64,000 nucleotides of DNA from Halomonas binhaiensis. GTDB taxonomy: Bacteria > Pseudomonadota > Gammaproteobacteria > Pseudomonadales > Halomonadaceae. The notes under the pieces were generated by a model. The model did not search any database and was not told where the DNA came from. It saw only the letters and a list, made by a program, of their open reading frames with translations. The DNA is taken from positions 1,364,001 to 1,428,000 of the forward strand of contig NZ_CP038437.2 in assembly GCF_008329985.2 (NCBI RefSeq), read 5' to 3'. Both the position numbers and the translations under genes were made by a program. Below, one piece after another: positions 1 through 64,000 of the stretch (its first letter is position 1; each line of letters begins with the position of its first letter).

Positions 1-1
1 T

Positions 2-1696
2 CCCGTTTCCGCTACACCGGTACCGGCTTCTCAGCCGGCCGACAGGCAAGGCGATGAGCAGGCTGTATCGGGCCGTGTGGCAACTGCTGAACAGGCGCAG
101 GAAGCTGCAGAAGCCGGTGGTCCGACCTTGTGGACAGTAGAGCACCTGCAGAGCCAGCGCCCGGGCCTGGATGACCTGCCAGAGCCGGATGGCGAGATTC
201 CGAGCATGAGGCTGCTGACACCACCTGAGCCTCACCAGCCCAACTACACGCCAGAGCAGCTGCAGGATATGGCTGAACTGCTCGAGATGCGTTTGCGTGA
301 ATACGGGGTCAAGGCAGAAGTGGTCGATACCTGGCCGGGGCCGGTGATCACCCGCTTCGAGATCAAGCCTGCTGCCGGGGTAAAGGTGTCGAAGATCAGC
401 AACCTGGCCAAGGACTTGGCTCGTTCGCTGATGGTCAAGAGTGTACGTGTGGTGGAGGTCATCCCTGGCCGGCCCACGGTGGGTATCGAGATACCCAACC
501 CCAATCGCGCCATGATTCGCCTGCGCGAGGTGATCGACTCCGAGCGCTTCCTCCAGGAGGCCTCTCCCCTGACGCTGGCTCTGGGCCAGGACATTGGCGG
601 TGCCGCGGTGATCGCCAACCTGGGCAAGATGCCCCATGTGCTGGTGGCTGGTACTACCGGCTCGGGTAAATCGGTGGGGGTCAATGCGATGCTGATCTCC
701 ATGCTGCTGAAGGCCACGCCAAGAGAGCTGCGCTTGATCATGGTTGACCCCAAGATGCTGGAGCTGTCGGTCTACGATGGCATTCCCCATCTGCTGGCGC
801 CGGTTGTCACGGACATGAAGGAAGCCGCCAATAGCCTGCGCTGGTGTGTCGCCGAAATGGAGCGTCGTTACAAGCTGATGGCTGCCATGGGGGTGCGTAA
901 TATCGCCGGCTTCAACAGCAAGCTGGATGAGGCCGAGCGTCATGGCGCCCAGGTGGCGGATCCGTTATGGGAGCCTCAGCCCTGGGAAATGCATCAGACG
1001 CCGCCTGTATTGGAAAAGCTGCCCTACATTGTGGTGGTGATCGATGAATTTGCCGATATGTTCATGATTGTCGGCAAGAAAGTGGAAGAGCTGATTGCGC
1101 GTCTGGCGCAAAAGGCCCGTGCAGCAGGCATCCACCTGGTACTGGCAACACAGCGTCCTTCCGTTGATGTGGTCACCGGCCTGATCAAGGCCAATATTCC
1201 CACGCGCATGGCCTTTCAGGTTTCCAGCCGGGTCGATTCTCGTACCATCCTTGATCAGGGTGGGGCAGAGAACCTTCTGGGACACGGCGATATGCTCTAT
1301 CTTCCGGCGGGCTCTGGCCAGCCGACCCGTGTACATGGCGCTTTCGTCGATGATGACGAGGTGCATCGCGTGGTCGAAGACTGGAAGCGTCGTGGTGAGC
1401 CGGAATATATCGATGAGATACTGTCCGGTGGCGTTTCCGCGGATGCCTTGACTGGCCTCGAGGCAGATGGCGCCGGCGATGACGGTGATGCTGAGCAGGA
1501 TGCACTCTATGACGAGGCTGTCGCCTTCGTGACAGAGAGCCGTCGGGCTTCCATCTCGGCTGTGCAGCGCCGCTTCAAGATAGGTTACAACCGTGCCGCA
1601 AGGCTGGTTGAATCCATGGAGATGGCTGGCGTGGTCTCACAGATGGGGAGTAATGGCGCGCGCGAGGTATTGGCGCCGCCGCCCGTTGGCAGTTGA
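2..1696 (+). CDS. ftsK: DNA translocase FtsK, 5'-truncated by window edge
   Basis: C-terminal motor part of the septal DNA translocase that pumps chromosome ends through the closing septum and activates XerCD at dif. The frame is open to the left edge, so the N-terminal membrane domain and part of the linker lie outside the window. Visible parts: a Pro/Ala-rich linker end, the alpha/beta RecA-like motor with Walker A GTTGSGKS (bases 650-673) and a Walker B of the [11 protein letters not shown] type (about 1035-1065), and a C-terminal winged-helix gamma domain (about 1500-1690) with the [19 protein letters not shown] signature that reads KOPS sites. The lolA gene follows in the same direction, as in many gammaproteobacteria. 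Confidence 0.97.
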
Positions 1697-1896
1697 GCTT
1701 CGACAAGTAAAGCTGCGACAAGATGAGCGGAGAGTGTTGCAGAATGGCGACACCTTCCGTTCAGCGTGTAACGACCATGGAAGTCCATGATTTTCGCTTT
1801 ATTCGGGCAACTTGCCCGGCATACTGACGTCATACCAGACAGCGCGTCACACAGACATTTACGTGTGGCATCACCAGGATCATCAAGGAGAAGCCC

Positions 1897-2535
1897 ATGA
1901 CCCTGAGACGTACTTTGACTTTGAGCCTCGCCGCCATGGCGGTGGCCTTGCTGGTTCCCGTTACTGCTCTGGCGGATGGCGCCGAACGCCTGACTCGCAT
2001 GCTCCAGCCGCTCAATACTTATTCGGCGGATTTTGACCAGCAGATTCTGGATGGCAGTGGTCAACGCCTGCAGCATGCCCAAGGCCACATGTGGTTGTCC
2101 CGCCCAGGCAAGTTCCGCTGGGAGGTTGATGCACCCTATGAGCAGGTGGTGGTTTCCGATGGCAACGAAGTGACTCTGTATGATCCTGACCTGCAACAGG
2201 CGACGGTTCAACCGCTGGACCAGCGTGTGACGCATACACCAGCTCTGCTGCTCTCTGGTAGTGCGAGCGATCTGGTGGAGAACTATGAGGTATCCAGCAG
2301 CCAGCAGGGCGTGAACGAGACCTTTACGCTGGTGCCCAAGGCGGCAGACACCCTGTTTGAAGAGCTCAAGCTGACATTCCGCAGCGAGCGTCTGGGTTTC
2401 CTGCAGATGACTGACAGCACCGGTCAGCGTACGGCGATCGAGTTCAAGAACGTCGAGCAGAATGCTTCCATGGATAGCGACCGCTTCCGTCTGGAGCTGC
2501 CGTCCGATACGGATATCATTCGTCAGTCGCCCTGA
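1897..2535 (+). CDS. lolA: Outer membrane lipoprotein carrier protein LolA
   Basis: Periplasmic chaperone that takes lipoproteins from LolCDE and hands them to LolB at the outer membrane. The protein has 212 residues, normal for the family. A Sec signal peptide is visible (charged start, hydrophobic core at residues 8-22, cleavage near ALA-DGAE). The mature part has the LolA-like pattern of a secreted beta barrel with a conserved GKFRWE segment. AAGGAG lies 6 bases before the ATG. The gene sits between ftsK and rarA, a common order in gammaproteobacteria, and ends at a strong hairpin shared with convergent rarA. Confidence 0.95.
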   Translation: MTLRRTLTLSLAAMAVALLVPVTALADGAERLTRMLQPLNTYSADFDQQILDGSGQRLQHAQGHMWLSRPGKFRWEVDAPYEQVVVSDGNEVTLYDPDLQQATVQPLDQRVTHTPALLLSGSASDLVENYEVSSSQQGVNETFTLVPKAADTLFEELKLTFRSERLGFLQMTDSTGQRTAIEFKNVEQNASMDSDRFRLELPSDTDIIRQSP

Positions 2536-2594
2536 ATGGTCGACGCCTGGAATCACCATGTTCGCTACAGGTGAACAGGCCAGAGAGAAATGAA

Positions 2595-2630
2595 GAATGC
2601 CTCCCAGTGATACTGGGAGGCATTCTTTTT
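2595..2630. terminator. Bidirectional intrinsic terminator of lolA and rarA
   Basis: A perfect 13-bp stem (2595-2607 with 2613-2625), loop TGATA, then five T on the + strand. It lies between the convergent ends of lolA and rarA. The A-rich left flank could serve as a weaker T-run on the other strand. Confidence 0.9.
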
Positions 2631-2673
2631 GGCAACTCAGAAAGTAAAGACCCCGCAGCTGACGCTCAACGGG

Positions 2674-4011
2674 TCATGGAATATCATCGGCCTGCTCATC
2701 AAGCTGGGCACGCCAGCTCATGATGCGCGCAAAGCGCTCTTCCTGGCCATATTGGGTAGGCTGATAGAAGCGTTGCGTGGCGATGCCATCGGGCCAGCAG
2801 TCGTGGCTGCTGCCAGCAGGATAGGCATTAGGCTCGTTATGTGCATAACGATAACCGTCGCCATGGCCGAGGGATTCCATCAGCTTGGTCGGGGCGTTGC
2901 GCAAGTAGATCGGAACTTCCAGGCTTGGTTGACTGGCAACGAACTGCTGGGCGTGCTTCCAGGCCTGGTCGATGGCATTGCTCTTGGGGGCCACCGCGAG
3001 ATGAATGGCCGCATGAGCAATGGCTCTTTGGCCTTCGTAATCCCCTAGGCGTAGATAAGCGTCCCAGGCAGCCATGACCAGGGGTAATGCTCGGGGGTCG
3101 GCATTACCCACGTCCTCAGAGGCAATGGCGCTGAGCCGTCGGATGACGTCAAGAGGATCGCCTCCCCCCTGAATGAAGCGGGCGATATACAGCAGCGCAG
3201 CATCCGGGCGGGATGAGCGTATCGATTTGTGAATGGCCGACAGAAGGTCGTAATAATGGTCACCCTGCTTGTCGAAAGCACTGGTCGTGTGGCCGATGAC
3301 ATTTTCCAGAGCTTGCCGTGGAAGACGTTCTGCATTGCCTTCCGCCTGAGTGAAGTCACAGGCAGTTTCCAGCAATCCCAAGGCGCGTCGGGCATCACCG
3401 GCTGCCGCGCGAGCCAGAATCGACAATACTTCCTCGTCAACGAGAATCTGGCGCTGACCGAGGCCACGCTCGGGATCGGCAAGCGCTTGACGCATCACTT
3501 CGATCAACTCGCTTTCATCGAGTGACTTGAGAACATGCACCCTGGCCCGGGACAGCAGGGCAGAGTTGACCTCGAAGGATGGGTTCTCGGTTGTCGCGCC
3601 AATCAGGGTGAGCAGGCCGGATTCCACATGGGGTAGCAGAGCATCCTGCTGGCTCTTGTTAAGACGATGGATCTCATCAAGGAACAGCACAGTAGGCTGG
3701 CTCTGGGCCTGGGCGGCTCTGGCCCGTTCCACTACCTCGCGAATATCCTTGACCCCCGCCATCACGGCAGACAGGTGTTCCAGGCGGGCATGCGAGGCAC
3801 TGGCAAGAATCTCGGCCAGTGTGGTCTTGCCGACGCCAGGAGGTCCCCACAGGATCATCGAGCGTACGAAGCCTTCCTCGACCATGCGGCGAAGCGGCTT
3901 GCCAGGGCCGACCAGTGCCTGCTGGCCAAGGTAGTCATCCAGGCTCCTTGGGCGCATGCGCCATGCCAGAGGAGCGTTGGCATCCTGGTGAGCCTGTTCA
4001 AACAAATCCAT
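2674..4011 (-). CDS. rarA: Replication-associated recombination protein A (RarA/MgsA AAA+ ATPase)
   Basis: AAA+ ATPase of the RarA/WRNIP1 family that acts at stalled replication forks. 445 residues. Walker A GPPGVGKT at residues 56-63, Walker B VLFLDEIH at about 108-115, a GATTENPSFE sensor segment, and the C-terminal MgsA tetramerisation region (LPLVMAAWDAYLRLGDYEGQ, then YLRNAPTKLM). The ATG at 4011 (MDLFEQ) is chosen because AGGAG lies just upstream; the frame continues 14 codons further without such a site. In many relatives serS follows rarA, but here rarA is convergent with lolA. Confidence 0.95.
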   Translation of the reverse strand: MDLFEQAHQDANAPLAWRMRPRSLDDYLGQQALVGPGKPLRRMVEEGFVRSMILWGPPGVGKTTLAEILASASHARLEHLSAVMAGVKDIREVVERARAAQAQSQPTVLFLDEIHRLNKSQQDALLPHVESGLLTLIGATTENPSFEVNSALLSRARVHVLKSLDESELIEVMRQALADPERGLGQRQILVDEEVLSILARAAAGDARRALGLLETACDFTQAEGNAERLPRQALENVIGHTTSAFDKQGDHYYDLLSAIHKSIRSSRPDAALLYIARFIQGGGDPLDVIRRLSAIASEDVGNADPRALPLVMAAWDAYLRLGDYEGQRAIAHAAIHLAVAPKSNAIDQAWKHAQQFVASQPSLEVPIYLRNAPTKLMESLGHGDGYRYAHNEPNAYPAGSSHDCWPDGIATQRFYQPTQYGQEERFARIMSWRAQLDEQADDIP

Positions 4012-4278
4012 CACGCTCTCCTGCAAGTACCGGGTGAATCGCGACAGCTCCAAAGCTGGGCGGGCTTGTAAGATAAAGATTACTTTCCCTGCGGCAAATA
4101 ACGACAGGCAGAATTCTCGATTTACGTCTAGGGTGATACATTCCGGGCTCCGGCTTATGCTGGAAAAAACTTTATCTGATGGCTATAAACGACAGGAGGA
4201 GCCGGAACCCGACTCGCGAAGGCAGGTCTAATCCTAGAGTACCTTCCGCCCTGTTACGCGCCAGAGGAGGTTTCCGCC

Positions 4279-4833
4279 ATGCCCATGCTGAAACAACTGC
4301 GCCAGGATCATGCCAATATGGCACGCATACTGCACGTTCTTCAGCTCAAGCAGAAGACCCTCGCCAGAGGAGAGCGTCCTAATTTCCAGCTGATCAGGGA
4401 AGTGGTGGACTACATTCTGGACTACATGGCTGGTTTTACGCTGCCGCTTGAAGAGATCTGCACCGAACGACTCAGGAGCGTCGCCCCTGAAAGCGAGGCG
4501 GTGACTGCACAACTGTCAGGGGACTATCGCAAGCTCAAGGCCCGTCTGTCTCGACTCTCTCGGGATATCGACATGATTCTGATGGATGTCGCTATTCCAA
4601 TGGACAAGTTTGCCGAGGATCTGCACGACTATCTCGATAGCCACCGCACCTATCTGCGCGACGAGCGCGAACAGCTATTCCCTCTGATCGACAACCACTT
4701 CACCGACGAGGATCTTGAACGACTGGCATCGGCACTGCCGCCCAAGGCTGCTTCTGAGCTTGAACGCTTGCAGGCTGCCTATCCCGAACTTTACGCAGAA
4801 CTACGAGAAGAGCCCGATAGCATATCGGCTTAA
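4279..4833 (+). CDS. Hemerythrin-like four-helix protein with degenerate metal site
   Basis: 184-residue, mostly helical, soluble protein resembling the bacterial hemerythrin HHE fold: an RQDH start (H11), a central helix pair, and a C-terminal stretch ending EQLFPLI. Several expected iron ligands are not there. Where the family has HHPKED this protein has TLPLEE (residues 54-59), so two His are Thr and Leu while one Glu is kept. In the last helix the expected His is Tyr125, though H122 lies close by. Iron and oxygen binding is therefore doubtful. An AGGAGG site stands before the ATG. No operon partner is evident; murI is about 300 bp away. Confidence 0.7.
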   Translation: MPMLKQLRQDHANMARILHVLQLKQKTLARGERPNFQLIREVVDYILDYMAGFTLPLEEICTERLRSVAPESEAVTAQLSGDYRKLKARLSRLSRDIDMILMDVAIPMDKFAEDLHDYLDSHRTYLRDEREQLFPLIDNHFTDEDLERLASALPPKAASELERLQAAYPELYAELREEPDSISA

Positions 4834-4938
4834 GGGTTCGAGTAGGGTAGAATGGCGCCGCCCCGTTTGTCGGAACACTTTCAGCGGCACCATTCATGAT
4901 TTGCCACCTTTTCTTTAGACCCGTTGTCCCGAGTTTTC

Positions 4939-4980
4939 ATAGCGTATCGTCCTGCCCTGACGGGTGGGACGATACGCTAT
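4939..4980. repeat. Long inverted repeat
   Basis: ATAGCGTATCGTCC at 4939-4952 is perfectly complementary to 4967-4980; the loop can pair again through CCC/GGG. There is no T-run on either side, so it is not a classic terminator. It may be a transcript hairpin downstream of the hemerythrin-like gene or a binding site. Confidence 0.7.
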
Positions 4981-5084
4981 TGCTGCGTTGTGACATGGCT
5001 CACCGCATCACTCATCACCACCCAGCTCGATACCGCTCACTGCCAAGATGTGCGCTTCAAGGGCGCACTCTTCAAGGACGCCTT

Positions 5085-5123
5085 CAGAGACGCACTGCAG
5101 AGACGCATTGCAGGGACGCACTG
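5085..5123 (+). repeat. 13-bp tandem repeat, three copies
   Basis: Three adjacent copies of CAGRGACGCAYTG, ending about 20 bases before the murI start codon. The copies differ by one base each from the first. Confidence 0.85.
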
Positions 5124-5141
5124 CAGGAAATAGGAGCGTAG

Positions 5142-5948
5142 ATGACAGGGCCGGTATTGGTTTTCGACTCAGGCGTTGGCGGGCTGTCGGTAGTGGCGGC
5201 GTTACGTCAGCGTATGCCGGGCGTGTCACTGGCCTATTGTTGCGACAACGCCATGTTGCCCTATGGCATACGGGAAGATATCTGGCTGGTGGAGCGTATC
5301 CTGGCGGTATGCTCTGCAGCGGTCGAGGCCAGTGGGGCGGGAACATTGGTGGTCGCTTGCAATACTGCCAGCACGCTGGCTCTGGATGCCTTGCGAGCGC
5401 ATCTACGGATTCCGGTAGTGGGAACGGTACCCGCCATCAAGCCAGCCGCCCGGGAAAGCCGGAGCGGACACCTGGCCCTGTTGGCCACCAGTGCGACCGT
5501 GGCGCGTTCCTATACCCAACGCCTGATTGATGATTTTGCCCCTGGCTGTCAAGTCATGCGCATTGCTGCAGATCCTCTGGTCACTCAGGCTGAGCGCTGG
5601 ATTCTGGGGTGCTCTCCTGATCAGAACGTATTGCGTCAGGCGTTGATCCCTCTACAGCAAGACCGCCAGATTGACACGATCGTACTAGGTTGCACGCATT
5701 TCCCTCTATTGCGCGATCTTCTGGCCAAGGCAGCCGAGGAGCACCTGGGGCGAGAGTTCGCCTGGATCGATTCCGGTGATGCCATTGCCCGACGCACTGC
5801 CCAGGTGGCGGGTACACCGGAGTTGAGTGATGCACCTGGCCTGGTGCTGGTTACGGCACTCGAGCCAGAAAGAATACCTGCCATGGCTCAAGGTTTTGCC
5901 TCCTTTGGCTTCAACTCCCCGACATTGCTGTCAATTCCTCGCGCCTGA
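5142..5948 (+). CDS. murI: Glutamate racemase
   Basis: Cytoplasmic cofactor-independent racemase making D-glutamate for peptidoglycan. 268 residues, normal length. N-terminal FDSGVGGLSV motif with the catalytic Asp, first catalytic Cys C73 in VACNTAST, second C184 in LGCTHFPLL. TAGGAG lies 5 bases before the ATG. The next gene, trmA, is unrelated in function and 53 bases downstream in the same direction. Confidence 0.96.
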   Translation: MTGPVLVFDSGVGGLSVVAALRQRMPGVSLAYCCDNAMLPYGIREDIWLVERILAVCSAAVEASGAGTLVVACNTASTLALDALRAHLRIPVVGTVPAIKPAARESRSGHLALLATSATVARSYTQRLIDDFAPGCQVMRIAADPLVTQAERWILGCSPDQNVLRQALIPLQQDRQIDTIVLGCTHFPLLRDLLAKAAEEHLGREFAWIDSGDAIARRTAQVAGTPELSDAPGLVLVTALEPERIPAMAQGFASFGFNSPTLLSIPRA

Positions 5949-6001
5949 ATACACGAACCTGCATTCCCGTTCATTATTTACCTTCTTCTACAGGAGCCGC
6001 C

Positions 6002-7105
6002 GTGGCCATTCCCGTTGTCGATCCTGAGCGCTATGACGAGCAACTCGCTGCCAAGCGTGATCGCCTGGAAACCCAGTTCGCTCGATTCTCCGTACCTGAG
6101 CTGGAAGTCTATCCTTCACCGCCTAGCCACTATCGTCAGCGTTGTGAGTTCCGTCTTTGGCATGAGGGCGACGACCTTTACTACGTGATGTTCGAAAACG
6201 ACCCGGAAGACTCGAGTCGAAAGGTACCTGTGCGGGTCGACCAGTTTGCGGTGGCCAGCCAGCGTATCAATGCATTGATGCCCGCTCTGCTTGATGCCAT
6301 TCGCGATAATCCCGTACTGCGCCGCAAGCTGTTCCAGGTCGAGTTTCTCACGACGCTAAGCGGCGAGGCATTGGTGACGCTGGTCTATCACCGCCCGCTG
6401 GATGAGGACTGGGAACGGGATGCTCGCGAGCTGGAGGCAATGCTTGATGTCATGATCATTGGTCGGTCACGCAAGCAGCGTATCGTGCTGACCCGCGATC
6501 ATGTATGGGAGCAATTGGAGGTCGACGGCCGAGCCCTGCATTACCAGCAGGTGGAGAACAGTTTTACCCAACCCAACGCACGTATCTGCATGTCCATGTT
6601 GAGTTGGGCCCAGGATGTCACGACAGGTAGCCAGGAACGTGACCTGGTCGAGCTGTATTGTGGCAATGGCAACTTCACCATCGCCCTGGCGGACAACTTT
6701 CGTCGGGTCCTGGCCACAGAAATTTCGCGTACCTCAGTGTCCAGTGCGCGACTGAACATCGAGCGCAACGGTACTGACAACGTGCATGTCGCCCGTATGT
6801 CAGCAGAAGACTTCTCTGCTGCCCTGAAAGGTGACAAGAAAGGGCGACGGGTGGACGAGATGGACCTGGAAAGCTATGACTTCTCTACAGTGTTGGTCGA
6901 TCCACCACGGGCAGGGCTGGATACAGCGAGTTGTGCGCAGATAAGTGGGTATGAGCGCATTGTCTATGTGTCGTGCAATCCGGATACCCTGGCCGAGAAT
7001 CTCGATCAGTTGACCAAGACGCACCAGGTGATGCGCTTTGCTCTGTTCGATCAGTTCCCCTTCACCGATCACTGCGAGTGCGGGGTACTGCTGCAACGCC
7101 GCTGA
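6002..7105 (+). CDS. trmA: tRNA (uracil-54 C5)-methyltransferase TrmA
   Basis: SAM-dependent enzyme that makes ribothymidine-54 in the T loop of tRNAs. 367 residues, matching E. coli TrmA (366). SAM site ELYCGNGNFTIAL, DPPRAGLD motif, catalytic nucleophile C325 in YVSCNP, and general base E359 near the C-terminus (HCEC). It lacks the iron-sulfur Cys cluster of RlmD/RlmC. The start codon is GTG, supported by AGGAG 5 bases upstream. Confidence 0.96.
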   Translation: MAIPVVDPERYDEQLAAKRDRLETQFARFSVPELEVYPSPPSHYRQRCEFRLWHEGDDLYYVMFENDPEDSSRKVPVRVDQFAVASQRINALMPALLDAIRDNPVLRRKLFQVEFLTTLSGEALVTLVYHRPLDEDWERDARELEAMLDVMIIGRSRKQRIVLTRDHVWEQLEVDGRALHYQQVENSFTQPNARICMSMLSWAQDVTTGSQERDLVELYCGNGNFTIALADNFRRVLATEISRTSVSSARLNIERNGTDNVHVARMSAEDFSAALKGDKKGRRVDEMDLESYDFSTVLVDPPRAGLDTASCAQISGYERIVYVSCNPDTLAENLDQLTKTHQVMRFALFDQFPFTDHCECGVLLQRR

Positions 7106-7325
7106 GCCAGGCGTGAGGATGTGTTTCAGCAGTATGTCAAGCCCCGATGCACAACCGACATACAGCATGAGAAGGCAGGCATGTCGGTAGGGAAGGAGAG
7201 AGGATTGGCGTAAGCTGAGCCCACGTCACCATGGGCCGCCTCTAGCAAGGGAGCGGCTTGTTTCATGGGCACCGTATTTCCCAGGCCACACTACCGAGGG
7301 GTGGCCACTGCCAGCTGAGGTCAGG

Positions 7326-10300
7326 ATGCAACATACCGCACAGGATGACAGTCGCGAGGATCTGCTCAAGCAGCTTGAGGAACGGCTCACGGCCGGCCTT
7401 GACGAGAATAAAGTAGAGCGTGTCATCGCCTTTGCTCGTCTCTTCTACGCCAATGCGCCAGTCGAGGACATGGTTGACCGGCGCTTCGATGATTTCTACG
7501 GCGCCACTCTATCGCTGTGGCATTTTCTGCAGCAGTTCGATCCCAGCGCTCCCAAGGTTCGCGTGCTGAATCCCGAGTTCGAAGAGCATGGCTGGCAGTC
7601 CAATCATACCTTCGTTGCTGTACTGCATGAGGATATGCCGTTCCTGGTCGACTCGGTGCGTATCGAGCTCAACCGCCGTGGCATGACCGTACATGCGATT
7701 CATAACGCCGTACTGACAGTGGAGCGTGACCGTCATCATCGCGTCAGCGGACTATCCTCTGCCAAGAATAGCGAGCCTGGACATCGTGAGTCCCTGATTG
7801 CCATCGAAGTGGACCGACACTCCGATCCTGAGGAACTGGCCAGCATCGAACAGAGCCTGCAGGATGCGCTGCAGGAAGTGCGTACTGCCGTGGCCGACTT
7901 CGCTCCCATGAGAGCGAAGGTCACCGAAGCATTGGATGAGTTGAAAGCCTCGCGTCCGAAGCAGATCGATGCGGCCAACCATAAGGAAGCTGTGGCATTC
8001 CTGGAATGGATGCAGGATGAGCACTTCACCTTCCTGGGGTATGACGAGTTCGAGGTGACGGGGCAGGCCGGTAGCCAGCAGCTCAAGCAGACCGAAGGCA
8101 GTGAACTGGGTTTGTTCCGTCTGCAGGATTCTCCGTATCGGCAGCGCATTCGTACCGACCAGGGCGTCGAGGATGGCAAGTTCGTGCTGGTGCCCGAACT
8201 GGTGTCTTTCGCCAAGAGTTCGCAACACTCTCGTGTGCATCGCCCGGCATACATGGACCAGATCACCATCGATCGCTATGACGCCAAGGGCAATGTGGTC
8301 GGCGAGCGCCGCTTCCTGGGCCTGTTCGACTCCAGCGTCTACCACGAGTCTCCACAGCATGTTCCTATCCTGCGGCGCAAGCTCCAGGCGGTCATGGACA
8401 TCGCTGGCTTCGATCCCAAGGGCCACACCGGCAAGCAGCTGTTGCATAACCTGGAAGTTTATCCACGTGATGATCTGTTTCTGATCGATACCGATGAATT
8501 GACCCAGACGGCGCTGGGCATCGTCGATATTCGTGAACGCCGCAAGGTCCGCCTGTTCATCCGCGAAGAACTTTTCGGTCGCTTCTATTCTGTGCTGGTG
8601 TTCGTACCTCGGGATGTGTTCTCCACGGAGCTGCGTGTCCGCCTGCAGGAATTCCTGTGCGAGGAGCTGGATGCCACTTTCGGTGACTTCAACACCTACT
8701 TGTCGGAGTCGGTGCTGGCGCGCATTCAGTTCATCCTGCGCTTCAATGGCGATGCACCAGTGGAGTACGATCTCAAGGCGCTGGAGGCCAAGCTGACACG
8801 GATGGCGCGTAACTGGCGCGATGATCTGCTCAATGCCGCCATCGATAGCTATGGTGAGGAGCAGGCCAATAATCTCATGCAGCGTTTCCGCGATGCCTTC
8901 CCGGCCAGCTATCGCGAGGACTTCAACGCGCGCACCGCCGTCTATGACCTGCAGCACATTGGCGAGCTGGATGAGGGCAATACGCTGGCCCTGTCGCTGT
9001 ATCGCCTGATCGAAGAAGAAGGCAGTGGCGTCAATCTCAAGCTGTTTCACAAGGGCGCACGCATCCCGCTGTCTGACGTGTTGCCGATGATGGAAAACCT
9101 GGGCCTGCGAGTGCTGGGAGAGCGTCCCTACGATCTGCATGCCACGGATGCCGGGTACTGGGTCCATGACTTCGACCTGGAGCACCATACCGCGACCGAG
9201 GTCAACCTGCAGGAGATGCGAGCGCCTTTCATCGAGGCTTTCCAGCGCATCTGGGCCGGTGAGGCAGATAATGATCGTTTCAACCGCCTGATTATCGGTG
9301 CCAACCTGGATTGGCGTGAAGTCGCGATGCTGCGTGCCTATGCACGCTATCTCAAGCAGATTCGCTTTGGTATCTCCCAGGACTTCATTGCCAATGCACT
9401 GGCCAGCTATCCGCATATCACCCGCGAGTTGGTCACCCTGTTCGAGTTGCGCTTCGACCCGGAAGAGCGACCGGCCGAAGGTGAGGTCGATGCTTGCCTC
9501 GAACGCATCAACGGCATGCTCGATGAGGTGGCCAGCCTCAACGATGACCGCCTGCTGCGTCGTTATGTGGAACTGATCCAGGCTACACTGCGTACCAACT
9601 ATTACCAGCGCACCGCGGATGGCGCCATCAAGGACTACATGTCCTTCAAGCTGGAGCCTTCCAAGATCACCGGAATGCCCAAGCCGCGCCCCATGTTCGA
9701 GATCTTCGTCTGCTCTCCTAGGGTCGAAGGTGTACACCTGCGTGGCGGCAAGGTGGCTCGCGGAGGCTTGCGCTGGTCGGATCGTCACGAGGACTTCCGC
9801 ACAGAGGTGCTGGGGCTGGTCAAGGCTCAGCAGGTCAAGAACTCGGTCATCGTGCCGGTAGGGGCCAAGGGCGGTTTCGTCTGCAAGCGCATGCCGGAAG
9901 GAGCTGATCGTGAGACGGTGCAGAAGGAAGGCATCGCCTGCTACCAGACATTCATTCGCGCCCTGCTCGATGTCACTGACAATCTGGTCGCTGGTGATGT
10001 GGTGCCGCCCAGGGATGTCGTGCGTCACGATGAGGATGATCCCTACCTGGTGGTGGCAGCGGACAAGGGCACAGCGACCTTCTCCGATATTGCCAATGCC
10101 ATCTCCATCGAGTATGGCCATTGGCTGGGTGATGCCTTCGCCTCAGGTGGTGCCAATGGCTATGACCACAAGAAGATGGGAATTACCGCCAAAGGGGCCT
10201 GGGAGTCGGTCAAGCGCCATTTCCGCAGCCTCGGCGTGAACACCCAGAAGGATGAGTTCACCGTGGTGGGTGTCGGTGACATGGGGGGGGATGTGTTCGG

Positions 10301-12164
10301 TAATGGCATGTTGCTGTCCAAGACCATCCGCCTGGTGGCAGCCTTCAACCACCTGCATATCTTCATTGACCCGAACCCGGATGCGGCAGCGACTTTCAAG
10401 GAACGTCAGCGCATGTTCGAGCTGCCGCGCTCGACCTGGGAAGACTTCGACAAGTCACTGATTTCTGAAGGTGGTGGCGTGTTCTCTCGTGCCGCCAAGT
10501 GGATTCCCATCTCTGCTCAGATAAAGGAACGCTTTGGCATCAGCGAGGACCGCCTGGCGCCCAATGACCTGATTCAGGCACTGTTGCGTTCACAGGTCGA
10601 TCTGTTGTGGAACGGTGGCATCGGCACTTACGTCAAGAGCAGTGCAGAAACCGATGCCGATGTGGGTGACAAGGCCAATGATGCCCTGCGCATCAATGGT
10701 TGCGAGCTGAACTGCCGCGTAGTGGGTGAGGGTGGCAACCTGGGCTTGACCCAGCGTGGACGCATGGAAGCTGCGGCCAAGGGTGTCCGGGTCAATACCG
10801 ATTTCATCGACAATGCGGCTGGCGTCAACTGCTCCGACCATGAGGTCAACATCAAGATCCTCATCGATGAAGTCGTGGCCAACGGTGACATGACCGACAA
10901 GCAGCGCAACAAGCTGCTGGCGGAAATGACCGATGAAGTCAGTGAACTGGTGCTGATCAGCAACTATCGCCAGAGCCAGTCTCTGGACTTGTCCGAGCTG
11001 CTGTCCCATCAGGGAATCGGTCCGTATCGTCGTTTCATCAGTGAGCTGGAAGCCGCAGGCCAGATCGACCGGGAGCTGGAGTTCCTGCCTTCGGATGAGG
11101 ACCTCCAGGAGCGCGCAGCCAACGATCAAGGAATGACTCTGCCCGAGCTGTCAGTGCTGATCAGCTATGCCAAGAGCGCGCTCAAGGGTGACTTGATCGC
11201 CTCTGATGTGCCTGATGACACGATTGTGGCGCAGCATGTCGAACGAGGCTTCCCCAAGGTGCTGCTCGAGCGCTACCACGACCAAGTCTACAACCATCGC
11301 CTGAAACGCGAGATCGTATCGACTCAGCTGGCCAATGATCTGGTCGATCATATGGGTATCGTGTTTGTACGTCGCCTGGTGGATTCCACTGGTGTCGGGC
11401 GTGCCGATGTTGCACGTGCCTACGTGATCGCTCGCGAGTGCTTCCAGTTGCCGCGTCTGTGGGATCAGATCGAAGCGCTGGACAACAAGGTGCCGACCGG
11501 TATCCAGTACTCCATGATGCTGGACCTGATGCGCATGATTCGTCGCGCTACCCGCTGGTTCCTGCGTCTGCGTTCTGCCATGTCGGCAGCGGATTGCATT
11601 GCCTATTTCGCACCACGTATTGCCCAATTGCAGGAAAAGGTCGGCCAGCACCTGCGTGGTGAAGAGCAGGAGGCCTGGGAAGCCCGTCGTCAGGAACTGG
11701 TGGCTGCCGGTGTACCTGAAGCGCTGGCATCCGCGGTTGCCGCTGCCGGTAGCTTGTATGCTGCACTCGGTATCATCCAGACGGCTCGTCAGGTCGATGA
11801 GAAGCCACAGAAGGTTGCCGAGGTGTACTACGAAATCGGTGCTCGCCTGGAATTGCCCTGGATGATTCAGCAGGTGACGGCGTTGCCGGTCAAGGATGGT
11901 TGGCAGTCCCAGGCGCGTGAAGCGTATCGTGATGACATCGAGCGACAGCAGATGGCACTCACTGCAAGCGTGTTGCAGATGGAAGGTGGTGCTCGCGAAA
12001 CGTCGGCACGCGTCGACCAGTGGATAACCAACCACTCCAGCATGCATGAGCGCTGGTGCCGCCTGGTCAATGAAGTCAATGGTGGTACTCCGGCCAGCTT
12101 CCCGCTGTTTGCCGTGGCGGTGCGTGAATTGGTCGATCTGGCAGAAAGCAGTCGTGAAGCATGA
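7326..12164 (+). CDS. gdhB: NAD-specific glutamate dehydrogenase, large (180 kDa) type
   Basis: Catabolic enzyme that oxidises glutamate to 2-oxoglutarate with NAD+. The 1612-residue length fits the L-GDH180 family (Pseudomonas GdhB is about 1620). N-terminal ACT-like regulatory region up to about residue 600, then the catalytic core with GGKVARGGLRWSDR (about residue 805), the PVGAKGGF substrate segment and the GVGDMGGDVFGNG dinucleotide site, then a long helical C-terminus. A TGAGGT-like site lies before the ATG. The gene stands alone, with a 220-base leader and a palindrome after the stop. Glutamate turnover is central in halophiles, but nothing in the sequence shows how it is regulated. 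Confidence 0.96.
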   Translation: MQHTAQDDSREDLLKQLEERLTAGLDENKVERVIAFARLFYANAPVEDMVDRRFDDFYGATLSLWHFLQQFDPSAPKVRVLNPEFEEHGWQSNHTFVAVLHEDMPFLVDSVRIELNRRGMTVHAIHNAVLTVERDRHHRVSGLSSAKNSEPGHRESLIAIEVDRHSDPEELASIEQSLQDALQEVRTAVADFAPMRAKVTEALDELKASRPKQIDAANHKEAVAFLEWMQDEHFTFLGYDEFEVTGQAGSQQLKQTEGSELGLFRLQDSPYRQRIRTDQGVEDGKFVLVPELVSFAKSSQHSRVHRPAYMDQITIDRYDAKGNVVGERRFLGLFDSSVYHESPQHVPILRRKLQAVMDIAGFDPKGHTGKQLLHNLEVYPRDDLFLIDTDELTQTALGIVDIRERRKVRLFIREELFGRFYSVLVFVPRDVFSTELRVRLQEFLCEELDATFGDFNTYLSESVLARIQFILRFNGDAPVEYDLKALEAKLTRMARNWRDDLLNAAIDSYGEEQANNLMQRFRDAFPASYREDFNARTAVYDLQHIGELDEGNTLALSLYRLIEEEGSGVNLKLFHKGARIPLSDVLPMMENLGLRVLGERPYDLHATDAGYWVHDFDLEHHTATEVNLQEMRAPFIEAFQRIWAGEADNDRFNRLIIGANLDWREVAMLRAYARYLKQIRFGISQDFIANALASYPHITRELVTLFELRFDPEERPAEGEVDACLERINGMLDEVASLNDDRLLRRYVELIQATLRTNYYQRTADGAIKDYMSFKLEPSKITGMPKPRPMFEIFVCSPRVEGVHLRGGKVARGGLRWSDRHEDFRTEVLGLVKAQQVKNSVIVPVGAKGGFVCKRMPEGADRETVQKEGIACYQTFIRALLDVTDNLVAGDVVPPRDVVRHDEDDPYLVVAADKGTATFSDIANAISIEYGHWLGDAFASGGANGYDHKKMGITAKGAWESVKRHFRSLGVNTQKDEFTVVGVGDMGGDVFGNGMLLSKTIRLVAAFNHLHIFIDPNPDAAATFKERQRMFELPRSTWEDFDKSLISEGGGVFSRAAKWIPISAQIKERFGISEDRLAPNDLIQALLRSQVDLLWNGGIGTYVKSSAETDADVGDKANDALRINGCELNCRVVGEGGNLGLTQRGRMEAAAKGVRVNTDFIDNAAGVNCSDHEVNIKILIDEVVANGDMTDKQRNKLLAEMTDEVSELVLISNYRQSQSLDLSELLSHQGIGPYRRFISELEAAGQIDRELEFLPSDEDLQERAANDQGMTLPELSVLISYAKSALKGDLIASDVPDDTIVAQHVERGFPKVLLERYHDQVYNHRLKREIVSTQLANDLVDHMGIVFVRRLVDSTGVGRADVARAYVIARECFQLPRLWDQIEALDNKVPTGIQYSMMLDLMRMIRRATRWFLRLRSAMSAADCIAYFAPRIAQLQEKVGQHLRGEEQEAWEARRQELVAAGVPEALASAVAAAGSLYAALGIIQTARQVDEKPQKVAEVYYEIGARLELPWMIQQVTALPVKDGWQSQAREAYRDDIERQQMALTASVLQMEGGARETSARVDQWITNHSSMHERWCRLVNEVNGGTPASFPLFAVAVRELVDLAESSREA

Positions 12165-12240
12165 CGCTGCCAGACTGGCCGCAAGGCATCACGTCGTGAT
12201 GCACATATGATGTGAGTTGCAGTGAGTGCGAATTGCAATG

Positions 12241-12270
12241 CAGTACGGATTGCGAGGCAGTACGGATTGC
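12241..12270 (+). repeat. Short direct repeat after gdhB
   Basis: CAGTACGGATTGC occurs at 12241-12253 and again at 12258-12270 (17-bp period). A related AGTGAGTGCGAATTGC precedes it. Confidence 0.8.
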
Positions 12271-12280
12271 AATATCGAAA

Positions 12281-12300
12281 GGGGCGCCATATGGCGCCCC
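12281..12300. terminator. Palindromic hairpin between gdhB and iclR
   Basis: A perfect 20-bp palindrome (GGGGCGCCAT and its complement) flanked by AAA and TT, between the convergent ends of gdhB and the IclR gene. It probably works as a short bidirectional terminator; the T-run is weak. Confidence 0.65.
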
Positions 12301-12363
12301 TTGTCGTAGGTCTGTGCGTTTTCAGGTCGGATCGAATCACGCCCGCATGCAGGTGGGCCGACC

Positions 12364-13209
12364 CTAGCCTCCCAGCTGTTGAATCTCCTGCTTGTCGATC
12401 TCCAGGTCATCCATACTGTCTGGCACGGCCCCCTGGTTGATTTGGGCGATAGCGGCGGCGGCACGCTCCAGTACAGGCAGGCATTCCAGTGCTCGTTGCC
12501 GATCCATACGCATGATCGGAGCCTGAATCGCCAGGCCGACATTGGATACACCGCTGGGGTTGGGAGCTAGCACGGCGATACACAACAGTCCGGGAAGAAA
12601 CTCTTCGTCATCGAAGGCGTAGCCTTGCTGCCTGACCTGCTCAATCTCGATTTCGAGGGCCTTGATATCCGTAATGGTATTGCGGGTAAAGGAGGACAAA
12701 GGCACTTCTGCCAGCAGGCGGCGACGCTGGGCCGGGCTCATCTGGGCCAGGAATAGCTTACCGCTGGCAGAGCAGTGCGCCGGTACCCGAGAGCCTGGGT
12801 GCAGATAGAAACGCAGGGGGGCGGATGTCTCGACACGATCGAGATAGAGAACCTCTGCACCTGCCAAAGCCGTGATGTTGCAGCTCTCTCCGACTTCCCT
12901 TACCAACTCCGCAAGAACCGCGTGGCGGGCTCCCTGAACGGTATCGTTGAGCAGGAGCGTTTCTGCCAACCGGCGCAGTCGGGTGCCTTTGCTGTAGTGG
13001 CGATTGTCGGCTTCGCGCTGGAGCATCCCGGAGTTTTCCAGTTGCTGAAGCATGCGATGCAGCGTTGGCTTGGGCATGCCCGTTTCGTCGACGAGGCTCT
13101 GCAACGTGAAGTACTGATCCTTTTCAGCAATGACTTCAAGCAGAGCCAGCAACCGCTGGGCCGGTGTGTCTCCTTCGATGCTTCGGGCATCCAAACGCGA
13201 TGTGGTCAT
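12364..13209 (-). CDS. IclR-family regulator, likely controlling xsc and neighbours
   Basis: 281-residue repressor/activator with an N-terminal winged helix (residues about 15-75, TLQSLVDETGMPKPTLHRMLQ) and an IclR effector domain (GESCNITAL, LHPGSRVPAHCSASGKLFLA, YAFDDEEFLPGLLCIA). The ATG at 13209 has GGAGG 8-9 bases upstream; the frame extends 29 codons further but without support. It is divergent from xsc over a 261-base AT-rich region containing TTTCGAAAAA-type sites, also found before the CobS-like and tauX genes. The effector is probably a taurine or sulfoacetaldehyde derivative; this is inferred from context only. Known taurine regulators are usually MocR/GntR-type TauR, so an IclR here is less common. 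Confidence 0.9.
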   Translation of the reverse strand: MTTSRLDARSIEGDTPAQRLLALLEVIAEKDQYFTLQSLVDETGMPKPTLHRMLQQLENSGMLQREADNRHYSKGTRLRRLAETLLLNDTVQGARHAVLAELVREVGESCNITALAGAEVLYLDRVETSAPLRFYLHPGSRVPAHCSASGKLFLAQMSPAQRRRLLAEVPLSSFTRNTITDIKALEIEIEQVRQQGYAFDDEEFLPGLLCIAVLAPNPSGVSNVGLAIQAPIMRMDRQRALECLPVLERAAAAIAQINQGAVPDSMDDLEIDKQEIQQLGG

Positions 13210-13268
13210 GGTGGTGTCCTCCCTGAATCCAGAGTCTATCCGTTTCTGAAAAGAAATCAATTTGTACC

Positions 13269-13356
13269 GTTTTTCGAAATTTATGTTGACGGCCATGTAT
13301 GGCTAGTCTAATTTTTGACCATGTTTCTAATAACGAGACATTTAGTACCGAAAAAT
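13269..13356. promoter_or_regulatory. Candidate operators in the iclR-xsc divergent region
   Basis: Three elements resemble the GTTTCGAAAAAT repeat found at 19290-19345. On the minus strand ATTTCGAAAAAC covers 13280-13269. On the plus strand GTTTCTAATAAC (13323-13334) and GTACCGAAAAAT (13345-13356) start exactly 22 bp apart, the same step as in the other cluster. An imperfect palindrome (ATGTTTC/GAGACAT, 13321-13341) overlaps the first plus-strand site. Confidence 0.6.
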
Positions 13357-13470
13357 GGTTTTTGCAGAGTGGCAGGAAGCACCTGCAGCCTTGCATTCAC
13401 GAAGAATCTTTAGACGAGCTTCCGGATGAACCTTTCACAAGGCGTCCATGGAGGCGTTCCTGGAGGAGCT

Positions 13471-15294
13471 ATGAACCACAACCACAATAACGGCGACAAT
13501 CGCCAGGTCGTTCAAGGCAAGCAGAAGATGACACCCTCTGAAGCCTTTGTTGAAACCCTTGTCGCCAATGGTGTCACCGACATGTTCGGCATCATGGGAT
13601 CTGCATTCATGGATGCCATGGATATCTTTGCTCCTGCTGGCATTCGTCTGATTCCCGTGGTCCACGAGCAAGGCGCGGCACATATGGCCGATGGTTATGC
13701 CCGTGTATCAGGACGCCATGGGGTGGTGATCGGTCAGAACGGACCAGGTATTTCCAACTGCGTGACCGGCATTGCTGCTGCCTACTGGGCGCATAGTCCG
13801 GTGGTGATGATTACGCCTGAGACCGGTACCACCGGCATTGGCCTGGGCGGGTTCCAGGAATGCAATCAGCTGCCGATGTTCCAGGAGTTCACCAAGTATC
13901 AGGGCCATGTGACCAACCCGGTACGCATGGCCGAGTTCACCGGCCGCTGCTTCGATCGCGCCATGTCCGAGATCGGGCCTACGCAGCTGAATATTCCGCG
14001 CGACTATTTCTATGGCGAAATCGAGGCAGAGATTCCCGAGCCTCGTCGTGTCGACCGTGGCCCGGGCGGCGCCCAGTCCCTGGATGAAGCTGCGGCACTG
14101 CTGGCCGAAGCCAAGTTTCCCGTCATTGTTTCTGGTGGTGGCGTGGTCATGGCCGATGGCGTCGAGGAGTGCAAGGCGCTGGCTGAGCGACTGGGGGCAC
14201 CTGTGGTCAACAGCTACCAGCACAATGACTCCTTCCCGGCGAGTCATCCTCAGTGGTGTGGCCCGCTGGGGTACCAGGGCTCCAAGGCTGGCATGAAGCT
14301 GATTTCTCAAGCAGATGTTGTGTTGGCGCTGGGCACACGACTGGGACCCTTCGGCACCTTGCCGCAGCACGGCATGGACTACTGGCCGAAGGAGGCCAAG
14401 ATCATCCAGGTCGACGCTGACCACAAGATGCTGGGGTTGGTGAAGAAGATCTCCGTAGGTATCTGCGGTGATGCCAAGGCAGCGGCCATCGAACTGTCCA
14501 GGCGCCTCGAGGACAGAACACTGGCCTGCGATGCGACCAAGGATGAGCGCCTGGCCAGAATCAAGGCAGAGAAGGATGCCTGGGAGAGGGAACTGGATGA
14601 ATGGACCCACGAACGTGACCCATTCAGCCTCGACGCCATCGAGGAGGCCAAGGAAGAAACGCCATTCTCCGGTGGCCAGTATCTGCATCCACGCCAGGTG
14701 CTGCGTGAGCTGGAGAAAGCCATGCCAGAGGATGTGATGGTGTCGACCGACATCGGCAACATCAATTCTGTGGCGCATAGCTACCTGCGCTTCGAAAAGC
14801 CTCGCAGCTTCTTTGCCCCCATGAGCTTTGGTAACTGTGGCTATGCATTGCCCACCATCATTGGCGCCAAAGCAGCGGCTCCGCATCGTCCGGCCATTGC
14901 CTATGCCGGCGACGGTGCCTGGGGCATGAGCATGATGGAAACCATGACCGCGGTGCGTCACGAGATTCCGGTGACGGCGGTGGTCTTCCACAATCGTCAG
15001 TGGGGAGCCGAGAAGAAGAACCAGGTCGACTTCTACAACCGGCGCTTCGTTGCGGGGGAACTGGACAACCAGAGCTTCGCCGAGATTGGTCGTGCCATGG
15101 GGGCAGAAGGCATCACCGTGGATCGTCTCGAGGATGTGGGGCCGGCACTGAAGAAAGCCGTGGACATGCAGATGAATGAAGGCAAGACCACCATCATCGA
15201 AATCATGTGTACTCGTGAGCTGGGCGATCCCTTCCGTCGCGATGCGCTCAAGAAGCCGGTGCGTCTGCTGGAAAAATACCAGGACTACGTCTGA
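13471..15294 (+). CDS. xsc: Sulfoacetaldehyde acetyltransferase
   Basis: Thiamine-diphosphate enzyme that converts sulfoacetaldehyde and phosphate to acetyl phosphate and sulfite, the desulfonation step of taurine and other C2-sulfonate degradation. 607 residues from the ATG at 13471, which has GGAGGA 5 bases upstream; an open extension of 15 codons has no such support. The three TPP domains are visible: N-terminal Pyr domain with the HEQGAAHMADGYAR catalytic Glu segment, a central domain, and a C-terminal PP domain with GDGAWGM at about residue 480 and a metal-binding Asn near FHNRQWG. Pta follows and uses its product. Confidence 0.95.
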   Translation: MNHNHNNGDNRQVVQGKQKMTPSEAFVETLVANGVTDMFGIMGSAFMDAMDIFAPAGIRLIPVVHEQGAAHMADGYARVSGRHGVVIGQNGPGISNCVTGIAAAYWAHSPVVMITPETGTTGIGLGGFQECNQLPMFQEFTKYQGHVTNPVRMAEFTGRCFDRAMSEIGPTQLNIPRDYFYGEIEAEIPEPRRVDRGPGGAQSLDEAAALLAEAKFPVIVSGGGVVMADGVEECKALAERLGAPVVNSYQHNDSFPASHPQWCGPLGYQGSKAGMKLISQADVVLALGTRLGPFGTLPQHGMDYWPKEAKIIQVDADHKMLGLVKKISVGICGDAKAAAIELSRRLEDRTLACDATKDERLARIKAEKDAWERELDEWTHERDPFSLDAIEEAKEETPFSGGQYLHPRQVLRELEKAMPEDVMVSTDIGNINSVAHSYLRFEKPRSFFAPMSFGNCGYALPTIIGAKAAAPHRPAIAYAGDGAWGMSMMETMTAVRHEIPVTAVVFHNRQWGAEKKNQVDFYNRRFVAGELDNQSFAEIGRAMGAEGITVDRLEDVGPALKKAVDMQMNEGKTTIIEIMCTRELGDPFRRDALKKPVRLLEKYQDYV

Positions 15295-15322
15295 ACCATG
15301 GGAATGACCCTGCGTTGATATT

Positions 15323-15346
15323 GCCCCGGCTCTGTGCCGGGGCTTT
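15323..15346 (+). terminator. Hairpin between xsc and pta
   Basis: 8-bp GC stem GCCCCGGC (15323-15330) with 15336-15343, loop TCTGT, followed by TTTGTCT. The T-run is short, so it may lower rather than stop transcription into pta, or help set mRNA ends. Confidence 0.65.
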
Positions 15347-15458
15347 GTCTGCAGGATAGGTCTTGTACGAAAGTAGCCGTGCTGGCCGGCTTTTCGTACA
15401 CAGCCTGAGGCAATTGCCTTGAGGGCCCTGACATGAAGACAAGCCGGAGCGAACAACA

Positions 15459-16475
15459 ATGAAGGCACTGAACCATATTCGTGACATGGCAAGGGCTGCG
15501 CCACGCCGGATTGTACTGTGTGAAGGCGAAGATCGCCGGGTGTTGGAAGCCGCCGTGCGAGCAACGCAGGAAGGCTATGCAGAGATCCTGCTGGTGGGAG
15601 ACAGCGAGCGCATCAAGGCCCGAGCAGAAGAAGAGCACCTTGAACTAGGTGCTGTCTCGCTGATCGATCCACGTGTCTCGCAATATACCGAAACATTGGC
15701 TGAGCACCTGTTCCAGTTGCGCGAAGCCAAGGGCATGAGTCGGGAACAGGCGCGCGCGAGCGTGCTGGAACCACTGATATTCGCCAACCTGATGGTCAGT
15801 ACTGGGCTGGCGGATGGTAGTGTTGCCGGCGCAGTGAACACCACGGCTGATGTGGTGAGAGCCGCCATTCAACTGATTGGCAAGGCGCCGGGGGTGACCC
15901 TGGTGTCGAGCTTCTTCCTGATGATGCTGTGCAAGCCATTTCATAATCTCAAGGGCGGGATGATCTTCTCGGACTGTGGGCTGGTGGTGGATCCGAATGC
16001 CGATGAACTGGCACAGATCGCCATGGCGGCTGCCGACAGTGCCGAAGCCTTGCTTGATGAGCCGGCAAGAGTCGCGATGCTGTCATTCTCGACCAGTGGC
16101 AGTGCCCGGCATGCCTCTGTGGATAAAGTGATCCAGGCAGCCCGCAAGGTGAAGGGGTTGCGCCCACAACTGGCCATCGATGAAGACGTACAACTGGATG
16201 CCGCGATTGTCGCCGAGGTAGCGCAACGCAAGTTACCTGATTCCAAGGTCAAGGGGCAGGCCAATGTGCTGGTCTTCCCTGAACTCGAGGCAGGCAACAT
16301 CGGCTACAAGCTGGCAGAGCGCATTGGCGGAGCAGAAGCGATCGGGCCGCTGTTGCAAGGGTTGGCCAAGCCGGCCAATGACCTGTCTCGGGGATGCAGC
16401 GTGGAGGACATCATCAATGTCATTGCCGTGACCACTGTCCAGGCACAGCGACAGTCACCATTGGCCACGGAGTGA
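15459..16475 (+). CDS. pta: Phosphate acetyltransferase
   Basis: Short (338-residue) Pta that turns acetyl phosphate into acetyl-CoA in the cytoplasm. It has the PTA_PTB fold throughout, with VLCEGEDRRVL at the start, PLIFANLMVSTGLADGSVAG near residue 105 and the FSTSGSA and LVFPELEAGNIGYK motifs. It lacks the N-terminal DRTGG domain of the 700-residue E. coli enzyme, like other Pta proteins paired with Xsc. It lies 164 bases after xsc in the same direction, so it most likely channels Xsc acetyl phosphate into acetyl-CoA. No ackA is seen nearby. Confidence 0.94.
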   Translation: MKALNHIRDMARAAPRRIVLCEGEDRRVLEAAVRATQEGYAEILLVGDSERIKARAEEEHLELGAVSLIDPRVSQYTETLAEHLFQLREAKGMSREQARASVLEPLIFANLMVSTGLADGSVAGAVNTTADVVRAAIQLIGKAPGVTLVSSFFLMMLCKPFHNLKGGMIFSDCGLVVDPNADELAQIAMAAADSAEALLDEPARVAMLSFSTSGSARHASVDKVIQAARKVKGLRPQLAIDEDVQLDAAIVAEVAQRKLPDSKVKGQANVLVFPELEAGNIGYKLAERIGGAEAIGPLLQGLAKPANDLSRGCSVEDIINVIAVTTVQAQRQSPLATE

Positions 16476-16489
16476 GGTAAGGGTAGGAG

Positions 16490-16507
16490 GGCGGTCCGAG
16501 CACCGCC
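16490..16507. terminator. Small hairpin between convergent pta and the VWA gene
   Basis: GGCGGT (16490-16495) pairs with ACCGCC (16502-16507). There is no clear T-run on either side, so terminator function is only suggested by its place between convergent genes. Confidence 0.4.
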
Positions 16508-18235
16508 TTAGCGATGCTGTTTTACCAGCAGAAGAGCGATTTCCTCGGCCAGGGCATTATCCAGTGTCTGGGCCAGGTCGATAATTCGGTGCTGGCGATA
16601 GTAGGGGCTCAGGTCCAGGCCTACGCCGAGCCCGCTTATCTCTACCTGGCCAGGACGATCATAGTGTTCGACCACGGCTTGAAGATGGTTGTCCAGGTAG
16701 TGGCGGTCGTTGGCCAGGTGGGTAGCGCTGTCCGATGGGCTGCCGTCGGACAGCACCACCAGTAGACGCCGTTTGACGTCTGCACTGAGCAGCCGCTGGC
16801 AGGCCCATTCCACGGCTTCTCCATCAATGCCTTCCTTGTACAGGTCTGCCTTGAGCAGAGCACCGAAGGCTCGTCGTGCCCGACGCCAGGGTTGTGCCGC
16901 GTGCTTGAATACCAGATGACGGACTTCATTGAGGCGGCCCGGTGCTTCGGGGCGCCTGGCCTTGAGCCAGTCCTTGTGGGCTCGTCCTCCATTCCAGGTT
17001 GTCGTGGTGAAGCCCAGCACTTCGGTGGCGATGCCTGCCATGTCCAGAGCTCTGGTCATTAGTTCGACGAGAACTGCAATGGCCTCCCCGTGAGCCTTCA
17101 TGGAACCGGAACAGTCAATCAGGAAACTGACCTGGGCATCCCCCTGCGGGTGATAGCGCTCGCGCTGGAACAGGCGGCGTTCCATGGGAGAGGCAACGAC
17201 CTGAGCCAGGCGCCGGCCATCAATAACGCCGCTTTCCTCTCCGTGCTGCCAACCATCCCTGTCCGGTTGGGTCAGGGTATTGCGAAAGAAGCGTGCCAGG
17301 CGGCGTACATTGATGCGTTGGTCGGAAATCCGTCGGTCGAGACGTTGGCGATACTCTTCGAGCAGGACAGGCCGGACCAGGGTTTCGGCTTCCAGCTCAC
17401 GGTCGTAGGCCAGGGTGAAGGCGCGGTAACGGCGGCGATGATGCTCAAACAGTCGACTGTGCCCACTGGGTGCCAGAGCAACCGGTTCGTCGATATCGTC
17501 TTCGCCATCCAGCAACAAGGCCAGCCGGCGCCTCGGGTCCTGCTCTTCCTGATCCCGCTCGTCCTGGGCATCGAAGCCGGACAGCTGATGATCAATCCAG
17601 TCGGCAATGGCACGCGCATGCTTCTGGAAAGCCTTCTGGTGATGACGTTCTCGGCGCAGTCCCGCCAGGGCATGGCCCAATGCAGGAACGATGGAGGCTC
17701 GTGTGGCTTCGATGAGATCCTCGATTTCCCCGATCACTGGCTGGGCCATGAGACGCGACCAGCAGATCTGTATCAGGCAGAACAGCAACAGTCCCAGGGC
17801 CGTCTCGGTAAGCTGGGCGTGATGGAAGGCCAATGACCAGCGCTGGAATCGCTGGCGCAGATTATGGCTCATGCCCGGGCTTTCTGCCGTGGCCAGCGCC
17901 TCCACTCTCAACTGTTCCAGCAGGTCATAGATCAGGCGTGCCTCTGGCCCTTCAGGGCGCAGTTCTTCATGCAACTGAGCATCGCTATGGCGCTGTCGCA
18001 TCGCCATGGCATCACTGACCGCTCGATAGTCCGGCGCATCCAGGGAATGGATGTCGAGGCGCAGGTGCGGGGCACGCAATGCCACTCGGGAAGTACCTTG
18101 ATGCAGGAGCCGGCTGCGATAGTGCCATGACCGGTCTGCGCTCAAGGCACGTAATGTCGCTGCTTCCAGCTCCTCCAGATACTGCTGTCGACGGCGCTGC
18201 CCGGGTGGCTGATCGAGAGCGGACGATTCGTTCAT
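16508..18235 (-). CDS. CobT-like VWA-domain protein, partner of the AAA+ ATPase
   Basis: 575-residue cytoplasmic protein of the CobT (cobaltochelatase subunit) family. The N-terminal and middle parts are helical and very rich in Arg and acidic residues, with an acidic stretch near residues 220-255. The C-terminal VWA domain has a complete MIDAS start, DCSGSM from D374, and a later LSDGSPSD. Its start overlaps the stop of the upstream AAA+ gene by ATGA, so the two are translationally coupled. No CobN large subunit or other cobalamin gene is present. The pair lies between pta and tauXY and shares the TTTCGAAAAAT-type upstream sites. Cobalt insertion is thus unlikely; a MoxR/VWA-type maturation role for a nearby enzyme is my inference. 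Confidence 0.85.
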
Positions 18236-19227
18236 GCTCCCGCCTCGCTATCGTTGATCACTGACTCTTCCAGCTCCTCATCAAAGCAGCGCTGGTAGAA
18301 CTCGGCGACCAGAGCACGCTCGTGCTCATCGCACTTGTTGAGGAACGACAGGCGGAAGGCCAGGGCAGGATCACGAAATATCTCGCAGTTTTCCGCCCAG
18401 GTGATCACGGTGCGAGGTGACATCAGCGTCGACAGATCGCCATTGGCAAAGCCTCGGCGAGTCAGTTCAGCCACAGCGACCATGGCGTCGATGTGTCGCC
18501 GTCCACGCTCAGTGTCCTTGCTGGGTACTCGGGCCAGCACGATCTTGACCTCTTCGTCGCGAGGCAGGTAATCCAGCTTGGCAACAATGTTCCAGCGGTC
18601 GACCTGGGCATGGTTGAGCATCTGGGTGCCATGATACAGGCCGTCCTGGTTGCCCAGGCCCAGAGTATTGGCTGTAGCGAACAGGCGAAACATGGGGTGA
18701 GGCTGGATGACCCGATTCTGGTCCAGCAGAGTGAATTGACCATCGCGCTCCAGAATACGCTGGATGACGAACATGACGTCAGGCCGGCCAGCATCATACT
18801 CATCGAAGATCAGGGCGACTGGGCGTTGCAGGGACCAGGGCACGATACCTTCCTGAAACTCGGTAACCTGAACACCATCGCGTATCACGATAGCGTCCTT
18901 TCCCACCAGGTCCAGACGACTGATATGACCATCCAGGTTGACCCTGACACAGGGCCAGTTCAGGCGCGCTGCGACTTGCTCGATATGGGTCGACTTGCCG
19001 GTGCCGTGCAGCCCTTGGACCAGCACCCGGCGATTTCGTGTGAAGCCGGCGAGTATCGCCAGAGTGACATCAGGGTTGAAACGGTAGGCGTCGTCAACGG
19101 CAGGGACATGGTCATCACGCTCGTCGAAAACCGGCACCTGCAGGCTTGATTCAATGCCGAACAGTTCCTTGGCACTGCGATAGTGCCGGGAAGGGATGCC
19201 ATCAAGGGAGAGAGATGCATCGGCCAT
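18232..19227 (-). CDS. CobS/MoxR-like AAA+ ATPase
   Basis: 331-residue AAA+ ATPase of the CobS branch of the MoxR group. Walker A GLHGTGKS at residues 72-79, Walker B LIFDEYD at 139-145, a sensor-1 segment [11 protein letters not shown], and an Arg-finger/helical lid toward the C-terminus. A GGAGG lies 11 bases before the chosen ATG at 19227; the frame runs on upstream through the operator repeats, so longer starts are unlikely. It is the first gene of a two-gene unit with the VWA protein. Such pairs remodel metalloenzymes or dehydrogenases in known systems. Its divergent neighbour tauX and shared operator sites point to a role in sulfonate use. Confidence 0.88.
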
Positions 19228-19289
19228 GGTGTGGTCATCCTCCAGGGCTGAATGGAGCGGAAATGGAACGCTGCTGTCAGGATAATCAT

Positions 19290-19345
19290 GTTTCGAAAAA
19301 TATCTCAAACTGTTTCGAAAAATATATAAATTAGTTTCGAAAAAT
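19290..19345. promoter_or_regulatory. Three operator-like repeats at exact 22-bp spacing
   Basis: GTTTCGAAAAAT occurs identically at 19290-19301, 19312-19323 and 19334-19345. The start-to-start step is 22 bp, about two helical turns, so bound proteins would sit on one face of the DNA. The bases between copies 1 and 2 are also similar (ATATCTCAAA and ATATATAAAT). The array lies about 60 bp upstream of the CobS-like start and about 185 bp upstream of tauX. Related sites are in the iclR-xsc region. Confidence 0.8.
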
Positions 19346-19528
19346 GAGATTTGTATTTTCTGTCGTGAGGCTGCCCGGAGCGGCAGGCGGGCGCATAACG
19401 GCCTGAGGCAATGAGAAGACGGCCAGGATATGGCTGGTCCAAGAGATGGCGGACAACTGGTGCTAAGCGGCATGACCTGCGCGGTCGTAGGCTCGATGGT
19501 GTCGAATCAATAACAATGGAGACCCCTC

Positions 19529-19921
19529 ATGAGCCAACCTGATGCCCAATTCCTGGCGGATTTCAGTGCCGCCCTCAACCGTCATGACATCGATGCCGTG
19601 ATGGAGATGATGACCGACGATTGTGAATTCCATGCCGTGGCAGGACCTGAACTGCTGGGCAAGAGCTTCATTGGCAAGGACGCGGTTCGTGCTGGCCTGC
19701 GTGCGGCCTGGGAGAATGCAGCGGATGCCGAGTGGGTCGATGGTGTGCATGTGGTGATCGGTGATCGAGGCTATAGCGAGAGTACATATCGCGGTACTAG
19801 CGCAGACGGCATGCGTTCAGAAGCTCGCATGATCGATGCCTTCACCTTCCGGGATGGCAAGATTGCCGTAAAGAACGCCTATCGCAAGCAGCGTCCGGCA
19901 ACCCCCGTCCAGGGCGCCTGA
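19529..19921 (+). CDS. tauX: Probable taurine dehydrogenase small subunit (NTF2/SnoaL-like fold)
   Basis: 130-residue protein with the NTF2-like cone fold pattern: FLADFSAALNRHDIDAVMEMMTDDCEFH at the start, a central GKDAVRAGLRAAWE helix and a C-terminal FTFRDGKIAVKNAYRKQ strand. GGAG precedes the ATG. It stands 43 bases before a FAD oxidoreductase of about 480 residues, and the two sizes fit the small and large subunits of TauXY taurine dehydrogenase. That enzyme oxidatively deaminates taurine to sulfoacetaldehyde, the substrate of Xsc encoded 4 kb away. The fold alone does not give the function; the assignment rests on the partner gene and the xsc-pta context. Confidence 0.6.
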   Translation: MSQPDAQFLADFSAALNRHDIDAVMEMMTDDCEFHAVAGPELLGKSFIGKDAVRAGLRAAWENAADAEWVDGVHVVIGDRGYSESTYRGTSADGMRSEARMIDAFTFRDGKIAVKNAYRKQRPATPVQGA

Positions 19922-19964
19922 TACGGCGACACGATCATTCTGGCCAGGAAGGAGGAAGATCATC

Positions 19965-21407
19965 ATGTTGGATGTGCAGCCCAGCGTCTCGCCGGCACAT
20001 AGTGAACGTGCCACACCGGCCCAGACACCTTACGACCCTGCCTATGACCCCTTGACCACGCCTCGGACAGGAAGCGGCTGTGACTATGCTCCGACCTACT
20101 GGATCGGCACGGCGGGCGAGCCGCCGGCGGATGATGGACCCATTGAAGCCGATATTGATGCGGACGTGGTGATCATCGGCTCGGGGTTCACTGGCCTGAC
20201 AGCGGCGATCTTCCTTGCTGAGCAATACGGCATCAAGGCTACCGTGCTTGAGGCCAATCGCGTTGCCTGGGGATGCAGTACCCGCAATGGCGGCCAGGCC
20301 CAGTGTGCTTCGGGACGCTTGAAGCGTTCCCAGTGGATCGAGCGCTACGGACTCGACACGGCACTTGGCCTGCATCGTGAATGCGTGAATGCCATGCAGA
20401 CATTCAAGTCACTCATCGCAGATATCGAGTGTGACCCTCAGCCAGGGGGACACCTCTATATCGCCCACAAGCCCCGGATGATGCCCGGGCTTGAGAAGGA
20501 GGCGCGGCTGCTACGCGAAACCTTCGACTACGATGCACGTATCATCGACGCAGACAGCGTGCGGCGTGAATGGGTGGATGACAAGGAAGCGGCTGGCGCC
20601 ATGCACGAACCTGAGGGTATCGGCATTCATGCGGGCAAGCTCGCGTTTGGTTATCAGCGCAAGGCTCGTGCCTTGGGCGTCAAGGTGCATCCTGCCAGTC
20701 CAGTATTGGGTTGGGAGAGTCGCGATGACGTGCATTACCTGCGCACTCCTGGTGGTGTGGTCAAGGCGCGTGCAGTCGGCATCGCGACGGGGGGATATAT
20801 CACGGGGCAGCTGCACCGGTCGCTCAAGAATCGGCTATTGCCGATACTCTCCAATTCCATTGTGACCCGCCCGTTGAGCGAGGCGGAAATCGAGGCCACA
20901 GGCTTCCGTACCCGCCAAGTGCTGACCGATACCCGGATTCTTCGCCACTACTATCGCTTGCTACCGGATAACCGGGTACAGATCGGTAGCCGTAGTGCCA
21001 TTACCGGGCGTGATGCCCCCAAGCAAAAATATGAAGCGATGTTGATTGGTGACCTGGAGCGCAAGTTTCCGGCATTGGCTGGCATCGATATCGATTATTC
21101 CTGGTGGGGCTGGGTTGATGTCAGCCATGACATGATGCCGCGTATCCACCAGCCGGATCCTCGTGAAAGCATCTACTATGCACTGGGCTACGGCGGTAAT
21201 GGCGTGATGTACTCGGCCCAGGCAGGCAAGCGCCTAGCGCAATGGATCGCAGGAGAGAGCGCGAGTCTGGATCTGCCGATCTTCACCTCGACGCTGCCTT
21301 ATCCCAACTTGCTCGAGAAGGTCGAATCCGAGGCATTGGCACCGTTTCGGCGCCTGGGGCAACGCTGCCTGTATCGCTGGTATCAGCTGAAGGACGAGGT
21401 ACTGTGA
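19965..21407 (+). CDS. tauY: Probable taurine dehydrogenase large subunit (FAD, DadA-like)
   Basis: 480-residue flavoprotein of the D-amino-acid/glycine oxidase (DAO) family. FAD ADP-binding motif VVIIGSGFTGLTAA near residue 68, the STRNGGQAQ segment typical of DadA/PuuB-like enzymes, a middle substrate domain, and a C-terminal GYGGNGVMYSAQAGK FAD-closing motif. No signal peptide or membrane anchor is seen. With the small NTF2-like gene just upstream it matches the TauXY pair, which passes electrons to cytochrome c. An alternative is a gamma-glutamylputrescine oxidase-like (PuuB) enzyme; the nearby xsc and pta make the taurine reading better. Confidence 0.65.
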   Translation: MLDVQPSVSPAHSERATPAQTPYDPAYDPLTTPRTGSGCDYAPTYWIGTAGEPPADDGPIEADIDADVVIIGSGFTGLTAAIFLAEQYGIKATVLEANRVAWGCSTRNGGQAQCASGRLKRSQWIERYGLDTALGLHRECVNAMQTFKSLIADIECDPQPGGHLYIAHKPRMMPGLEKEARLLRETFDYDARIIDADSVRREWVDDKEAAGAMHEPEGIGIHAGKLAFGYQRKARALGVKVHPASPVLGWESRDDVHYLRTPGGVVKARAVGIATGGYITGQLHRSLKNRLLPILSNSIVTRPLSEAEIEATGFRTRQVLTDTRILRHYYRLLPDNRVQIGSRSAITGRDAPKQKYEAMLIGDLERKFPALAGIDIDYSWWGWVDVSHDMMPRIHQPDPRESIYYALGYGGNGVMYSAQAGKRLAQWIAGESASLDLPIFTSTLPYPNLLEKVESEALAPFRRLGQRCLYRWYQLKDEVL

Positions 21408-21424
21408 GCTGAATAATGGCGGAA

Positions 21425-21466
21425 CCGTCGGCAATAGGGGGGGGATGATAACCCCCTTGCCGACGG
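21425..21466. terminator. Large hairpin between convergent tauY and mgtE
   Basis: CCGTCGGCAA (21425-21434) pairs perfectly with 21457-21466, and an inner G-run pairs with a C-run around ATGATA. No T-run follows on either strand. The position between two convergent stops suggests a bidirectional transcript end. Confidence 0.65.
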
Positions 21467-21483
21467 CCGAGTGGTGATGGGCG

Positions 21484-22839
21484 CTACAACAGAAAAATGG
21501 TAGCCAACCCAAGAAAGGACATGAAGCCGACCACATCGGTCACTGTGGTCAGGATCACAGAACTGGAAAGCGCGGGATCGATATTGATGCGCTTGAGAAA
21601 CAGCGGGATGACGATACCGCAGACACCCGCGGCCAGCATGTTGATGACCAGGGCTGCGGCAATGATGGCACCGATGGGAACACTACCGAACCAGACTACA
21701 GCGAGTACGGCAACGACCAGGGCCCAGACCACGCCATTGATCAGGGAAATACCGATTTCCTTGTACAGCAGCCAGTTGCTGTTGGTCTTGCTGATCTGAC
21801 CCAGGGCCAGGCCACGAATGGTCAAGGTCAGTGTCTGACTGCCTGCGATACCGCCCATGCTGGCCACGATGGGCATCAATACTGCCAAGGCCACGATCTG
21901 CTGCAGGGTGGCCTCGAAGCGACCAATGACCCAGGCCGCCAGAAATGCGGTGAGCAGGTTGATACCAAGCCAGACAGCACGTCGCCTGGCACTGGGCACG
22001 ACGGGGGCGAAGAGGTCTTCTTCCTCATCCAGACCCGCCATGTGCATCAAGGCCTGTTCGGAAATCTCCTGGATGACATCGACGATGTCATCGATGATCA
22101 CGCGGCCCAGCAGCATACCTTCCTTGTCCACAACCGGGGCCGATGTCAGGTCGTGGGTCTGGAACAGGGTCGCCACGTCCCGGGATTTCATGTCCACCTG
22201 GATGGCATCGACATCGGTATCCATCAGCGTTTCCACCAGGGTCTCCTGATCATGGGAAACCAGGCGCGCCAATGGCAGGACTCCCATGAACTGCCCGGTA
22301 CGATCGATCACCATCAGGTTGTCGGTGTTGTCGGGAATAGAGGCTTTCCAGCGCAGGAAACGCTGCACGGTTTCCAGCATCACATCGGCACGCACCGCAA
22401 TGGTGTCGGTACGCATCAGACGACCGGCACTGTCTTCCTCGAAGGATAATGTCTCCTGCAGACGGGCTCGCTGCAGCTCGTCCATGGAGCGCAACATGTC
22501 TTCTGCGACCGGTTTGGGCAGGTCGTCGAACAGCTCGGCCAGGTCCGCGGTATCGAGGCTGGCGGTGGCAGCCACGATCTCTTCGGGATCCATGTCCTGA
22601 AGCAGGGTGCTACGCACTTCGTCATGCACATGCAGCAGCACCTCGCCATCGAGCTCTGCCGGTACCTGCTCCCACAGCAAGGTGCGCTCATGCAGTGGCA
22701 ACGACTCGAGGAGCAGGGCGATCTCGGCAGGCTCGAGATCGGCAATGGCAGCACTGATCTCTTCAGGCCGGTTTTCTTCCAGGGCCTGATGGATACGTGA
22801 CAGCAGGCTTTCGAGAGATTCTGTTATTTCTTCTGCCAT
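21484..22839 (-). CDS. mgtE: Magnesium transporter MgtE
   Basis: 451-residue Mg2+ channel of the inner membrane. Domains in order: N-terminal MgtE_N superhelix (about residues 30-130), two CBS domains (about 135-260) that sense cytosolic Mg2+, and a membrane part with five predicted helices from about residue 285 (AVWLGINLLTAFLAAWVIG onward). The ATG has GGGAGGAAG upstream. The 130-base leader up to pyrD shows no recognisable M-box riboswitch. The gene is convergent with tauY and divergent from pyrD. Confidence 0.94.
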   Translation of the reverse strand: MAEEITESLESLLSRIHQALEENRPEEISAAIADLEPAEIALLLESLPLHERTLLWEQVPAELDGEVLLHVHDEVRSTLLQDMDPEEIVAATASLDTADLAELFDDLPKPVAEDMLRSMDELQRARLQETLSFEEDSAGRLMRTDTIAVRADVMLETVQRFLRWKASIPDNTDNLMVIDRTGQFMGVLPLARLVSHDQETLVETLMDTDVDAIQVDMKSRDVATLFQTHDLTSAPVVDKEGMLLGRVIIDDIVDVIQEISEQALMHMAGLDEEEDLFAPVVPSARRRAVWLGINLLTAFLAAWVIGRFEATLQQIVALAVLMPIVASMGGIAGSQTLTLTIRGLALGQISKTNSNWLLYKEIGISLINGVVWALVVAVLAVVWFGSVPIGAIIAAALVINMLAAGVCGIVIPLFLKRINIDPALSSSVILTTVTDVVGFMSFLGLATIFLL

Positions 22840-22969
22840 GGCTTCCTCCCGGCTGCCGATCCAAATTTCAAGAGCCGGTAGTAGACCATAATCGAGGAGG
22901 AAATTGCGCTATACTCGCGCTCCAGATCTATGCAGAACCACTACTTTGACATGTTGACCTGGAGACCCC

Positions 22970-23977
22970 ATGTACGATCTCGCCCGTTCTTTGCTGTTTC
23001 GCCTTGATGCAGAGGTCGCCCACGGTTTATCGCTCAACTCGCTGGATTGGTTGGAGCGTTTTCGTCTCGCGGGGTGCCTGGGGGGAGCCAAGGTCGACGA
23101 TCCGGTCGAGGTGATGGGGCTGAGCTTCCCCAACCGTATCGGGCTGGCAGCAGGGTTGGACAAGAATGCCGACCATCTGGATGCACTGGGCGCACTGGGC
23201 TTCGGTTTCGTTGAAGTGGGTACCGTGACCCCGAAGGCACAAGCGGGAAATCCCAAGCCACGCCTGTTCCGCTTGCCTGAACAGGGAGCCATCATCAATC
23301 GCATGGGGTTCAACAACCTTGGGGTCGATCATCTGGTCGAGCGAGTCAGAAGCAGCCGTTATCGCGGTGTCATCGGGATCAACATTGGCAAGAACCTGAC
23401 CACGGCCGTCGAGGATGCGGTGGACGACTACCTCTATTGCCTCAAGCGTGTTCACGCTCATGCCCATTACATCACGGTCAATATTTCCTCGCCCAATACC
23501 CCGGGTCTGCGAAACCTGCAGTTTGGTGAGCATCTTGATCAGTTGCTTGGACGCCTGCGTGAAGAAGGCTCGCGGCTCGATGCAGAAAACGCTCGACGAG
23601 TGCCGCTGACGGTCAAGATCGCACCGGATATGGACGACGAAGAAGTGGCGCTGGTGGCCCAGGCGCTGAATCGTAGTGGTATCGATGGGGTGATTGCCAC
23701 CAATACCACGGTTTCCAGGGATGCCGTGGCTGGGCTCGAGCATGGCGATGAACAGGGCGGGCTTTCTGGGCGACCTGTGTTTACCGCTTCCAACCATGTG
23801 ATCTCCCTGTTGCGCCAGGCGCTGCCCGAGATGCCGATCATTGGTGTCGGCGGCGTGGACAGCGGACAGGCGGCGGCGGCCAAGCGTGCCGCCGGTGCGG
23901 ATCTGGTGCAGATCTACTCCGGTTTCATCTATCGTGGGCCTGAACTGGTGAGAGAGTGTGCTCGAGCCTTGCAGTAG
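22970..23977 (+). CDS. pyrD: Dihydroorotate dehydrogenase (quinone), class 2
   Basis: Inner-membrane-associated flavoprotein that oxidises dihydroorotate to orotate in pyrimidine synthesis. 335 residues, as in E. coli. The N-terminal amphipathic region for quinone access precedes the TIM barrel. Motifs: [40 protein letters not shown] with the class-2 catalytic Ser, and the GGVDSGQAA and [12 protein letters not shown] phosphate loops. It is followed in the opposite direction by rmf. Confidence 0.96.
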
Positions 23978-24059
23978 GCCTGAGGGAGTGGCGGACGGCG
24001 AAGCCGGTCAGATCGCGTTGGGCGCAATGATGCTTATCACAGTATCATTACCAGGAAAG

Positions 24060-24093
24060 CAGGTATCAGAAAAGCACAGGTATCAGAAAAGCA
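24060..24093 (+). repeat. 17-bp exact tandem duplication
   Basis: CAGGTATCAGAAAAGCA at 24060-24076 is repeated without change at 24077-24093, directly before the rmf terminator. Confidence 0.9.
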
Positions 24094-24123
24094 AAAAGCC
24101 CATGGCACCATGGCCACGGGCTT
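24093..24123 (-). terminator. Intrinsic terminator of rmf
   Basis: On the minus strand a stem AAGCCC-x-TGGC closes on GCCA-x-GGGCTT and is followed by a T-run (the AAAAA at 24093-24097 on the + strand). It stands 41 bases after the rmf stop. Confidence 0.8.
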
Positions 24124-24163
24124 GTGTGTTGGTTGCTGAAAGAAGTCTCACAACCGCAGGGGG

Positions 24164-24370
24164 TTAGAGCACCATGGGGTTCTTGTGGATACCGGAGACA
24201 CCTGTCATGCCGGACCATTGATCCCCACGACCTTCACGCCAACCGCTCATCCAGTATTCGCGTAGATTGATATCCTGGCTTGGACAGTCATCACGGGAGC
24301 GGCCCGAGACACCTGCTTTATAACCATGTACATAAGCGCGCTGGAAGCGATCACGTTTCTGTCGTTTCAT
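24164..24370 (-). CDS. rmf: Ribosome modulation factor
   Basis: 68-residue basic protein that converts 70S ribosomes to inactive 100S dimers in stationary phase. The family core is clear: a start rich in Lys/Arg, YVHGYKAGVSGRSRDDCP, then INLREYWMSGWREGRGDQWSG. Length is slightly above E. coli RMF (55) through a short C-terminal tail. A GAGG site precedes the ATG. The gene is convergent with pyrD and has its own terminator. Confidence 0.94.
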   Translation of the reverse strand: MKRQKRDRFQRAYVHGYKAGVSGRSRDDCPSQDINLREYWMSGWREGRGDQWSGMTGVSGIHKNPMVL

Positions 24371-24694
24371 GGGTCTACCTCATGATAAAGGTACCAATCT
24401 GACCCGCCGCTCCTGATATCAACCGCTGTAGTGACAGCGCTGAAAGTGTGTAGATACCAGATAGAGGCGAGCCCTTAACGCCCAAACCTCGCCAGCATAG
24501 CCATGGTTGGCTAAATCTGCATGAAGGCTTGTTGACGGGGACGCATGCGTTGACTCTTGTAGCTACCGTTTAATTGATAGCGCAATGCGGATGGCGCTGT
24601 CGACCGAAGAATTGTAACAAGCTGTTTACTGTAACGTCACATTAGCCCGCCCTGTTTTAGGGGTGGCTTGAGGCATTCACCGAAGGAGTTACAA
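24371..24694. other. Divergent promoter region of rmf and rlmKL
   Basis: 324 bases between two divergent genes. No open frame or clear hairpin is convincing. It should contain both promoters, but I see no element strong enough to place. Confidence 0.5.
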
Positions 24695-26920
24695 GTGCCT
24701 GAGAAGCTTGACCTTCTGGCAACCTGTCCTAAAGGCATCGAGTTACTGCTGGCCTCTGAGCTGGCTGAGCTTGGTGCCGAGGAAGGCAAAACCACCGTTG
24801 CTGGCGTCAACGTCCAGGCAGACTTGGCGGGGGCATATCGGGCCTGTCTATGGTCGCGTCTGGCCAACCGGGTGATCCTGTGCCTTAGCCGGGCCGAGGG
24901 TATCGAGACGCCGGATGCGCTGCGTGATGTCGTTGCCAGCATCGACTGGAGCCAGCATATGCGCCCGGGGGCGACCATTGCCGTGGATTTCCATGGCCGT
25001 AGCGATCAGATACGCCATACCCGCTTTGGCGCTCAGACGGTCAAGGATGGGGTGGTGGACCGCATGCTGGCCGCTGGGCTGCCGCGGCCCAATGTCGATG
25101 TCCGCCAGCCTGATGTTCGCTTGTATGCCAATCTGCACCGTGGACGGCTGACCCTGGGCATCGATCTTTCCGGAGACAGCCTGCATCGTCGGGGATATCG
25201 CCGTGATACGGGGCATGCTCCGCTCAAGGAGAATCTTGCAGCAGCGCTGCTGGTGCGTGCGGGTTGGCCGGAGATGGCGCGTCATGGTGCTCCCTTGATC
25301 GACCCCATGTGTGGTTCGGGTACGCTGCTGATCGAAGCCGGACTGATGGCGGCAGATATTGCTCCCAATCTGTCTCGGGAGCGGTTTGGTTTCCATGGCT
25401 GGCTGGGACATGATGCTGCGCTGTGGGCGGAGCTCAAGCGTGAAGCCGAAGCTCGTGCCAGCATAGGGCGCAAGCGTTGCAAGACGGTAATCTTCGGCTT
25501 CGACCAGAGCCCTCCGGCGCTGTCCGCTGCCAAGACCAATGCCATGCGTGCGGGAATTCCCGCCATGATCCACCTGGATGGCGCCAGTGTGCAGCGTCTA
25601 TCGCGTCCACGGGTACTCAACCCTGCAGAGCCTGGTCTGGTGATTACCAATCCACCATACGGCGAACGTCTGGGAGAGTTGCCAGAACTGGTCCAGCTGT
25701 ATACCGACCTGGGACATCGCCTGCGACTGGAATTTGCCGGTTGGCGTCTGGCCCTGTTTACCGGCAACCCTGATCTCGGTCATCGCCTGGGAATGCGCTC
25801 CCATAAGCAATATGCGCTGAACAATGGCCCTCTGGAGGCCAAGCTGCTGCTGATCGATGTGAATGATCGGAAATCGTCCGCAGCTCGTGCCGACAGTACG
25901 GACAAGGCGGCCGAGCCTGCCCGGGCTCGGGATATGGAAACCAGGCAAGAGGCGGCACCGGCACGCTCCGAGGGCGCTCAGATGTTCGCCAATCGCCTGG
26001 AAAAGAACGCTCGCAGGCTGCGCAAGTGGCTCAAGCGTAGTGGCGAGACTTGCTACCGGCTATATGATGCGGATATGCCGGAATATGCGCTGGCCATCGA
26101 TGTCTATGGGGATCGCGTTCACGTACAGGAGTACGCGCCTCCCAAGTCCGTGGATCAGGCCCAGGCCCAGAAGCGTCTGTTCGATGCCTTGGGAGTGATT
26201 CCCGAGGTGCTGGGCATCAGTGCCTCGAAGGTCGTGATCAAGCGCCGCCAGCGGCAACAAGGCAAGGCTCAGTATCAGAAGCAGGGTGCCAGCGGTGAGC
26301 GCTTCGAAGTCCGCGAGGGCAGGGCCCGGCTATGGGTCAATCTGCGTGACTATCTGGATACCGGCCTGTTTCTCGATCATCGTCCGGTCCGCCGCATGCT
26401 GGGCGAGATGGCACCGGGCAAGCGGTTCCTCAACCTGTTCTGCTATACCGCTACGGCCACTGTGCAGGCTGCGCTGGGCACCGAGGCGGCAGGTGGGGCC
26501 AGCGACAGTGTCAGTGTCGACATGTCCAATACCTATCTCGATTGGGCCCGGGACAACTTCGCACTCAACAAGCTCGATCCTTCCCGCCATCGCGTCATAC
26601 GTGATGATTGCATGCGCTGGCTGGAGACTGCCAAAGGAGAATTCGATCTGATCTTCATGGATCCGCCGACGTTCTCCAACTCCAAGAAGATGGATGATAC
26701 CTTGGACATCCAGCGTGACCATCCGCGTCTGGTGCGTCTGGCCATGGCCCGATTGGCCAAGGGAGGCACGCTGGTCTTCTCCAACAACCAGCGTCGCTTC
26801 AGTCTGGATACTGCGCTTGATCAGGAGTTTGTCGTGGAAGATATTTCGAAGAAGACCTTCGACCCGGACTTCAACCGTCGCCCGGACCTGCACTATTGCT
26901 TCTTGATCAAGCATCGTTGA
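24695..26920 (+). CDS. rlmL: Bifunctional 23S rRNA methyltransferase RlmKL (m7G2069 and m2G2445)
   Basis: Fusion of two SAM-dependent 23S rRNA methyltransferases. The N-terminal RlmL half has a THUMP domain (about residues 45-150) and a catalytic domain with DPMCGSGTLLIEAG and NPPYGERLG motifs. A linker rich in Ala/Arg follows near residue 400. The RlmK half has the FLNLFCYTATATVQ SAM site and DPPTFSNSKKM. The protein has 741 residues from GTG 24695, chosen because AAGGAG lies 7 bases upstream; a TTG nine codons earlier has no such site. Confidence 0.94.
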   Translation: MPEKLDLLATCPKGIELLLASELAELGAEEGKTTVAGVNVQADLAGAYRACLWSRLANRVILCLSRAEGIETPDALRDVVASIDWSQHMRPGATIAVDFHGRSDQIRHTRFGAQTVKDGVVDRMLAAGLPRPNVDVRQPDVRLYANLHRGRLTLGIDLSGDSLHRRGYRRDTGHAPLKENLAAALLVRAGWPEMARHGAPLIDPMCGSGTLLIEAGLMAADIAPNLSRERFGFHGWLGHDAALWAELKREAEARASIGRKRCKTVIFGFDQSPPALSAAKTNAMRAGIPAMIHLDGASVQRLSRPRVLNPAEPGLVITNPPYGERLGELPELVQLYTDLGHRLRLEFAGWRLALFTGNPDLGHRLGMRSHKQYALNNGPLEAKLLLIDVNDRKSSAARADSTDKAAEPARARDMETRQEAAPARSEGAQMFANRLEKNARRLRKWLKRSGETCYRLYDADMPEYALAIDVYGDRVHVQEYAPPKSVDQAQAQKRLFDALGVIPEVLGISASKVVIKRRQRQQGKAQYQKQGASGERFEVREGRARLWVNLRDYLDTGLFLDHRPVRRMLGEMAPGKRFLNLFCYTATATVQAALGTEAAGGASDSVSVDMSNTYLDWARDNFALNKLDPSRHRVIRDDCMRWLETAKGEFDLIFMDPPTFSNSKKMDDTLDIQRDHPRLVRLAMARLAKGGTLVFSNNQRRFSLDTALDQEFVVEDISKKTFDPDFNRRPDLHYCFLIKHR

Positions 26921-26924
26921 ATCG

Positions 26925-27314
26925 ATGACGCGTCTGGTGCTCTATACCACCCTGGGTTGCCATCTGTGTGAGCGGATGGAAGCCCTGGTGGTGGCTCTGG
27001 CCGATCCCAAGCTGCAGATCGAGCCGGTCGAGATTGCCGATGACGCGTCTCTGCTGGCCCGTTATGGGGAGCGGATTCCTGTACTTTGCGCAGTATCTTG
27101 CACGCAGCAAGTGCACAATGAGCAGGCGGTCAGCGATCCGAGCGAAACGCTGGAAGGTCGGGTGGAGGCCAGAGACATTGCCGTCTGGCTGGCCGCCAGG
27201 GGCTGGTTGGCGCAAAGTGCACAGGTCTACCTGAAGCAAGCGCCAACCGACCAGAGCCGCAGTGATGGCTGCGGTACTCTGGTACATGGTCGGCGGGTCC
27301 TCGGGAAGCGTTGA
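26925..27314 (+). CDS. Thioredoxin-fold, glutaredoxin-like protein
   Basis: 129-residue protein. The start LVLYTTLGCHLCERMEAL matches the small glutaredoxin family with a CxxC pair at C12/C15, and a cis-Pro loop RIPVL follows near residue 51. After that it departs from relatives: an unusual segment with two more Cys (LCAVSCTQQ) sits before a final helix (ARDIAVWLAARGW) and a polar tail. It starts 4 bases after the rlmKL stop, so it is probably cotranscribed. Its partner is unknown. Confidence 0.7.
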   Translation: MTRLVLYTTLGCHLCERMEALVVALADPKLQIEPVEIADDASLLARYGERIPVLCAVSCTQQVHNEQAVSDPSETLEGRVEARDIAVWLAARGWLAQSAQVYLKQAPTDQSRSDGCGTLVHGRRVLGKR

Positions 27315-27353
27315 TCCGGCAATGCTGATGGACATCAGCAAGCAGGTTTCAGC

Positions 27354-28322
27354 TCATGCTGGTACGACTTCCTCTTCGGCAATTTCAGCTTGTGGTTCAG
27401 GCTGCCGATGTTTGTCCGGAGGCAGGTTCTCCAGGCGCAGTCGCTCGGCGACGAAGTCGACGAAAGTGCGGACCTTGGGCGATACCAGTTGTCCCCCGGG
27501 AAAGACCGCAGCCAGCTCGACTTCTGGTCCTGACCAATCTTCAAGTATCCGGCGCAGCTCGGTTTCCCTGGCCCCCCAGCAGGCTACCACTTCACTGGCC
27601 AGCATCAGGCCTTGGCCATCGACAAACAGCTCTTGCAGGGCAAAAGGGTCGTTGGCCACAGCAATGGGGGTAATCGGGGCTTCCTCTCGGCGCTGACCAT
27701 TCTGCAACAGCCACGTGTAACGCTGATTGCGCAAGTCGGAGGACTTGGCCAGTGCATGGTGATGGACCAGCTCGGAAGGCTCCTTTGGCTCACCGTAACG
27801 AGCGATATAGCGTTTGCTGGCATAGATGTAGGAGCGATATCGTGCCAGAGGGCGAGCGACCAGGCTGGAGTCGGGAAGTGGGCCCACGCGTAGTGCCACA
27901 TCGATCTGGTGGGCGACCAGGTCAAGGCGATCGTTGGACAGCACCAGGTCGATCTTGACCTCTGGATAGAGCGTGCGGAAGTCCCGGATCAGTGCCGAGA
28001 CAAACTCTGTGCACAGGGTAAAGGGAGCCGTGACTCTCAGCCATCCACGGGGCTTGTCTTCCAGGCGGTGAACGGCACTTTCTGCTTCGTTCAGTTGCAG
28101 AGTGATCTGGTTGCAGTATTCATAGTAGAGAGATCCAGCTTCGGTAAGGCTCAAACGGCGAGTCGTGCGGTTGAGCAGCCTTGCTCCCAGGCGTTGTTCC
28201 AGCATCTGAACCTTGCGGCTCACGGTCGTCTTGGGAATGTCCAGGATGCGTGCGGCTGCAGTGAAACTGCCTTGTTCCACGACCTTGGCGAAGATCAGGA
28301 CATCATTGAGATCCTGGTTCAT
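27354..28322 (-). CDS. LysR-family transcriptional regulator
   Basis: 322-residue LTTR with an N-terminal HTH (residues 1-60, FTAAARILDIPKTTVSRKVQMLE) and a type-2 periplasmic-binding-like effector domain from about residue 90. The first part (RLGARLLNRTTRRLSLTEAG) is the usual dimer helix. It belongs to the CrgA/AaeR-like group by its VTAPFTLCTEFV segment. It is divergent from the RND efflux genes across a 755-base gap, so it may control them, but the distance makes this uncertain. The C-terminal 25 residues are a Pro/Glu-rich tail. Confidence 0.9.
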   Translation of the reverse strand: MNQDLNDVLIFAKVVEQGSFTAAARILDIPKTTVSRKVQMLEQRLGARLLNRTTRRLSLTEAGSLYYEYCNQITLQLNEAESAVHRLEDKPRGWLRVTAPFTLCTEFVSALIRDFRTLYPEVKIDLVLSNDRLDLVAHQIDVALRVGPLPDSSLVARPLARYRSYIYASKRYIARYGEPKEPSELVHHHALAKSSDLRNQRYTWLLQNGQRREEAPITPIAVANDPFALQELFVDGQGLMLASEVVACWGARETELRRILEDWSGPEVELAAVFPGGQLVSPKVRTFVDFVAERLRLENLPPDKHRQPEPQAEIAEEEVVPA

Positions 28323-28357
28323 GGTATCTGTTCCGAGGTAAAGGTCCGGGGTAAGGA

Positions 28358-28393
28358 TTTGTGGTGCAGTTCTATTTTGTGGTGCAGTTCTAT
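28358..28393 (+). repeat. 18-bp exact tandem duplication
   Basis: TTTGTGGTGCAGTTCTAT at 28358-28375 repeats exactly at 28376-28393, about 35 bp upstream of the lysR start. Looser copies (CTGTTCTAT, CCAGTTCTTTTGTGG) follow up to about 28446. Confidence 0.9.
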
Positions 28394-28894
28394 GATGATG
28401 CTGTTCTATCGTGATCCAGCTTGTCGGTGGTCCAGTTCTTTTGTGGTCTAATCCTTTCGGATGAGACCGCAGTAGTACTGCTGTCCTGCAGGATGGTTCG
28501 ATTGTCCCATCAGTGAAACAGTATTTCCCTCAAAGATAGGCTAATCAAGCCGACGTATAGGCATTAACGTAAATAAGTACAAGCAATGCATAAATGCCTG
28601 TGCGTGTGAATCACAGCGGAATCCGTACGTTATAGCCTCTATCTCATGACGGCTTTTTGGTCATTGTGTACCAGTTTGCTGTTGGCAAGTTGGCACTCAG
28701 TGCTTGAGCGTAAGAATCCTCTCTCCTTTATCCGGATGCTTTTTTCCGGTTGCTGTGCTCTGCGTACCTTGTGGCCCATATGGATGTGGGAAGTGCGTGT
28801 CAGCTCGTCTGAAGCGAACTTTTCCTGCCACTCATCCTGTTGGTCATTGACCCAGCGCTTCACTGAAACGTGCAAGCTGCATTGTCGATTCATC

Positions 28895-28964
28895 TCGTGG
28901 TTGAGAGCTCGTAGTTGAGAACCCGTAGTTGAGAACCCGTAGTTGAAGACTCGTAGTTTGGGGA
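28895..28964 (+). repeat. 14-bp tandem repeat, five copies
   Basis: Units of YCGTAGTTGAGAAC begin at 28895, 28909, 28923, 28937 and 28951. The inner two are nearly identical and the outer ones are more diverged. They lie in the leader region of the RND operon. Confidence 0.9.
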
Positions 28965-29077
28965 ATGCTGATGTATTCAGCATCTCTCCAGGTGCTTGTC
29001 GATTCTTGGGCCCGGTAAACGACATTTAGCGGACCTTGGACTTCTTTTTCCAGAATGCGAAGTGGAGAAATGCACCC

Positions 29078-30337
29078 ATGAACCATACAGCCAAGGCTGA
29101 CGGCGTGATCAGACGGGCGCTGCTGGTCATTGCCGGGGCGCGCAACATGCCCGTGCGCGCCACCTTGAGCGTCTTGTTGTTGGTTGCTGTTGCTGGCTGT
29201 GACAGTCAGGCGGATGAAGCCCAGCAGGCGCCTCCACCTCCTCATGTCAGTGTCGCCGATGTGCTGGTCAGGGACGTCGACTTCTGGGACGAATTCACCG
29301 GACGCATCGAGCCAGTGGATAGGGTGGAGCTACACCCTAGAGTGTCGGGCCAATTGGTCAGCGTCAACTACACCGAGGGCCAACAGGTGGAAAAGGGGGA
29401 TGTGTTGTTCGTGATCGATCAACGCCCTTACCGTGCCACGGTGGCGAAGGCCGAGGCTGAAGTGCAACGTGCCCAGGCCCAGGTCGTGCGCAGTCGTGGC
29501 GAAGCAGCGAGGGCTGAGCGTCTGTCGCAGAGCAATGCGATATCCACAGAGGAAAGGGACCAGCGCCGTGCTGTTGCGGCCCAGGCGGAAGCGGACCTGG
29601 CAGCGACCAAGGCAGAACTGGAAATGGCCCAACTGGACCTGGAATTCACCGAGGTTCGGGCTCCTATTTCAGGACGTACAGGGCGGGCTCTGGTGACAGA
29701 GGGCAATCTGGTCACCGAAACAACCGCACTGACCAACATTGTCTCTCTGGATCAGGTGTATGTGCACTTCTTCAGTGATGAGCAGACATTCCTGAAATAT
29801 AACGCTCTGGCGCGTAACGGAGAGCGTCCCAGTTCCCGTGAAGCGAGTACTCCCGTGCGCATTGGTCTTGCTGGTGACCAAGGCTATCCATATCAAGGAG
29901 AAGTCAACTTCGTTGACAACCGCATGGATGGCACCACGGGCACCATATTGACCCGTGCGGTGCTCGACAACCCTGATGGCGTCTTCACTCCTGGCATGTT
30001 TGCCCGTGTTCAACTGCTTGGTGGTAATGCGGAAGACGCCATCCTGATCGATGACAAGGCGGTACTCACGGATCAGGACCGCAAGTATGTGTATGTCATC
30101 GATGATGAAGGCACGGCGGTGCGCAAGGACATTCAGACAGGACGCAAAGCCGATGGGCTGAGGGTAGTCTCCGCCGGCCTGGAAGCTGGAGACAATGTCG
30201 TGGTCCGCGGTGCCCAGCAGATCTTCTTTCCGGGAATGAAGGTCGTGGCGGAAAGCGTCGATATGGAGAGCGGGGAAGACGCTACTCAGCTCTCCATTAG
30301 CCAAGTTCGCAGTGAAGCGGATGCCAACTCGCCCTGA
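29078..30337 (+). CDS. RND efflux periplasmic adaptor (MexE/AcrA-like lipoprotein)
   Basis: Membrane fusion protein joining the inner-membrane RND pump to an outer-membrane channel. A lipobox LVAVAGC ends the signal sequence, so the mature protein starts with a lipidated Cys. Then come a biotinyl-lipoyl half, an alpha-hairpin rich in Ala/Glu/Arg (about residues 105-165), the second lipoyl half (LEFTEVRAPISGRTGRA), a beta barrel and a membrane-proximal domain. 419 residues from ATG 29078; an ATG at 29147 directly before the lipoprotein signal is a serious alternative. The pump gene follows after 14 bases. Confidence 0.92.
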   Translation: MNHTAKADGVIRRALLVIAGARNMPVRATLSVLLLVAVAGCDSQADEAQQAPPPPHVSVADVLVRDVDFWDEFTGRIEPVDRVELHPRVSGQLVSVNYTEGQQVEKGDVLFVIDQRPYRATVAKAEAEVQRAQAQVVRSRGEAARAERLSQSNAISTEERDQRRAVAAQAEADLAATKAELEMAQLDLEFTEVRAPISGRTGRALVTEGNLVTETTALTNIVSLDQVYVHFFSDEQTFLKYNALARNGERPSSREASTPVRIGLAGDQGYPYQGEVNFVDNRMDGTTGTILTRAVLDNPDGVFTPGMFARVQLLGGNAEDAILIDDKAVLTDQDRKYVYVIDDEGTAVRKDIQTGRKADGLRVVSAGLEAGDNVVVRGAQQIFFPGMKVVAESVDMESGEDATQLSISQVRSEADANSP

Positions 30338-30351
30338 GGGAGAGTCCTTTC

Positions 30352-33300
30352 ATGGATTTCGCGAAGTTTTTCGTTGACCGCCCTATTTTTGCTGGGGTGC
30401 TGTCAATTCTTATCTTTATTGCCGGCCTGATCACTATTCCGCAGTCTCCGATCAGTGAGTATCCGGAAGTGGTGCCGCCGTCGGTGGTCGTGCGTACGGT
30501 GTACCCTGGTGCCAACCCCAAGGTCATCGCCGAGACAGTGGCGACGCCGTTGGAAGAGGCGATCAATGGAGTTGAGGACATGATGTACCTCAAGTCCACT
30601 GCCGGTTCCGATGGCGTGTTGCAGATCACGGTGACCTTTCGTCCAGGCACCGATGCGGATGATGCGGCGGTCAAGGTGCAGAACCGCGTCAGCCAGGCGC
30701 AGGCGCGCTTGCCTGAGGAAGTCCGGCGTCAGGGCGTGACGACCCAGAAACAGTCGCCGACCTTCTTGATGGTCGTTCATCTGACATCTCCGGATGGCCG
30801 TTACGACACACTGTATCTACGCAACTATGTCCGGTTGCACGTCAAGGATGTGCTGTCACGTATCGAAGGCGTGGGGGATGCGCAGATATTCGGTGGTGGC
30901 GACTATGCCATGCGTGCCTGGCTTGACCCTGATCGTATCGCCGCACTAGGGCTCACCTCGGGAGAGGTAGTGGAGGCCATGCGCGAGCAGAATGTGCAGG
31001 TCTCGGCTGGGCAGCTGGGGGCTGAGCCGATAGCCAATAGTGACTACCTGACCTTGATCAATGCCAAGGGGCGTCTGACGACCGAGCAGGAGTTCGGTGA
31101 CATCGTGATCAAGTCAGGGGCGAACGGCGAGGTCGTGCACCTGTCCGACGTTGCGCGTCTCGAGCTGGGCGCGGGCGACTATACGCTGCGTTCACAGCTG
31201 GATGGCAAGGATGCTGTTGCCGTCGGTATCTTCCAGGCGCCAGGGGCGAATGCGCTGGATATCCAGAAGCAGGTCATTGCCGCCATGGATGAGTTGTCCC
31301 AGTGGTTCCCCGAAGGCGTCGAATACGAGGCGGTGTACGACACGACCATCTTCGTGCGTGACTCCATCAGCTCGGTCATCCAGACCCTGTTTGAAGCTGT
31401 GTTGTTGGTGGTACTGGTGGTGACGCTGTTCCTGCAGACCTGGCGAGCTTCGGTGATTCCCCTGATCGCGGTGCCGGTATCCGTGATCGGCACCTTTGCG
31501 GTGCTTTATCTGCTCGGCTTTTCGATCAATACCCTGACATTATTCGGACTGGTGCTGGCGATTGGCATCGTGGTCGATGATGCCATCGTGGTGGTGGAGA
31601 ACGTCGAACGTAACATCGAGGAAGGTCTGACGCCCCTGGCGGCGGCGCATCAGGCCATGCGCGAGGTATCTGGACCGATCATTGCTATTGGCCTGGTGCT
31701 GTGTGCCGTATTCGTGCCCATGGCCTTCCTTTCGGGGGTTACCGGGCAGTTCTACCGTCAGTTCGCCGCGACCATCGCCATTTCCACGGTGATTTCCACC
31801 ATCAATTCCCTGACGCTGTCGCCTGCGCTGGCGGCCATGCTGCTCAAGCCGCATGATGCGCCGAGGGACAGGGCGACGCTGCTGATCGACCTGATGTTCG
31901 GCTGGCTGTTCCGTCCGTTCAACCGCTTCTTCGCCAGCAGTTCACAGCGTTATCAAGGGGCGGTATCCCGTTCCCTGCATCGGCGCGGATCTGTGTTCGT
32001 GGTCTATGCATTGTTGCTGGTGGCCACCGGAATGATGTTCAAGGTGGTGCCTCCTGGCTTCATTCCGACCCAGGACAAGCAGTACCTGATCGCTGGCGTC
32101 AAGCTGCCGGAAGGGGCTTCTTTGGAGCGTACGGATGCCTTGCTGAGCAAGGTCAGTGAACTGGCCATGCAGGACGAGGACGTCATCCACTCGATAGCTT
32201 TTCCGGGGCTCAATGCCTTGCAGTTCACCAATACACCCAACAGTGGGGTGGCTTTCCTGACTCTGGCGCCATTCTCTGAACGTTCACGTACGGCGGCTGA
32301 GATCAACGCCGGCATCAACCAGAAGATATCGGCCTTGCAGGAAGGCTTCACCTTCTCGTTCATGCCACCGCCCATTCTGGGGCTGGGCAATGGCAATGGC
32401 TGGCAGATGTTCATCGAGGACCGTGCCGGGCTTGGATATGGCGCCATGCAGAGTGCGATCCAGGCCTTCCAGGGGACCGTTGCCCAGACGCCAGGCATGG
32501 GCTTCCCGATTACCAGTTATCAGGCCAACGTGCCGCAGCTGGACGCGGAAGTCGACCGAGTCAAGGCGAAGACGTTGGGGGTACCGCTGACGTCTCTGTT
32601 CGAGACGCTGCAAACCTACCTTGGTTCCACCTATGTCAACGACTTCAACCAGTTTGGCCGTACCTGGCAGGTGATTGCCCAGGCCGATGGTCCTTTCCGG
32701 GATAGTGTCGAAGACATTGCCAATCTGCGTACCCGCAATGTGCATGGCGAAATGGTACCGATTGGCACGATGGTGAATATCGATGAGACCTTTGGCCCGG
32801 ACCCGGTGCTGCGCTACAACGGCTATCCGGCAGCCGACCTGGCAGGGGAGTCGGACCCCTCTGTGCTGTCATCGTCCCAGGCGATGCAGGTGTTGAGCGA
32901 GCTGGCTGACCAGGTGTTGCCCAATGGCATGACCTTCGAGTGGACGGACCTGAGCTTCCAGCAGGCAACTCAAGGGAATGCTGCTCTGATTGTGTTCCCT
33001 CTGTCGGTGTTGCTGGTGTTCCTGGTGTTGGCGGCGCTCTATGAAAGCTGGACCTTGCCGTTGGCCGTGATCCTGATTGTCCCTATGTGCATGCTTTCCG
33101 CCTTGCTGGGGGTGTGGTGGATGAAGGGCGACAACAATGTCTTTGTTCAGGTCGGGTTGGTCGTATTGATTGGCCTGGCATGCAAGAACGCGATTCTTAT
33201 CGTCGAGTTTGCCCGCGAGCTTGAGCAGCAAGGCAAGGGCATCATTGAGGCTGCTCTCGAGGCATGTCGCTTGCGCCTGCGTCCGATCATCATGACGTCG

Positions 33301-33549
33301 ATCACCTTCACGGCGGCGGTAATACCGTTGATGCTGGGCTCTGGTGCAGGTTCTGAAGTTCGCCAGGCACTTGGTGTCGCAGTGTTCTTCGGCATGCTCG
33401 GGGTCACCCTGTTCGGGCTGTTCCTCACGCCAGTGTTCTACGTGGCGCTGCGCAAGCTGGTGACGCGGAAACAGGCCCGCCGGGAACAGCAAGACGCCAC
33501 GCCGGAAGGCCCTGACGACCCGGATGAATCACAAGGGTATCTTGCTTGA
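30352..33549 (+). CDS. RND multidrug efflux transporter (MexF/AcrB-like, HAE1)
   Basis: 1065-residue proton-driven inner-membrane exporter with 12 membrane helices and two large periplasmic loops. It starts MDFAKFFVDRPIFAGVLS. The proton-relay residues are in place: the Asp pair in GIVVDDAIVVVENVERN (helix 4) and the Lys in GLACKNAILIVEFA (helix 10). Sequence style (SPISEYPEVVPPSVVV, DRPIFAGVLS) is closer to MexF/OqxB than to AcrB. No outer-membrane channel gene follows, so a TolC/OprM-type partner must be encoded elsewhere. Substrates cannot be told from sequence. Confidence 0.94.
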   Translation: MDFAKFFVDRPIFAGVLSILIFIAGLITIPQSPISEYPEVVPPSVVVRTVYPGANPKVIAETVATPLEEAINGVEDMMYLKSTAGSDGVLQITVTFRPGTDADDAAVKVQNRVSQAQARLPEEVRRQGVTTQKQSPTFLMVVHLTSPDGRYDTLYLRNYVRLHVKDVLSRIEGVGDAQIFGGGDYAMRAWLDPDRIAALGLTSGEVVEAMREQNVQVSAGQLGAEPIANSDYLTLINAKGRLTTEQEFGDIVIKSGANGEVVHLSDVARLELGAGDYTLRSQLDGKDAVAVGIFQAPGANALDIQKQVIAAMDELSQWFPEGVEYEAVYDTTIFVRDSISSVIQTLFEAVLLVVLVVTLFLQTWRASVIPLIAVPVSVIGTFAVLYLLGFSINTLTLFGLVLAIGIVVDDAIVVVENVERNIEEGLTPLAAAHQAMREVSGPIIAIGLVLCAVFVPMAFLSGVTGQFYRQFAATIAISTVISTINSLTLSPALAAMLLKPHDAPRDRATLLIDLMFGWLFRPFNRFFASSSQRYQGAVSRSLHRRGSVFVVYALLLVATGMMFKVVPPGFIPTQDKQYLIAGVKLPEGASLERTDALLSKVSELAMQDEDVIHSIAFPGLNALQFTNTPNSGVAFLTLAPFSERSRTAAEINAGINQKISALQEGFTFSFMPPPILGLGNGNGWQMFIEDRAGLGYGAMQSAIQAFQGTVAQTPGMGFPITSYQANVPQLDAEVDRVKAKTLGVPLTSLFETLQTYLGSTYVNDFNQFGRTWQVIAQADGPFRDSVEDIANLRTRNVHGEMVPIGTMVNIDETFGPDPVLRYNGYPAADLAGESDPSVLSSSQAMQVLSELADQVLPNGMTFEWTDLSFQQATQGNAALIVFPLSVLLVFLVLAALYESWTLPLAVILIVPMCMLSALLGVWWMKGDNNVFVQVGLVVLIGLACKNAILIVEFARELEQQGKGIIEAALEACRLRLRPIIMTSITFTAAVIPLMLGSGAGSEVRQALGVAVFFGMLGVTLFGLFLTPVFYVALRKLVTRKQARREQQDATPEGPDDPDESQGYLA

Positions 33550-33569
33550 CCGTGGTAGTTAGGTCAGCG

Positions 33570-33614
33570 GTTAGGCAAGTCAGTAGGTAGGTAAGTCAGT
33601 GTAGGTAAGTCAGA
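33570..33614 (+). repeat. 14-bp tandem repeat after the RND gene
   Basis: GTAGGTAAGTCAGT at 33587-33600 is followed at once by GTAGGTAAGTCAGA (33601-33614). A diverged unit, GTTAGGCAAGTCAGTA, comes just before. Confidence 0.8.
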
Positions 33615-33638
33615 GGGGCATCCAGTGCCCCTCTGTTC
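33611..33638 (+). terminator. Terminator of the RND operon
   Basis: CAGAGGGGCA (33611-33620) pairs with TGCCCCTCTG (33626-33635), loop TCCAG, followed by TTCC. A strong 10-bp stem with a short T-run. Confidence 0.75.
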
Positions 33639-33652
33639 CATTACCAATGAAA

Positions 33653-33693
33653 ACACCCCGAAGGCTGGAAAAGATGTCCGGCTTTCGGGGTGT
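33653..33693. terminator. Second hairpin downstream of the RND operon
   Basis: ACACCCCGAA...CTGGA (33653 onward) pairs with TCC...TTCGGGGTGT (ending 33693) with a two-base mismatch and an A-rich loop. CGTCTTCTT follows. On the minus strand it lies downstream of the WGR gene, so it may end both transcripts. Confidence 0.7.
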
Positions 33694-33759
33694 CGTCTTC
33701 TTGCGAGGCGTTCAGGTATGCGGGGTGTTCAGAAGCAAAGGCCTGGACGTCGTTCGGCG

Positions 33760-34041
33760 CTACAGAGCATCGAGTAAAGAAAGCTGCCCCATGGCCTCTT
33801 GAGCTTCAGGACTTGAGTCATCAGCTTCGAGGACCTTGCGAAAGCCACGGGAGGATTGGATGGTGGTTTCATCCTCCAGCCACAGCATGGCCTGGGCATG
33901 GTCATCGGCCAAGGCATGCTTCAGGCCTCCGAACTGGGTGCCAATCTGGCCCCAGGCACGGCTGAATATCCAGTCACCGAACATGTCCTGGTGGATATGC
34001 ACGAGGACGTAGTCATGGTCGGTTTCCCAGCGGATGATCAA
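33760..34041 (-). CDS. Small WGR-domain protein
   Basis: 93-residue protein. The first 65 residues look like a stand-alone WGR domain: YVLVHIHQDMFGDWIFSRAWGQIG, then a helix (KHALADDHAQAMLWLEDE) and a closing RGF segment. WGR domains bind nucleic acid ends or nicks in PARPs and MolR-like proteins, but this one has no catalytic part. The last 25 residues are acidic. The start codon is TTG at 34041, backed by AGGAG 6-7 bases upstream. It is divergent from pdxB with a 115-base gap. Confidence 0.65.
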   Translation of the reverse strand: MIIRWETDHDYVLVHIHQDMFGDWIFSRAWGQIGTQFGGLKHALADDHAQAMLWLEDETTIQSSRGFRKVLEADDSSPEAQEAMGQLSLLDAL

Positions 34042-34156
34042 CGTTGGCTCCTGGTGTAACTCAAGTCATTGCGGCAACGGGTGACGCGGGGGGCGCACCT
34101 GCGGGTAAGATCGCGCTATTGTACGCTGAGAAAGTATATCGAGACCAAGGAAAGTC

Positions 34157-35320
34157 ATGAAGATTCTTGTCGATGCCAATGTGCCTGCCAGTGATATCTG
34201 CTTTTCTCCCTTGGGAGAGGTGCATCGCATGCCTGGCCGGGAGATCGATGCCCAGGTATTGGCGGATATCGATGCCCTGGTGATCCGCTCGATCACCCGC
34301 CTGGACGCTGCGGTCATTGACCAGGCCAAGGGCCTGGGCTCTCCACTGTCCTTTGTCGGGACCTGTACCATCGGTACGGACCATGTGGACCAGTCGGCTC
34401 TGAAGGCGCATGGTGTTGGCTTTTCCAGTGCGCCAGGCTGCAACGCTGAAGCAGTGGTGGATTATGTGCTGGCTGCACTTGGGCTGGCCATGGAGCGGAG
34501 CGGAGAGGCGCTGGCGGATCAGTGCATCGGTATTGTCGGTGTCGGCAATGTCGGTGGGCGTTTGGCTGGACGCCTGGCGGCCATGGGGATCGCGCATCGC
34601 TTATGCGACCCTCCCAGGGCTGCAGTGGAAGCCGCCGGTGAGTTCATGTCGCTTGAGCGTGTCATCGAAGAGTGCAATGTCCTGTGCTTGCATACCCCTC
34701 TAGTGCGTGAAGGGGAGCATGCCACCCATCATCTGCTGAATGCACAGCGTATTGCGGCACTGCGGCCGGGGACGGTATTGCTCAATGCCGGGCGTGGCGA
34801 CTGCGTGGATGGTGACGCACTCAAGCAGCGCTTGCAGCAGCAGGGGGATATCACGGCGCTGCTGGATGTATGGGAAGGCGAGCCAGCCATCGACGTCCAA
34901 CTGGAGCGACGGGTCGATCTGGCGACGCCACATATCGCGGGGCACAGTCTGGATGGCAAGTTGCGCGGTACGCACCAGATCTATCAGGCCTTGAGCCGGC
35001 ATCTGGGACTGCCGGCGCGAATCAGTTTTGGTGATCTGACGCCTGAACCGCCACTTTCCCGTCTGGAGCTGGGTGCAGGCCTCTCGCCGGATGAAGCGTT
35101 GCGCTTGTGCATGCGTGCGGTTTATGACCCTCGTCGTGATCATGATCGCCTGGACCGGGCACTGGACGGTGACCGATCGGGCAAAGCGTTTGATGCCTGC
35201 CGCGCCAACTATCCCTTGCGCCGGGAGTTCGCCACTCTGGAAGTCGGCTTGAAGGGAAGTGCTGTTGAGCTGGCGCCATGGCTATCTGGCGCTGGTTTTC
35301 GTGTTTGCCCTCCAGTCTGA
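34157..35320 (+). CDS. pdxB: Erythronate-4-phosphate dehydrogenase
   Basis: NAD-dependent enzyme of the DXP-dependent pyridoxal phosphate pathway, oxidising 4-phosphoerythronate. 387 residues. The D-2-hydroxyacid dehydrogenase fold is clear: start KILVDANVPAS, GTDHVD, CNAEAVVDYVLAAL, Rossmann motif GIVGVGNVGGRLAGRL near residue 120, LHTPLVREGEHATHHL, and the catalytic His in TPHIAGHSLDGK. The C-terminal PdxB dimerisation domain is present, which separates it from SerA or LdhA. AAGGA lies before the ATG. Confidence 0.95.
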   Translation: MKILVDANVPASDICFSPLGEVHRMPGREIDAQVLADIDALVIRSITRLDAAVIDQAKGLGSPLSFVGTCTIGTDHVDQSALKAHGVGFSSAPGCNAEAVVDYVLAALGLAMERSGEALADQCIGIVGVGNVGGRLAGRLAAMGIAHRLCDPPRAAVEAAGEFMSLERVIEECNVLCLHTPLVREGEHATHHLLNAQRIAALRPGTVLLNAGRGDCVDGDALKQRLQQQGDITALLDVWEGEPAIDVQLERRVDLATPHIAGHSLDGKLRGTHQIYQALSRHLGLPARISFGDLTPEPPLSRLELGAGLSPDEALRLCMRAVYDPRRDHDRLDRALDGDRSGKAFDACRANYPLRREFATLEVGLKGSAVELAPWLSGAGFRVCPPV

Positions 35321-35389
35321 GCCTGATCAGGTCGGTATGACGAGAGGCATAATGGAAAGGGTGTGGATACGATCTCAAGGGAGGTGAGC

Positions 35390-36034
35390 ATGATAGGGCC
35401 AAGTCCGGATGACAAGGAGCCGATGAAAGGATTTCCCCAGGTCGGTTTTCTGAAGAATTTCATCTCTTCCGCCAACATCATCGTCGGTGACTATACCTAT
35501 TACGATGATCCCCAGGGGCCAGAGCGTTTCGAGAGCAACGTCCTTTATCATTTTCCCTTTATTGGCGACAAGTTGGTGATCGGCAGGTTTTGTGCCATTG
35601 CCAAGGATGTGAAGTTCATCATGAATGGTGCCAATCATAGGATGTCAGGCTTTTCCACTTACCCTTTCCAGATCTTTGGCCAAGGTTGGGAGAAGGTCAT
35701 GCCTGGGGAAGGTGACCTGCCGTACAAGGGAGATACGGAAATTGGCCATGATGTCTGGATCGGCTATGAAGCCACCATCATGCCTGGCGTCAAGATCGGT
35801 AGTGGTGCCATCGTGGCGAGCAAGTCTGTTGTGACCAGTGACGTACCTCCTTATAGCGTGGTAGGTGGCAATCCCGCCCAGGTCATCAAATATCGTTTTG
35901 ATGACAAGACGATAGCGGCGTTACTGGAAATAGCCTGGTGGGATTGGAGTGCAGAAAGGATTACCCGGCATCTCGATCTTATTGTCGGCGCTGATATTCA
36001 TGCATTGAGGGCAGTGGCGGAACAGGGAGGATAA
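35390..36034 (+). CDS. Vat/CatB-like hexapeptide-repeat acetyltransferase
   Basis: 214-residue left-handed beta-helix acetyltransferase of the xenobiotic (streptogramin A/CatB-type chloramphenicol) group. Typical pieces are GDYTYYDDP, a loop with [18 protein letters not shown] carrying the probable catalytic His, and [23 protein letters not shown] followed by [16 protein letters not shown] 35390 has AGGGAGG upstream; the frame extends 9 codons to a GTG without support. Chromosomal members of this family are common and do not by themselves mean drug resistance. A strong terminator follows. Confidence 0.88.
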
Positions 36035-36053
36035 CCGCTGTTCAGGAAGTCAG

Positions 36054-36081
36054 AAAAGCCGGCTGATTGGCCGGCTTTTTC
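36054..36081 (+). terminator. Terminator of the acetyltransferase gene
   Basis: AAAGCCGGC (36055-36063) pairs with GCCGGCTTT (36070-36078), loop TGATTG, tail of five T. Confidence 0.9.
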
Positions 36082-36132
36082 TATTCAAGGTGGTTGTTAT
36101 TCACGATGGCTTTTATTCACGATGGCAGCGCT

Positions 36133-36498
36133 TCATGACTGAAAGCGTTCTCCAGCGGCAGCGACAAAGGCCATTTCCACCAGGTATCTGGGGTTGGCCA
36201 GCTCGGCCTTGACGCAGGCTCTGCTGGGACCGCTACCGTCTGGGAACCACGCGTCCCAGACTTCGTTGAGTGCGTCAAAATTGGCAAAGTCGGTGAGATA
36301 GATAGTGACCGACAGTACGCGACTCTTGTCGCTGTCGACAGTCGCCAGACTTTGCTGCGCCTGCTCCAGTACCTGGCTGACCTGGCCCTTGATGTCGGCA
36401 TTGAGGTCGCTTTCCGGGACTTCGACAAAGTGAGCGATACCATTGAATACGGTGGCATCGGACCAGCGCTTCGAGGGGTTGATTCTATGGATGTTCAT
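36133..36498 (-). CDS. ridA: RidA family protein (YjgF/YER057c/UK114)
   Basis: 121-residue trimeric enamine/imine deaminase-type protein. The start HRINPSKRWSDATVFNG, the middle VLEQAQQSLATVDSDKSRVLSVTIYL and the end VKAELANPRYLVEMAFVAA follow the family. Compared with canonical RidA (R105 in a PRVEIE context) the catalytic region reads CVKAELANPRYLVEM, so it probably belongs to a Rid1-7 subgroup rather than true RidA. Just upstream of the start (22 bases away) is a tenfold heptamer repeat. Confidence 0.85.
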   Translation of the reverse strand: MNIHRINPSKRWSDATVFNGIAHFVEVPESDLNADIKGQVSQVLEQAQQSLATVDSDKSRVLSVTIYLTDFANFDALNEVWDAWFPDGSGPSRACVKAELANPRYLVEMAFVAAAGERFQS

Positions 36499-36520
36499 AT
36501 GGGATTTCGCTGTGATGTTT

Positions 36521-36590
36521 GAGCTACGAGCTACGAGCTACGAGCTACGAGCTACGAGCTACGAGCTATGAGCTGTGAGCTGTGAGCTAC
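36521..36590. repeat. Heptamer repeat, ten copies, upstream of ridA
   Basis: Ten adjacent 7-bp units: GAGCTAC six times, GAGCTAT, GAGCTGT twice, GAGCTAC. The array begins 22 bp upstream of the ridA start (on the minus strand) and ends 74 bp before the htpX stop. Such a pure microsatellite can change length by slippage. Confidence 0.95.
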
Positions 36591-36663
36591 GAATGTATAT
36601 GGTGTGATTATTGACGAGGGAGTCTGAAAAATGGCCCCCGCACAGGGCGGGGGCGGGGCTGTC

Positions 36664-37563
36664 TTACTCGCGGTAGGCGGCTTCCTTGAGCGCGCGGATA
36701 CGATCGTCCAGCGGCGGGTGGCTGGCGAACAACTTCTCCATCAGTTTGCGGCTCTGGCCGGTGGTGATGGCGAAGGCCGTCAAGGTGTCAGGCATCTGGT
36801 CGGGCATCTGCGTCTCGGCCTTGAGGCGGGCCAGAGCATTGATCATGGCGCCGGAGCCAGCCAGTTGGGCGCCGGCTGCATCGGCACGGTACTCGCGGAA
36901 GCGTGAGAACCAGGCCGCGATCATCGAGGCAAGAATGCCAAAGACGATTTCCGCCACGGTGACCACGGCAATGTAGCCGAAGAAGCCGAGGCCCTGGTTG
37001 TCATCACGCCGCAGGAAGGCATCCAGCAGATGGGCAATGATGCGGGCGAAGAACATCACGAAGGTGTTGAGCACGCCCTGGATCAGCGCCAGGGTGACCA
37101 TGTCGCCGTTGGATACGTGACCGATCTCGTGGGCCAGCACGGCTTTCACTTCTTCCGGCTGCATACGGTTTAGCAGGCCGGCAGAGACGGCCACCAGTGC
37201 GTCGTTCTTGTTCCAGCCAGTGGCAAAGGCATTGGACTGCTGGGCAGGGAAGATGCCGACTTCCGGCATCTTGATACCGGCCTTTTCGGACAGTTCTGCC
37301 ACAGTGTCGAGCAACCACTTTTCCGTAGGGTTGGACGGAGACTCGATGATCACTGTGCCCGTGGATCTCTTGGCCATCCACTTGGATATGAACAGCGAGA
37401 CCATGGAACCTGCCATGCCGATGACGAAGCAGAAGATCAACAGCGCATTGAAATTGATGCCCTGAGCATTGAGATAAGGCTCCACCCCCAATAGGCGCAG
37501 GGTGAAACTGGCAACCAGCACGACGGCCAGGTTGGTACCCAGGAAAAGCAGGATTCTCATCAT
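36664..37563 (-). CDS. htpX: Heat-shock zinc metalloprotease HtpX
   Basis: Inner-membrane protease that works beside FtsH in membrane-protein quality control. 299 residues. Two N-terminal membrane helices (about residues 3-25 and 38-60), the zinc motif HEIGH at residues 145-149, two further helices, and the third zinc ligand in [14 protein letters not shown] 37563 ([11 protein letters not shown]) has GGAG 10 bases upstream and matches the E. coli start; longer frames are not supported. Length is close to E. coli HtpX (293). Confidence 0.95.
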
Positions 37564-37912
37564 TGCCGGATATCTCCGTGAAGGGGTTGTCCCTGCCCGC
37601 ATCTGAGATGGCATGTCCTCAGATGCGGTATGGTAAATCTGCAGTTTTTAGAGAAATATTGTTGTCCAACGTTGTCCGAACTGACCGCTGGATGCGTTTT
37701 GCATGAGCGTGTTGCATGAGTCTGTTGTGGGCCAGCATGCTGCTTAGATATGTGCAATGCCGGTGAGTTTCAAGAACTTGGTTTCAAGATCAGGAATACT
37801 GTCACAGTCGTTGCACAATTTGTTCAGCACAGCACAGCACAGTACAGCACAGTACAGTACAGTACAGGCGAATCAGTATTACCCAAGCACATGTTGTTTT
37901 CTTGAAGGCTTC
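37564..37912. other. Intergenic region between htpX and the alaA remnant
   Basis: About 350 bases without a gene. The only structure is an eightfold pentamer repeat at 37825-37864. It should contain the htpX promoter. Confidence 0.55.
37825..37864. repeat. Pentamer repeat CAGYA, eight copies
   Basis: Eight adjacent 5-bp units, CAGCA or CAGTA (CAGCA x3, CAGTA, CAGCA, CAGTA x3). It lies about 50 bp after the stop of the alaA remnant. Confidence 0.95.
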
Positions 37913-38994
37913 CTATTGGCGATAACGTGACAGGAAGCGAGCGAACCGGTCCAGGGCATCTCCTAATTGGTCGGCCCAGGGCAGGGTAACGATGCGTACA
38001 TGGTCTGGATCTGGCCAATTGAAGGCGGTTCCCTGAACCAGCAAGATCTTTTCCTGCAGCAGTAGGTCAAGCACCAGTTGTTCGTCATTCTTGATGTCGT
38101 ACATCTTGGGGTCGAGCTTGGGGAAGGCGTAGAGCGCCCCCTTGGGCTTGACACCAGCACTTGGGCGAGCAGAGAATCAGGTCGTTGATTGACTGATAAC
38201 CGCCAAGCGCGGTCTGGATGGCATGCTGTGCCGGCACATTGGCGCACAGGCGCATGGATGCCAGCATGTTCAGGCCCTGAATGAAATCCAGCGACCACCT
38301 GGTGTCATGCCACTCAGCCGGTTGCAACATGCACAGTGTCGTCGTAGAGGATCTTGTCGTAGATCTCGTCGGAGAACACCACCAGGTTGTGTTCCCGGGC
38401 GATATCGAGCAGTTCGTGCAATACCTCCGGTGGATAGACCGCACCTGTGGGATTGTTGGGGTTGATGATGACAATCGCACGGGTGTGGCTGGTCACCTTG
38501 GCACGGACGTCGTCCATGGCTGGGGCCCAATCAGCCTGCTCATCACACAGATAATGTACCCCGCGGCCTCCGGACAGGTTCACCGCAGCGGTCCACAGTG
38601 GATAGTCGGGTGCTGGAATCAGCACTTCGTCACCGTCGTTGAGCAAGGCCTGCATGGCCATCACGATCAATTCCGAGACACCGTTGCCGATGAAGATGTC
38701 CTCGATACCGACGCCAGGGATCTCCTTGCGCTGGCTTTCCTGCATGATCGCCTTGCGCGCCGAATAGAGTCCCTTTGAATCGCAGTAGCCCTGGGCCGTG
38801 GGCAAATTACGCATCACATCCTGGAGAATCTCTTCCGGTGCCTCGAAGCCGAACGGCGCAGGGTTGCCGATATTGAGCTTCAAGATCCTCTGGCCTTCAT
38901 CTTCCAGGCGCTTGGCGTGCTCGAGTACTGGTCCACGAATGTCATAGCAGACGTTGTCGAGCTTGTGGGACTTGCGAAGGATGGGCGTATCCAT
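37913..38994 (-). pseudogene. alaA: Broken alanine aminotransferase gene (alaA), three frames
   Basis: An AlaA-type class I aminotransferase (glutamate-pyruvate) spread over three reading frames. The first 227 codons are intact (start MDTPILRKSHKLDNV, through INPNNPTGAVY and SDEIYDKILYDD) and stop after HVATG at 38314. The family then continues in a second frame (DFIQGLNMLASMRLCANVPAQHAIQTALGGYQ) to about 38165, and in a third frame from KPKGALYAFPKLDPK to the end (VLDLLLQEKILLVQGTAFNWPDP). About 30 codons are missing at the first break, including the NGLSK segment that holds the PLP lysine; about 20 are missing at the second. The remnant is roughly 130 bases shorter than an intact gene. No active enzyme can come from it unless the sequence is wrong. 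Confidence 0.8.
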
Positions 38995-39020
38995 GGCGCT
39001 GGGGGTCTCGTTCAATCCGT

Positions 39021-40073
39021 TTATTGGGGCCCGTTGTCGGGGGTGCTGTCCTGTGTCTTCTGGCTCTGGCTGGCGTCGCCAACCTGGGCGTTGGCAGGTG
39101 CCTGGCCAGCCGTTTCCTGTAGATCCTGTTCTGCTTCTTCAAGCCCTTCTTCTTCAGGCTCCTCTTCGGGAATATCGGCCGGTGTTTCCAGTGTCAACCG
39201 ACCAATCTTGCCGTCGCGCAGCTCGTGGAGCAGGACTTCACTGCCACGGTGCAGATCGATCTCGCCGCCTGCACGAAGCCCGCCGCGCCTGGAGGCAATG
39301 TCGGCGAGGATGGCGTGACCGTCGAAACCGGCATTGGCCATCAGGTCCAGACGAAAACCACCATCGGCCTCGACACTGTCGGCTTCCGGATTGGCTTCAT
39401 ATGTCGGCAGCTGTTTCAATTTATAACGCGACTTGAGGGCATCGGGATAGCGTTTGGCCAGCTCTGCAGCCGCAATCAGCGCCACGTCGACATAATCGAT
39501 GGCGGTATCGCGAATGGCGCCGCTGGCAGCCAGGCGATAGGCACTGGCCTGGTCCTCGATCTTGGGCCATAGCACGCCAGGGGTGTCGGTCAGCGCGATG
39601 CGGCCCGGAATGCGTACTTTCTGCTGGCGCTTGGTCACGGCTGGCTCATTGCCGGTCTTGGCAATGGTGCGCCCGGCCAGTCCATTGATCAGGGTGGACT
39701 TGCCGACGTTGGGAATGCCCATGACCATCACACGTACATCCCGATCGGCACGCACCTGGCCGGCCAGCTCGTGGCACAGCTTGGGAATGCGCTTCAACTC
39801 CCGCGTATTGGTCGTGGTGATCGCCAGTGCCCGGGTGTTTTCCTGGGCATCGAAGAATGCCGTCCACTCCTTGGTACGTTGTGGATCTGCCAGGTCTGCC
39901 CTGGACAGGATCTTGAGCACAGGCTTGTGACGGGTGAGGTGGGCCAGCATCGGATTGGCACTGGAGTATGGAAGACGAGCATCCAGCACTTCGATGACAA
40001 CGTCGATTTCCGGCAGTGCCTCGAGTATCTGGCGCCGCGCTTTATTCATGTGTCCCGGAAACCAGCCGAGCAT
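39021..40073 (-). CDS. YlqF/RbgA-type circularly permuted GTPase
   Basis: 350-residue ribosome-biogenesis GTPase. As in the YlqF/RbgA family the G motifs are permuted: start MLGWFPGHMNKARR, DVVIEVLDARLPYSS, then G4-like LSRADLA, G1 GIPNVGKSTLING and G3 DTPGV. The C-terminal 60 residues are an acidic Glu/Gln-rich tail (EEEPEEEGLEEAEQDLQ), probably an extension of this lineage. ATG 40073 has AGGAGA 8 bases upstream. It lies 26 bases after the alaA remnant start, on the same strand, so the two could once have been cotranscribed. Confidence 0.9.
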   Translation of the reverse strand: MLGWFPGHMNKARRQILEALPEIDVVIEVLDARLPYSSANPMLAHLTRHKPVLKILSRADLADPQRTKEWTAFFDAQENTRALAITTTNTRELKRIPKLCHELAGQVRADRDVRVMVMGIPNVGKSTLINGLAGRTIAKTGNEPAVTKRQQKVRIPGRIALTDTPGVLWPKIEDQASAYRLAASGAIRDTAIDYVDVALIAAAELAKRYPDALKSRYKLKQLPTYEANPEADSVEADGGFRLDLMANAGFDGHAILADIASRRGGLRAGGEIDLHRGSEVLLHELRDGKIGRLTLETPADIPEEEPEEEGLEEAEQDLQETAGQAPANAQVGDASQSQKTQDSTPDNGPQ

Positions 40074-40087
40074 GGAGCCTCTCCTGC

Positions 40088-40129
40088 AAAAATCATAGCG
40101 GTCGGCCATCTTACCAGAAGGCCGACCGC
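40088..40129 (-). terminator. Terminator between msrB and the GTPase gene
   Basis: GCGGTCGGCC (40098-40107) pairs perfectly with 40120-40129. Read on the minus strand, TATGATTTTTGC follows the stem. It lies 73 bases after the msrB stop and just before the ribosome site of the next gene. Confidence 0.65.
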
Positions 40130-40201
40130 GCGTACTGCAGTAGGGAAGTGTTAATGAGGGCGGGAAGTATCAATAAACAAGCTGGTAGAAGCGCAAGAGC
40201 C

Positions 40202-40600
40202 TCACTCGCCTTCGTGGAAGTTCAGTGCGACTGAGTTGATGCAGAACCGGTTGCCGGTCCTGGTAGGGCCATCCGGGAATACATGTCCAAGGTGGGCACC
40301 ACAACGAGAACACGTAATCTCTGTACGATGCATGCCGTGGCTGGTGTCCATGTGCTCCTCGACGCTTTCTCCGGACAATGGGCGATCGAAACTGGGCCAG
40401 CCACAACCTGCATCGAATTTGTGCTCATTCTCGAATAGCGGTGCGTTACAACATACGCAGTGATAGATGCCGACAGTATCCGTGACCTGGTAGTCGCCAG
40501 TGAAGGGGCGTTCAGTACCTTTCTCGCGCGTGACGTGATACTGCTCCGGTGTCAGCTGCTCGCGCCATTCAGCTTCGGTCTTTTCAATCTTCTTGCGCAT
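40202..40600 (-). CDS. msrB: Peptide-methionine (R)-S-oxide reductase MsrB
   Basis: Repairs oxidised methionine (R epimer) in proteins. 132 residues, close to E. coli MsrB (137). Zinc ligands C48/C51 and C97/C100 are present, the catalytic Cys is C120 in RFCINS, and GCGWPSF and [10 protein letters not shown] complete the fold. There is no signal peptide, so it is cytoplasmic. CAGGAG precedes the ATG. Confidence 0.95.
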
Positions 40601-40759
40601 GGGCGTACTCCTGTGACGAACTCACCTCGGTTAAAGACTCACCTTGGCTACAAGCTACAGTTACAAGCTACGACGTTTATGCCTGTTTGACCAATCAACG
40701 CCATCCTTTGATCCCTCATCATCCTATCCACCGCTATTCCTTTCTAACCATCGTAATTC

Positions 40760-40807
40760 CTTTCTATCCATCAACCTTTCTATCCATCAACCTCTCTATC
40801 CGTCAGC
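40760..40807 (+). repeat. 16-bp tandem repeat, three copies
   Basis: CTTTCTATCCATCAAC at 40760-40775 and 40776-40791, then CTCTCTATCCGTCAGC at 40792-40807. Looser relatives (CTTTCTAACCATCG) lie upstream from 40740. Confidence 0.9.
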
Positions 40808-40911
40808 CTTTCAAGCTAGCTACCTTTGATAGTAGAAGAAGAGTGGAAAGCCGAAGCTCCTGCAGGGTAGGGCAAGTGCAGGAAAACGGCAGCGAAATTG
40901 TGGGAGGAGGC

Positions 40912-40940
40912 TTGACACTTTTCAGGGTGCTCAGTAACAT
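40912..40940 (+). promoter_or_regulatory. Sigma-70 promoter of the tRNA-Glu/Gly array
   Basis: TTGACA (40912-40917), a 17-base spacer and TAACAT (40935-40940), followed by a GC-rich ACGCGCC typical of stringent stable-RNA promoters. The first tRNA begins about 32 bases after the -10 element. Confidence 0.8.
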
Positions 40941-40971
40941 ACGCGCCACCTCGACGAGACGAGCGACATGT

Positions 40972-41047
40972 GTCCCATTCGTCTAGTGGTCCAGGACACC
41001 GCCCTTTCACGGCGGGAACAGGGGTTCGAACCCCCTATGGGACGCCA
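40972..41047 (+). tRNA. tRNA-Glu (TTC), copy 1
   Basis: 76 bases with encoded CCA. Acceptor stem GTCCCAT pairs with ATGGGAC; anticodon loop CTTTCAC gives TTC. First member of a Glu-Gly-Glu-Gly-Glu-Gly array. Confidence 0.97.
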
Positions 41048-41074
41048 CTCGACTCATCAAGGTTATCGGAAAGC

Positions 41075-41149
41075 GCGGGAATAGCTCAGTGGTAGAGCAC
41101 AACCTTGCCAAGGTTGGGGTCGCGAGTTCGAATCTCGTTTCCCGCTCCA
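41075..41149 (+). tRNA. tRNA-Gly (GCC), copy 1
   Basis: 75 bases with encoded CCA. Acceptor stem GCGGGAA pairs with TTCCCGC; anticodon GCC lies in the CTTGCCAAG stem-loop. Confidence 0.97.
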
Positions 41150-41152
41150 TGC

Positions 41153-41228
41153 GTCCCATTCGTCTAGTGGTCTAGGACACCGCCCTTTCACGGCGGGAAC
41201 AGGGGTTCGAACCCCCTATGGGACGCCA
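41153..41228 (+). tRNA. tRNA-Glu (TTC), copy 2
   Basis: Same as copy 1 except for one C-to-T change in the D arm (GGTCTAGG instead of GGTCCAGG). Confidence 0.97.
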
Positions 41229-41268
41229 CTTCCGATCAGAAGTCTGCGCTGCGAATGTAGTAAGATAC

Positions 41269-41343
41269 GCGGGAATAGCTCAGTGGTAGAGCACAACCTT
41301 GCCAAGGTTGGGGTCGCGAGTTCGAATCTCGTTTCCCGCTCCA
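41269..41343 (+). tRNA. tRNA-Gly (GCC), copy 2
   Basis: Identical in sequence to copy 1, with encoded CCA; preceded by a 40-base spacer. Confidence 0.97.
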
Positions 41344-41346
41344 TGC

Positions 41347-41422
41347 GTCCCATTCGTCTAGTGGTCCAGGACACCGCCCTTTCACGGCGGGAACAGGGGT
41401 TCGAACCCCCTATGGGACGCCA
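41347..41422 (+). tRNA. tRNA-Glu (TTC), copy 3
   Basis: Identical to copy 1, including the encoded CCA; only 3 bases after tRNA-Gly copy 2. Confidence 0.97.
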
Positions 41423-41443
41423 CTTCGCATCGCCTCCTCTCAA

Positions 41444-41518
41444 GCGGGAATAGCTCAGTGGTAGAGCACAACCTTGCCAAGGTTGGGGTCGCGAGTTCGA
41501 ATCTCGTTTCCCGCTCCA
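41444..41518 (+). tRNA. tRNA-Gly (GCC), copy 3
   Basis: Identical to copies 1 and 2, with encoded CCA. Last complete tRNA of the array. Confidence 0.97.
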
Positions 41519-41539
41519 GTTTTTGATCTATCGTATGAA

Positions 41540-41559
41540 GCCAAGGTTGGGGTCGCGAG
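41540..41559 (+). repeat. tRNA-Gly fragment
   Basis: Twenty bases (GCCAAGGTTGGGGTCGCGAG) identical to the tRNA-Gly anticodon to T-stem part, 21 bases after the last intact copy, with no acceptor stem or T loop. It is the remnant of a fourth copy or of a recombination event. Confidence 0.85.
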
Positions 41560-41601
41560 CTGGAACGCCAGCCCGGTCGATTGCGCTTTTGCTCTAATAT
41601 C

Positions 41602-41633
41602 TCTCAGAAGCTCCGTTTCTCAGAAGCTCGGTT
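41602..41633 (+). repeat. 16-bp tandem repeat
   Basis: TCTCAGAAGCTCCGTT at 41602-41617 and TCTCAGAAGCTCGGTT at 41618-41633, in the 269-base gap between the tRNA array and the ABC transporter. Confidence 0.85.
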
Positions 41634-41787
41634 TTCTCGCACAAGTCTCTTGTGGGCTTATTCGTCTGTGGACTTGAAGTCACATTGCTTCACCCCCATA
41701 TGTTAAGCCCTCTATCTAATCGTCTTCCTGACCGCCAACCAGTGCGCGGCAGGTGGCGACTCCTCTGACATTCTCCAGGATTTGCTC

Positions 41788-42729
41788 ATGGCCGAACCGG
41801 CGTTGTCCATTCGTGGCCTGACCAAGGTCTACGGCAATGGATTTCAAGCCCTCAAGGGCATCGATCTCGATGTGCAGCAGGGTGATTTCTATGCATTGCT
41901 CGGTCCCAACGGGGCTGGCAAGTCCACTACGCTAGGCGTGGTCTGCTCGCTGGTCCAGAAGACGGCAGGCAAGGTGAAGATCTTCGGCATCGATATCGAT
42001 GAAGACTTCGCCAAAGCCAAGTATCACCTCGGCGTGGTGCCCCAGGAATTCAATTTCAACCAGTTCGAGAAGGTCATCGATATCGTCCTGGCCCAGGCGG
42101 GCTATTACGGCATGCCGCGGCGAGAAGCGCTGCCGCGGGCAGAAAGCCTGCTGCGTGATCTCAGCCTGTGGGACAAGCGCAATGGTGCGGCGCGCAACCT
42201 GTCGGGCGGCATGAAGCGCCGCCTGATGATTGCCCGGGCGCTCATGCATCGGCCAAAATTGCTGATTCTGGATGAGCCTACCGCCGGGGTGGATATCGAA
42301 TTGCGGCGCAGCATGTGGGAATACATGCAGCGTATCAACCGTGATGAAGGCACCACCATCATCCTTACCACGCACTATCTGGAAGAAGCGGAAAGCTTGT
42401 GCCGCAACGTGGGCATCATCAATCGTGGAGAAATCGTCCGTAATACCAGTGTGCGTGAGCTGCTGGCGGAGCTGGATACCGAGACTTTCCTGCTTGATCT
42501 GGCAGATCCCATTGAACAGGCGCCAGTGATCGACGGCTTTGAAGTGCGGCGGGTCGATGCCGCTCAACTGTCAGTGATGGTGCACCGTGGTCAGCGGCTC
42601 AATGATGTTTTCGAGGCCTTGCATCGTGAAGGCATTGAGGTCATGTCCATGCGCAACCGAGCCAACCGCCTGGAGGAAATGTTCGTTTCCATGGTGGAGC
42701 AGGGTAGCAAGAAGGAGATTCAGGGATGA
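41788..42729 (+). CDS. ABC transporter ATP-binding protein (YadG-like)
   Basis: 313-residue ATPase of the DRA/ABC-2 exporter family. Walker A GPNGAGKST near residue 42, Q-loop VVPQEFNFN, signature LSGGMKRRL, Walker B LLILDEPTAGVD and H-loop TTHYLEEAE. A 90-residue C-terminal extension is typical of NodI/YadG-like proteins. ATG 41788 is preferred over the TTG two codons upstream because CCAGGA lies 7 bases before it. The permease gene overlaps its stop by ATGA. The substrate is unknown. Confidence 0.92.
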   Translation: MAEPALSIRGLTKVYGNGFQALKGIDLDVQQGDFYALLGPNGAGKSTTLGVVCSLVQKTAGKVKIFGIDIDEDFAKAKYHLGVVPQEFNFNQFEKVIDIVLAQAGYYGMPRREALPRAESLLRDLSLWDKRNGAARNLSGGMKRRLMIARALMHRPKLLILDEPTAGVDIELRRSMWEYMQRINRDEGTTIILTTHYLEEAESLCRNVGIINRGEIVRNTSVRELLAELDTETFLLDLADPIEQAPVIDGFEVRRVDAAQLSVMVHRGQRLNDVFEALHREGIEVMSMRNRANRLEEMFVSMVEQGSKKEIQG

Positions 42730-43499
42730 ATGCCAGTCAGATAGCAATCGCGCTGTGGACGCTGGTGGTCAAGGAGATCAAGCGCTTCACGCGGATCTGG
42801 CCGCAGACATTGCTGCCGCCGTCGATCACCATGACCATGTACTTCATCATCTTCGGTAACCTGATCGGCTCGCGTATCGGCGAGATGGATGGCCAAAGCT
42901 ACATGGACTTCATTGTCCCTGGTCTGATCATGATGTCAGTGATCACCAATAGCTATTCCAACGTGGCATCGAGCTTCTTCTCCAACAAGTTCCAACGCAG
43001 TGTCGAGGAGATGATGGTGTCGCCCATGCCCAACTGGGTGATTCTGTCTGGCTTCGTGCTGGGAGGCATGGCGCGTGGGCTGGGAGTCGGCATCATTGTC
43101 ACTGGTGTATCATTGTTCTTTACTCGTATCCAGGTGGCTCATCCGCTGTTGACCATTGGCGTAGTGGTACTGACGGCAGCGCTGTTTGCCATCGGTGGTT
43201 TCATCAATGCGCTGCTGGGCAAGAAGTTCGATGATATTTCCATTGTGCCGACCTTCGTGCTGACGCCACTGACCTACCTGGGAGGTGTGTTCTATTCGAT
43301 TTCCCTGCTGCCGACATTCTGGCAGGCGGCGTCGATGCTCAATCCTATCCTGTATATGGTCAATGTATTCCGTTACGGCTTCCTCGGCGTATCGGATATT
43401 CCAGTAGGCTGGGCATTGCTGGCCGTCTTTGGCTTTATCGTGGTGCTGTTCGCCATTGCGTTGTGGATGCTGGAGCGGGGCAAGGGCATTAGAACCTAG
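42726..43499 (+). CDS. ABC-2 type transporter permease (YadH-like)
   Basis: 257-residue inner-membrane protein with six predicted helices and the ABC-2 membrane fold (NLIGSRIGEMDGQSYMDFIVPGLIMMSVI, later PLTYLGGVFYSISLLP). The start overlaps the ATPase stop by four bases, so the two are translationally coupled and form one exporter. Export direction is expected from the family; cargo is not known. Confidence 0.92.
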   Translation: MNASQIAIALWTLVVKEIKRFTRIWPQTLLPPSITMTMYFIIFGNLIGSRIGEMDGQSYMDFIVPGLIMMSVITNSYSNVASSFFSNKFQRSVEEMMVSPMPNWVILSGFVLGGMARGLGVGIIVTGVSLFFTRIQVAHPLLTIGVVVLTAALFAIGGFINALLGKKFDDISIVPTFVLTPLTYLGGVFYSISLLPTFWQAASMLNPILYMVNVFRYGFLGVSDIPVGWALLAVFGFIVVLFAIALWMLERGKGIRT

Positions 43500-43537
43500 C
43501 CCGGAGCACCTCAAGGCTTGTAACGAGATTTCCCCTG

Positions 43538-44386
43538 ATGACTAAATCAATTTCCAACGAACGTCCGACAACGCTGGAACATGCCCCTCTGGGGCGTGAT
43601 TCCGCTTATCCGGAGCACTACGATGCGAGTTTGCTGTTCCCGATTCCCCGGGCGGCTAATCGTGCTCCTTTAGGCATTCAGGAAGGTGCGCTGCCGTTTG
43701 TGGGCGAAGATGAGTGGCATGCTTTCGAGCTGTCCTGGCTCAATGCTCGGGGCAAGCCGATCGTCGCGGTGGCGCGATTCCGCCTGCCTGCCGAATCACC
43801 CAGCCTGATCGAGTCCAAGTCGTGGAAGCTCTACCTCAACAGCTTCAATCAGACTCGCTTCGCTACACGCGAAGAGGTTGTTTCCACACTTGAGCGAGAC
43901 TTGTCTGCGGCGGCAGGAGCCAAGGTTTCGGTAGAGCTGTTCTCGGTCGATGACGAAGTCCTGCAGACGCGTCCGCTGCCCGGTGAGTGTATCGATGAGC
44001 TGGATATCGACATCAATGACTACACACCCAGCGCTGATCATCTACGGGTAAGTGATGTGATTGTTGAAGAAACGCTGACCTCGCATCTGCTCAAGTCCAA
44101 CTGCCCAGTCACTGGCCAGCCTGACTGGGGTAGCGTCCTGATTCGTTATCGTGGGCCCAAGCTCGATCGCGAGGGGCTGTTGCGCTATATCGTGGGTTAC
44201 CGCCAGCATCAGGATTTTCATGAGCATTGCGTGGAGCACATCTTCATGGATCTGATGGCCAAGGCGCAGCCTGAGCGCCTTCTGGTGCTGGCACGCTATG
44301 TGCGCCGTGGTGGTCTGGATATCAGCCCATGGCGGGGGACACCAGGAGAACAACCTCCGACGCCATTGCGTCTGGCGCGGCAATAA
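43538..44386 (+). CDS. queF: NADPH-dependent 7-cyano-7-deazaguanine reductase (long QueF)
   Basis: Reduces preQ0 to preQ1 in queuosine synthesis. 282 residues, the two-domain (YqcD-like) form as in E. coli (282). The catalytic Cys is C189 in SNCPVTGQPDWGS, and the NADPH-binding QueF motif (ESKSWKLYLNSFNQTRF) lies in the N-terminal half at about residues 92-108. It lies 38 bases after the ABC permease with no obvious link. Confidence 0.96.
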   Translation: MTKSISNERPTTLEHAPLGRDSAYPEHYDASLLFPIPRAANRAPLGIQEGALPFVGEDEWHAFELSWLNARGKPIVAVARFRLPAESPSLIESKSWKLYLNSFNQTRFATREEVVSTLERDLSAAAGAKVSVELFSVDDEVLQTRPLPGECIDELDIDINDYTPSADHLRVSDVIVEETLTSHLLKSNCPVTGQPDWGSVLIRYRGPKLDREGLLRYIVGYRQHQDFHEHCVEHIFMDLMAKAQPERLLVLARYVRRGGLDISPWRGTPGEQPPTPLRLARQ

Positions 44387-44430
44387 TGCCTTCTGTTAGG
44401 GTTTTGTGATCCATATTCAGGAGATTATCG

Positions 44431-44991
44431 ATGGATGCCATGACGTTGCTGCATGAGCGCAGTTCCATGGGCAAGCTGACCGGGCCAGCACCGAATGCCG
44501 AGCAGCTGGAGGCTATATACCGTGCTGCGGTACGGGCTCCTGATCATAAGGAATTGCGCCCTTGGCGCTTTATCGAGTTCTCTGGCGCGGGTCTGGAGCG
44601 CCTCGGTGAGCTGTTTGCCGAGGCTGAGTTTCGTGAGGATCCCAGTGCCTCGGATGATGTGCTCAATGCCGCGCGCATGAAGCCCAAGCGTGCACCCATG
44701 ATTATCGCCGTGGTGGCCAAGGTGACGCCGGATGTTCCCGGTGTGCCGAAGATCGAGCAGGTGATTTCTGCCGGCTGTGCTGCCCATGGCATTGTACAGG
44801 CCGCCCATGCGCTGGGACTTGGTGCCATGTGGCGCAGTGGCAAGTACGCCTTCGATGCCACGGTACGCAAGGGACTGCATCTGGGGGATGACGATGAGTT
44901 GATCGCATTCATCTATATCGGCCAGCTGGGTGGGCGCCACAGGCCTCTACCAACGCATGACATCGACAGTTTTGTCGAACACTGGAACTGA
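44431..44991 (+). CDS. ydjA: Nitroreductase-family protein YdjA
   Basis: 186-residue FMN-dependent NAD(P)H nitroreductase-like dimer, close to E. coli YdjA (183). N-terminal RSSMGKLTGPAP, the AVRAPDHKELRPWRFIEF FMN segment, MKPKRAPMIIAVVAKV and GLGAMWRSG are family features. AGGAG lies 7 bases upstream of the ATG. The physiological substrate of this group is unknown. Confidence 0.92.
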   Translation: MDAMTLLHERSSMGKLTGPAPNAEQLEAIYRAAVRAPDHKELRPWRFIEFSGAGLERLGELFAEAEFREDPSASDDVLNAARMKPKRAPMIIAVVAKVTPDVPGVPKIEQVISAGCAAHGIVQAAHALGLGAMWRSGKYAFDATVRKGLHLGDDDELIAFIYIGQLGGRHRPLPTHDIDSFVEHWN

Positions 44992-45022
44992 GTTGAGCAC
45001 CGGAACTGAAAAGGGGACTCAG

Positions 45023-45514
45023 ATGCGTCAGGTCGGTATTCCTCATCCTCGTCTCCCTCTGCCCGAAGCCGAAGACGATCTGGCGGCCTTTCTTCAGTGG
45101 CTGGAGGAAGCTATTCCCATGGTGAGCGCCATGGGCATTCGTGAGATGCAGCGGGAAGAAGGCACCTTGATCTGGGATCTTTCCCTTGTTCCCAACCTCA
45201 ATGACAAGGGCACCGGCTTTGGTGGAGGGCTGACCGCCCAGACCACCTTGCTCGGCTGGTGCTGGGTCACATTGTGGCTGCGTCGCCAGGGCATTCAGCG
45301 TGATGTTGTTGTGGCAGAGGCCAGCCAGCGTTTCCTGGCCCCGGTGACCAGCGATTACCGTTTGGTATGCAAGCCGGTAGAGGACGATGCTGCCAAGCGA
45401 CTCGCGGAGCAGCTTGATAAGAAGGGGCGAGGGCGCATCTCTCTGACTCAGCAGCTTTGGTGTGGCGATACGCTATGTCTGGAAGCCAGCGGCGACTATG
45501 CAGTGCTGAAGTAA
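45023..45514 (+). CDS. YiiD C-terminal-like thioesterase (hotdog fold)
   Basis: 163-residue protein resembling the C-terminal thioesterase domain of YiiD. A long first helix (LAAFLQWLEEAIPMVSAMGI), a central NLNDKGTGFGGGLTAQTTLLGW helix and a beta sheet with VVAEASQRFLAPVTSD are hotdog features. ATG 45023 is used; a longer frame overlaps the end of ydjA and has no site. It lies 31 bases after ydjA and is probably cotranscribed. Substrate not evident. Confidence 0.7.
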   Translation: MRQVGIPHPRLPLPEAEDDLAAFLQWLEEAIPMVSAMGIREMQREEGTLIWDLSLVPNLNDKGTGFGGGLTAQTTLLGWCWVTLWLRRQGIQRDVVVAEASQRFLAPVTSDYRLVCKPVEDDAAKRLAEQLDKKGRGRISLTQQLWCGDTLCLEASGDYAVLK

Positions 45515-45547
45515 TCAGCCGCCACTGGGTGTACTCCAGGACTACTC

Positions 45548-45580
45548 TTGAACACCTATTGAACACCTCTTGAACACCGC
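45548..45580 (+). repeat. 11-bp tandem repeat, three copies
   Basis: TTGAACACCTA, TTGAACACCTC and TTGAACACCGC follow each other between the thioesterase and Ldh genes, convergent ends. Confidence 0.85.
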
Positions 45581-45595
45581 CAAGAAAGCACTGCT

Positions 45596-46606
45596 CTACA
45601 GCAGCGCTTTGAGCTCGAGATATAGTGCCTCAGGAATCGTGACACCATTGACCAGGCTTCGTTCTCTGGCGGCATAGCGACGTTGTGAGGGCAAGCGTGC
45701 ATCCTGGTCAATGATCCCTTCGAACAATCGCTCCGCATGGGATAGATGTTGGGCGGCCTGATCACCCAGCAGGACCTCGGGTGCAATGGCAATCAGCAGT
45801 TCTCCGTGGAATGGCTTGCCGCCTCCCTCAGCGGTGGGCGCTTGGGTTTCATGGCCCAGCAGATCACCAATCAAGGGCCCGGCCAGTAGCTCGATCATGG
45901 TCGACAGCGCCGATCCCTTGTGCCCCCCGAAAGTCAGCATGGCGCCGGCAAGGGCATCCTCGGGGTTGGTGGTGGGGTTGCCGTCGGTATCCACTGCCCA
46001 GTGATCAGGTATCTGCTTTCCCGCACGACGATGCAGTTCGATTTCTCCACGTGCCACGACGCTCGTGGCAAAGTCGAAGGTATAGGGTGTCTTGCCCGGT
46101 CGAGGCCAGGAAAAGGCGAAAGGGTTGGTGCCGAACAGAGGCTTGTGGCCACCGGCAGGGGCAACGAAGGCATGAGTGGGGTTCATGGCAATGCCGACCA
46201 GGCCCTGTGAGGAAAGCGCTTCGACTTCCGGCCAGAGTGCCGAGAAGTGAAAGCAGTTATTGATACCCAGCAGCGCAATGCCGGTCGTTCTTGCCTTGGT
46301 CACTAGCAGCGGCAGGCCCTGTTCCATGGGTAGCAGCGAGCAGCCCTGGTGTGCATTGACCCTGACAACGGCGGGAGCCTGGTCGATGACCTCCGGTTCG
46401 GCACGCGGATCGATGGCGTCGAGGCGAGCCGCTTCGACACAATTGAGTATGCGATACAGACCATGGGAGTGACACTCATCGCGTTGAGCGGCCAGCACGC
46501 TACGTGTAATGGCAGCAGCATGGGCGTCGCTGAAGCCATTTCGGATCAGGATGTCGAGACTGAGCTGCTCAGCCTGTTGCAGGGTCAATGTAATGGTGTC
46601 GGACAT
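45596..46606 (-). CDS. Ldh/malate-lactate dehydrogenase family oxidoreductase (DpkA-like)
   Basis: 336-residue NAD(P)H-dependent enzyme of the type-2 malate/L-lactate dehydrogenase (LDH2) family. Members include delta1-piperideine-2-carboxylate reductase (DpkA), sulfolactate dehydrogenase ComC and ureidoglycolate dehydrogenase. Motifs: DECHSHGLYRI (catalytic His), GINNCFHFSALWPEVE, ATSVVARGEIE and GGHKGSALSTMIELLAG. DpkA is the nearest reading by the HFSALWPEVE segment. A ComC-like sulfolactate role cannot be excluded and would fit the sulfonate genes upstream. AAGGAA precedes the ATG at 46606. Confidence 0.85.
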   Translation of the reverse strand: MSDTITLTLQQAEQLSLDILIRNGFSDAHAAAITRSVLAAQRDECHSHGLYRILNCVEAARLDAIDPRAEPEVIDQAPAVVRVNAHQGCSLLPMEQGLPLLVTKARTTGIALLGINNCFHFSALWPEVEALSSQGLVGIAMNPTHAFVAPAGGHKPLFGTNPFAFSWPRPGKTPYTFDFATSVVARGEIELHRRAGKQIPDHWAVDTDGNPTTNPEDALAGAMLTFGGHKGSALSTMIELLAGPLIGDLLGHETQAPTAEGGGKPFHGELLIAIAPEVLLGDQAAQHLSHAERLFEGIIDQDARLPSQRRYAARERSLVNGVTIPEALYLELKALL

Positions 46607-46778
46607 GATATTCCTTGAGCGCCAGTCGGCAGGGAGGGGAGGAGTGGTTGTTATCAAGCTCAACATTAGTGTTTTAAGGTAAAGCTTCCTGCTGAGGCTC
46701 TCCATGCCACTTCCGTCGATGGTCGGGCCGGTGTCGTCGGCGAAGGAGAATGGAACAGAGCAGAAGACAGAAATTGTC

Positions 46779-46807
46779 TTGCAATCGCGAACTTAAGCCG
46801 TTAAAGT
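46779..46807 (+). promoter_or_regulatory. Probable promoter of tRNA-Ser
   Basis: TTGCAA (46779-46784), a 17-base spacer and TAAAGT (46802-46807), then a GC-rich ATGCGCC. It is 63 bases before the tRNA. Confidence 0.55.
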
Positions 46808-46870
46808 ATGCGCCGTCTTGAGCGAAACGGTACGCGCAACGCGCTACAGAAGTGCTTGGGATGACAATGC

Positions 46871-46958
46871 GGAGGGGTGTCCGAGTGGTCGAAGGAGCAC
46901 GCCTGGAAAGTGTGTATGTCGAAAGGCATCGAGGGTTCGAATCCCTCCCCCTCCGCCA
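46871..46958 (+). tRNA. tRNA-Ser (GGA)
   Basis: 88 bases including CCA, with the long variable arm of class II tRNAs. Acceptor GGAGGGG pairs with CCCCTCC; the anticodon loop CTGGAAA gives GGA. Confidence 0.96.
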
Positions 46959-46969
46959 CAGAATTGAGA

Positions 46970-47003
46970 AAACGGGATCAAGCGAAAGCTTGATCCCGTT
47001 TTT
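46970..47003 (+). terminator. Terminator of tRNA-Ser
   Basis: A 14-bp stem (46970-46983 with 46988-47001) closed by a GAAA tetraloop and followed by T residues. Confidence 0.9.
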
Positions 47004-47017
47004 GCGTTTGGGCTGCC

Positions 47018-47218
47018 ATCAAGGAGCCTCGCGATGTGGGCAACTTTCGCAACCTGTTCCTCTATAGCCCCAGCGGCAAGAAGGATGGCATCCAGATCAT
47101 TCCCATCTCGGAAGTCGCTGCAAAGGACGAGTTCACTACAAGCAAGAACATCACTCGCGATAACCAGCTTGCCGGTCACCGGATCCCTCTACAGCTGATG
47201 GGTATTATTCCCAACAAT
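47018..47218 (+). pseudogene. Fragment of a P2/PBSX-type phage portal protein gene
   Basis: About 67 codons (IKEPRDVGNFRNLFLYSPSG, IIPISEVAAKDEF, then a diverged ITRDNQLAGHRIPLQLMGIIPNN) read as the C-terminal third of a P2 gpQ/PBSX portal protein. The 5' part and the end of the gene are missing; after IIPNN the frame continues with unrelated sequence. The fragment starts 60 bases after tRNA-Ser and directly after its terminator. It is best read as the remnant of a prophage or satellite that used this tRNA as its attachment site, but I could not identify att repeats. Confidence 0.7.
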
Positions 47219-47613
47219 CTAAACCTACCAGTTGCTATGCATCCATGCGCCTGGATAGGGCTCCACGGCTACTGGGCTCTACACGGAATAGAGGGCCCTT
47301 TGAACTCATGAGAAATCATGCGGGTTTATCCAGGGCATAGAGGATATTTGAAGAGCGTTGGTGGCAGTAGGCATGGATTTGTGCCAAGTTCAGAACAAGA
47401 AGGGTCTTAGGAATACAGCCGGCGTGATCATCTGTGCTGTGCAGAAGGCAAGGTGATCGACGCCATGTTGACTTGCCATGCTGAATATTAAGAAATTTCA
47501 GTGAGTTGCCGAGGGGGATGCGTGCGATATAACGTTGTTGAACGCGATTGCTCATGCATCCAATATCAGAGCTTGTAGCCTCATCACTATAAGAGTGCAC
47601 AGGGGAGTCTCTC
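47219..47613. other. Gene-free stretch after the phage fragment
   Basis: About 395 bases. No open frame, hairpin or repeat is convincing. It probably holds further unrecognisable decayed sequence and the promoter of the next gene. Confidence 0.5.
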
Positions 47614-48099
47614 GTGAATCACTACAACAAAACGACGCGGTTCTTCGCGGCCATGCTCGTAATTGGAGGAATCATCGGCATAGCCATTGCCGCAATACTT
47701 GGAGTTCAACTCATTCGGCAAAGCTGGCTACTTGCATTCCCAATGGGTGGGCTGGCGGCTCTTTTTGCATGGGCGGTTTTTACCGGCTTGCGGCTATGGC
47801 AGGGCACTCCTTATGGTCGCAAATGGGCAGCTATCCTCTTTGCCTCGCAGATTCCGGAACTCACCTTACCTGGTCTCAAATATCAGTGGTATACCGGTGC
47901 TCACCTTAGCCCCACTCTTCAGTTTGGCAATGGTTCGGCTGGAGCAGACTTCAGCGCAAATATTGGTGCCAGCGGTGAATTCTTCATTGGTGCTGGCGTG
48001 CCTGAGCTTGTAATAGGTATCAACTTGTTCGCCGTTCTCGCGGTCATCCTGCTGATGCGTGCTAATCATTCATTCAAGTTGAAGACCCCTCCCGGCTAG
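47614..48099 (+). CDS. Small membrane protein of unknown function
   Basis: 161-residue protein with three clear membrane helices (residues about 10-32, 38-60 and 130-150) and a weaker one near 70-80. The loop between residues 95 and 128 (FGNGSAGADFSANIGASGEFFIG) is Gly/Ser/Ala-rich and probably periplasmic. The start is GTG with GGGGAG upstream. Base composition is lower in GC than its neighbours and it lies beside the phage fragment, so it may be acquired. I recognise no family. Confidence 0.6.
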   Translation: MNHYNKTTRFFAAMLVIGGIIGIAIAAILGVQLIRQSWLLAFPMGGLAALFAWAVFTGLRLWQGTPYGRKWAAILFASQIPELTLPGLKYQWYTGAHLSPTLQFGNGSAGADFSANIGASGEFFIGAGVPELVIGINLFAVLAVILLMRANHSFKLKTPPG

Positions 48100-48499
48100 G
48101 CTTAATTGAGGTGTTCGGGCTGTGGCAAAACTGAGCTGCCTTGGCTATTGCACTAGCATTGCAAGATGTAGGATTGGTCAACGCAGGGGGCGTGCTCCTC
48201 CCAGGTAGTGATATCCCAAAGGGATTATGAGGAACGTTTTCTGTGGTTTCGCGTAATATTTGGCATCGCATTACTGGCATCGCATTACTGGTATTGTCAT
48301 TTGCCTTAAGGGCATGGCGCGCAGCCCTCTGCTGATTTTTACGCTGAGTGCGCTGTTCATTATTGCTTATGTTGCTAGCAACTGACGCAGTACCCTGTAT
48401 CAGTTGCGAGCCGGTATGGATGAGGTATAAGCATGCCGTGTGGCAGGACTCGGTCTTGTGTGAGAGGCAGCATAACCGAATGAAAAAGAGGGTGAGCTG
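48100..48499. other. Gene-free gap before the EVE gene
   Basis: 400 bases. A 14-bp exact tandem repeat lies at 48261-48288. The large open frame on the minus strand that covers this region runs through the EVE gene and is not real. Confidence 0.6.
48261..48288 (+). repeat. 14-bp exact tandem duplication
   Basis: TGGCATCGCATTAC at 48261-48274 repeats exactly at 48275-48288; a third partial unit TGGTATTG follows. Confidence 0.9.
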
Positions 48500-48913
48500 A
48501 TGGCGTATTGGTTGTTCAAAACCGAACCTGATGTATTTGGCTGGGATGATCTGGTTGCCAAGGGCGAGCGAGGCGAAGAATGGGACGGTGTGCGTAATTA
48601 TCAGGCACGCAACAATATGCGCCTGATGAAAAAGGGCGACCTTGGTCTGCTTTATCATTCCAATCATGGAAAAGAAGCCGTCGGTATTGTTGAGGTTGTC
48701 GCTGAGGCACACCCTGACAGCACCGCTGATGATGCCCGCTGGGAATGCGTCGATATCAAGGCAGTAAAGCCCTTGCCGCGTGCAGTTTCGCTGGCTCAGG
48801 TGAAGTCGGATCCACGCCTTTCCTCAATGGCACTGGTCAGCAATGCGCGCCTTTCCGTGCAGCCCGTCACCGATGAAGAATGGAATATTGTCATGGAACT
48901 GGCCGGTTTGTGA
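48500..48913 (+). CDS. EVE-domain protein
   Basis: 137-residue PUA-like EVE domain protein. The start MAYWLFKTEPDVFGWDDL and the middle GVRNYQARNNMRLMKKGDLGLLYHSN are diagnostic. The EVE fold reads modified bases in DNA or RNA; in bacteria the stand-alone form is thought to be linked to RNA/DNA modification sensing, but no target is known. GAGGGTGAG precedes the ATG. Confidence 0.92.
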   Translation: MAYWLFKTEPDVFGWDDLVAKGERGEEWDGVRNYQARNNMRLMKKGDLGLLYHSNHGKEAVGIVEVVAEAHPDSTADDARWECVDIKAVKPLPRAVSLAQVKSDPRLSSMALVSNARLSVQPVTDEEWNIVMELAGL

Positions 48914-49075
48914 TGCCTATTGGCATGAAGGGGGACGGCTGAGTGGTCGGATGTGGAACTGAAGAGGTGGAAACGGGGAGTGCCTGGGTCGCCTATCCTT
49001 TGTGTCTCAGCGTGAGGACCTAGAGTGGCAGGTTTTGTTTGACGAAGCGCAAGAAGGCAGATGATAGGCATCAAG

Positions 49076-49105
49076 AAGGCGGCGTCACCGGACGCCGCCT
49101 TTTTC
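49076..49105. terminator. Bidirectional terminator between the EVE gene and katG
   Basis: AAGGCGGCGTC pairs with GACGCCGCCTT around ACCG, followed by TTTTTC on the + strand and CTTCTT on the minus strand. Confidence 0.85.
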
Positions 49106-49121
49106 AGTGAGGGTAGCCGTA

Positions 49122-51945
<2,824 letters not shown>

Positions 51946-52353
51946 ATGTCATCCAGGATCATTCCAACCCTGAGGTATCAGGATCCTGCCTCGGCAATCG
52001 AATGGCTGTGCAAGGCATTTGGCTTTGAGCGGCATCTGGTAGTCACCGGTGATGAAGGGCGGGTGGAACATGCGCAGCTAACGCTGAACGGCGACATGAT
52101 CATGCTCGGCCCAGTGCGTGACGGCCCATTCGATAAGCTGCAAAAGACGCCAGGTGCCGTTGGTGGTGTGGGGACTCAAAGCCCCTATATTGTTGTTGAT
52201 GATGTCGATGCACACTATCGTAGAGCCGTTGATGCGGGCGCAGAGATCATGATGGAACCGGAAGACCAGGGGTATGGAGGGCGACTCTACGCGTGCCGGG
52301 ACCCGGAAGGACACCTATGGAACTTTGGTTCCTATGATCCTTGGCAGCCATGA
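51946..52353 (+). CDS. VOC/glyoxalase-fold protein (PhnB-like)
   Basis: 135-residue vicinal-oxygen-chelate protein. It contains IIPTLRYQDPASAIEWLCKAFGFE, a DGRVEH-like EHAQLTLNGDMIMLG segment, and a C-terminal GYGGRLYACRDPEGHLWNFG that closely matches the PhnB/bleomycin-resistance-like group. Possible metal ligands H56 and the EGH/E positions are present. The ATG at 51946 has GGAGG upstream; a longer frame starts 20 codons earlier without support. Function not known. Confidence 0.85.
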   Translation: MSSRIIPTLRYQDPASAIEWLCKAFGFERHLVVTGDEGRVEHAQLTLNGDMIMLGPVRDGPFDKLQKTPGAVGGVGTQSPYIVVDDVDAHYRRAVDAGAEIMMEPEDQGYGGRLYACRDPEGHLWNFGSYDPWQP

Positions 52354-52356
52354 CTC

Positions 52357-52390
52357 TGGTATCTATGCCCTTGGTATCTAGTCCCTTGGT
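52357..52390 (+). repeat. 15-bp tandem repeat
   Basis: TGGTATCTATGCCCT (52357-52371), TGGTATCTAGTCCCT (52372-52386), then a partial TGGT. It lies just after the VOC gene. Confidence 0.85.
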
Positions 52391-52458
52391 AACGATGGAC
52401 TTTTCACAGCATGGCTAATGCATTGCGTGTTTACTTCACCCCAATATGACGAGGCTTC

Positions 52459-53475
52459 ATGAACAAGGTCACTATTCCTGTCGCACTGCTGGCGCTTGCC
52501 ACGTGTTTCAACACGACGGCCATGGCTGATAGTGCTGCGCAACAGAGATTTCGCGATCAGGGGCAAGCTCTCGATCTGTCGGGATACCTGCAGGGCAAGA
52601 ACGATGCCCAGAGTCGCAGCTTTACCTTCGGATCCGCCCACGCTCACGACTTCACCGTCAAGGAGGCAGGAGTCTATCGTTTCGAGAGCGAGGCCGCTCC
52701 GGGGTTCGCGGATGGCTACCGTATCGAAGCCATGCTGATGGATGCCCAGGGCCAGGTCATCGCCAGAGGCGAAGGAAATGGCAATGCAGGTGGTCTGAAG
52801 CTTGAGCAGCGCCTGGAGCCGGGGGATTACGTGCTGCAGGTTCAGGCCAATCGTTTTGGTACCCGAGGCAAACCAGGTGATGGTTATTCCGTGTCTGTGG
52901 CTGGCCTGGATGCTCAGGGTAACGAAGTGGATGGCGCCGTCAGTGATGGCGAAGGCCTGCAGTTCGTAGGCCGCGATCGGGAAGGTAATGCCAACGCTTT
53001 CGTGCGTGGCGGCGCGGTGGCAACGCTGGGCGCGGGTTCCGCAGCGGCAGCTTCTTCTGCAGGCGCTGCTACAGCAACGGATGAAGGCAATGCCACCGCT
53101 GCCTCTTCAGCGAACAGCGAGGTATCACAGCAGGTTCAGAGCATTGCCACTGATGTGAAGATTCGCGCCCGTGGTGAAGTCTTGACCTTCGAAGTGGCAG
53201 AGCAAAGCCAGGTGGCGATCACCACTTCCACGTATCCGGGTGGAGATGAAGATACCTACCGTCTGACATTGGAAGTTGTCGATGAGTCCGGTCGTGTCGT
53301 TGCCAATGGTGCAGGCAAGGCAGGCAATGGGAACGTGGATATTCATACCCAACTGCCTCAAGGACGGTACACGATCAACGCAACCGGACAGAAGTTCGGC
53401 TCTTCGCATAGTGGCCCAAACAACTATGAGCTGAAGGTCACGCTGGACCAGGAAGCGGTGGCTCTCGCCAGATAG
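52459..53475 (+). CDS. Secreted protein with two beta-sandwich (PPC-like) domains
   Basis: 338 residues with a Sec signal peptide (cleavage near AMA-DSAA, residue 23). The mature part has two copies of a domain that begins with a polar strand and ends in GDYVLQVQANRFG (first) or GRYTINATGQKFG (second); both also contain MDAQGQVIARGEGNGNAGG- or VDESGRVVANGAGKAGNGN-type turns. They resemble pre-peptidase C-terminal (PPC) domains. A low-complexity Ala/Ser/Glu linker (residues about 195-220) joins them. No enzyme motif is seen. It is followed by its own terminator. Confidence 0.75.
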   Translation: MNKVTIPVALLALATCFNTTAMADSAAQQRFRDQGQALDLSGYLQGKNDAQSRSFTFGSAHAHDFTVKEAGVYRFESEAAPGFADGYRIEAMLMDAQGQVIARGEGNGNAGGLKLEQRLEPGDYVLQVQANRFGTRGKPGDGYSVSVAGLDAQGNEVDGAVSDGEGLQFVGRDREGNANAFVRGGAVATLGAGSAAAASSAGAATATDEGNATAASSANSEVSQQVQSIATDVKIRARGEVLTFEVAEQSQVAITTSTYPGGDEDTYRLTLEVVDESGRVVANGAGKAGNGNVDIHTQLPQGRYTINATGQKFGSSHSGPNNYELKVTLDQEAVALAR

Positions 53476-53513
53476 GCCCTGGTTCGTACTGGTGGCGGGA
53501 AGGTGACAAGGAC

Positions 53514-53546
53514 AAAGGGATCAAGTTTTTACTTGATCCCTTTTTT
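53514..53546 (+). terminator. Terminator of the secreted two-domain protein
   Basis: A 13-bp stem (53514-53526 with 53531-53543), loop TTTT, followed by further T. It also lies downstream of the minus-strand IclR gene. Confidence 0.9.
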
Positions 53547-53603
53547 CGTCCTGGGAAGGGGGCTTCGGGGTGTGCGGCGTAGCTTGATCACAATGTCGCC
53601 TGA

Positions 53604-54401
53604 TCACAACCTCGACAGCTGTCGTGCCGTTGCAATCAGCAGGTGCGACAGGTTTCGCTCCATTTCTTCAGGCATGCTGCTCGCTCGAGACATCGAGACA
53701 CTAATCGCTGCCTGGGGACGGTTATGTCTATCCAGCACGGGTACGGCAATCGAGATATCGGAGAGGAAATACTCTTCTATCGATAGCGCATAGCCCTGAT
53801 GCTTGAACTGGGTTAGGCGTTCCAGGATAGCCGGCAGCTCATGCACGGTATTGGGTGTGTAAGGCTTGCGTTCGCTGTGCTCCAGAACGGCCATGGCTTC
53901 CTGTTCTTGCAGTTGCGACAACATGGCCAACCCCGGTGCAGTACAGAAGGCCGGCAACCTTGAGCCGATGGTGATATCTGTATCCAGCATGTTTCGGCTC
54001 ACCAGGCGGGAAAGATAGATAACATCCTGGCCATCGAGAATCGTCAGGCTGACAGATCCTTCCGTTTCCTTGCTCAGGTTCAATAGGTAGGGGCGCACCT
54101 TGTCGACCAGAGGGTGCGCATGCAGATAGTGCGCGGCAATGTCCAGCGTACGCACGCTGGGCTCGATCAGTTGTGTCTCTTCATTGCGCTGCAGATAACC
54201 CAGTTGCATCAAGGTATGGATGAAACGTTGGGCTGCGCTACGGTCCATGTCGCAACGTTCAGCCAACTGCTTGACGCTCATTGCCGGATGCTCGGCGTCG
54301 AAGACCTCAAGAATGCGGAATGCCTTGACGACGCTCTTGACCAGCAAGCGATCCACTTTTTCGTTTTGCTCCTCACCCTTGTTTTTCTCTTTTCTATTCA
54401 A
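53604..54401 (-). CDS. IclR-family regulator of the adjacent catabolic operon
   Basis: 265-residue IclR protein: a charged N-terminal tail, winged helix at residues about 20-80 (SVKQLAERCDMDRSAAQRFIHTL), and effector domain with DVIYLSRLVSRNML, GSRLPAFCTAPGLAML and GYALSIEEYFLSDISIAVPV. The start is TTG, backed by GGGAG 7 bases upstream. It is divergent from the crotonase gene over a 171-base AT-rich region with two palindromes, so control of that operon is likely. The effector is unknown. Confidence 0.9.
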   Translation of the reverse strand: MNRKEKNKGEEQNEKVDRLLVKSVVKAFRILEVFDAEHPAMSVKQLAERCDMDRSAAQRFIHTLMQLGYLQRNEETQLIEPSVRTLDIAAHYLHAHPLVDKVRPYLLNLSKETEGSVSLTILDGQDVIYLSRLVSRNMLDTDITIGSRLPAFCTAPGLAMLSQLQEQEAMAVLEHSERKPYTPNTVHELPAILERLTQFKHQGYALSIEEYFLSDISIAVPVLDRHNRPQAAISVSMSRASSMPEEMERNLSHLLIATARQLSRL

Positions 54402-54486
54402 GGTATTACTCCCTGTTTTCTCATCCTGCCGACAAGCAGAGTCTTTCTCTGGGCAACCTTCGGGCTTTACATTACTCGCATTTTAA

Positions 54487-54529
54487 CTACATTGATTAAA
54501 TGTAGATCATAGATGATTGCATTGCAATC
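54487..54529. promoter_or_regulatory. Two palindromes in the iclR-crotonase divergent region
   Basis: CTACAT-7-ATGTAG (54487-54505) and GATTGCA-T-TGCAATC (54515-54529) are both perfect. Their position, 44-86 bases before the crotonase start, fits operators of the divergent IclR protein. Confidence 0.6.
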
Positions 54530-54572
54530 ACATTGGCTCTAATAAACAAAGACAACCCACCGAGAGACAATC

Positions 54573-55334
54573 ATGTCGGAACATATTCTCAGCAACAAGC
54601 AAGGTCGCGTAGGCGTCATCACTCTCAATCGTCCTGAGGTGCTCAATGCGTGGCACAGCGAAATGCGCCAACAGCTCATTGCTGCCCTGGAGACCTTTTC
54701 TCATGACGAGTCGCTCGGTGCCATTGTGCTCACAGGGGCTGGTGACAGGGCCTTCAGCGCAGGGCAGGACCTGAACGAGACGCGCTCTTTTGATTCCGAT
54801 CGCGCGGTCACCTGGGTCGGGGAGTGGGAGACGCTCTACGACACGCTACGCAGCAGTCCAAAGCCGATTATCGCGGCACTCAATGGCGTGGCTGCCGGCT
54901 CGGCATTCCAGGTAGCACTGCTGTGTGATTTCCGCATTGCCCATGCCGGCGTGCGCATGGGGCAGCCGGAGATCAACTCGGGTATCGCCAGTACCACTGG
55001 CCCCTGGATCATGCGCGAGCACCTGGGGCTGGCGCGGACCATTGACCTGACGCTGAGCGGCCGCCTGATGAATGCGGATGAATCCCATGCTCTGGGTTTG
55101 ATCAATCGCCTGGTAGCGGAAGAGCAAGTGCTGGCGGAAGCTTTGGCGCTGGGCGAGGAGCTTGCCGACAAGCCTCCTGTTGCCATGCGTCTGGATCGTC
55201 AGCGCTTCAAGGAGATCACCGAGCCTGGTTTTCGTGACTGTCTCGAGGCGGGGGTCCGTATCCAGAGTGAGGCATACGCTTCGGGTGAGCCGGCACGCAT
55301 GATGGAGCAGTTTCTCAAGCGTCGGAGCGCTTGA
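54573..55334 (+). CDS. Crotonase-fold (enoyl-CoA hydratase/isomerase-like) protein
   Basis: 253-residue enzyme of the crotonase superfamily, acting on an acyl-CoA. Oxyanion-hole segments FSAGQDL and NGVAAGSAF are present. Of the two Glu of true enoyl-CoA hydratase, E164 is kept (GQPEIN) but the position of E144 reads Gln (SAFQVALLCD). It is therefore unlikely to be an ordinary hydratase; isomerase, lyase or hydrolase chemistry is more likely. GAGAG lies before the ATG. It leads a probable operon with an acyl-CoA ligase and a TRAP transporter. Confidence 0.85.
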   Translation: MSEHILSNKQGRVGVITLNRPEVLNAWHSEMRQQLIAALETFSHDESLGAIVLTGAGDRAFSAGQDLNETRSFDSDRAVTWVGEWETLYDTLRSSPKPIIAALNGVAAGSAFQVALLCDFRIAHAGVRMGQPEINSGIASTTGPWIMREHLGLARTIDLTLSGRLMNADESHALGLINRLVAEEQVLAEALALGEELADKPPVAMRLDRQRFKEITEPGFRDCLEAGVRIQSEAYASGEPARMMEQFLKRRSA

Positions 55335-55405
55335 GAAAGAGGGCGGACCACTGGCGCAGGCAGGAAGCGCCAGTGGCGATATGCCAGCGATGATGTGTCA
55401 AAAGC

Positions 55406-55448
55406 GATATTTCAAGAGCGGTATTTCAAGAATGGTATTTCAAGAGCA
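55406..55448 (+). repeat. 14-15-bp tandem repeat, three copies
   Basis: GATATTTCAAGAGCG, GTATTTCAAGAATG and GTATTTCAAGAGCA follow each other, directly upstream of the chosen ligase start at 55467. An in-frame GTG at 55395 would make these repeats part of the protein. Confidence 0.85.
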
Positions 55449-55466
55449 CAGGACAACCGGATTGCC

Positions 55467-56999
55467 ATGATATTCAGCTTGAACGACCCCAGCTTCATCC
55501 ATGCACTGCGTGATATCGCCAGGCGCGATCCGGATCGCGTATTCGGGACTTTCAATCAGCGTCCGCTGACGTTCGGGCAGCTCGATCAGCAGGCGGAGGC
55601 ACTTGCTGCGTACCTTTGCCGGGATCTGGGGATTTCCCCTGGAGAGCGTGCTGCAGTCATGATGAACAACGGCTCGGAAGCTATCGCTGTCCTGTTTGCA
55701 CTGGCCAAGGCGGGTATTGTCTGGGTACCGGTCAATGCCCGTCAGCGTGGTAGTGGATTGAAATACATCCTCGAGCACTGTGATCCCTCGGTACTCTTCG
55801 TTGACGCCGACTTGTGGCCGGTCGTTGTCGATAGTCAGGCAACGTTGCCGGGCAGGGTTCTGTCCCTCGGGGGAGAGAATGGCTCATTGGCCGAACTGCT
55901 GAACAGCAGAAAACGCCTGGATGCACCGGCGCCTGTCATGTCGCAGCTCTATGCCTTGATGTATACCTCCGGCACGACTGGCAAGCCCAAGGGGGTGCGT
56001 GTCACACACGCGATGATGGCCTATGCCCTCAAGAGTGTCGAACTGCTCAGTTCCATCCAGCCTGGTGACAACTTCTTCCAGTGGGAGCCCTTCTATCACA
56101 TTGGTGGTGCTCAGATGCTGTTGTTGCCATTGTTCTTCGATGTGCAACTCAGCCTGACCGAGCGCTTCAGCGCCAGTCGCTTCTGGACGCAGGTGAATGC
56201 CAGTGGGGCGACCCACATCCATTATCTGGGCGGGGTGCTGCAGATATTGCTGAAGCAACCCCCCAGTGATCTGGAAACGTCGCACAAAGTGCGCATTGCC
56301 TGGGGCGGCGGTTGTCCAAGCGCGATCTGGTCGACCTTGCAGGAGCGTTTCGGTTTTGAAATTCGCGAATGCTATGGGATGACCGAAGCCTCCAGCCTGA
56401 CCACGGTCAATGACGAAGGGAGACCCGACTCGGTAGGGCGTGTCGTTCCCTGGCTGGATATCGCCATTCAGGATGAACAAGGGCAGCCGGTGGCGGCAGG
56501 CCAGCCCGGACAGGTGGTGGTTCGTGAAACCCAGCCGGGCGTGCTGTTCGATGGTTACTTCCGCAATACAGAAGCTACCAACAAGGCGCTGGTGGACGGC
56601 AGATTGCATACCGGTGACCGTGGCTGGATCGATGCGGAAGGTTTTCTTCATTTCCTGGGACGGATCACTGACAGCGTACGTTGCCGAGGTGAGAACGTTT
56701 CCGCCTGGGAAGTGGAGTCAGTCACCCAACAGCACCCTGGTGTCGAGGAGTGCGCAATGATTGGTGTCGAAGCCGACATCGGCGAGCAGGACATCAAGCT
56801 CTTCGTGAAGCCGAAAGGTGGCCATGTCATCGAACTTCAGGAGCTCCACCTGTGGTTGAAGGAGCGCTTGGCAGCCTATCAGTGTCCACGCTATCTCGTC
56901 CTTGTGGACGAATTCGAGCGGACACCCAGCCAGCGCATCATCAAGCGTGGTCTATCCACCAACACAAGCGAGGCCTGGGATAGCCAGCAGTCTTATTGA
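55467..56999 (+). CDS. Acyl-CoA ligase, AMP-forming (CaiC-like)
   Basis: 510-residue ANL-superfamily enzyme that activates a carboxylate through an acyl-AMP. A5/A-motifs are visible: YTSGTTGKPKGV (P-loop), YGMTEAS, LHTGDRGWID, GRITDSVRCRGENVSAWEVE and the C-terminal catalytic Lys in SQRIIKRGLS. The RGENVS segment is like crotonobetaine/carnitine-CoA ligase, so a small or betaine-like acid is possible but not shown. ATG 55467 is preferred; an upstream GTG at 55395 would add 24 residues made by tandem repeats. It acts with the crotonase-fold enzyme before it and the TRAP system after it. Confidence 0.85.
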   Translation: MIFSLNDPSFIHALRDIARRDPDRVFGTFNQRPLTFGQLDQQAEALAAYLCRDLGISPGERAAVMMNNGSEAIAVLFALAKAGIVWVPVNARQRGSGLKYILEHCDPSVLFVDADLWPVVVDSQATLPGRVLSLGGENGSLAELLNSRKRLDAPAPVMSQLYALMYTSGTTGKPKGVRVTHAMMAYALKSVELLSSIQPGDNFFQWEPFYHIGGAQMLLLPLFFDVQLSLTERFSASRFWTQVNASGATHIHYLGGVLQILLKQPPSDLETSHKVRIAWGGGCPSAIWSTLQERFGFEIRECYGMTEASSLTTVNDEGRPDSVGRVVPWLDIAIQDEQGQPVAAGQPGQVVVRETQPGVLFDGYFRNTEATNKALVDGRLHTGDRGWIDAEGFLHFLGRITDSVRCRGENVSAWEVESVTQQHPGVEECAMIGVEADIGEQDIKLFVKPKGGHVIELQELHLWLKERLAAYQCPRYLVLVDEFERTPSQRIIKRGLSTNTSEAWDSQQSY

Positions 57000-57036
57000 T
57001 CCAGCAGTTTCATTGATAGAGACACAGAGGAAGACA

Positions 57037-58086
57037 ATGGATAACAACGACAAGAGCAAGCAATCGTCCACTTCCGTGACAAGCCAAAGAAAGATGGCCA
57101 CTGGCAGTGTGCATGCATTGGGCAAGGCATCGGTTGCAGCCCTGCTGGCCCTGACAGTCTGCGGTGCTGCCTATGGAGAAGTCTGGGACCTGCCTTCGCC
57201 ACAACCTGCGGACAACTATATTACCGAGAATGTCACCTGGTTTGCCGATCAGGTGCGAGAAGCCACGGATGGTGAGCTGGAAATCCGTGTTCACCCGAGC
57301 GGATCGCTGTTCAGTGGCGATCAGATCAAGCGCGCAGTACAGCGTGACCAGGCACAGATTGGTGTCCATGTACTCTCTGCCCACCAGAACGAGAACCCGA
57401 TCTTCGGCATCGACTCGGTCCCTTTCCTGGCCAACTCCTTTGAGGAGTCCGCCCAGTTATGGGAAGTCACCAGACCCGCACTGGATGAGCTGATGGCCGA
57501 GCAGAACCTGCAGCTGCTTTACCACATCCCCTGGCCCCCCCAAGGGTTGTTCTTCGATCGTGAGATCCAGGCACCCGAAGATGCCGAGGGCCTCAAGTTT
57601 CGTGCCTACAACACCGCTACCGCCCGCTTTGCCGAACTGATGGGCATGACGCCAACCTTGATCGAAGAAGCAGAGCTCTCGCAGGCCGCCGCCACCGGGA
57701 TGGTGCAGTCACTGATCTCTTCAGGAGACCCTGTCTACAACCATCAACTTTGGGATTACCTCCCGCAGTTCTACGATGCCAAGGCCTGGCTCGTGCTCAG
57801 CCATGTCTTCGTCAACAAGGAACGGTGGGATGCCCTTGATGAGGACACGCAGCAACAGATCCTGGCCATTGCCGAAGAGGCTGAACAGCGGGGCGAGGAG
57901 GGAGCTCGGGCGCTGACCGATGAGCTCAAGACGCAACTGAGCGACAAGGGCGTTGCCATTCATCAGCCCAACGAGGTGCTGCAGGCCGAGTTCAAGCGCA
58001 TCGGCGAGGAGATGCAGGAAGAGTGGCTGGAAAAAGCCGGTGAACAAGGCCAGCAACTGGTAGAGGAATATCGTGCCATGCAGTGA
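57037..58086 (+). CDS. TRAP transporter solute-binding protein DctP
   Basis: 349-residue periplasmic binding protein of the DctP family. The signal peptide is long: a 28-residue polar n-region, then KASVAALLALTVCGAAYG, cleavage near AYG-EVWDL. Mature motifs are LEIRVHPSGSLFSGDQIKRAVQ, FEESAQLWEVTRP and the Arg-containing PEDAEGLKFRAYNTATARF segment that binds the carboxylate of the ligand. GAGGAA precedes the ATG. The two membrane subunits follow directly. Ligand identity is not given by sequence; the ligase and crotonase genes upstream suggest an organic acid. Confidence 0.9.
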   Translation: MDNNDKSKQSSTSVTSQRKMATGSVHALGKASVAALLALTVCGAAYGEVWDLPSPQPADNYITENVTWFADQVREATDGELEIRVHPSGSLFSGDQIKRAVQRDQAQIGVHVLSAHQNENPIFGIDSVPFLANSFEESAQLWEVTRPALDELMAEQNLQLLYHIPWPPQGLFFDREIQAPEDAEGLKFRAYNTATARFAELMGMTPTLIEEAELSQAAATGMVQSLISSGDPVYNHQLWDYLPQFYDAKAWLVLSHVFVNKERWDALDEDTQQQILAIAEEAEQRGEEGARALTDELKTQLSDKGVAIHQPNEVLQAEFKRIGEEMQEEWLEKAGEQGQQLVEEYRAMQ

Positions 58087-58697
58087 TGGTGCGGTTCATG
58101 TCCCCATTCCCTGGAATGGGGCTTCGCTTGGCTGATGGTTATAGGGTTGCTTCCATGAATACATCTTCTCATCGAATGGCCAGGTGTCTGGAAAGGCTGT
58201 ACCGAATTTTCGGGTATCTTGCCGCTCTCTGCATTTTCGCCATGCTGGTCGTGATTGTTGCTCAGATCGTGCTGCGCTGGAGTGGCCAGTCCTTGCCTGG
58301 TGCCACGAACTATGCCGGATATCTGATGGGGGCCAGTACCTTTCTTGCTGCCGCCTATACCTTCCATGATGGCGGACACATCCGTGTTGGTCTTGTGGTG
58401 GAACGGCTTGGACGCTGGCGCCCCTTTGGCGAGCTATGGTGTCTGCTGGTGGCTGGCAGCATTGCGGGCTTCATCACCTGGAATGCCTTCGATGCCGCTT
58501 ACTGGTCCTGGAAGTTTGGTGACATCTCGTCAGGGCAGGATGCACTGCCGCTATGGATACCCCAGGCGCTGCTGGCGCTTGGCTCCACGGCTTTCACCAT
58601 CTCGGTAGTGGATCATTTCGCCCGTACGCTGATCGCGCTGATTTGTTCCTTACGTGCCAACCGTCACGGAGTTCATCCTGTCGTGAGGAGCCTGTAA
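58086..58697 (+). CDS. TRAP transporter small membrane subunit DctQ
   Basis: 203-residue subunit with four membrane helices (about residues 45-65, 80-100, 120-140 and 160-180) and the usual QIVLRWSGQSLPGATNYAGYLM first loop. The start ATG overlaps the dctP stop (TGATG), so translation is coupled. A start at 58155 (MNTSSH) is an alternative and gives a size closer to relatives. It pairs with DctM and DctP. Confidence 0.85.
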   Translation: MVRFMSPFPGMGLRLADGYRVASMNTSSHRMARCLERLYRIFGYLAALCIFAMLVVIVAQIVLRWSGQSLPGATNYAGYLMGASTFLAAAYTFHDGGHIRVGLVVERLGRWRPFGELWCLLVAGSIAGFITWNAFDAAYWSWKFGDISSGQDALPLWIPQALLALGSTAFTISVVDHFARTLIALICSLRANRHGVHPVVRSL

Positions 58698-60004
58698 TGG
58701 ATTTCACTGAACTGGCCATTGCGCTTCTACTTATCCTCTTCCTGCTGCTGGGCTCCGGTGTCTGGGTCGCCTTGTCCCTTGTCGGCGTGGCCATTATCAG
58801 CATTGCGTTCTTTACCGGGCGCCCTGTAGGCGCTTCCATGTACAGCTCATTGTGGACGTCATCCACTAGCTGGACGCTTACCGCGCTGCCTCTGTTCATA
58901 TGGATGGGTGAAATTCTCTACCGCACTCGACTGTCGGAAAGCCTGTTTCGTGGCTTGAGCCCCTGGCTTGGCTGGTTGCCGGGACGGCTGATGCATACCA
59001 ATGTCATTGGTTGCACCTTGTTCGCGGCGGTTTCCGGTTCTTCCGCTGCCACGCTGACCACCGTGGGAAAGATGTCCATGCCGGAACTTCGCAAGCGTGG
59101 ATATTCAGAATTCATGAGTGTGGGAACCCTGGCGGGGGCTTCTACCCTTGGCTTGATGATTCCGCCTTCGGTGACGATGATCGTATATGGCGTCATTACC
59201 AACCAGTCCATCCCCAAGCTGTTCATTGCCGGCATTGTTCCTGGTTTGATATTGGCCGCGTTATTCACGGCCTATGTTGTTGGCTGGGGAATATGGAAGA
59301 AGCAGGATCTCGCTGAAGAACCCAGCATGACGATGAAGCATCGCCTGTATGAGTCCAGGCTGTTGATTCCCGTGGCGTTGCTGATCATTACCGTGATTGG
59401 CTCAATGTATTCCGGTCTTGCCACGGCGACGGAGGCTGCTGCGCTCGGTGTGGTAGGGGCTTTGCTGCTTGCAGCGATCCAGCGCAGCCTGACCTTTTCC
59501 TCGCTGGTGGAAAGTCTGCTCGGGGCGGCAAGGACGTCCTGCATGATTGCCTTGATCCTGGCTGGCGCTTCCTTTCTGACATTGGCAATGGGCTATACCG
59601 GATTGCCGCGGGGTCTGGCCGAATGGGTCGGTTCTCTGGAGCTTTCACCGTTCATGCTGCTGATCGCATTGATGCTGGTGTATATCGTGCTCGGGTGCTT
59701 TCTGGATGGTATCTCGGCCGTGGTGCTGACGATGGCTGTGGTGACACCCATGCTGAATGATGCCGGCATTGACCTGCTGTGGTTCGGCATCTTTGTGCTG
59801 GTCATGGTCGAAATGGCCCAGATTACTCCCCCTGTGGGATTCAATCTTTTTGTCATGAAAGGCCTGACCAATCACAGTCTGTCTTTCATTGCCAAGGCGG
59901 CGGCGCCCATGTTTCTGATCATGGCGCTGATGGCACTGCTGCTGATTGTCTTCCCCGATCTGGCAACGTTCCTGCCCCGTTTCATGAATGAAGCTACCCT
60001 GTAG
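58697..60004 (+). CDS. TRAP transporter large permease DctM
   Basis: 435-residue inner-membrane protein with about twelve hydrophobic helices, normal for DctM. The motif ALPLFIWMGEILYRT, the SGSSAATLTTVGKMSMPEL segment and MIPPSVTMIVYGVIT are diagnostic. The start overlaps the dctQ stop (TAATG) and GAGGAG lies upstream. It moves the solute with Na+ or H+ from the DctP protein. Confidence 0.92.
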   Translation: MDFTELAIALLLILFLLLGSGVWVALSLVGVAIISIAFFTGRPVGASMYSSLWTSSTSWTLTALPLFIWMGEILYRTRLSESLFRGLSPWLGWLPGRLMHTNVIGCTLFAAVSGSSAATLTTVGKMSMPELRKRGYSEFMSVGTLAGASTLGLMIPPSVTMIVYGVITNQSIPKLFIAGIVPGLILAALFTAYVVGWGIWKKQDLAEEPSMTMKHRLYESRLLIPVALLIITVIGSMYSGLATATEAAALGVVGALLLAAIQRSLTFSSLVESLLGAARTSCMIALILAGASFLTLAMGYTGLPRGLAEWVGSLELSPFMLLIALMLVYIVLGCFLDGISAVVLTMAVVTPMLNDAGIDLLWFGIFVLVMVEMAQITPPVGFNLFVMKGLTNHSLSFIAKAAAPMFLIMALMALLLIVFPDLATFLPRFMNEATL

Positions 60005-60046
60005 GCTGAATGCGAGACGAAACCGCCATACTGGCCGGGAGTGAAC

Positions 60047-60424
60047 ATGACGCCAAATATGCTCAGTACCATTCCGGTACTTCAAGTCGAGAACGCAGCA
60101 CGTAGCTGTGACTTCTACTGCGGCAGGCTAGGTTTCGAAAAGGACTGGGAGCATCAGTTTGAACCCGGCATGCCATGGTTCGTGTCCGTCAGCAGAGGAG
60201 AGGTTACCTTGTTCCTCACCGAGCATCCCGAGAGCGCTGCCGGGGCGCTCGTCTACCTGATTGTGGAAGCCGTTGATGCCCTGGCCCAGGAGTTTCAGGC
60301 CAACAAGGTAATGCTGGAACAAGAGCCTGTGACCCAGCCTTGGGGAATGCGCGAAATGCAGTTAAAGGATCCGGATGGCAACCGACTGCGTTTCGGGCAG
60401 GATATGGAGGACGGAGAGGTCTGA
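60047..60424 (+). CDS. VOC-family protein (bleomycin-resistance-like)
   Basis: 125-residue vicinal-oxygen-chelate protein with IPVLQVENAARSCDFYCGRLGFEKDW at the start and WGMREMQLKDPDGNRLRFGQ at the end. ATG 60047 has GGGAGTG upstream; an earlier GTG at 60041 is possible. It lies 42 bases after dctM and may be the last gene of that operon. Some members bind drugs, others catalyse dioxygenase or isomerase reactions; this one cannot be placed further. Confidence 0.85.
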   Translation: MTPNMLSTIPVLQVENAARSCDFYCGRLGFEKDWEHQFEPGMPWFVSVSRGEVTLFLTEHPESAAGALVYLIVEAVDALAQEFQANKVMLEQEPVTQPWGMREMQLKDPDGNRLRFGQDMEDGEV

Positions 60425-60480
60425 TACCCTCGAATACTGATGTTCTGAAGCGCTCAGAGATCGGTGTGAAGGAAACCGAA

Positions 60481-60500
60481 AACCGCCCCGAAGGGCGGTT
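60481..60500 (+). terminator. Hairpin after the VOC gene
   Basis: AACCGCCC (60481-60488) pairs with GGGCGGTT (60493-60500), loop CGAA. The T-run is only two bases, so termination would be weak. Confidence 0.5.
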
Positions 60501-60589
60501 TGGATGAGGTGAGGATGGCGTAGGTCCCGACCATCGAAGTGAACCCATTTATCGTATTTGTTGGTTCTTTCGGTTGATCATGAAGCGTA

Positions 60590-60883
60590 TCACTGCCCAA
60601 TCTCGCCAAAGCGAAAATCAAGAGACATCAGTTTAGGGTAGATATCCAGGGAGGCCAGAGACAGGTGAACATTCCGGATCAAGTGAAGTGACTCGATAGA
60701 GAACTCATTGAGCTGCTGGTTCATTTCCTGCAGCTCAGCGTTCTGTTGCTCCAGGGCCTCGAGGTGAACCTTGTACCCCTGACACTTGGCCATAAACTCG
60801 GTGAACCGTTTGGAGTCACGATTATCAAGGGTCAGCCTGACGGGCTCCATCCCATCCTCTAAGTCGATTCTGATTTCGGCCAT
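60590..60883 (-). CDS. Small coiled-coil protein of unknown function
   Basis: 97 residues, starting MAEIRIDLEDGMEPVRLTLDNRDSK... with a central coiled coil rich in Glu/Gln/Leu (residues about 38-65, EALEQQNAELQEMNQQLNE) and a hydrophobic C-terminal third. GAGGAA lies 11 bases before the ATG. No signal peptide. I recognise no family; the position between two unrelated units gives no clue. Confidence 0.6.
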   Translation of the reverse strand: MAEIRIDLEDGMEPVRLTLDNRDSKRFTEFMAKCQGYKVHLEALEQQNAELQEMNQQLNEFSIESLHLIRNVHLSLASLDIYPKLMSLDFRFGEIGQ

Positions 60884-61283
60884 AATTCATTCATTCCTCT
60901 GCGTCTATAACACCCTTCAATAGAAGGCAAACACTCAACGCCTTCAGGGTGGAGTGATTTTCGAGGGTCTATTTGCCCTCGTTTCTGGCCTTTACCGGTA
61001 TGTCCATGCAGGAACGATACTGGCTAAGACTTTTGTGTCTTCCTGACAAAGGTATGAAAAACCACTTCCGTGAGTTTTTGTTCTTAATCCCTTGGGCGGC
61101 ATGCCTTTGGGATTCATTGCTTTCAGCATCCTTTCGCTTTCCTCAGCGAAAGGGCGCATAGGGTATCATGTAGCTTATCCTGTGGCCTGAAGGGCGAGAG
61201 TCATTGGGCTCACTCCCTTGATGCAGAGCGCTCCGCGGAAGATCAATGATTTCGCAAGATGGAAAAGCGGTGTCGTGGCTGTA
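60884..61283. other. Gene-free gap before the MFS gene
   Basis: 400 bases. A small hairpin CCTTTCGCT-TTCCTC-AGCGAAAGG lies at about 61130-61153 and AATCCC/GGGATT repeats around 61087-61115. A 62-codon plus-strand frame has no ribosome site or recognisable feature. Confidence 0.5.
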
Positions 61284-62528
61284 TCAAGCCTGAGCAACTT
61301 CACTCAATGCATATTTCCGGGTAACGGCCCAGAATATCAGTGCAAATAAGCTGACGGATGCTCCCAGAATACACACACCTTGCCAGCCGGCGTAGGCGTA
61401 AGTGGCGGTGGTGCTGATGGCTCCCAGGCCACTGCCAATCGAATAGAACAGCATGTAAAGGGCGACCAGACGGCTTTGTGCTTCCGGCCGGGTCCGAAAG
61501 ATCATGCTCTGGTTGGTGACGTGCAGCGCCTGTCCACCCAGGTCGAGCAGCACAATGCCAATGATCAGCGCCCACAGCGACCATTCCATCAAGGACAGTG
61601 GCCACCAGGCCAGCAACACCACCACCAGCGCAGCGAAACTGGTGCGTTGTCCGAGGCCATGGTCAGCCCATTTGCCAGCGCGGGCAGCGGCCAGCGCGCC
61701 CACCACACCGGCTAGGCCAAAGGCTCCAATGGCAGTATGGGAAAACTCATAGGGTGGCTGGCGAAGTGGCAGTACCAGGGCGCTCCAGAAGATGTTGAAG
61801 GCGGCGAACATCAACAGTGCCAGTACACCACGGATCTGCAGCATCCTCTCTTCCCGCAGTAACCCCAGCATCGAGGTTATCAAGCGTGGATAACTCATGG
61901 AGCCTGGCGTAGAACCCAGCGCTGGTAGCCATCGCCAGAGTGGCAGGGCAAGTACCAACATCAAGGCAGCGGAACACAGATAGACACCACGCCAGCCAGC
62001 CAGGTCACTGACACTGCCTGCGAACACCCGGGCCAGCAGCAAGCCAATAAACACACCACCTTGTGCCGCACCCACTACACGTCCTTTCTCATGAGGTGCC
62101 GCTGCGCTGGCCGCGTAAGCGATCAATCCCTGGGTCATTGCTGTACCGAGCAGACCAACACTCAACATGCCTGCCAGCAGGACAGGAACGGATTGTGCCA
62201 GTGCGACAACGCATAGCGCCGCCGCCAAGGCCAGTAGTTGCCATGCCATAAGGCGGCGGCGATTCGTCCGGTCACCTAGCGGGACAAGGAACAACAGGGC
62301 CAAGGCACAGCCAACCTGGGTAGCCGTGATGACACCGCCGACCGCGGCATGGCTGATAGAGAAGTCCAGCGCCAATGCGTCGAGCAGCGGTTGTGCGAAA
62401 TAGACGTTGGCAACACTTGAACCGCTGGCCGCGGCGAACAGCAACACCAAGCTGCGCGGCATGGCGTGGTGCACGATGTGCTCTGAATCATCGTACCGCG
62501 AGATAGGGATTGCCGGGGAAGCCTTCAT
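61284..62528 (-). CDS. MFS transporter (multidrug-type, DHA family)
   Basis: 414-residue inner-membrane exporter with twelve predicted helices. The family loop between helices 2 and 3 reads LGDRTNRRRLM, and the second half has GKWADHGLGQR. Closest in style to the YnfM/Bcr-type drug:H+ antiporters. ATG 62528 has GAGGAGGG upstream; the longer frame reaches into the divergent HxlR gene and is not real. The HxlR gene is divergent and very close, so it probably regulates this gene. Substrate unknown. Confidence 0.88.
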   Translation of the reverse strand: MKASPAIPISRYDDSEHIVHHAMPRSLVLLFAAASGSSVANVYFAQPLLDALALDFSISHAAVGGVITATQVGCALALLFLVPLGDRTNRRRLMAWQLLALAAALCVVALAQSVPVLLAGMLSVGLLGTAMTQGLIAYAASAAAPHEKGRVVGAAQGGVFIGLLLARVFAGSVSDLAGWRGVYLCSAALMLVLALPLWRWLPALGSTPGSMSYPRLITSMLGLLREERMLQIRGVLALLMFAAFNIFWSALVLPLRQPPYEFSHTAIGAFGLAGVVGALAAARAGKWADHGLGQRTSFAALVVVLLAWWPLSLMEWSLWALIIGIVLLDLGGQALHVTNQSMIFRTRPEAQSRLVALYMLFYSIGSGLGAISTTATYAYAGWQGVCILGASVSLFALIFWAVTRKYALSEVAQA

Positions 62529-62631
62529 GATGACCCTCCTCTGGTTTTGATTTGAAACTGGTTGGAGAGTAGTGGCGGTGGTTTTAAAATGCAACTGAAT
62601 AAGTCGCTGAAACGTATGGAAGGTAACCATC

Positions 62632-63078
62632 ATGGCTCGCCGAAAAACTAAGGCTGATGAAACTTGCCCAGTGGCACGCTCTGCCGATGTCATCGGTGAC
62701 CGGTGGTCACTGTTGATCGTGAGGGATGCTTTTGACGGTGTGAGTCGCTTCGGTGACTTCCAGCGCAGTCTGGGGGTAGCCCGCAACATTCTGTCCGAGC
62801 GTCTGCGTAGACTGGTTGAAGCCGATATCCTGGAGACTCGGCCAGCATCGGATGGCACGGCGTATCAGGCGTATGTGCTGACAGCCAAGGGAGAAAGTCT
62901 CTTTCCTGTGGTGGTTGCCCTGCGCCAATGGGGAGAGCAGCATCTGTTTTCGCGCAACGAACAGCATTCCGTTCTCATGGATAAGGCAACGGAACAACCT
63001 ATCCCCTACATGGCGCCGCAATCGGCTGATGGAAGTGCTCTGGCGCCATCTGAAACCGTGGTCAAGAAATTGCCATGA
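62632..63078 (+). CDS. HxlR-family transcriptional regulator
   Basis: 148-residue winged-helix regulator. The start CPVARSADVIGDRWSLLIVRDAF with Cys12 and the core FGDFQRSLGVARNILSERLRRLVEADIL are the HxlR domain. Such proteins often sense electrophiles or oxidants through the N-terminal Cys (known for HypR/QorR). The C-terminal 40 residues form a polar tail. It is divergent from the MFS exporter, with 103 bases between starts, so local control is likely. Confidence 0.88.
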   Translation: MARRKTKADETCPVARSADVIGDRWSLLIVRDAFDGVSRFGDFQRSLGVARNILSERLRRLVEADILETRPASDGTAYQAYVLTAKGESLFPVVVALRQWGEQHLFSRNEQHSVLMDKATEQPIPYMAPQSADGSALAPSETVVKKLP

Positions 63079-63450
63079 CAACTGTGCTGCCAGCACATCA
63101 TCCTGAATTAATTATCAATATAAGAATTATCAAATCCATGTGGTCAGGCAATGATGAGCCTGGTCATGTGGCAGCCAACTGACGTTATCCCTCCTCCACT
63201 CAGTCCCCAAACGAGATTGGCTTACTGCCTATTCTTGTAAACTCAATGGTGTTAGTGCGTCTCTTTGCTACACTGATCGCTAAGCCAATGGCATGAATGC
63301 GTTGAGTGCATTTTATGGGACCTGCTCATTCCAATGATTTGTCGCATTAGCTATTTCAGCTGGCTCGTGATGAGTTGAAAAGAATTGCCGGTAGTAATGC
63401 GCTCATGACTGCTACCTTCCGGCAGGTAGCGCCGAATCAAGGGGATATGT
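63079..63450. other. Gene-free gap before the pilin gene
   Basis: 372 bases, AT-richer than average. One 7-bp stem (GCTACCT/AGGTAGC, 63411-63430) lies just before the pilin gene. The promoter of the pilus locus should be here; I cannot place it. Confidence 0.5.
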
Positions 63451-64000
63451 ATGCGGACCAATTCTCGTGCTCGTAGTTTTTATGCGCGTGGTTTTTATGC
63501 ACGTAGTTTTTATTCACGTAGTTTTCAAGCCCGTAGTTTTCAAGCTCGTAGTTTTCATGCGCGCAGTGGCCTTCTGGTCGTCTTGATGCTTTGGGCGGGA
63601 TACTCCGCTGCCCAGACGGCGACCACCCAGTTCAATGTTCAAATCACCATTGACGCCGAATGCCAGATCAACTCTGCAGCAGATCTGGATTTTGGCAATG
63701 CTGGTGTGATTGATACGGCGATCGAAGCCTCAAGTGACATTGCCGTTCTGTGCACAAACGGCACGACTTACGATATCGGGCTGAACGAAGGGCAGGGTAC
63801 GGGTGCAACAGTGGCGACCCGTTTGATGACGGGCCCAGACTCCGAGACCGTCTCTTATTCTCTCTATACCGATGCTGGCCATACCGATGTGTGGGGCGAC
63901 ACGATTGGTACTGATACAGCTTCGGGCACCGGCACAGGTACTGAACAGGTATATACCGTCTTTGGCCAGGTCCCTGGGCAGGATGCTCCAGCACCAGGCA
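63451..64000 (+). CDS. Spore coat U (SCPU) domain protein, Csu-type pilin, 3'-truncated
   Basis: First 183 codons of a spore-coat-U-family protein, the major or minor subunit type of archaic chaperone-usher (Csu) pili; cut by the window edge. Mature part: FNVQITIDAECQINSAADLDFGNAG, then DIAVLCTNGTTYDIGLNEGQG and SYSLYTDAGHT, with two Cys (in AECQI and VLCTN) fit for a disulfide. The leader is odd: M-R-T-N then six five-residue units of the RSFYA/RSFQA type, coded by a 15-bp tandem repeat (63472-63561), before the hydrophobic core LLVVLMLWAGYSAA. GGGG lies 7 bases before the ATG. Chaperone and usher genes should follow outside the window. Confidence 0.85.
   Translation, partial: MRTNSRARSFYARGFYARSFYSRSFQARSFQARSFHARSGLLVVLMLWAGYSAAQTATTQFNVQITIDAECQINSAADLDFGNAGVIDTAIEASSDIAVLCTNGTTYDIGLNEGQGTGATVATRLMTGPDSETVSYSLYTDAGHTDVWGDTIGTDTASGTGTGTEQVYTVFGQVPGQDAPAPG

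What the first reader, a model, noticed from the sequence alone, without database searches (positions are those of the whole stretch)
12364..21407. AAA+/VWA gene pair inside a taurine/sulfoacetaldehyde regulon
Between pta and tauXY lie two coupled genes for a CobS-like AAA+ ATPase and a CobT-like VWA protein. Seen: complete Walker A/B and MIDAS motifs, ATGA overlap, no cobN or other cobalamin genes. Known: MoxR/VWA and CobS/CobT pairs remodel or load enzymes (cobaltochelatase, dehydrogenases, Rubisco activators). Inferred: this pair matures or reactivates the TauXY dehydrogenase or Xsc, a role I do not know to be described for sulfonate catabolism. The divergent tauX neighbour and shared operator repeats support co-regulation.
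Basis: partly seen in the sequence, partly recalled or inferred. Interest (0 to 1): 0.75.

Follow-up and report, generated by a model that had tools for sequence, protein, structure and literature searches.

The report
CobST-like helper pair for Xsc enzyme
Two genes that databases label as vitamin B12 cobalt-inserting proteins are in fact tied, in many unrelated bacteria, to one form of the enzyme that splits sulfite off taurine breakdown products, and probably form an ATP-driven machine that keeps that enzyme working.

Summary
In detail: a CobS-like AAA+ gene (18232-19227, minus) overlaps a CobT-like VWA gene (16508-18235, minus) by ATGA, between xsc-pta and tauXY-like genes. They are the only CobS/CobT in the genome; its CobN sits elsewhere in a cobalamin operon with its own ChlI-ChlD-like fusion. 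The pair belongs to a branch apart from cobalamin CobS/CobT (CobT 29% identical across, 45% within), scores far below the CobT cut-off, and 26 of 43 tested genomes carrying it lack any CobN/ChlH. Xsc, not TauXY, is the constant partner: Xsc lies in 85 of 104 loci of this type, and for 17 of the other 19 elsewhere in the genome; 47 of the 85 also show TauY, 38 do not. The pair follows one Xsc subgroup: 10 of 12 genomes with subgroup A, 0 of 35 with other Xsc. Best reading: a dedicated AAA+/VWA remodelling machine (works like CbbQO or NorQD) for subgroup-A Xsc. That it repairs or reloads the thiamine-diphosphate site after sulfite damage or dead-end inhibition is inference. Ten searches of held open-access papers turned up no description of this link; older subscription papers were not searchable.

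The parts
18232..19227 (-). CobS-like AAA+ ATPase, 331 aa from M82 of the listed ORF (ORF 18232-19473)
   Evidence: TIGR01650 519 bits, below cut-off 558.55; PDB CobS 9ujv E 3.5e-140; start with GGAGG upstream
16508..18235 (-). CobT-like VWA protein, 575 aa, MIDAS intact; lacks the acid-rich linker seen in cobalamin-type CobT L273 and L276
   Evidence: PF11775, PF06213; TIGR01651 298 bits against cut-off 759; PDB CobT 9uka E 7e-77; sequences and alignment
13426..15294 (+). xsc, sulfoacetaldehyde acetyltransferase (ThDP enzyme), subgroup A; proposed client
   Evidence: TIGR03457 1070 bits; tree of 121 Xsc
15459..16475 (+). pta, phosphate acetyltransferase
   Evidence: PF01515, TIGR00651 over cut-off
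12364..13296 (-). IclR-family regulator; IclR genes recur in these loci
   Evidence: PF01614, PF09339; an IclR-family gene in 70 of 112 loci
19529..19921 (+). tauX-like small subunit (SnoaL domain)
   Evidence: PF12680; name recalled
19965..21407 (+). tauY-like FAD (DAO) taurine dehydrogenase large subunit
   Evidence: PF01266; name recalled
19290..19342 (.). three TTTCGAAA boxes at 22-bp spacing in the cobS/tauX divergent promoter region (a fourth at 13272-13279 between iclR and xsc)

Best explanation
The pair is a dedicated AAA+/VWA remodelling machine for subgroup-A Xsc, not a cobaltochelatase and not a TauXY maturase. By analogy with CbbQO and NorQD, a CobS-like hexamer is the motor and the CobT-like protein is the adaptor whose MIDAS binds an acidic residue on Xsc; ATP hydrolysis then opens the Xsc active site. 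Most likely purpose (inferred): clear or reload the thiamine-diphosphate site. Xsc releases sulfite beside ThDP, and sulfite cleaves thiamine, so the enzyme may trap damaged cofactor or dead-end adducts. Shown: gene linkage, subgroup specificity, separation from cobalamin CobST, intact motor and MIDAS motifs. Inferred: physical contact with Xsc, remodelling, and the cofactor-repair purpose (that last step at about 0.25-0.3).
For: Xsc lies in the fetched flanks of 85 of 104 Xsc-type CobST loci (112 loci less 7 AsnO-type and L079; L014 and L126 are one contig). Of the other 19 loci, 17 have Xsc elsewhere in the genome, two of these in pieces or partial. Order varies: divergent 44, convergent 34, same strand 7, three of them xsc-cobS-cobT with 99-183 bp gaps, so linkage was kept through rearrangement. 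Class and phylum samples: 10 of 12 genomes with subgroup-A Xsc have this CobST type, 0 of 35 with other Xsc do (Fisher 1.3e-8). Halomonadaceae: all 19 Xsc genomes of 151 have it, and 1 other genome. 26 of 43 tested genomes with the pair lack CobN/ChlH. CobT diverged far more than CobS between types (29% against 61%; within 45% and 68%; 18 and 15 chosen sequences), as expected if the adaptor changed client. Precedents: CbbQO, PMC4660213 passages; NorQD, PMC13036017 and PMC9976466 passages. Sulfite cleaves thiamine: PMC8839250 passage.
Against: No biochemical or genetic data. Two genomes of one genus (G192, G333) have subgroup-A Xsc and no CobS hit, so the pair is not absolutely needed. Xsc of other subgroups works without it although the sulfite chemistry is the same. 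Pairwise-distance correlation over 29 loci does not single out Xsc: partial correlation of CobT with Pta 0.43, Xsc 0.17, TauY 0.15; of CobS with TauY 0.39, Pta 0.34, Xsc 0.15. Within subgroup A only two residues (L75, G544) separate the rest from the two CobST-free members. Fisher values ignore shared ancestry. The CobS split has moderate support (0.63-0.69), and in the midpoint-rooted CobT tree five Xsc-type CobT (L199, L091, L067, L054, L089) fall on the cobalamin side of the root. The 80 genome loci were the CobS closest to the query, so the 85 of 104 is not an unbiased rate.
Confidence: 0.6

Rival explanations
1. It is simply the cobaltochelatase CobST pair, parked by chance in the taurine locus.
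For: Strong homology to solved CobS/CobT; sources name such proteins 'cobaltochelatase CobT-related' or 'cobalt chelatase'; the genome has CobN and neighbouring cobalamin genes.
Against: CobN of this genome is beside its own ChlI-ChlD-like fusion; 26 of 43 tested genomes with the pair lack CobN/ChlH; no CobN in 112 loci; below both equivalog cut-offs; separate branch; linkage to Xsc across phyla.
Confidence: 0.05
2. The client is the taurine dehydrogenase TauXY (cofactor loading or maturation).
For: TauY is in the same 20 Halomonadaceae genomes as the pair and in 55 of 112 loci; CobS distances correlate partially with TauY (0.39).
Against: 38 of 85 Xsc+CobST loci show no TauY; L075 carries alanine dehydrogenase and class-III aminotransferase genes; tauXY occurs without CobST in L279.
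Confidence: 0.07
3. The pair inserts a specific metal into Xsc or a partner (NorQD-like metal insertion) rather than clearing inhibitors.
For: NorQD precedent is metal insertion (PMC13036017, PMC9976466 passages), as is cobaltochelatase (recalled); CobW-type GTPase genes occur in 14 of 112 loci.
Against: Xsc is recalled as an Mg/ThDP enzyme with no special metal; CobW was not found in 98 of 112 loci.
Confidence: 0.15
4. The client is another protein of the regulon (Pta/Ptb, IclR, a transporter).
For: Of the 85 Xsc loci 48 have Pta, 20 a Ptb-like enzyme, 17 neither, and 67 an IclR gene; Pta has the highest partial distance correlation with CobT (0.43).
Against: Pta is replaced by a PF01515 enzyme of another subfamily in 20 of the 85 loci and is out of view in 17. 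Co-occurrence of Pta or IclR with the pair over whole genomes was not tested.
Confidence: 0.1

Closest known systems
CobS/CobT of aerobic cobaltochelatase CobNST
   Same: Homologous: CobS_N + AAA+; CobT N-domain + VWA MIDAS; adjacent genes
   Different: Separate branch, below equivalog cut-offs, no acid-rich linker in the window CobT, linked to xsc not cobN, often no CobN in the genome
CbbQ/CbbO Rubisco activase (MoxR AAA+/VWA)
   Same: AAA+ motor plus VWA/MIDAS adaptor encoded next to the enzyme it serves and following particular forms of that enzyme
   Different: Only distant homology (CbbQ E 2.5e-7 and 1.1e-6); client here would be a ThDP enzyme; no activity shown
NorQ/NorD, FeB insertion into nitric oxide reductase
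   Same: AAA+/VWA pair needed to make one linked enzyme active
   Different: Weak homology (NorQ E 5e-4); client is a membrane metalloenzyme; no metal role is indicated for Xsc

Membership tests
Cobaltochelatase CobS/CobT | Scores over NCBIfam equivalog cut-offs TIGR01650 (558.55) and TIGR01651 (759.05) | tested here: not met
   Window CobS 519, CobT 298. Five other Xsc-type: CobT 203-335, CobS 407-541. Four cobalamin-type: CobS 563-712 (all over), CobT 610-1165 (two of four below the cut-off)
Cobaltochelatase CobS/CobT | Works with CobN, so CobN must be in the genome | tested here: not met
   CobN/ChlH not found (E up to 1e-50) in 26 of 43 genomes with the pair; present in this genome, beside its own ChlI-ChlD-like fusion. 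The 43 are those I gave the search, not all genomes found with the pair
Cobaltochelatase CobS/CobT | AAA+ with Walker A/B and VWA with MIDAS | tested here: met
CbbQO-type activase | AAA+ gene followed by VWA/MIDAS gene, linked to the client enzyme | tested here: met
   that Xsc is the client is inferred
CbbQO-type activase | Client carries a terminal motif found only in activase-linked forms | tested here: inconclusive
   Of 87 subgroup-A Xsc rows 80 end in DYV, 5 DFV, 1 DYL, 1 DYT; the two CobST-free A members end in DYM and DYV, one B member in DFV
CbbQO-type activase | ATP-dependent activation of the client in vitro | not testable with these tools
   needs purified proteins
MoxR/clade-7 AAA+ | Helix-2 insert and pre-sensor-2 insertion in the fold | not tested
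   no CobS model was requested; the one structure job, on CobT, did not finish

The most novel reading that the evidence does not exclude
A ThDP enzyme that makes sulfite needs its own ATP-driven activase: the CobST-like machine pulls open subgroup-A Xsc to eject sulfite-cleaved thiamine diphosphate or a dead-end adduct and lets fresh cofactor in, which would be, as far as I know, the first cofactor-repair AAA+ machine for a thiamine enzyme.
Probability: 0.25. Interest if true: 0.85.

Novelty: new variant of a known kind. Interest (0 to 1): 0.66.

Why it matters
It would reassign a widespread gene pair now annotated as cobaltochelatase, add a new client class (a thiamine-dependent lyase) to the short list of AAA+/VWA systems with known clients, and predict that one Xsc subgroup loses activity when expressed without its helper. 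It is directly testable in ordinary soil bacteria.

Tried and rejected
TauXY as client: disfavoured by loci without TauXY and by L279. Ordinary cobaltochelatase: rejected. The Xsc subgroup-A linker (392-424) and C-terminus as a handle: not discriminating, the two CobST-free members share them nearly. Conserved operator in relatives: not found. Distance correlation between CobT/CobS and candidate clients: does not favour Xsc. Cluster 2 of the neighbourhood analysis was at first suspected to mix ThDP enzymes; the 86 that aligned were 75-100% identical to the window Xsc (a few over under 130 residues), two short ORFs did not align. First-pass ORF clusters are mechanical and some 'x' genes are spurious.

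Literature: ten searches; several gave more papers than were listed (39: 25 of 57; 63: 15 of 49; 69: 12 of 24; 90: 15 of 319). The pair of terms 'sulfoacetaldehyde acetyltransferase' and 'cobaltochelatase' gave 0 papers. Passages of PMC4334477, PMC12879404 and PMC2265553, which hold cobS and taurine words, were seen: no link between them is drawn; Ruegeria CobS (SPO2853) is listed apart from the taurine genes, and in the latter two cobS/cobT are other cobalamin enzymes. Older subscription papers on Xsc are not held, so this is no proof that nothing is in print.

Dropped rows: L126 and L136 and CobT ORFs under 480 aa were left out of the trees; Xsc under 575 aa were left out of the Xsc tree, those genomes being typed by identity only; AsnO-type loci and L079 were taken out of the 112 before the 104 count. 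In one search, 44 G210 and G692 are partial Xsc.
Full report
What is there. The window (G000:C1:1364001-1428000 of a 4.9 Mb single-contig genome) carries iclR, xsc, pta, a CobT-like VWA gene, a CobS-like AAA+ gene and tauX-like/tauY-like genes between 12364 and 21407. The CobS/CobT genes overlap by ATGA; they are the only CobS and CobT of the genome (a second CobS hit, 26% identical over part of the protein, E 9.7e-5, is taken to be another AAA+ gene and was not followed).

Not the cobaltochelatase. The genome's one CobN lies in an operon with a 654-aa ChlI-ChlD-like fusion and CobB-, CobW-, CobG-, CobH-, CobI- and CobJ-like genes (names other than CobN by reading and recall). The window CobS scores 519 bits against the 558.55 cut-off and CobT 298 against 759. 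Five other Xsc-type CobT score 203-335, four cobalamin-type CobT 610-1165, two of them below the cut-off, and one AsnO-type 293; for CobS 407-541, 563-712 and 421. Trees of 133 CobS and 128 CobT show three groups: Xsc-type, cobalamin-type (16) and an AsnO-type of Halomonadaceae (7). The split setting cobalamin plus AsnO apart has support 1.0 for CobT and 0.69 for CobS; rooting is by midpoint only, and five Xsc-type CobT fall on the cobalamin side of that root. Mean identity within Xsc-type and across to cobalamin-type: CobS 68 and 61%, CobT 45 and 29% (18 and 15 chosen sequences). CobN/ChlH (PF02514, E up to 1e-50) was not found in 26 of 43 genomes with the Xsc-type pair, six of them single-contig; 5 of 7 AsnO-type genomes have it. 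No CobN lies in any of the 112 loci.

Xsc is the partner. Xsc over 60% identical lies in 85. Of the 27 without, 7 are AsnO-type, 1 (L079) cobalamin-type by tree and 19 Xsc-type. For these 19 the genome holds Xsc elsewhere in 17 (L012 in two pieces, L136 partial), not in L018 (a MAG) or L134 (pair at a contig start). Of the 85, 47 have TauY, 7 have AMP-ligase plus aldehyde dehydrogenase genes (sulfoacetate-like, names recalled; 3 of these also TauY), 34 neither (domains). Streptomyces L075 has alanine dehydrogenase and class-III aminotransferase genes beside xsc-pta and iclR-cobS-cobT. Orders: divergent 44, convergent 34, same strand 7. Many flanks are cut by contig ends, so absences of neighbours are lower bounds.

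Subgroup specificity. TIGR03457 was found in 22 of 369 class genomes and 27 of 398 phylum genomes, 47 distinct. By identity and, for full-length ones, tree (121 Xsc) 12 are subgroup A and 35 others. CobS searches on them, typed by tree or best match (13 genomes), give the Xsc-type pair in 10 of 12 A genomes (8 on the same contig within about 30 kb, G415 and G197 on other contigs) and in 0 of 35 others (27 with cobalamin type, 8 with no CobS). Fisher p 1.3e-8 ignores ancestry. G192 and G333, one genus, 96 and 87% complete, have A-type Xsc and no CobS. In 151 Halomonadaceae all 19 Xsc genomes (18 over the cut-off) have the pair; the 20th pair genome, G123, has it at a contig start. TauY is in the same 20, so this family alone cannot separate the clients.

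Mechanism. CbbQO: AAA+ motor, VWA adaptor binding an acidic Rubisco residue through MIDAS, client C-terminus important (PMC4660213, passages). NorQD: AAA+/VWA twisting for metal insertion (PMC13036017 passages; PMC9976466 passages). MoxR/VWA pairs in general: PMC6987120 passages. By analogy the pair here remodels Xsc. Xsc makes acetyl phosphate and sulfite from sulfoacetaldehyde (PMC5320631, section 14 read), and sulfite cleaves thiamine (PMC8839250 passage); hence the proposal of cofactor repair. It does not explain why other Xsc subgroups manage without. The TauR regulon paper (PMC5320631) has no occurrence of cobS or ATPase in its main text. PMC9227772 passages record that ChlI/ChlD can replace CobS/CobT as cobaltochelatase subunits.

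Regulation. TTTCGAAA boxes are shared by the iclR/xsc and cobS/tauX gaps in this genome but not generally in relatives. Which regulator binds them was not tested. Negative: distance correlations.

Noticed in passing
L137-L143 (7 of 151 Halomonadaceae genomes): A third CobST type sits with an asparagine synthase, Transglut_core3, NTP_transf_5 and ABC transporter genes, resembling a lasso-peptide cluster (that name recalled; domains from representatives L140 and L143).
   Followed up: partly
L012, L013, L015-L017, L019-L021, L091, L124, L125, L128, L132, L134, L135, L199: One to three Lin0512_fam (PF09585) genes of unknown function lie after cobT in these 16 of 112 loci.
   Followed up: no
L012, L015, L118, L120-L125, L127, L129-L133, L136: A ThiO-like FAD oxidase gene lies in these 16 loci, in most between cobS and tauX.
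   Followed up: no
window 12225-12275: Three tandem copies of a 17-nt unit between the convergent 3' ends of the large ORF 7326-12164 (NAD-glutamate dehydrogenase-like by reading) and iclR.
   Followed up: no
L009:8238-10202: Fused ChlI-ChlD-like AAA+/VWA gene in the cobalamin operon of the window's genome; its listed ORF overlaps a CbtA-like gene.
   Followed up: partly
G889:C8:16629-18379 (genome of L012): Xsc is matched in two overlapping pieces in this MAG; described only.
   Followed up: no
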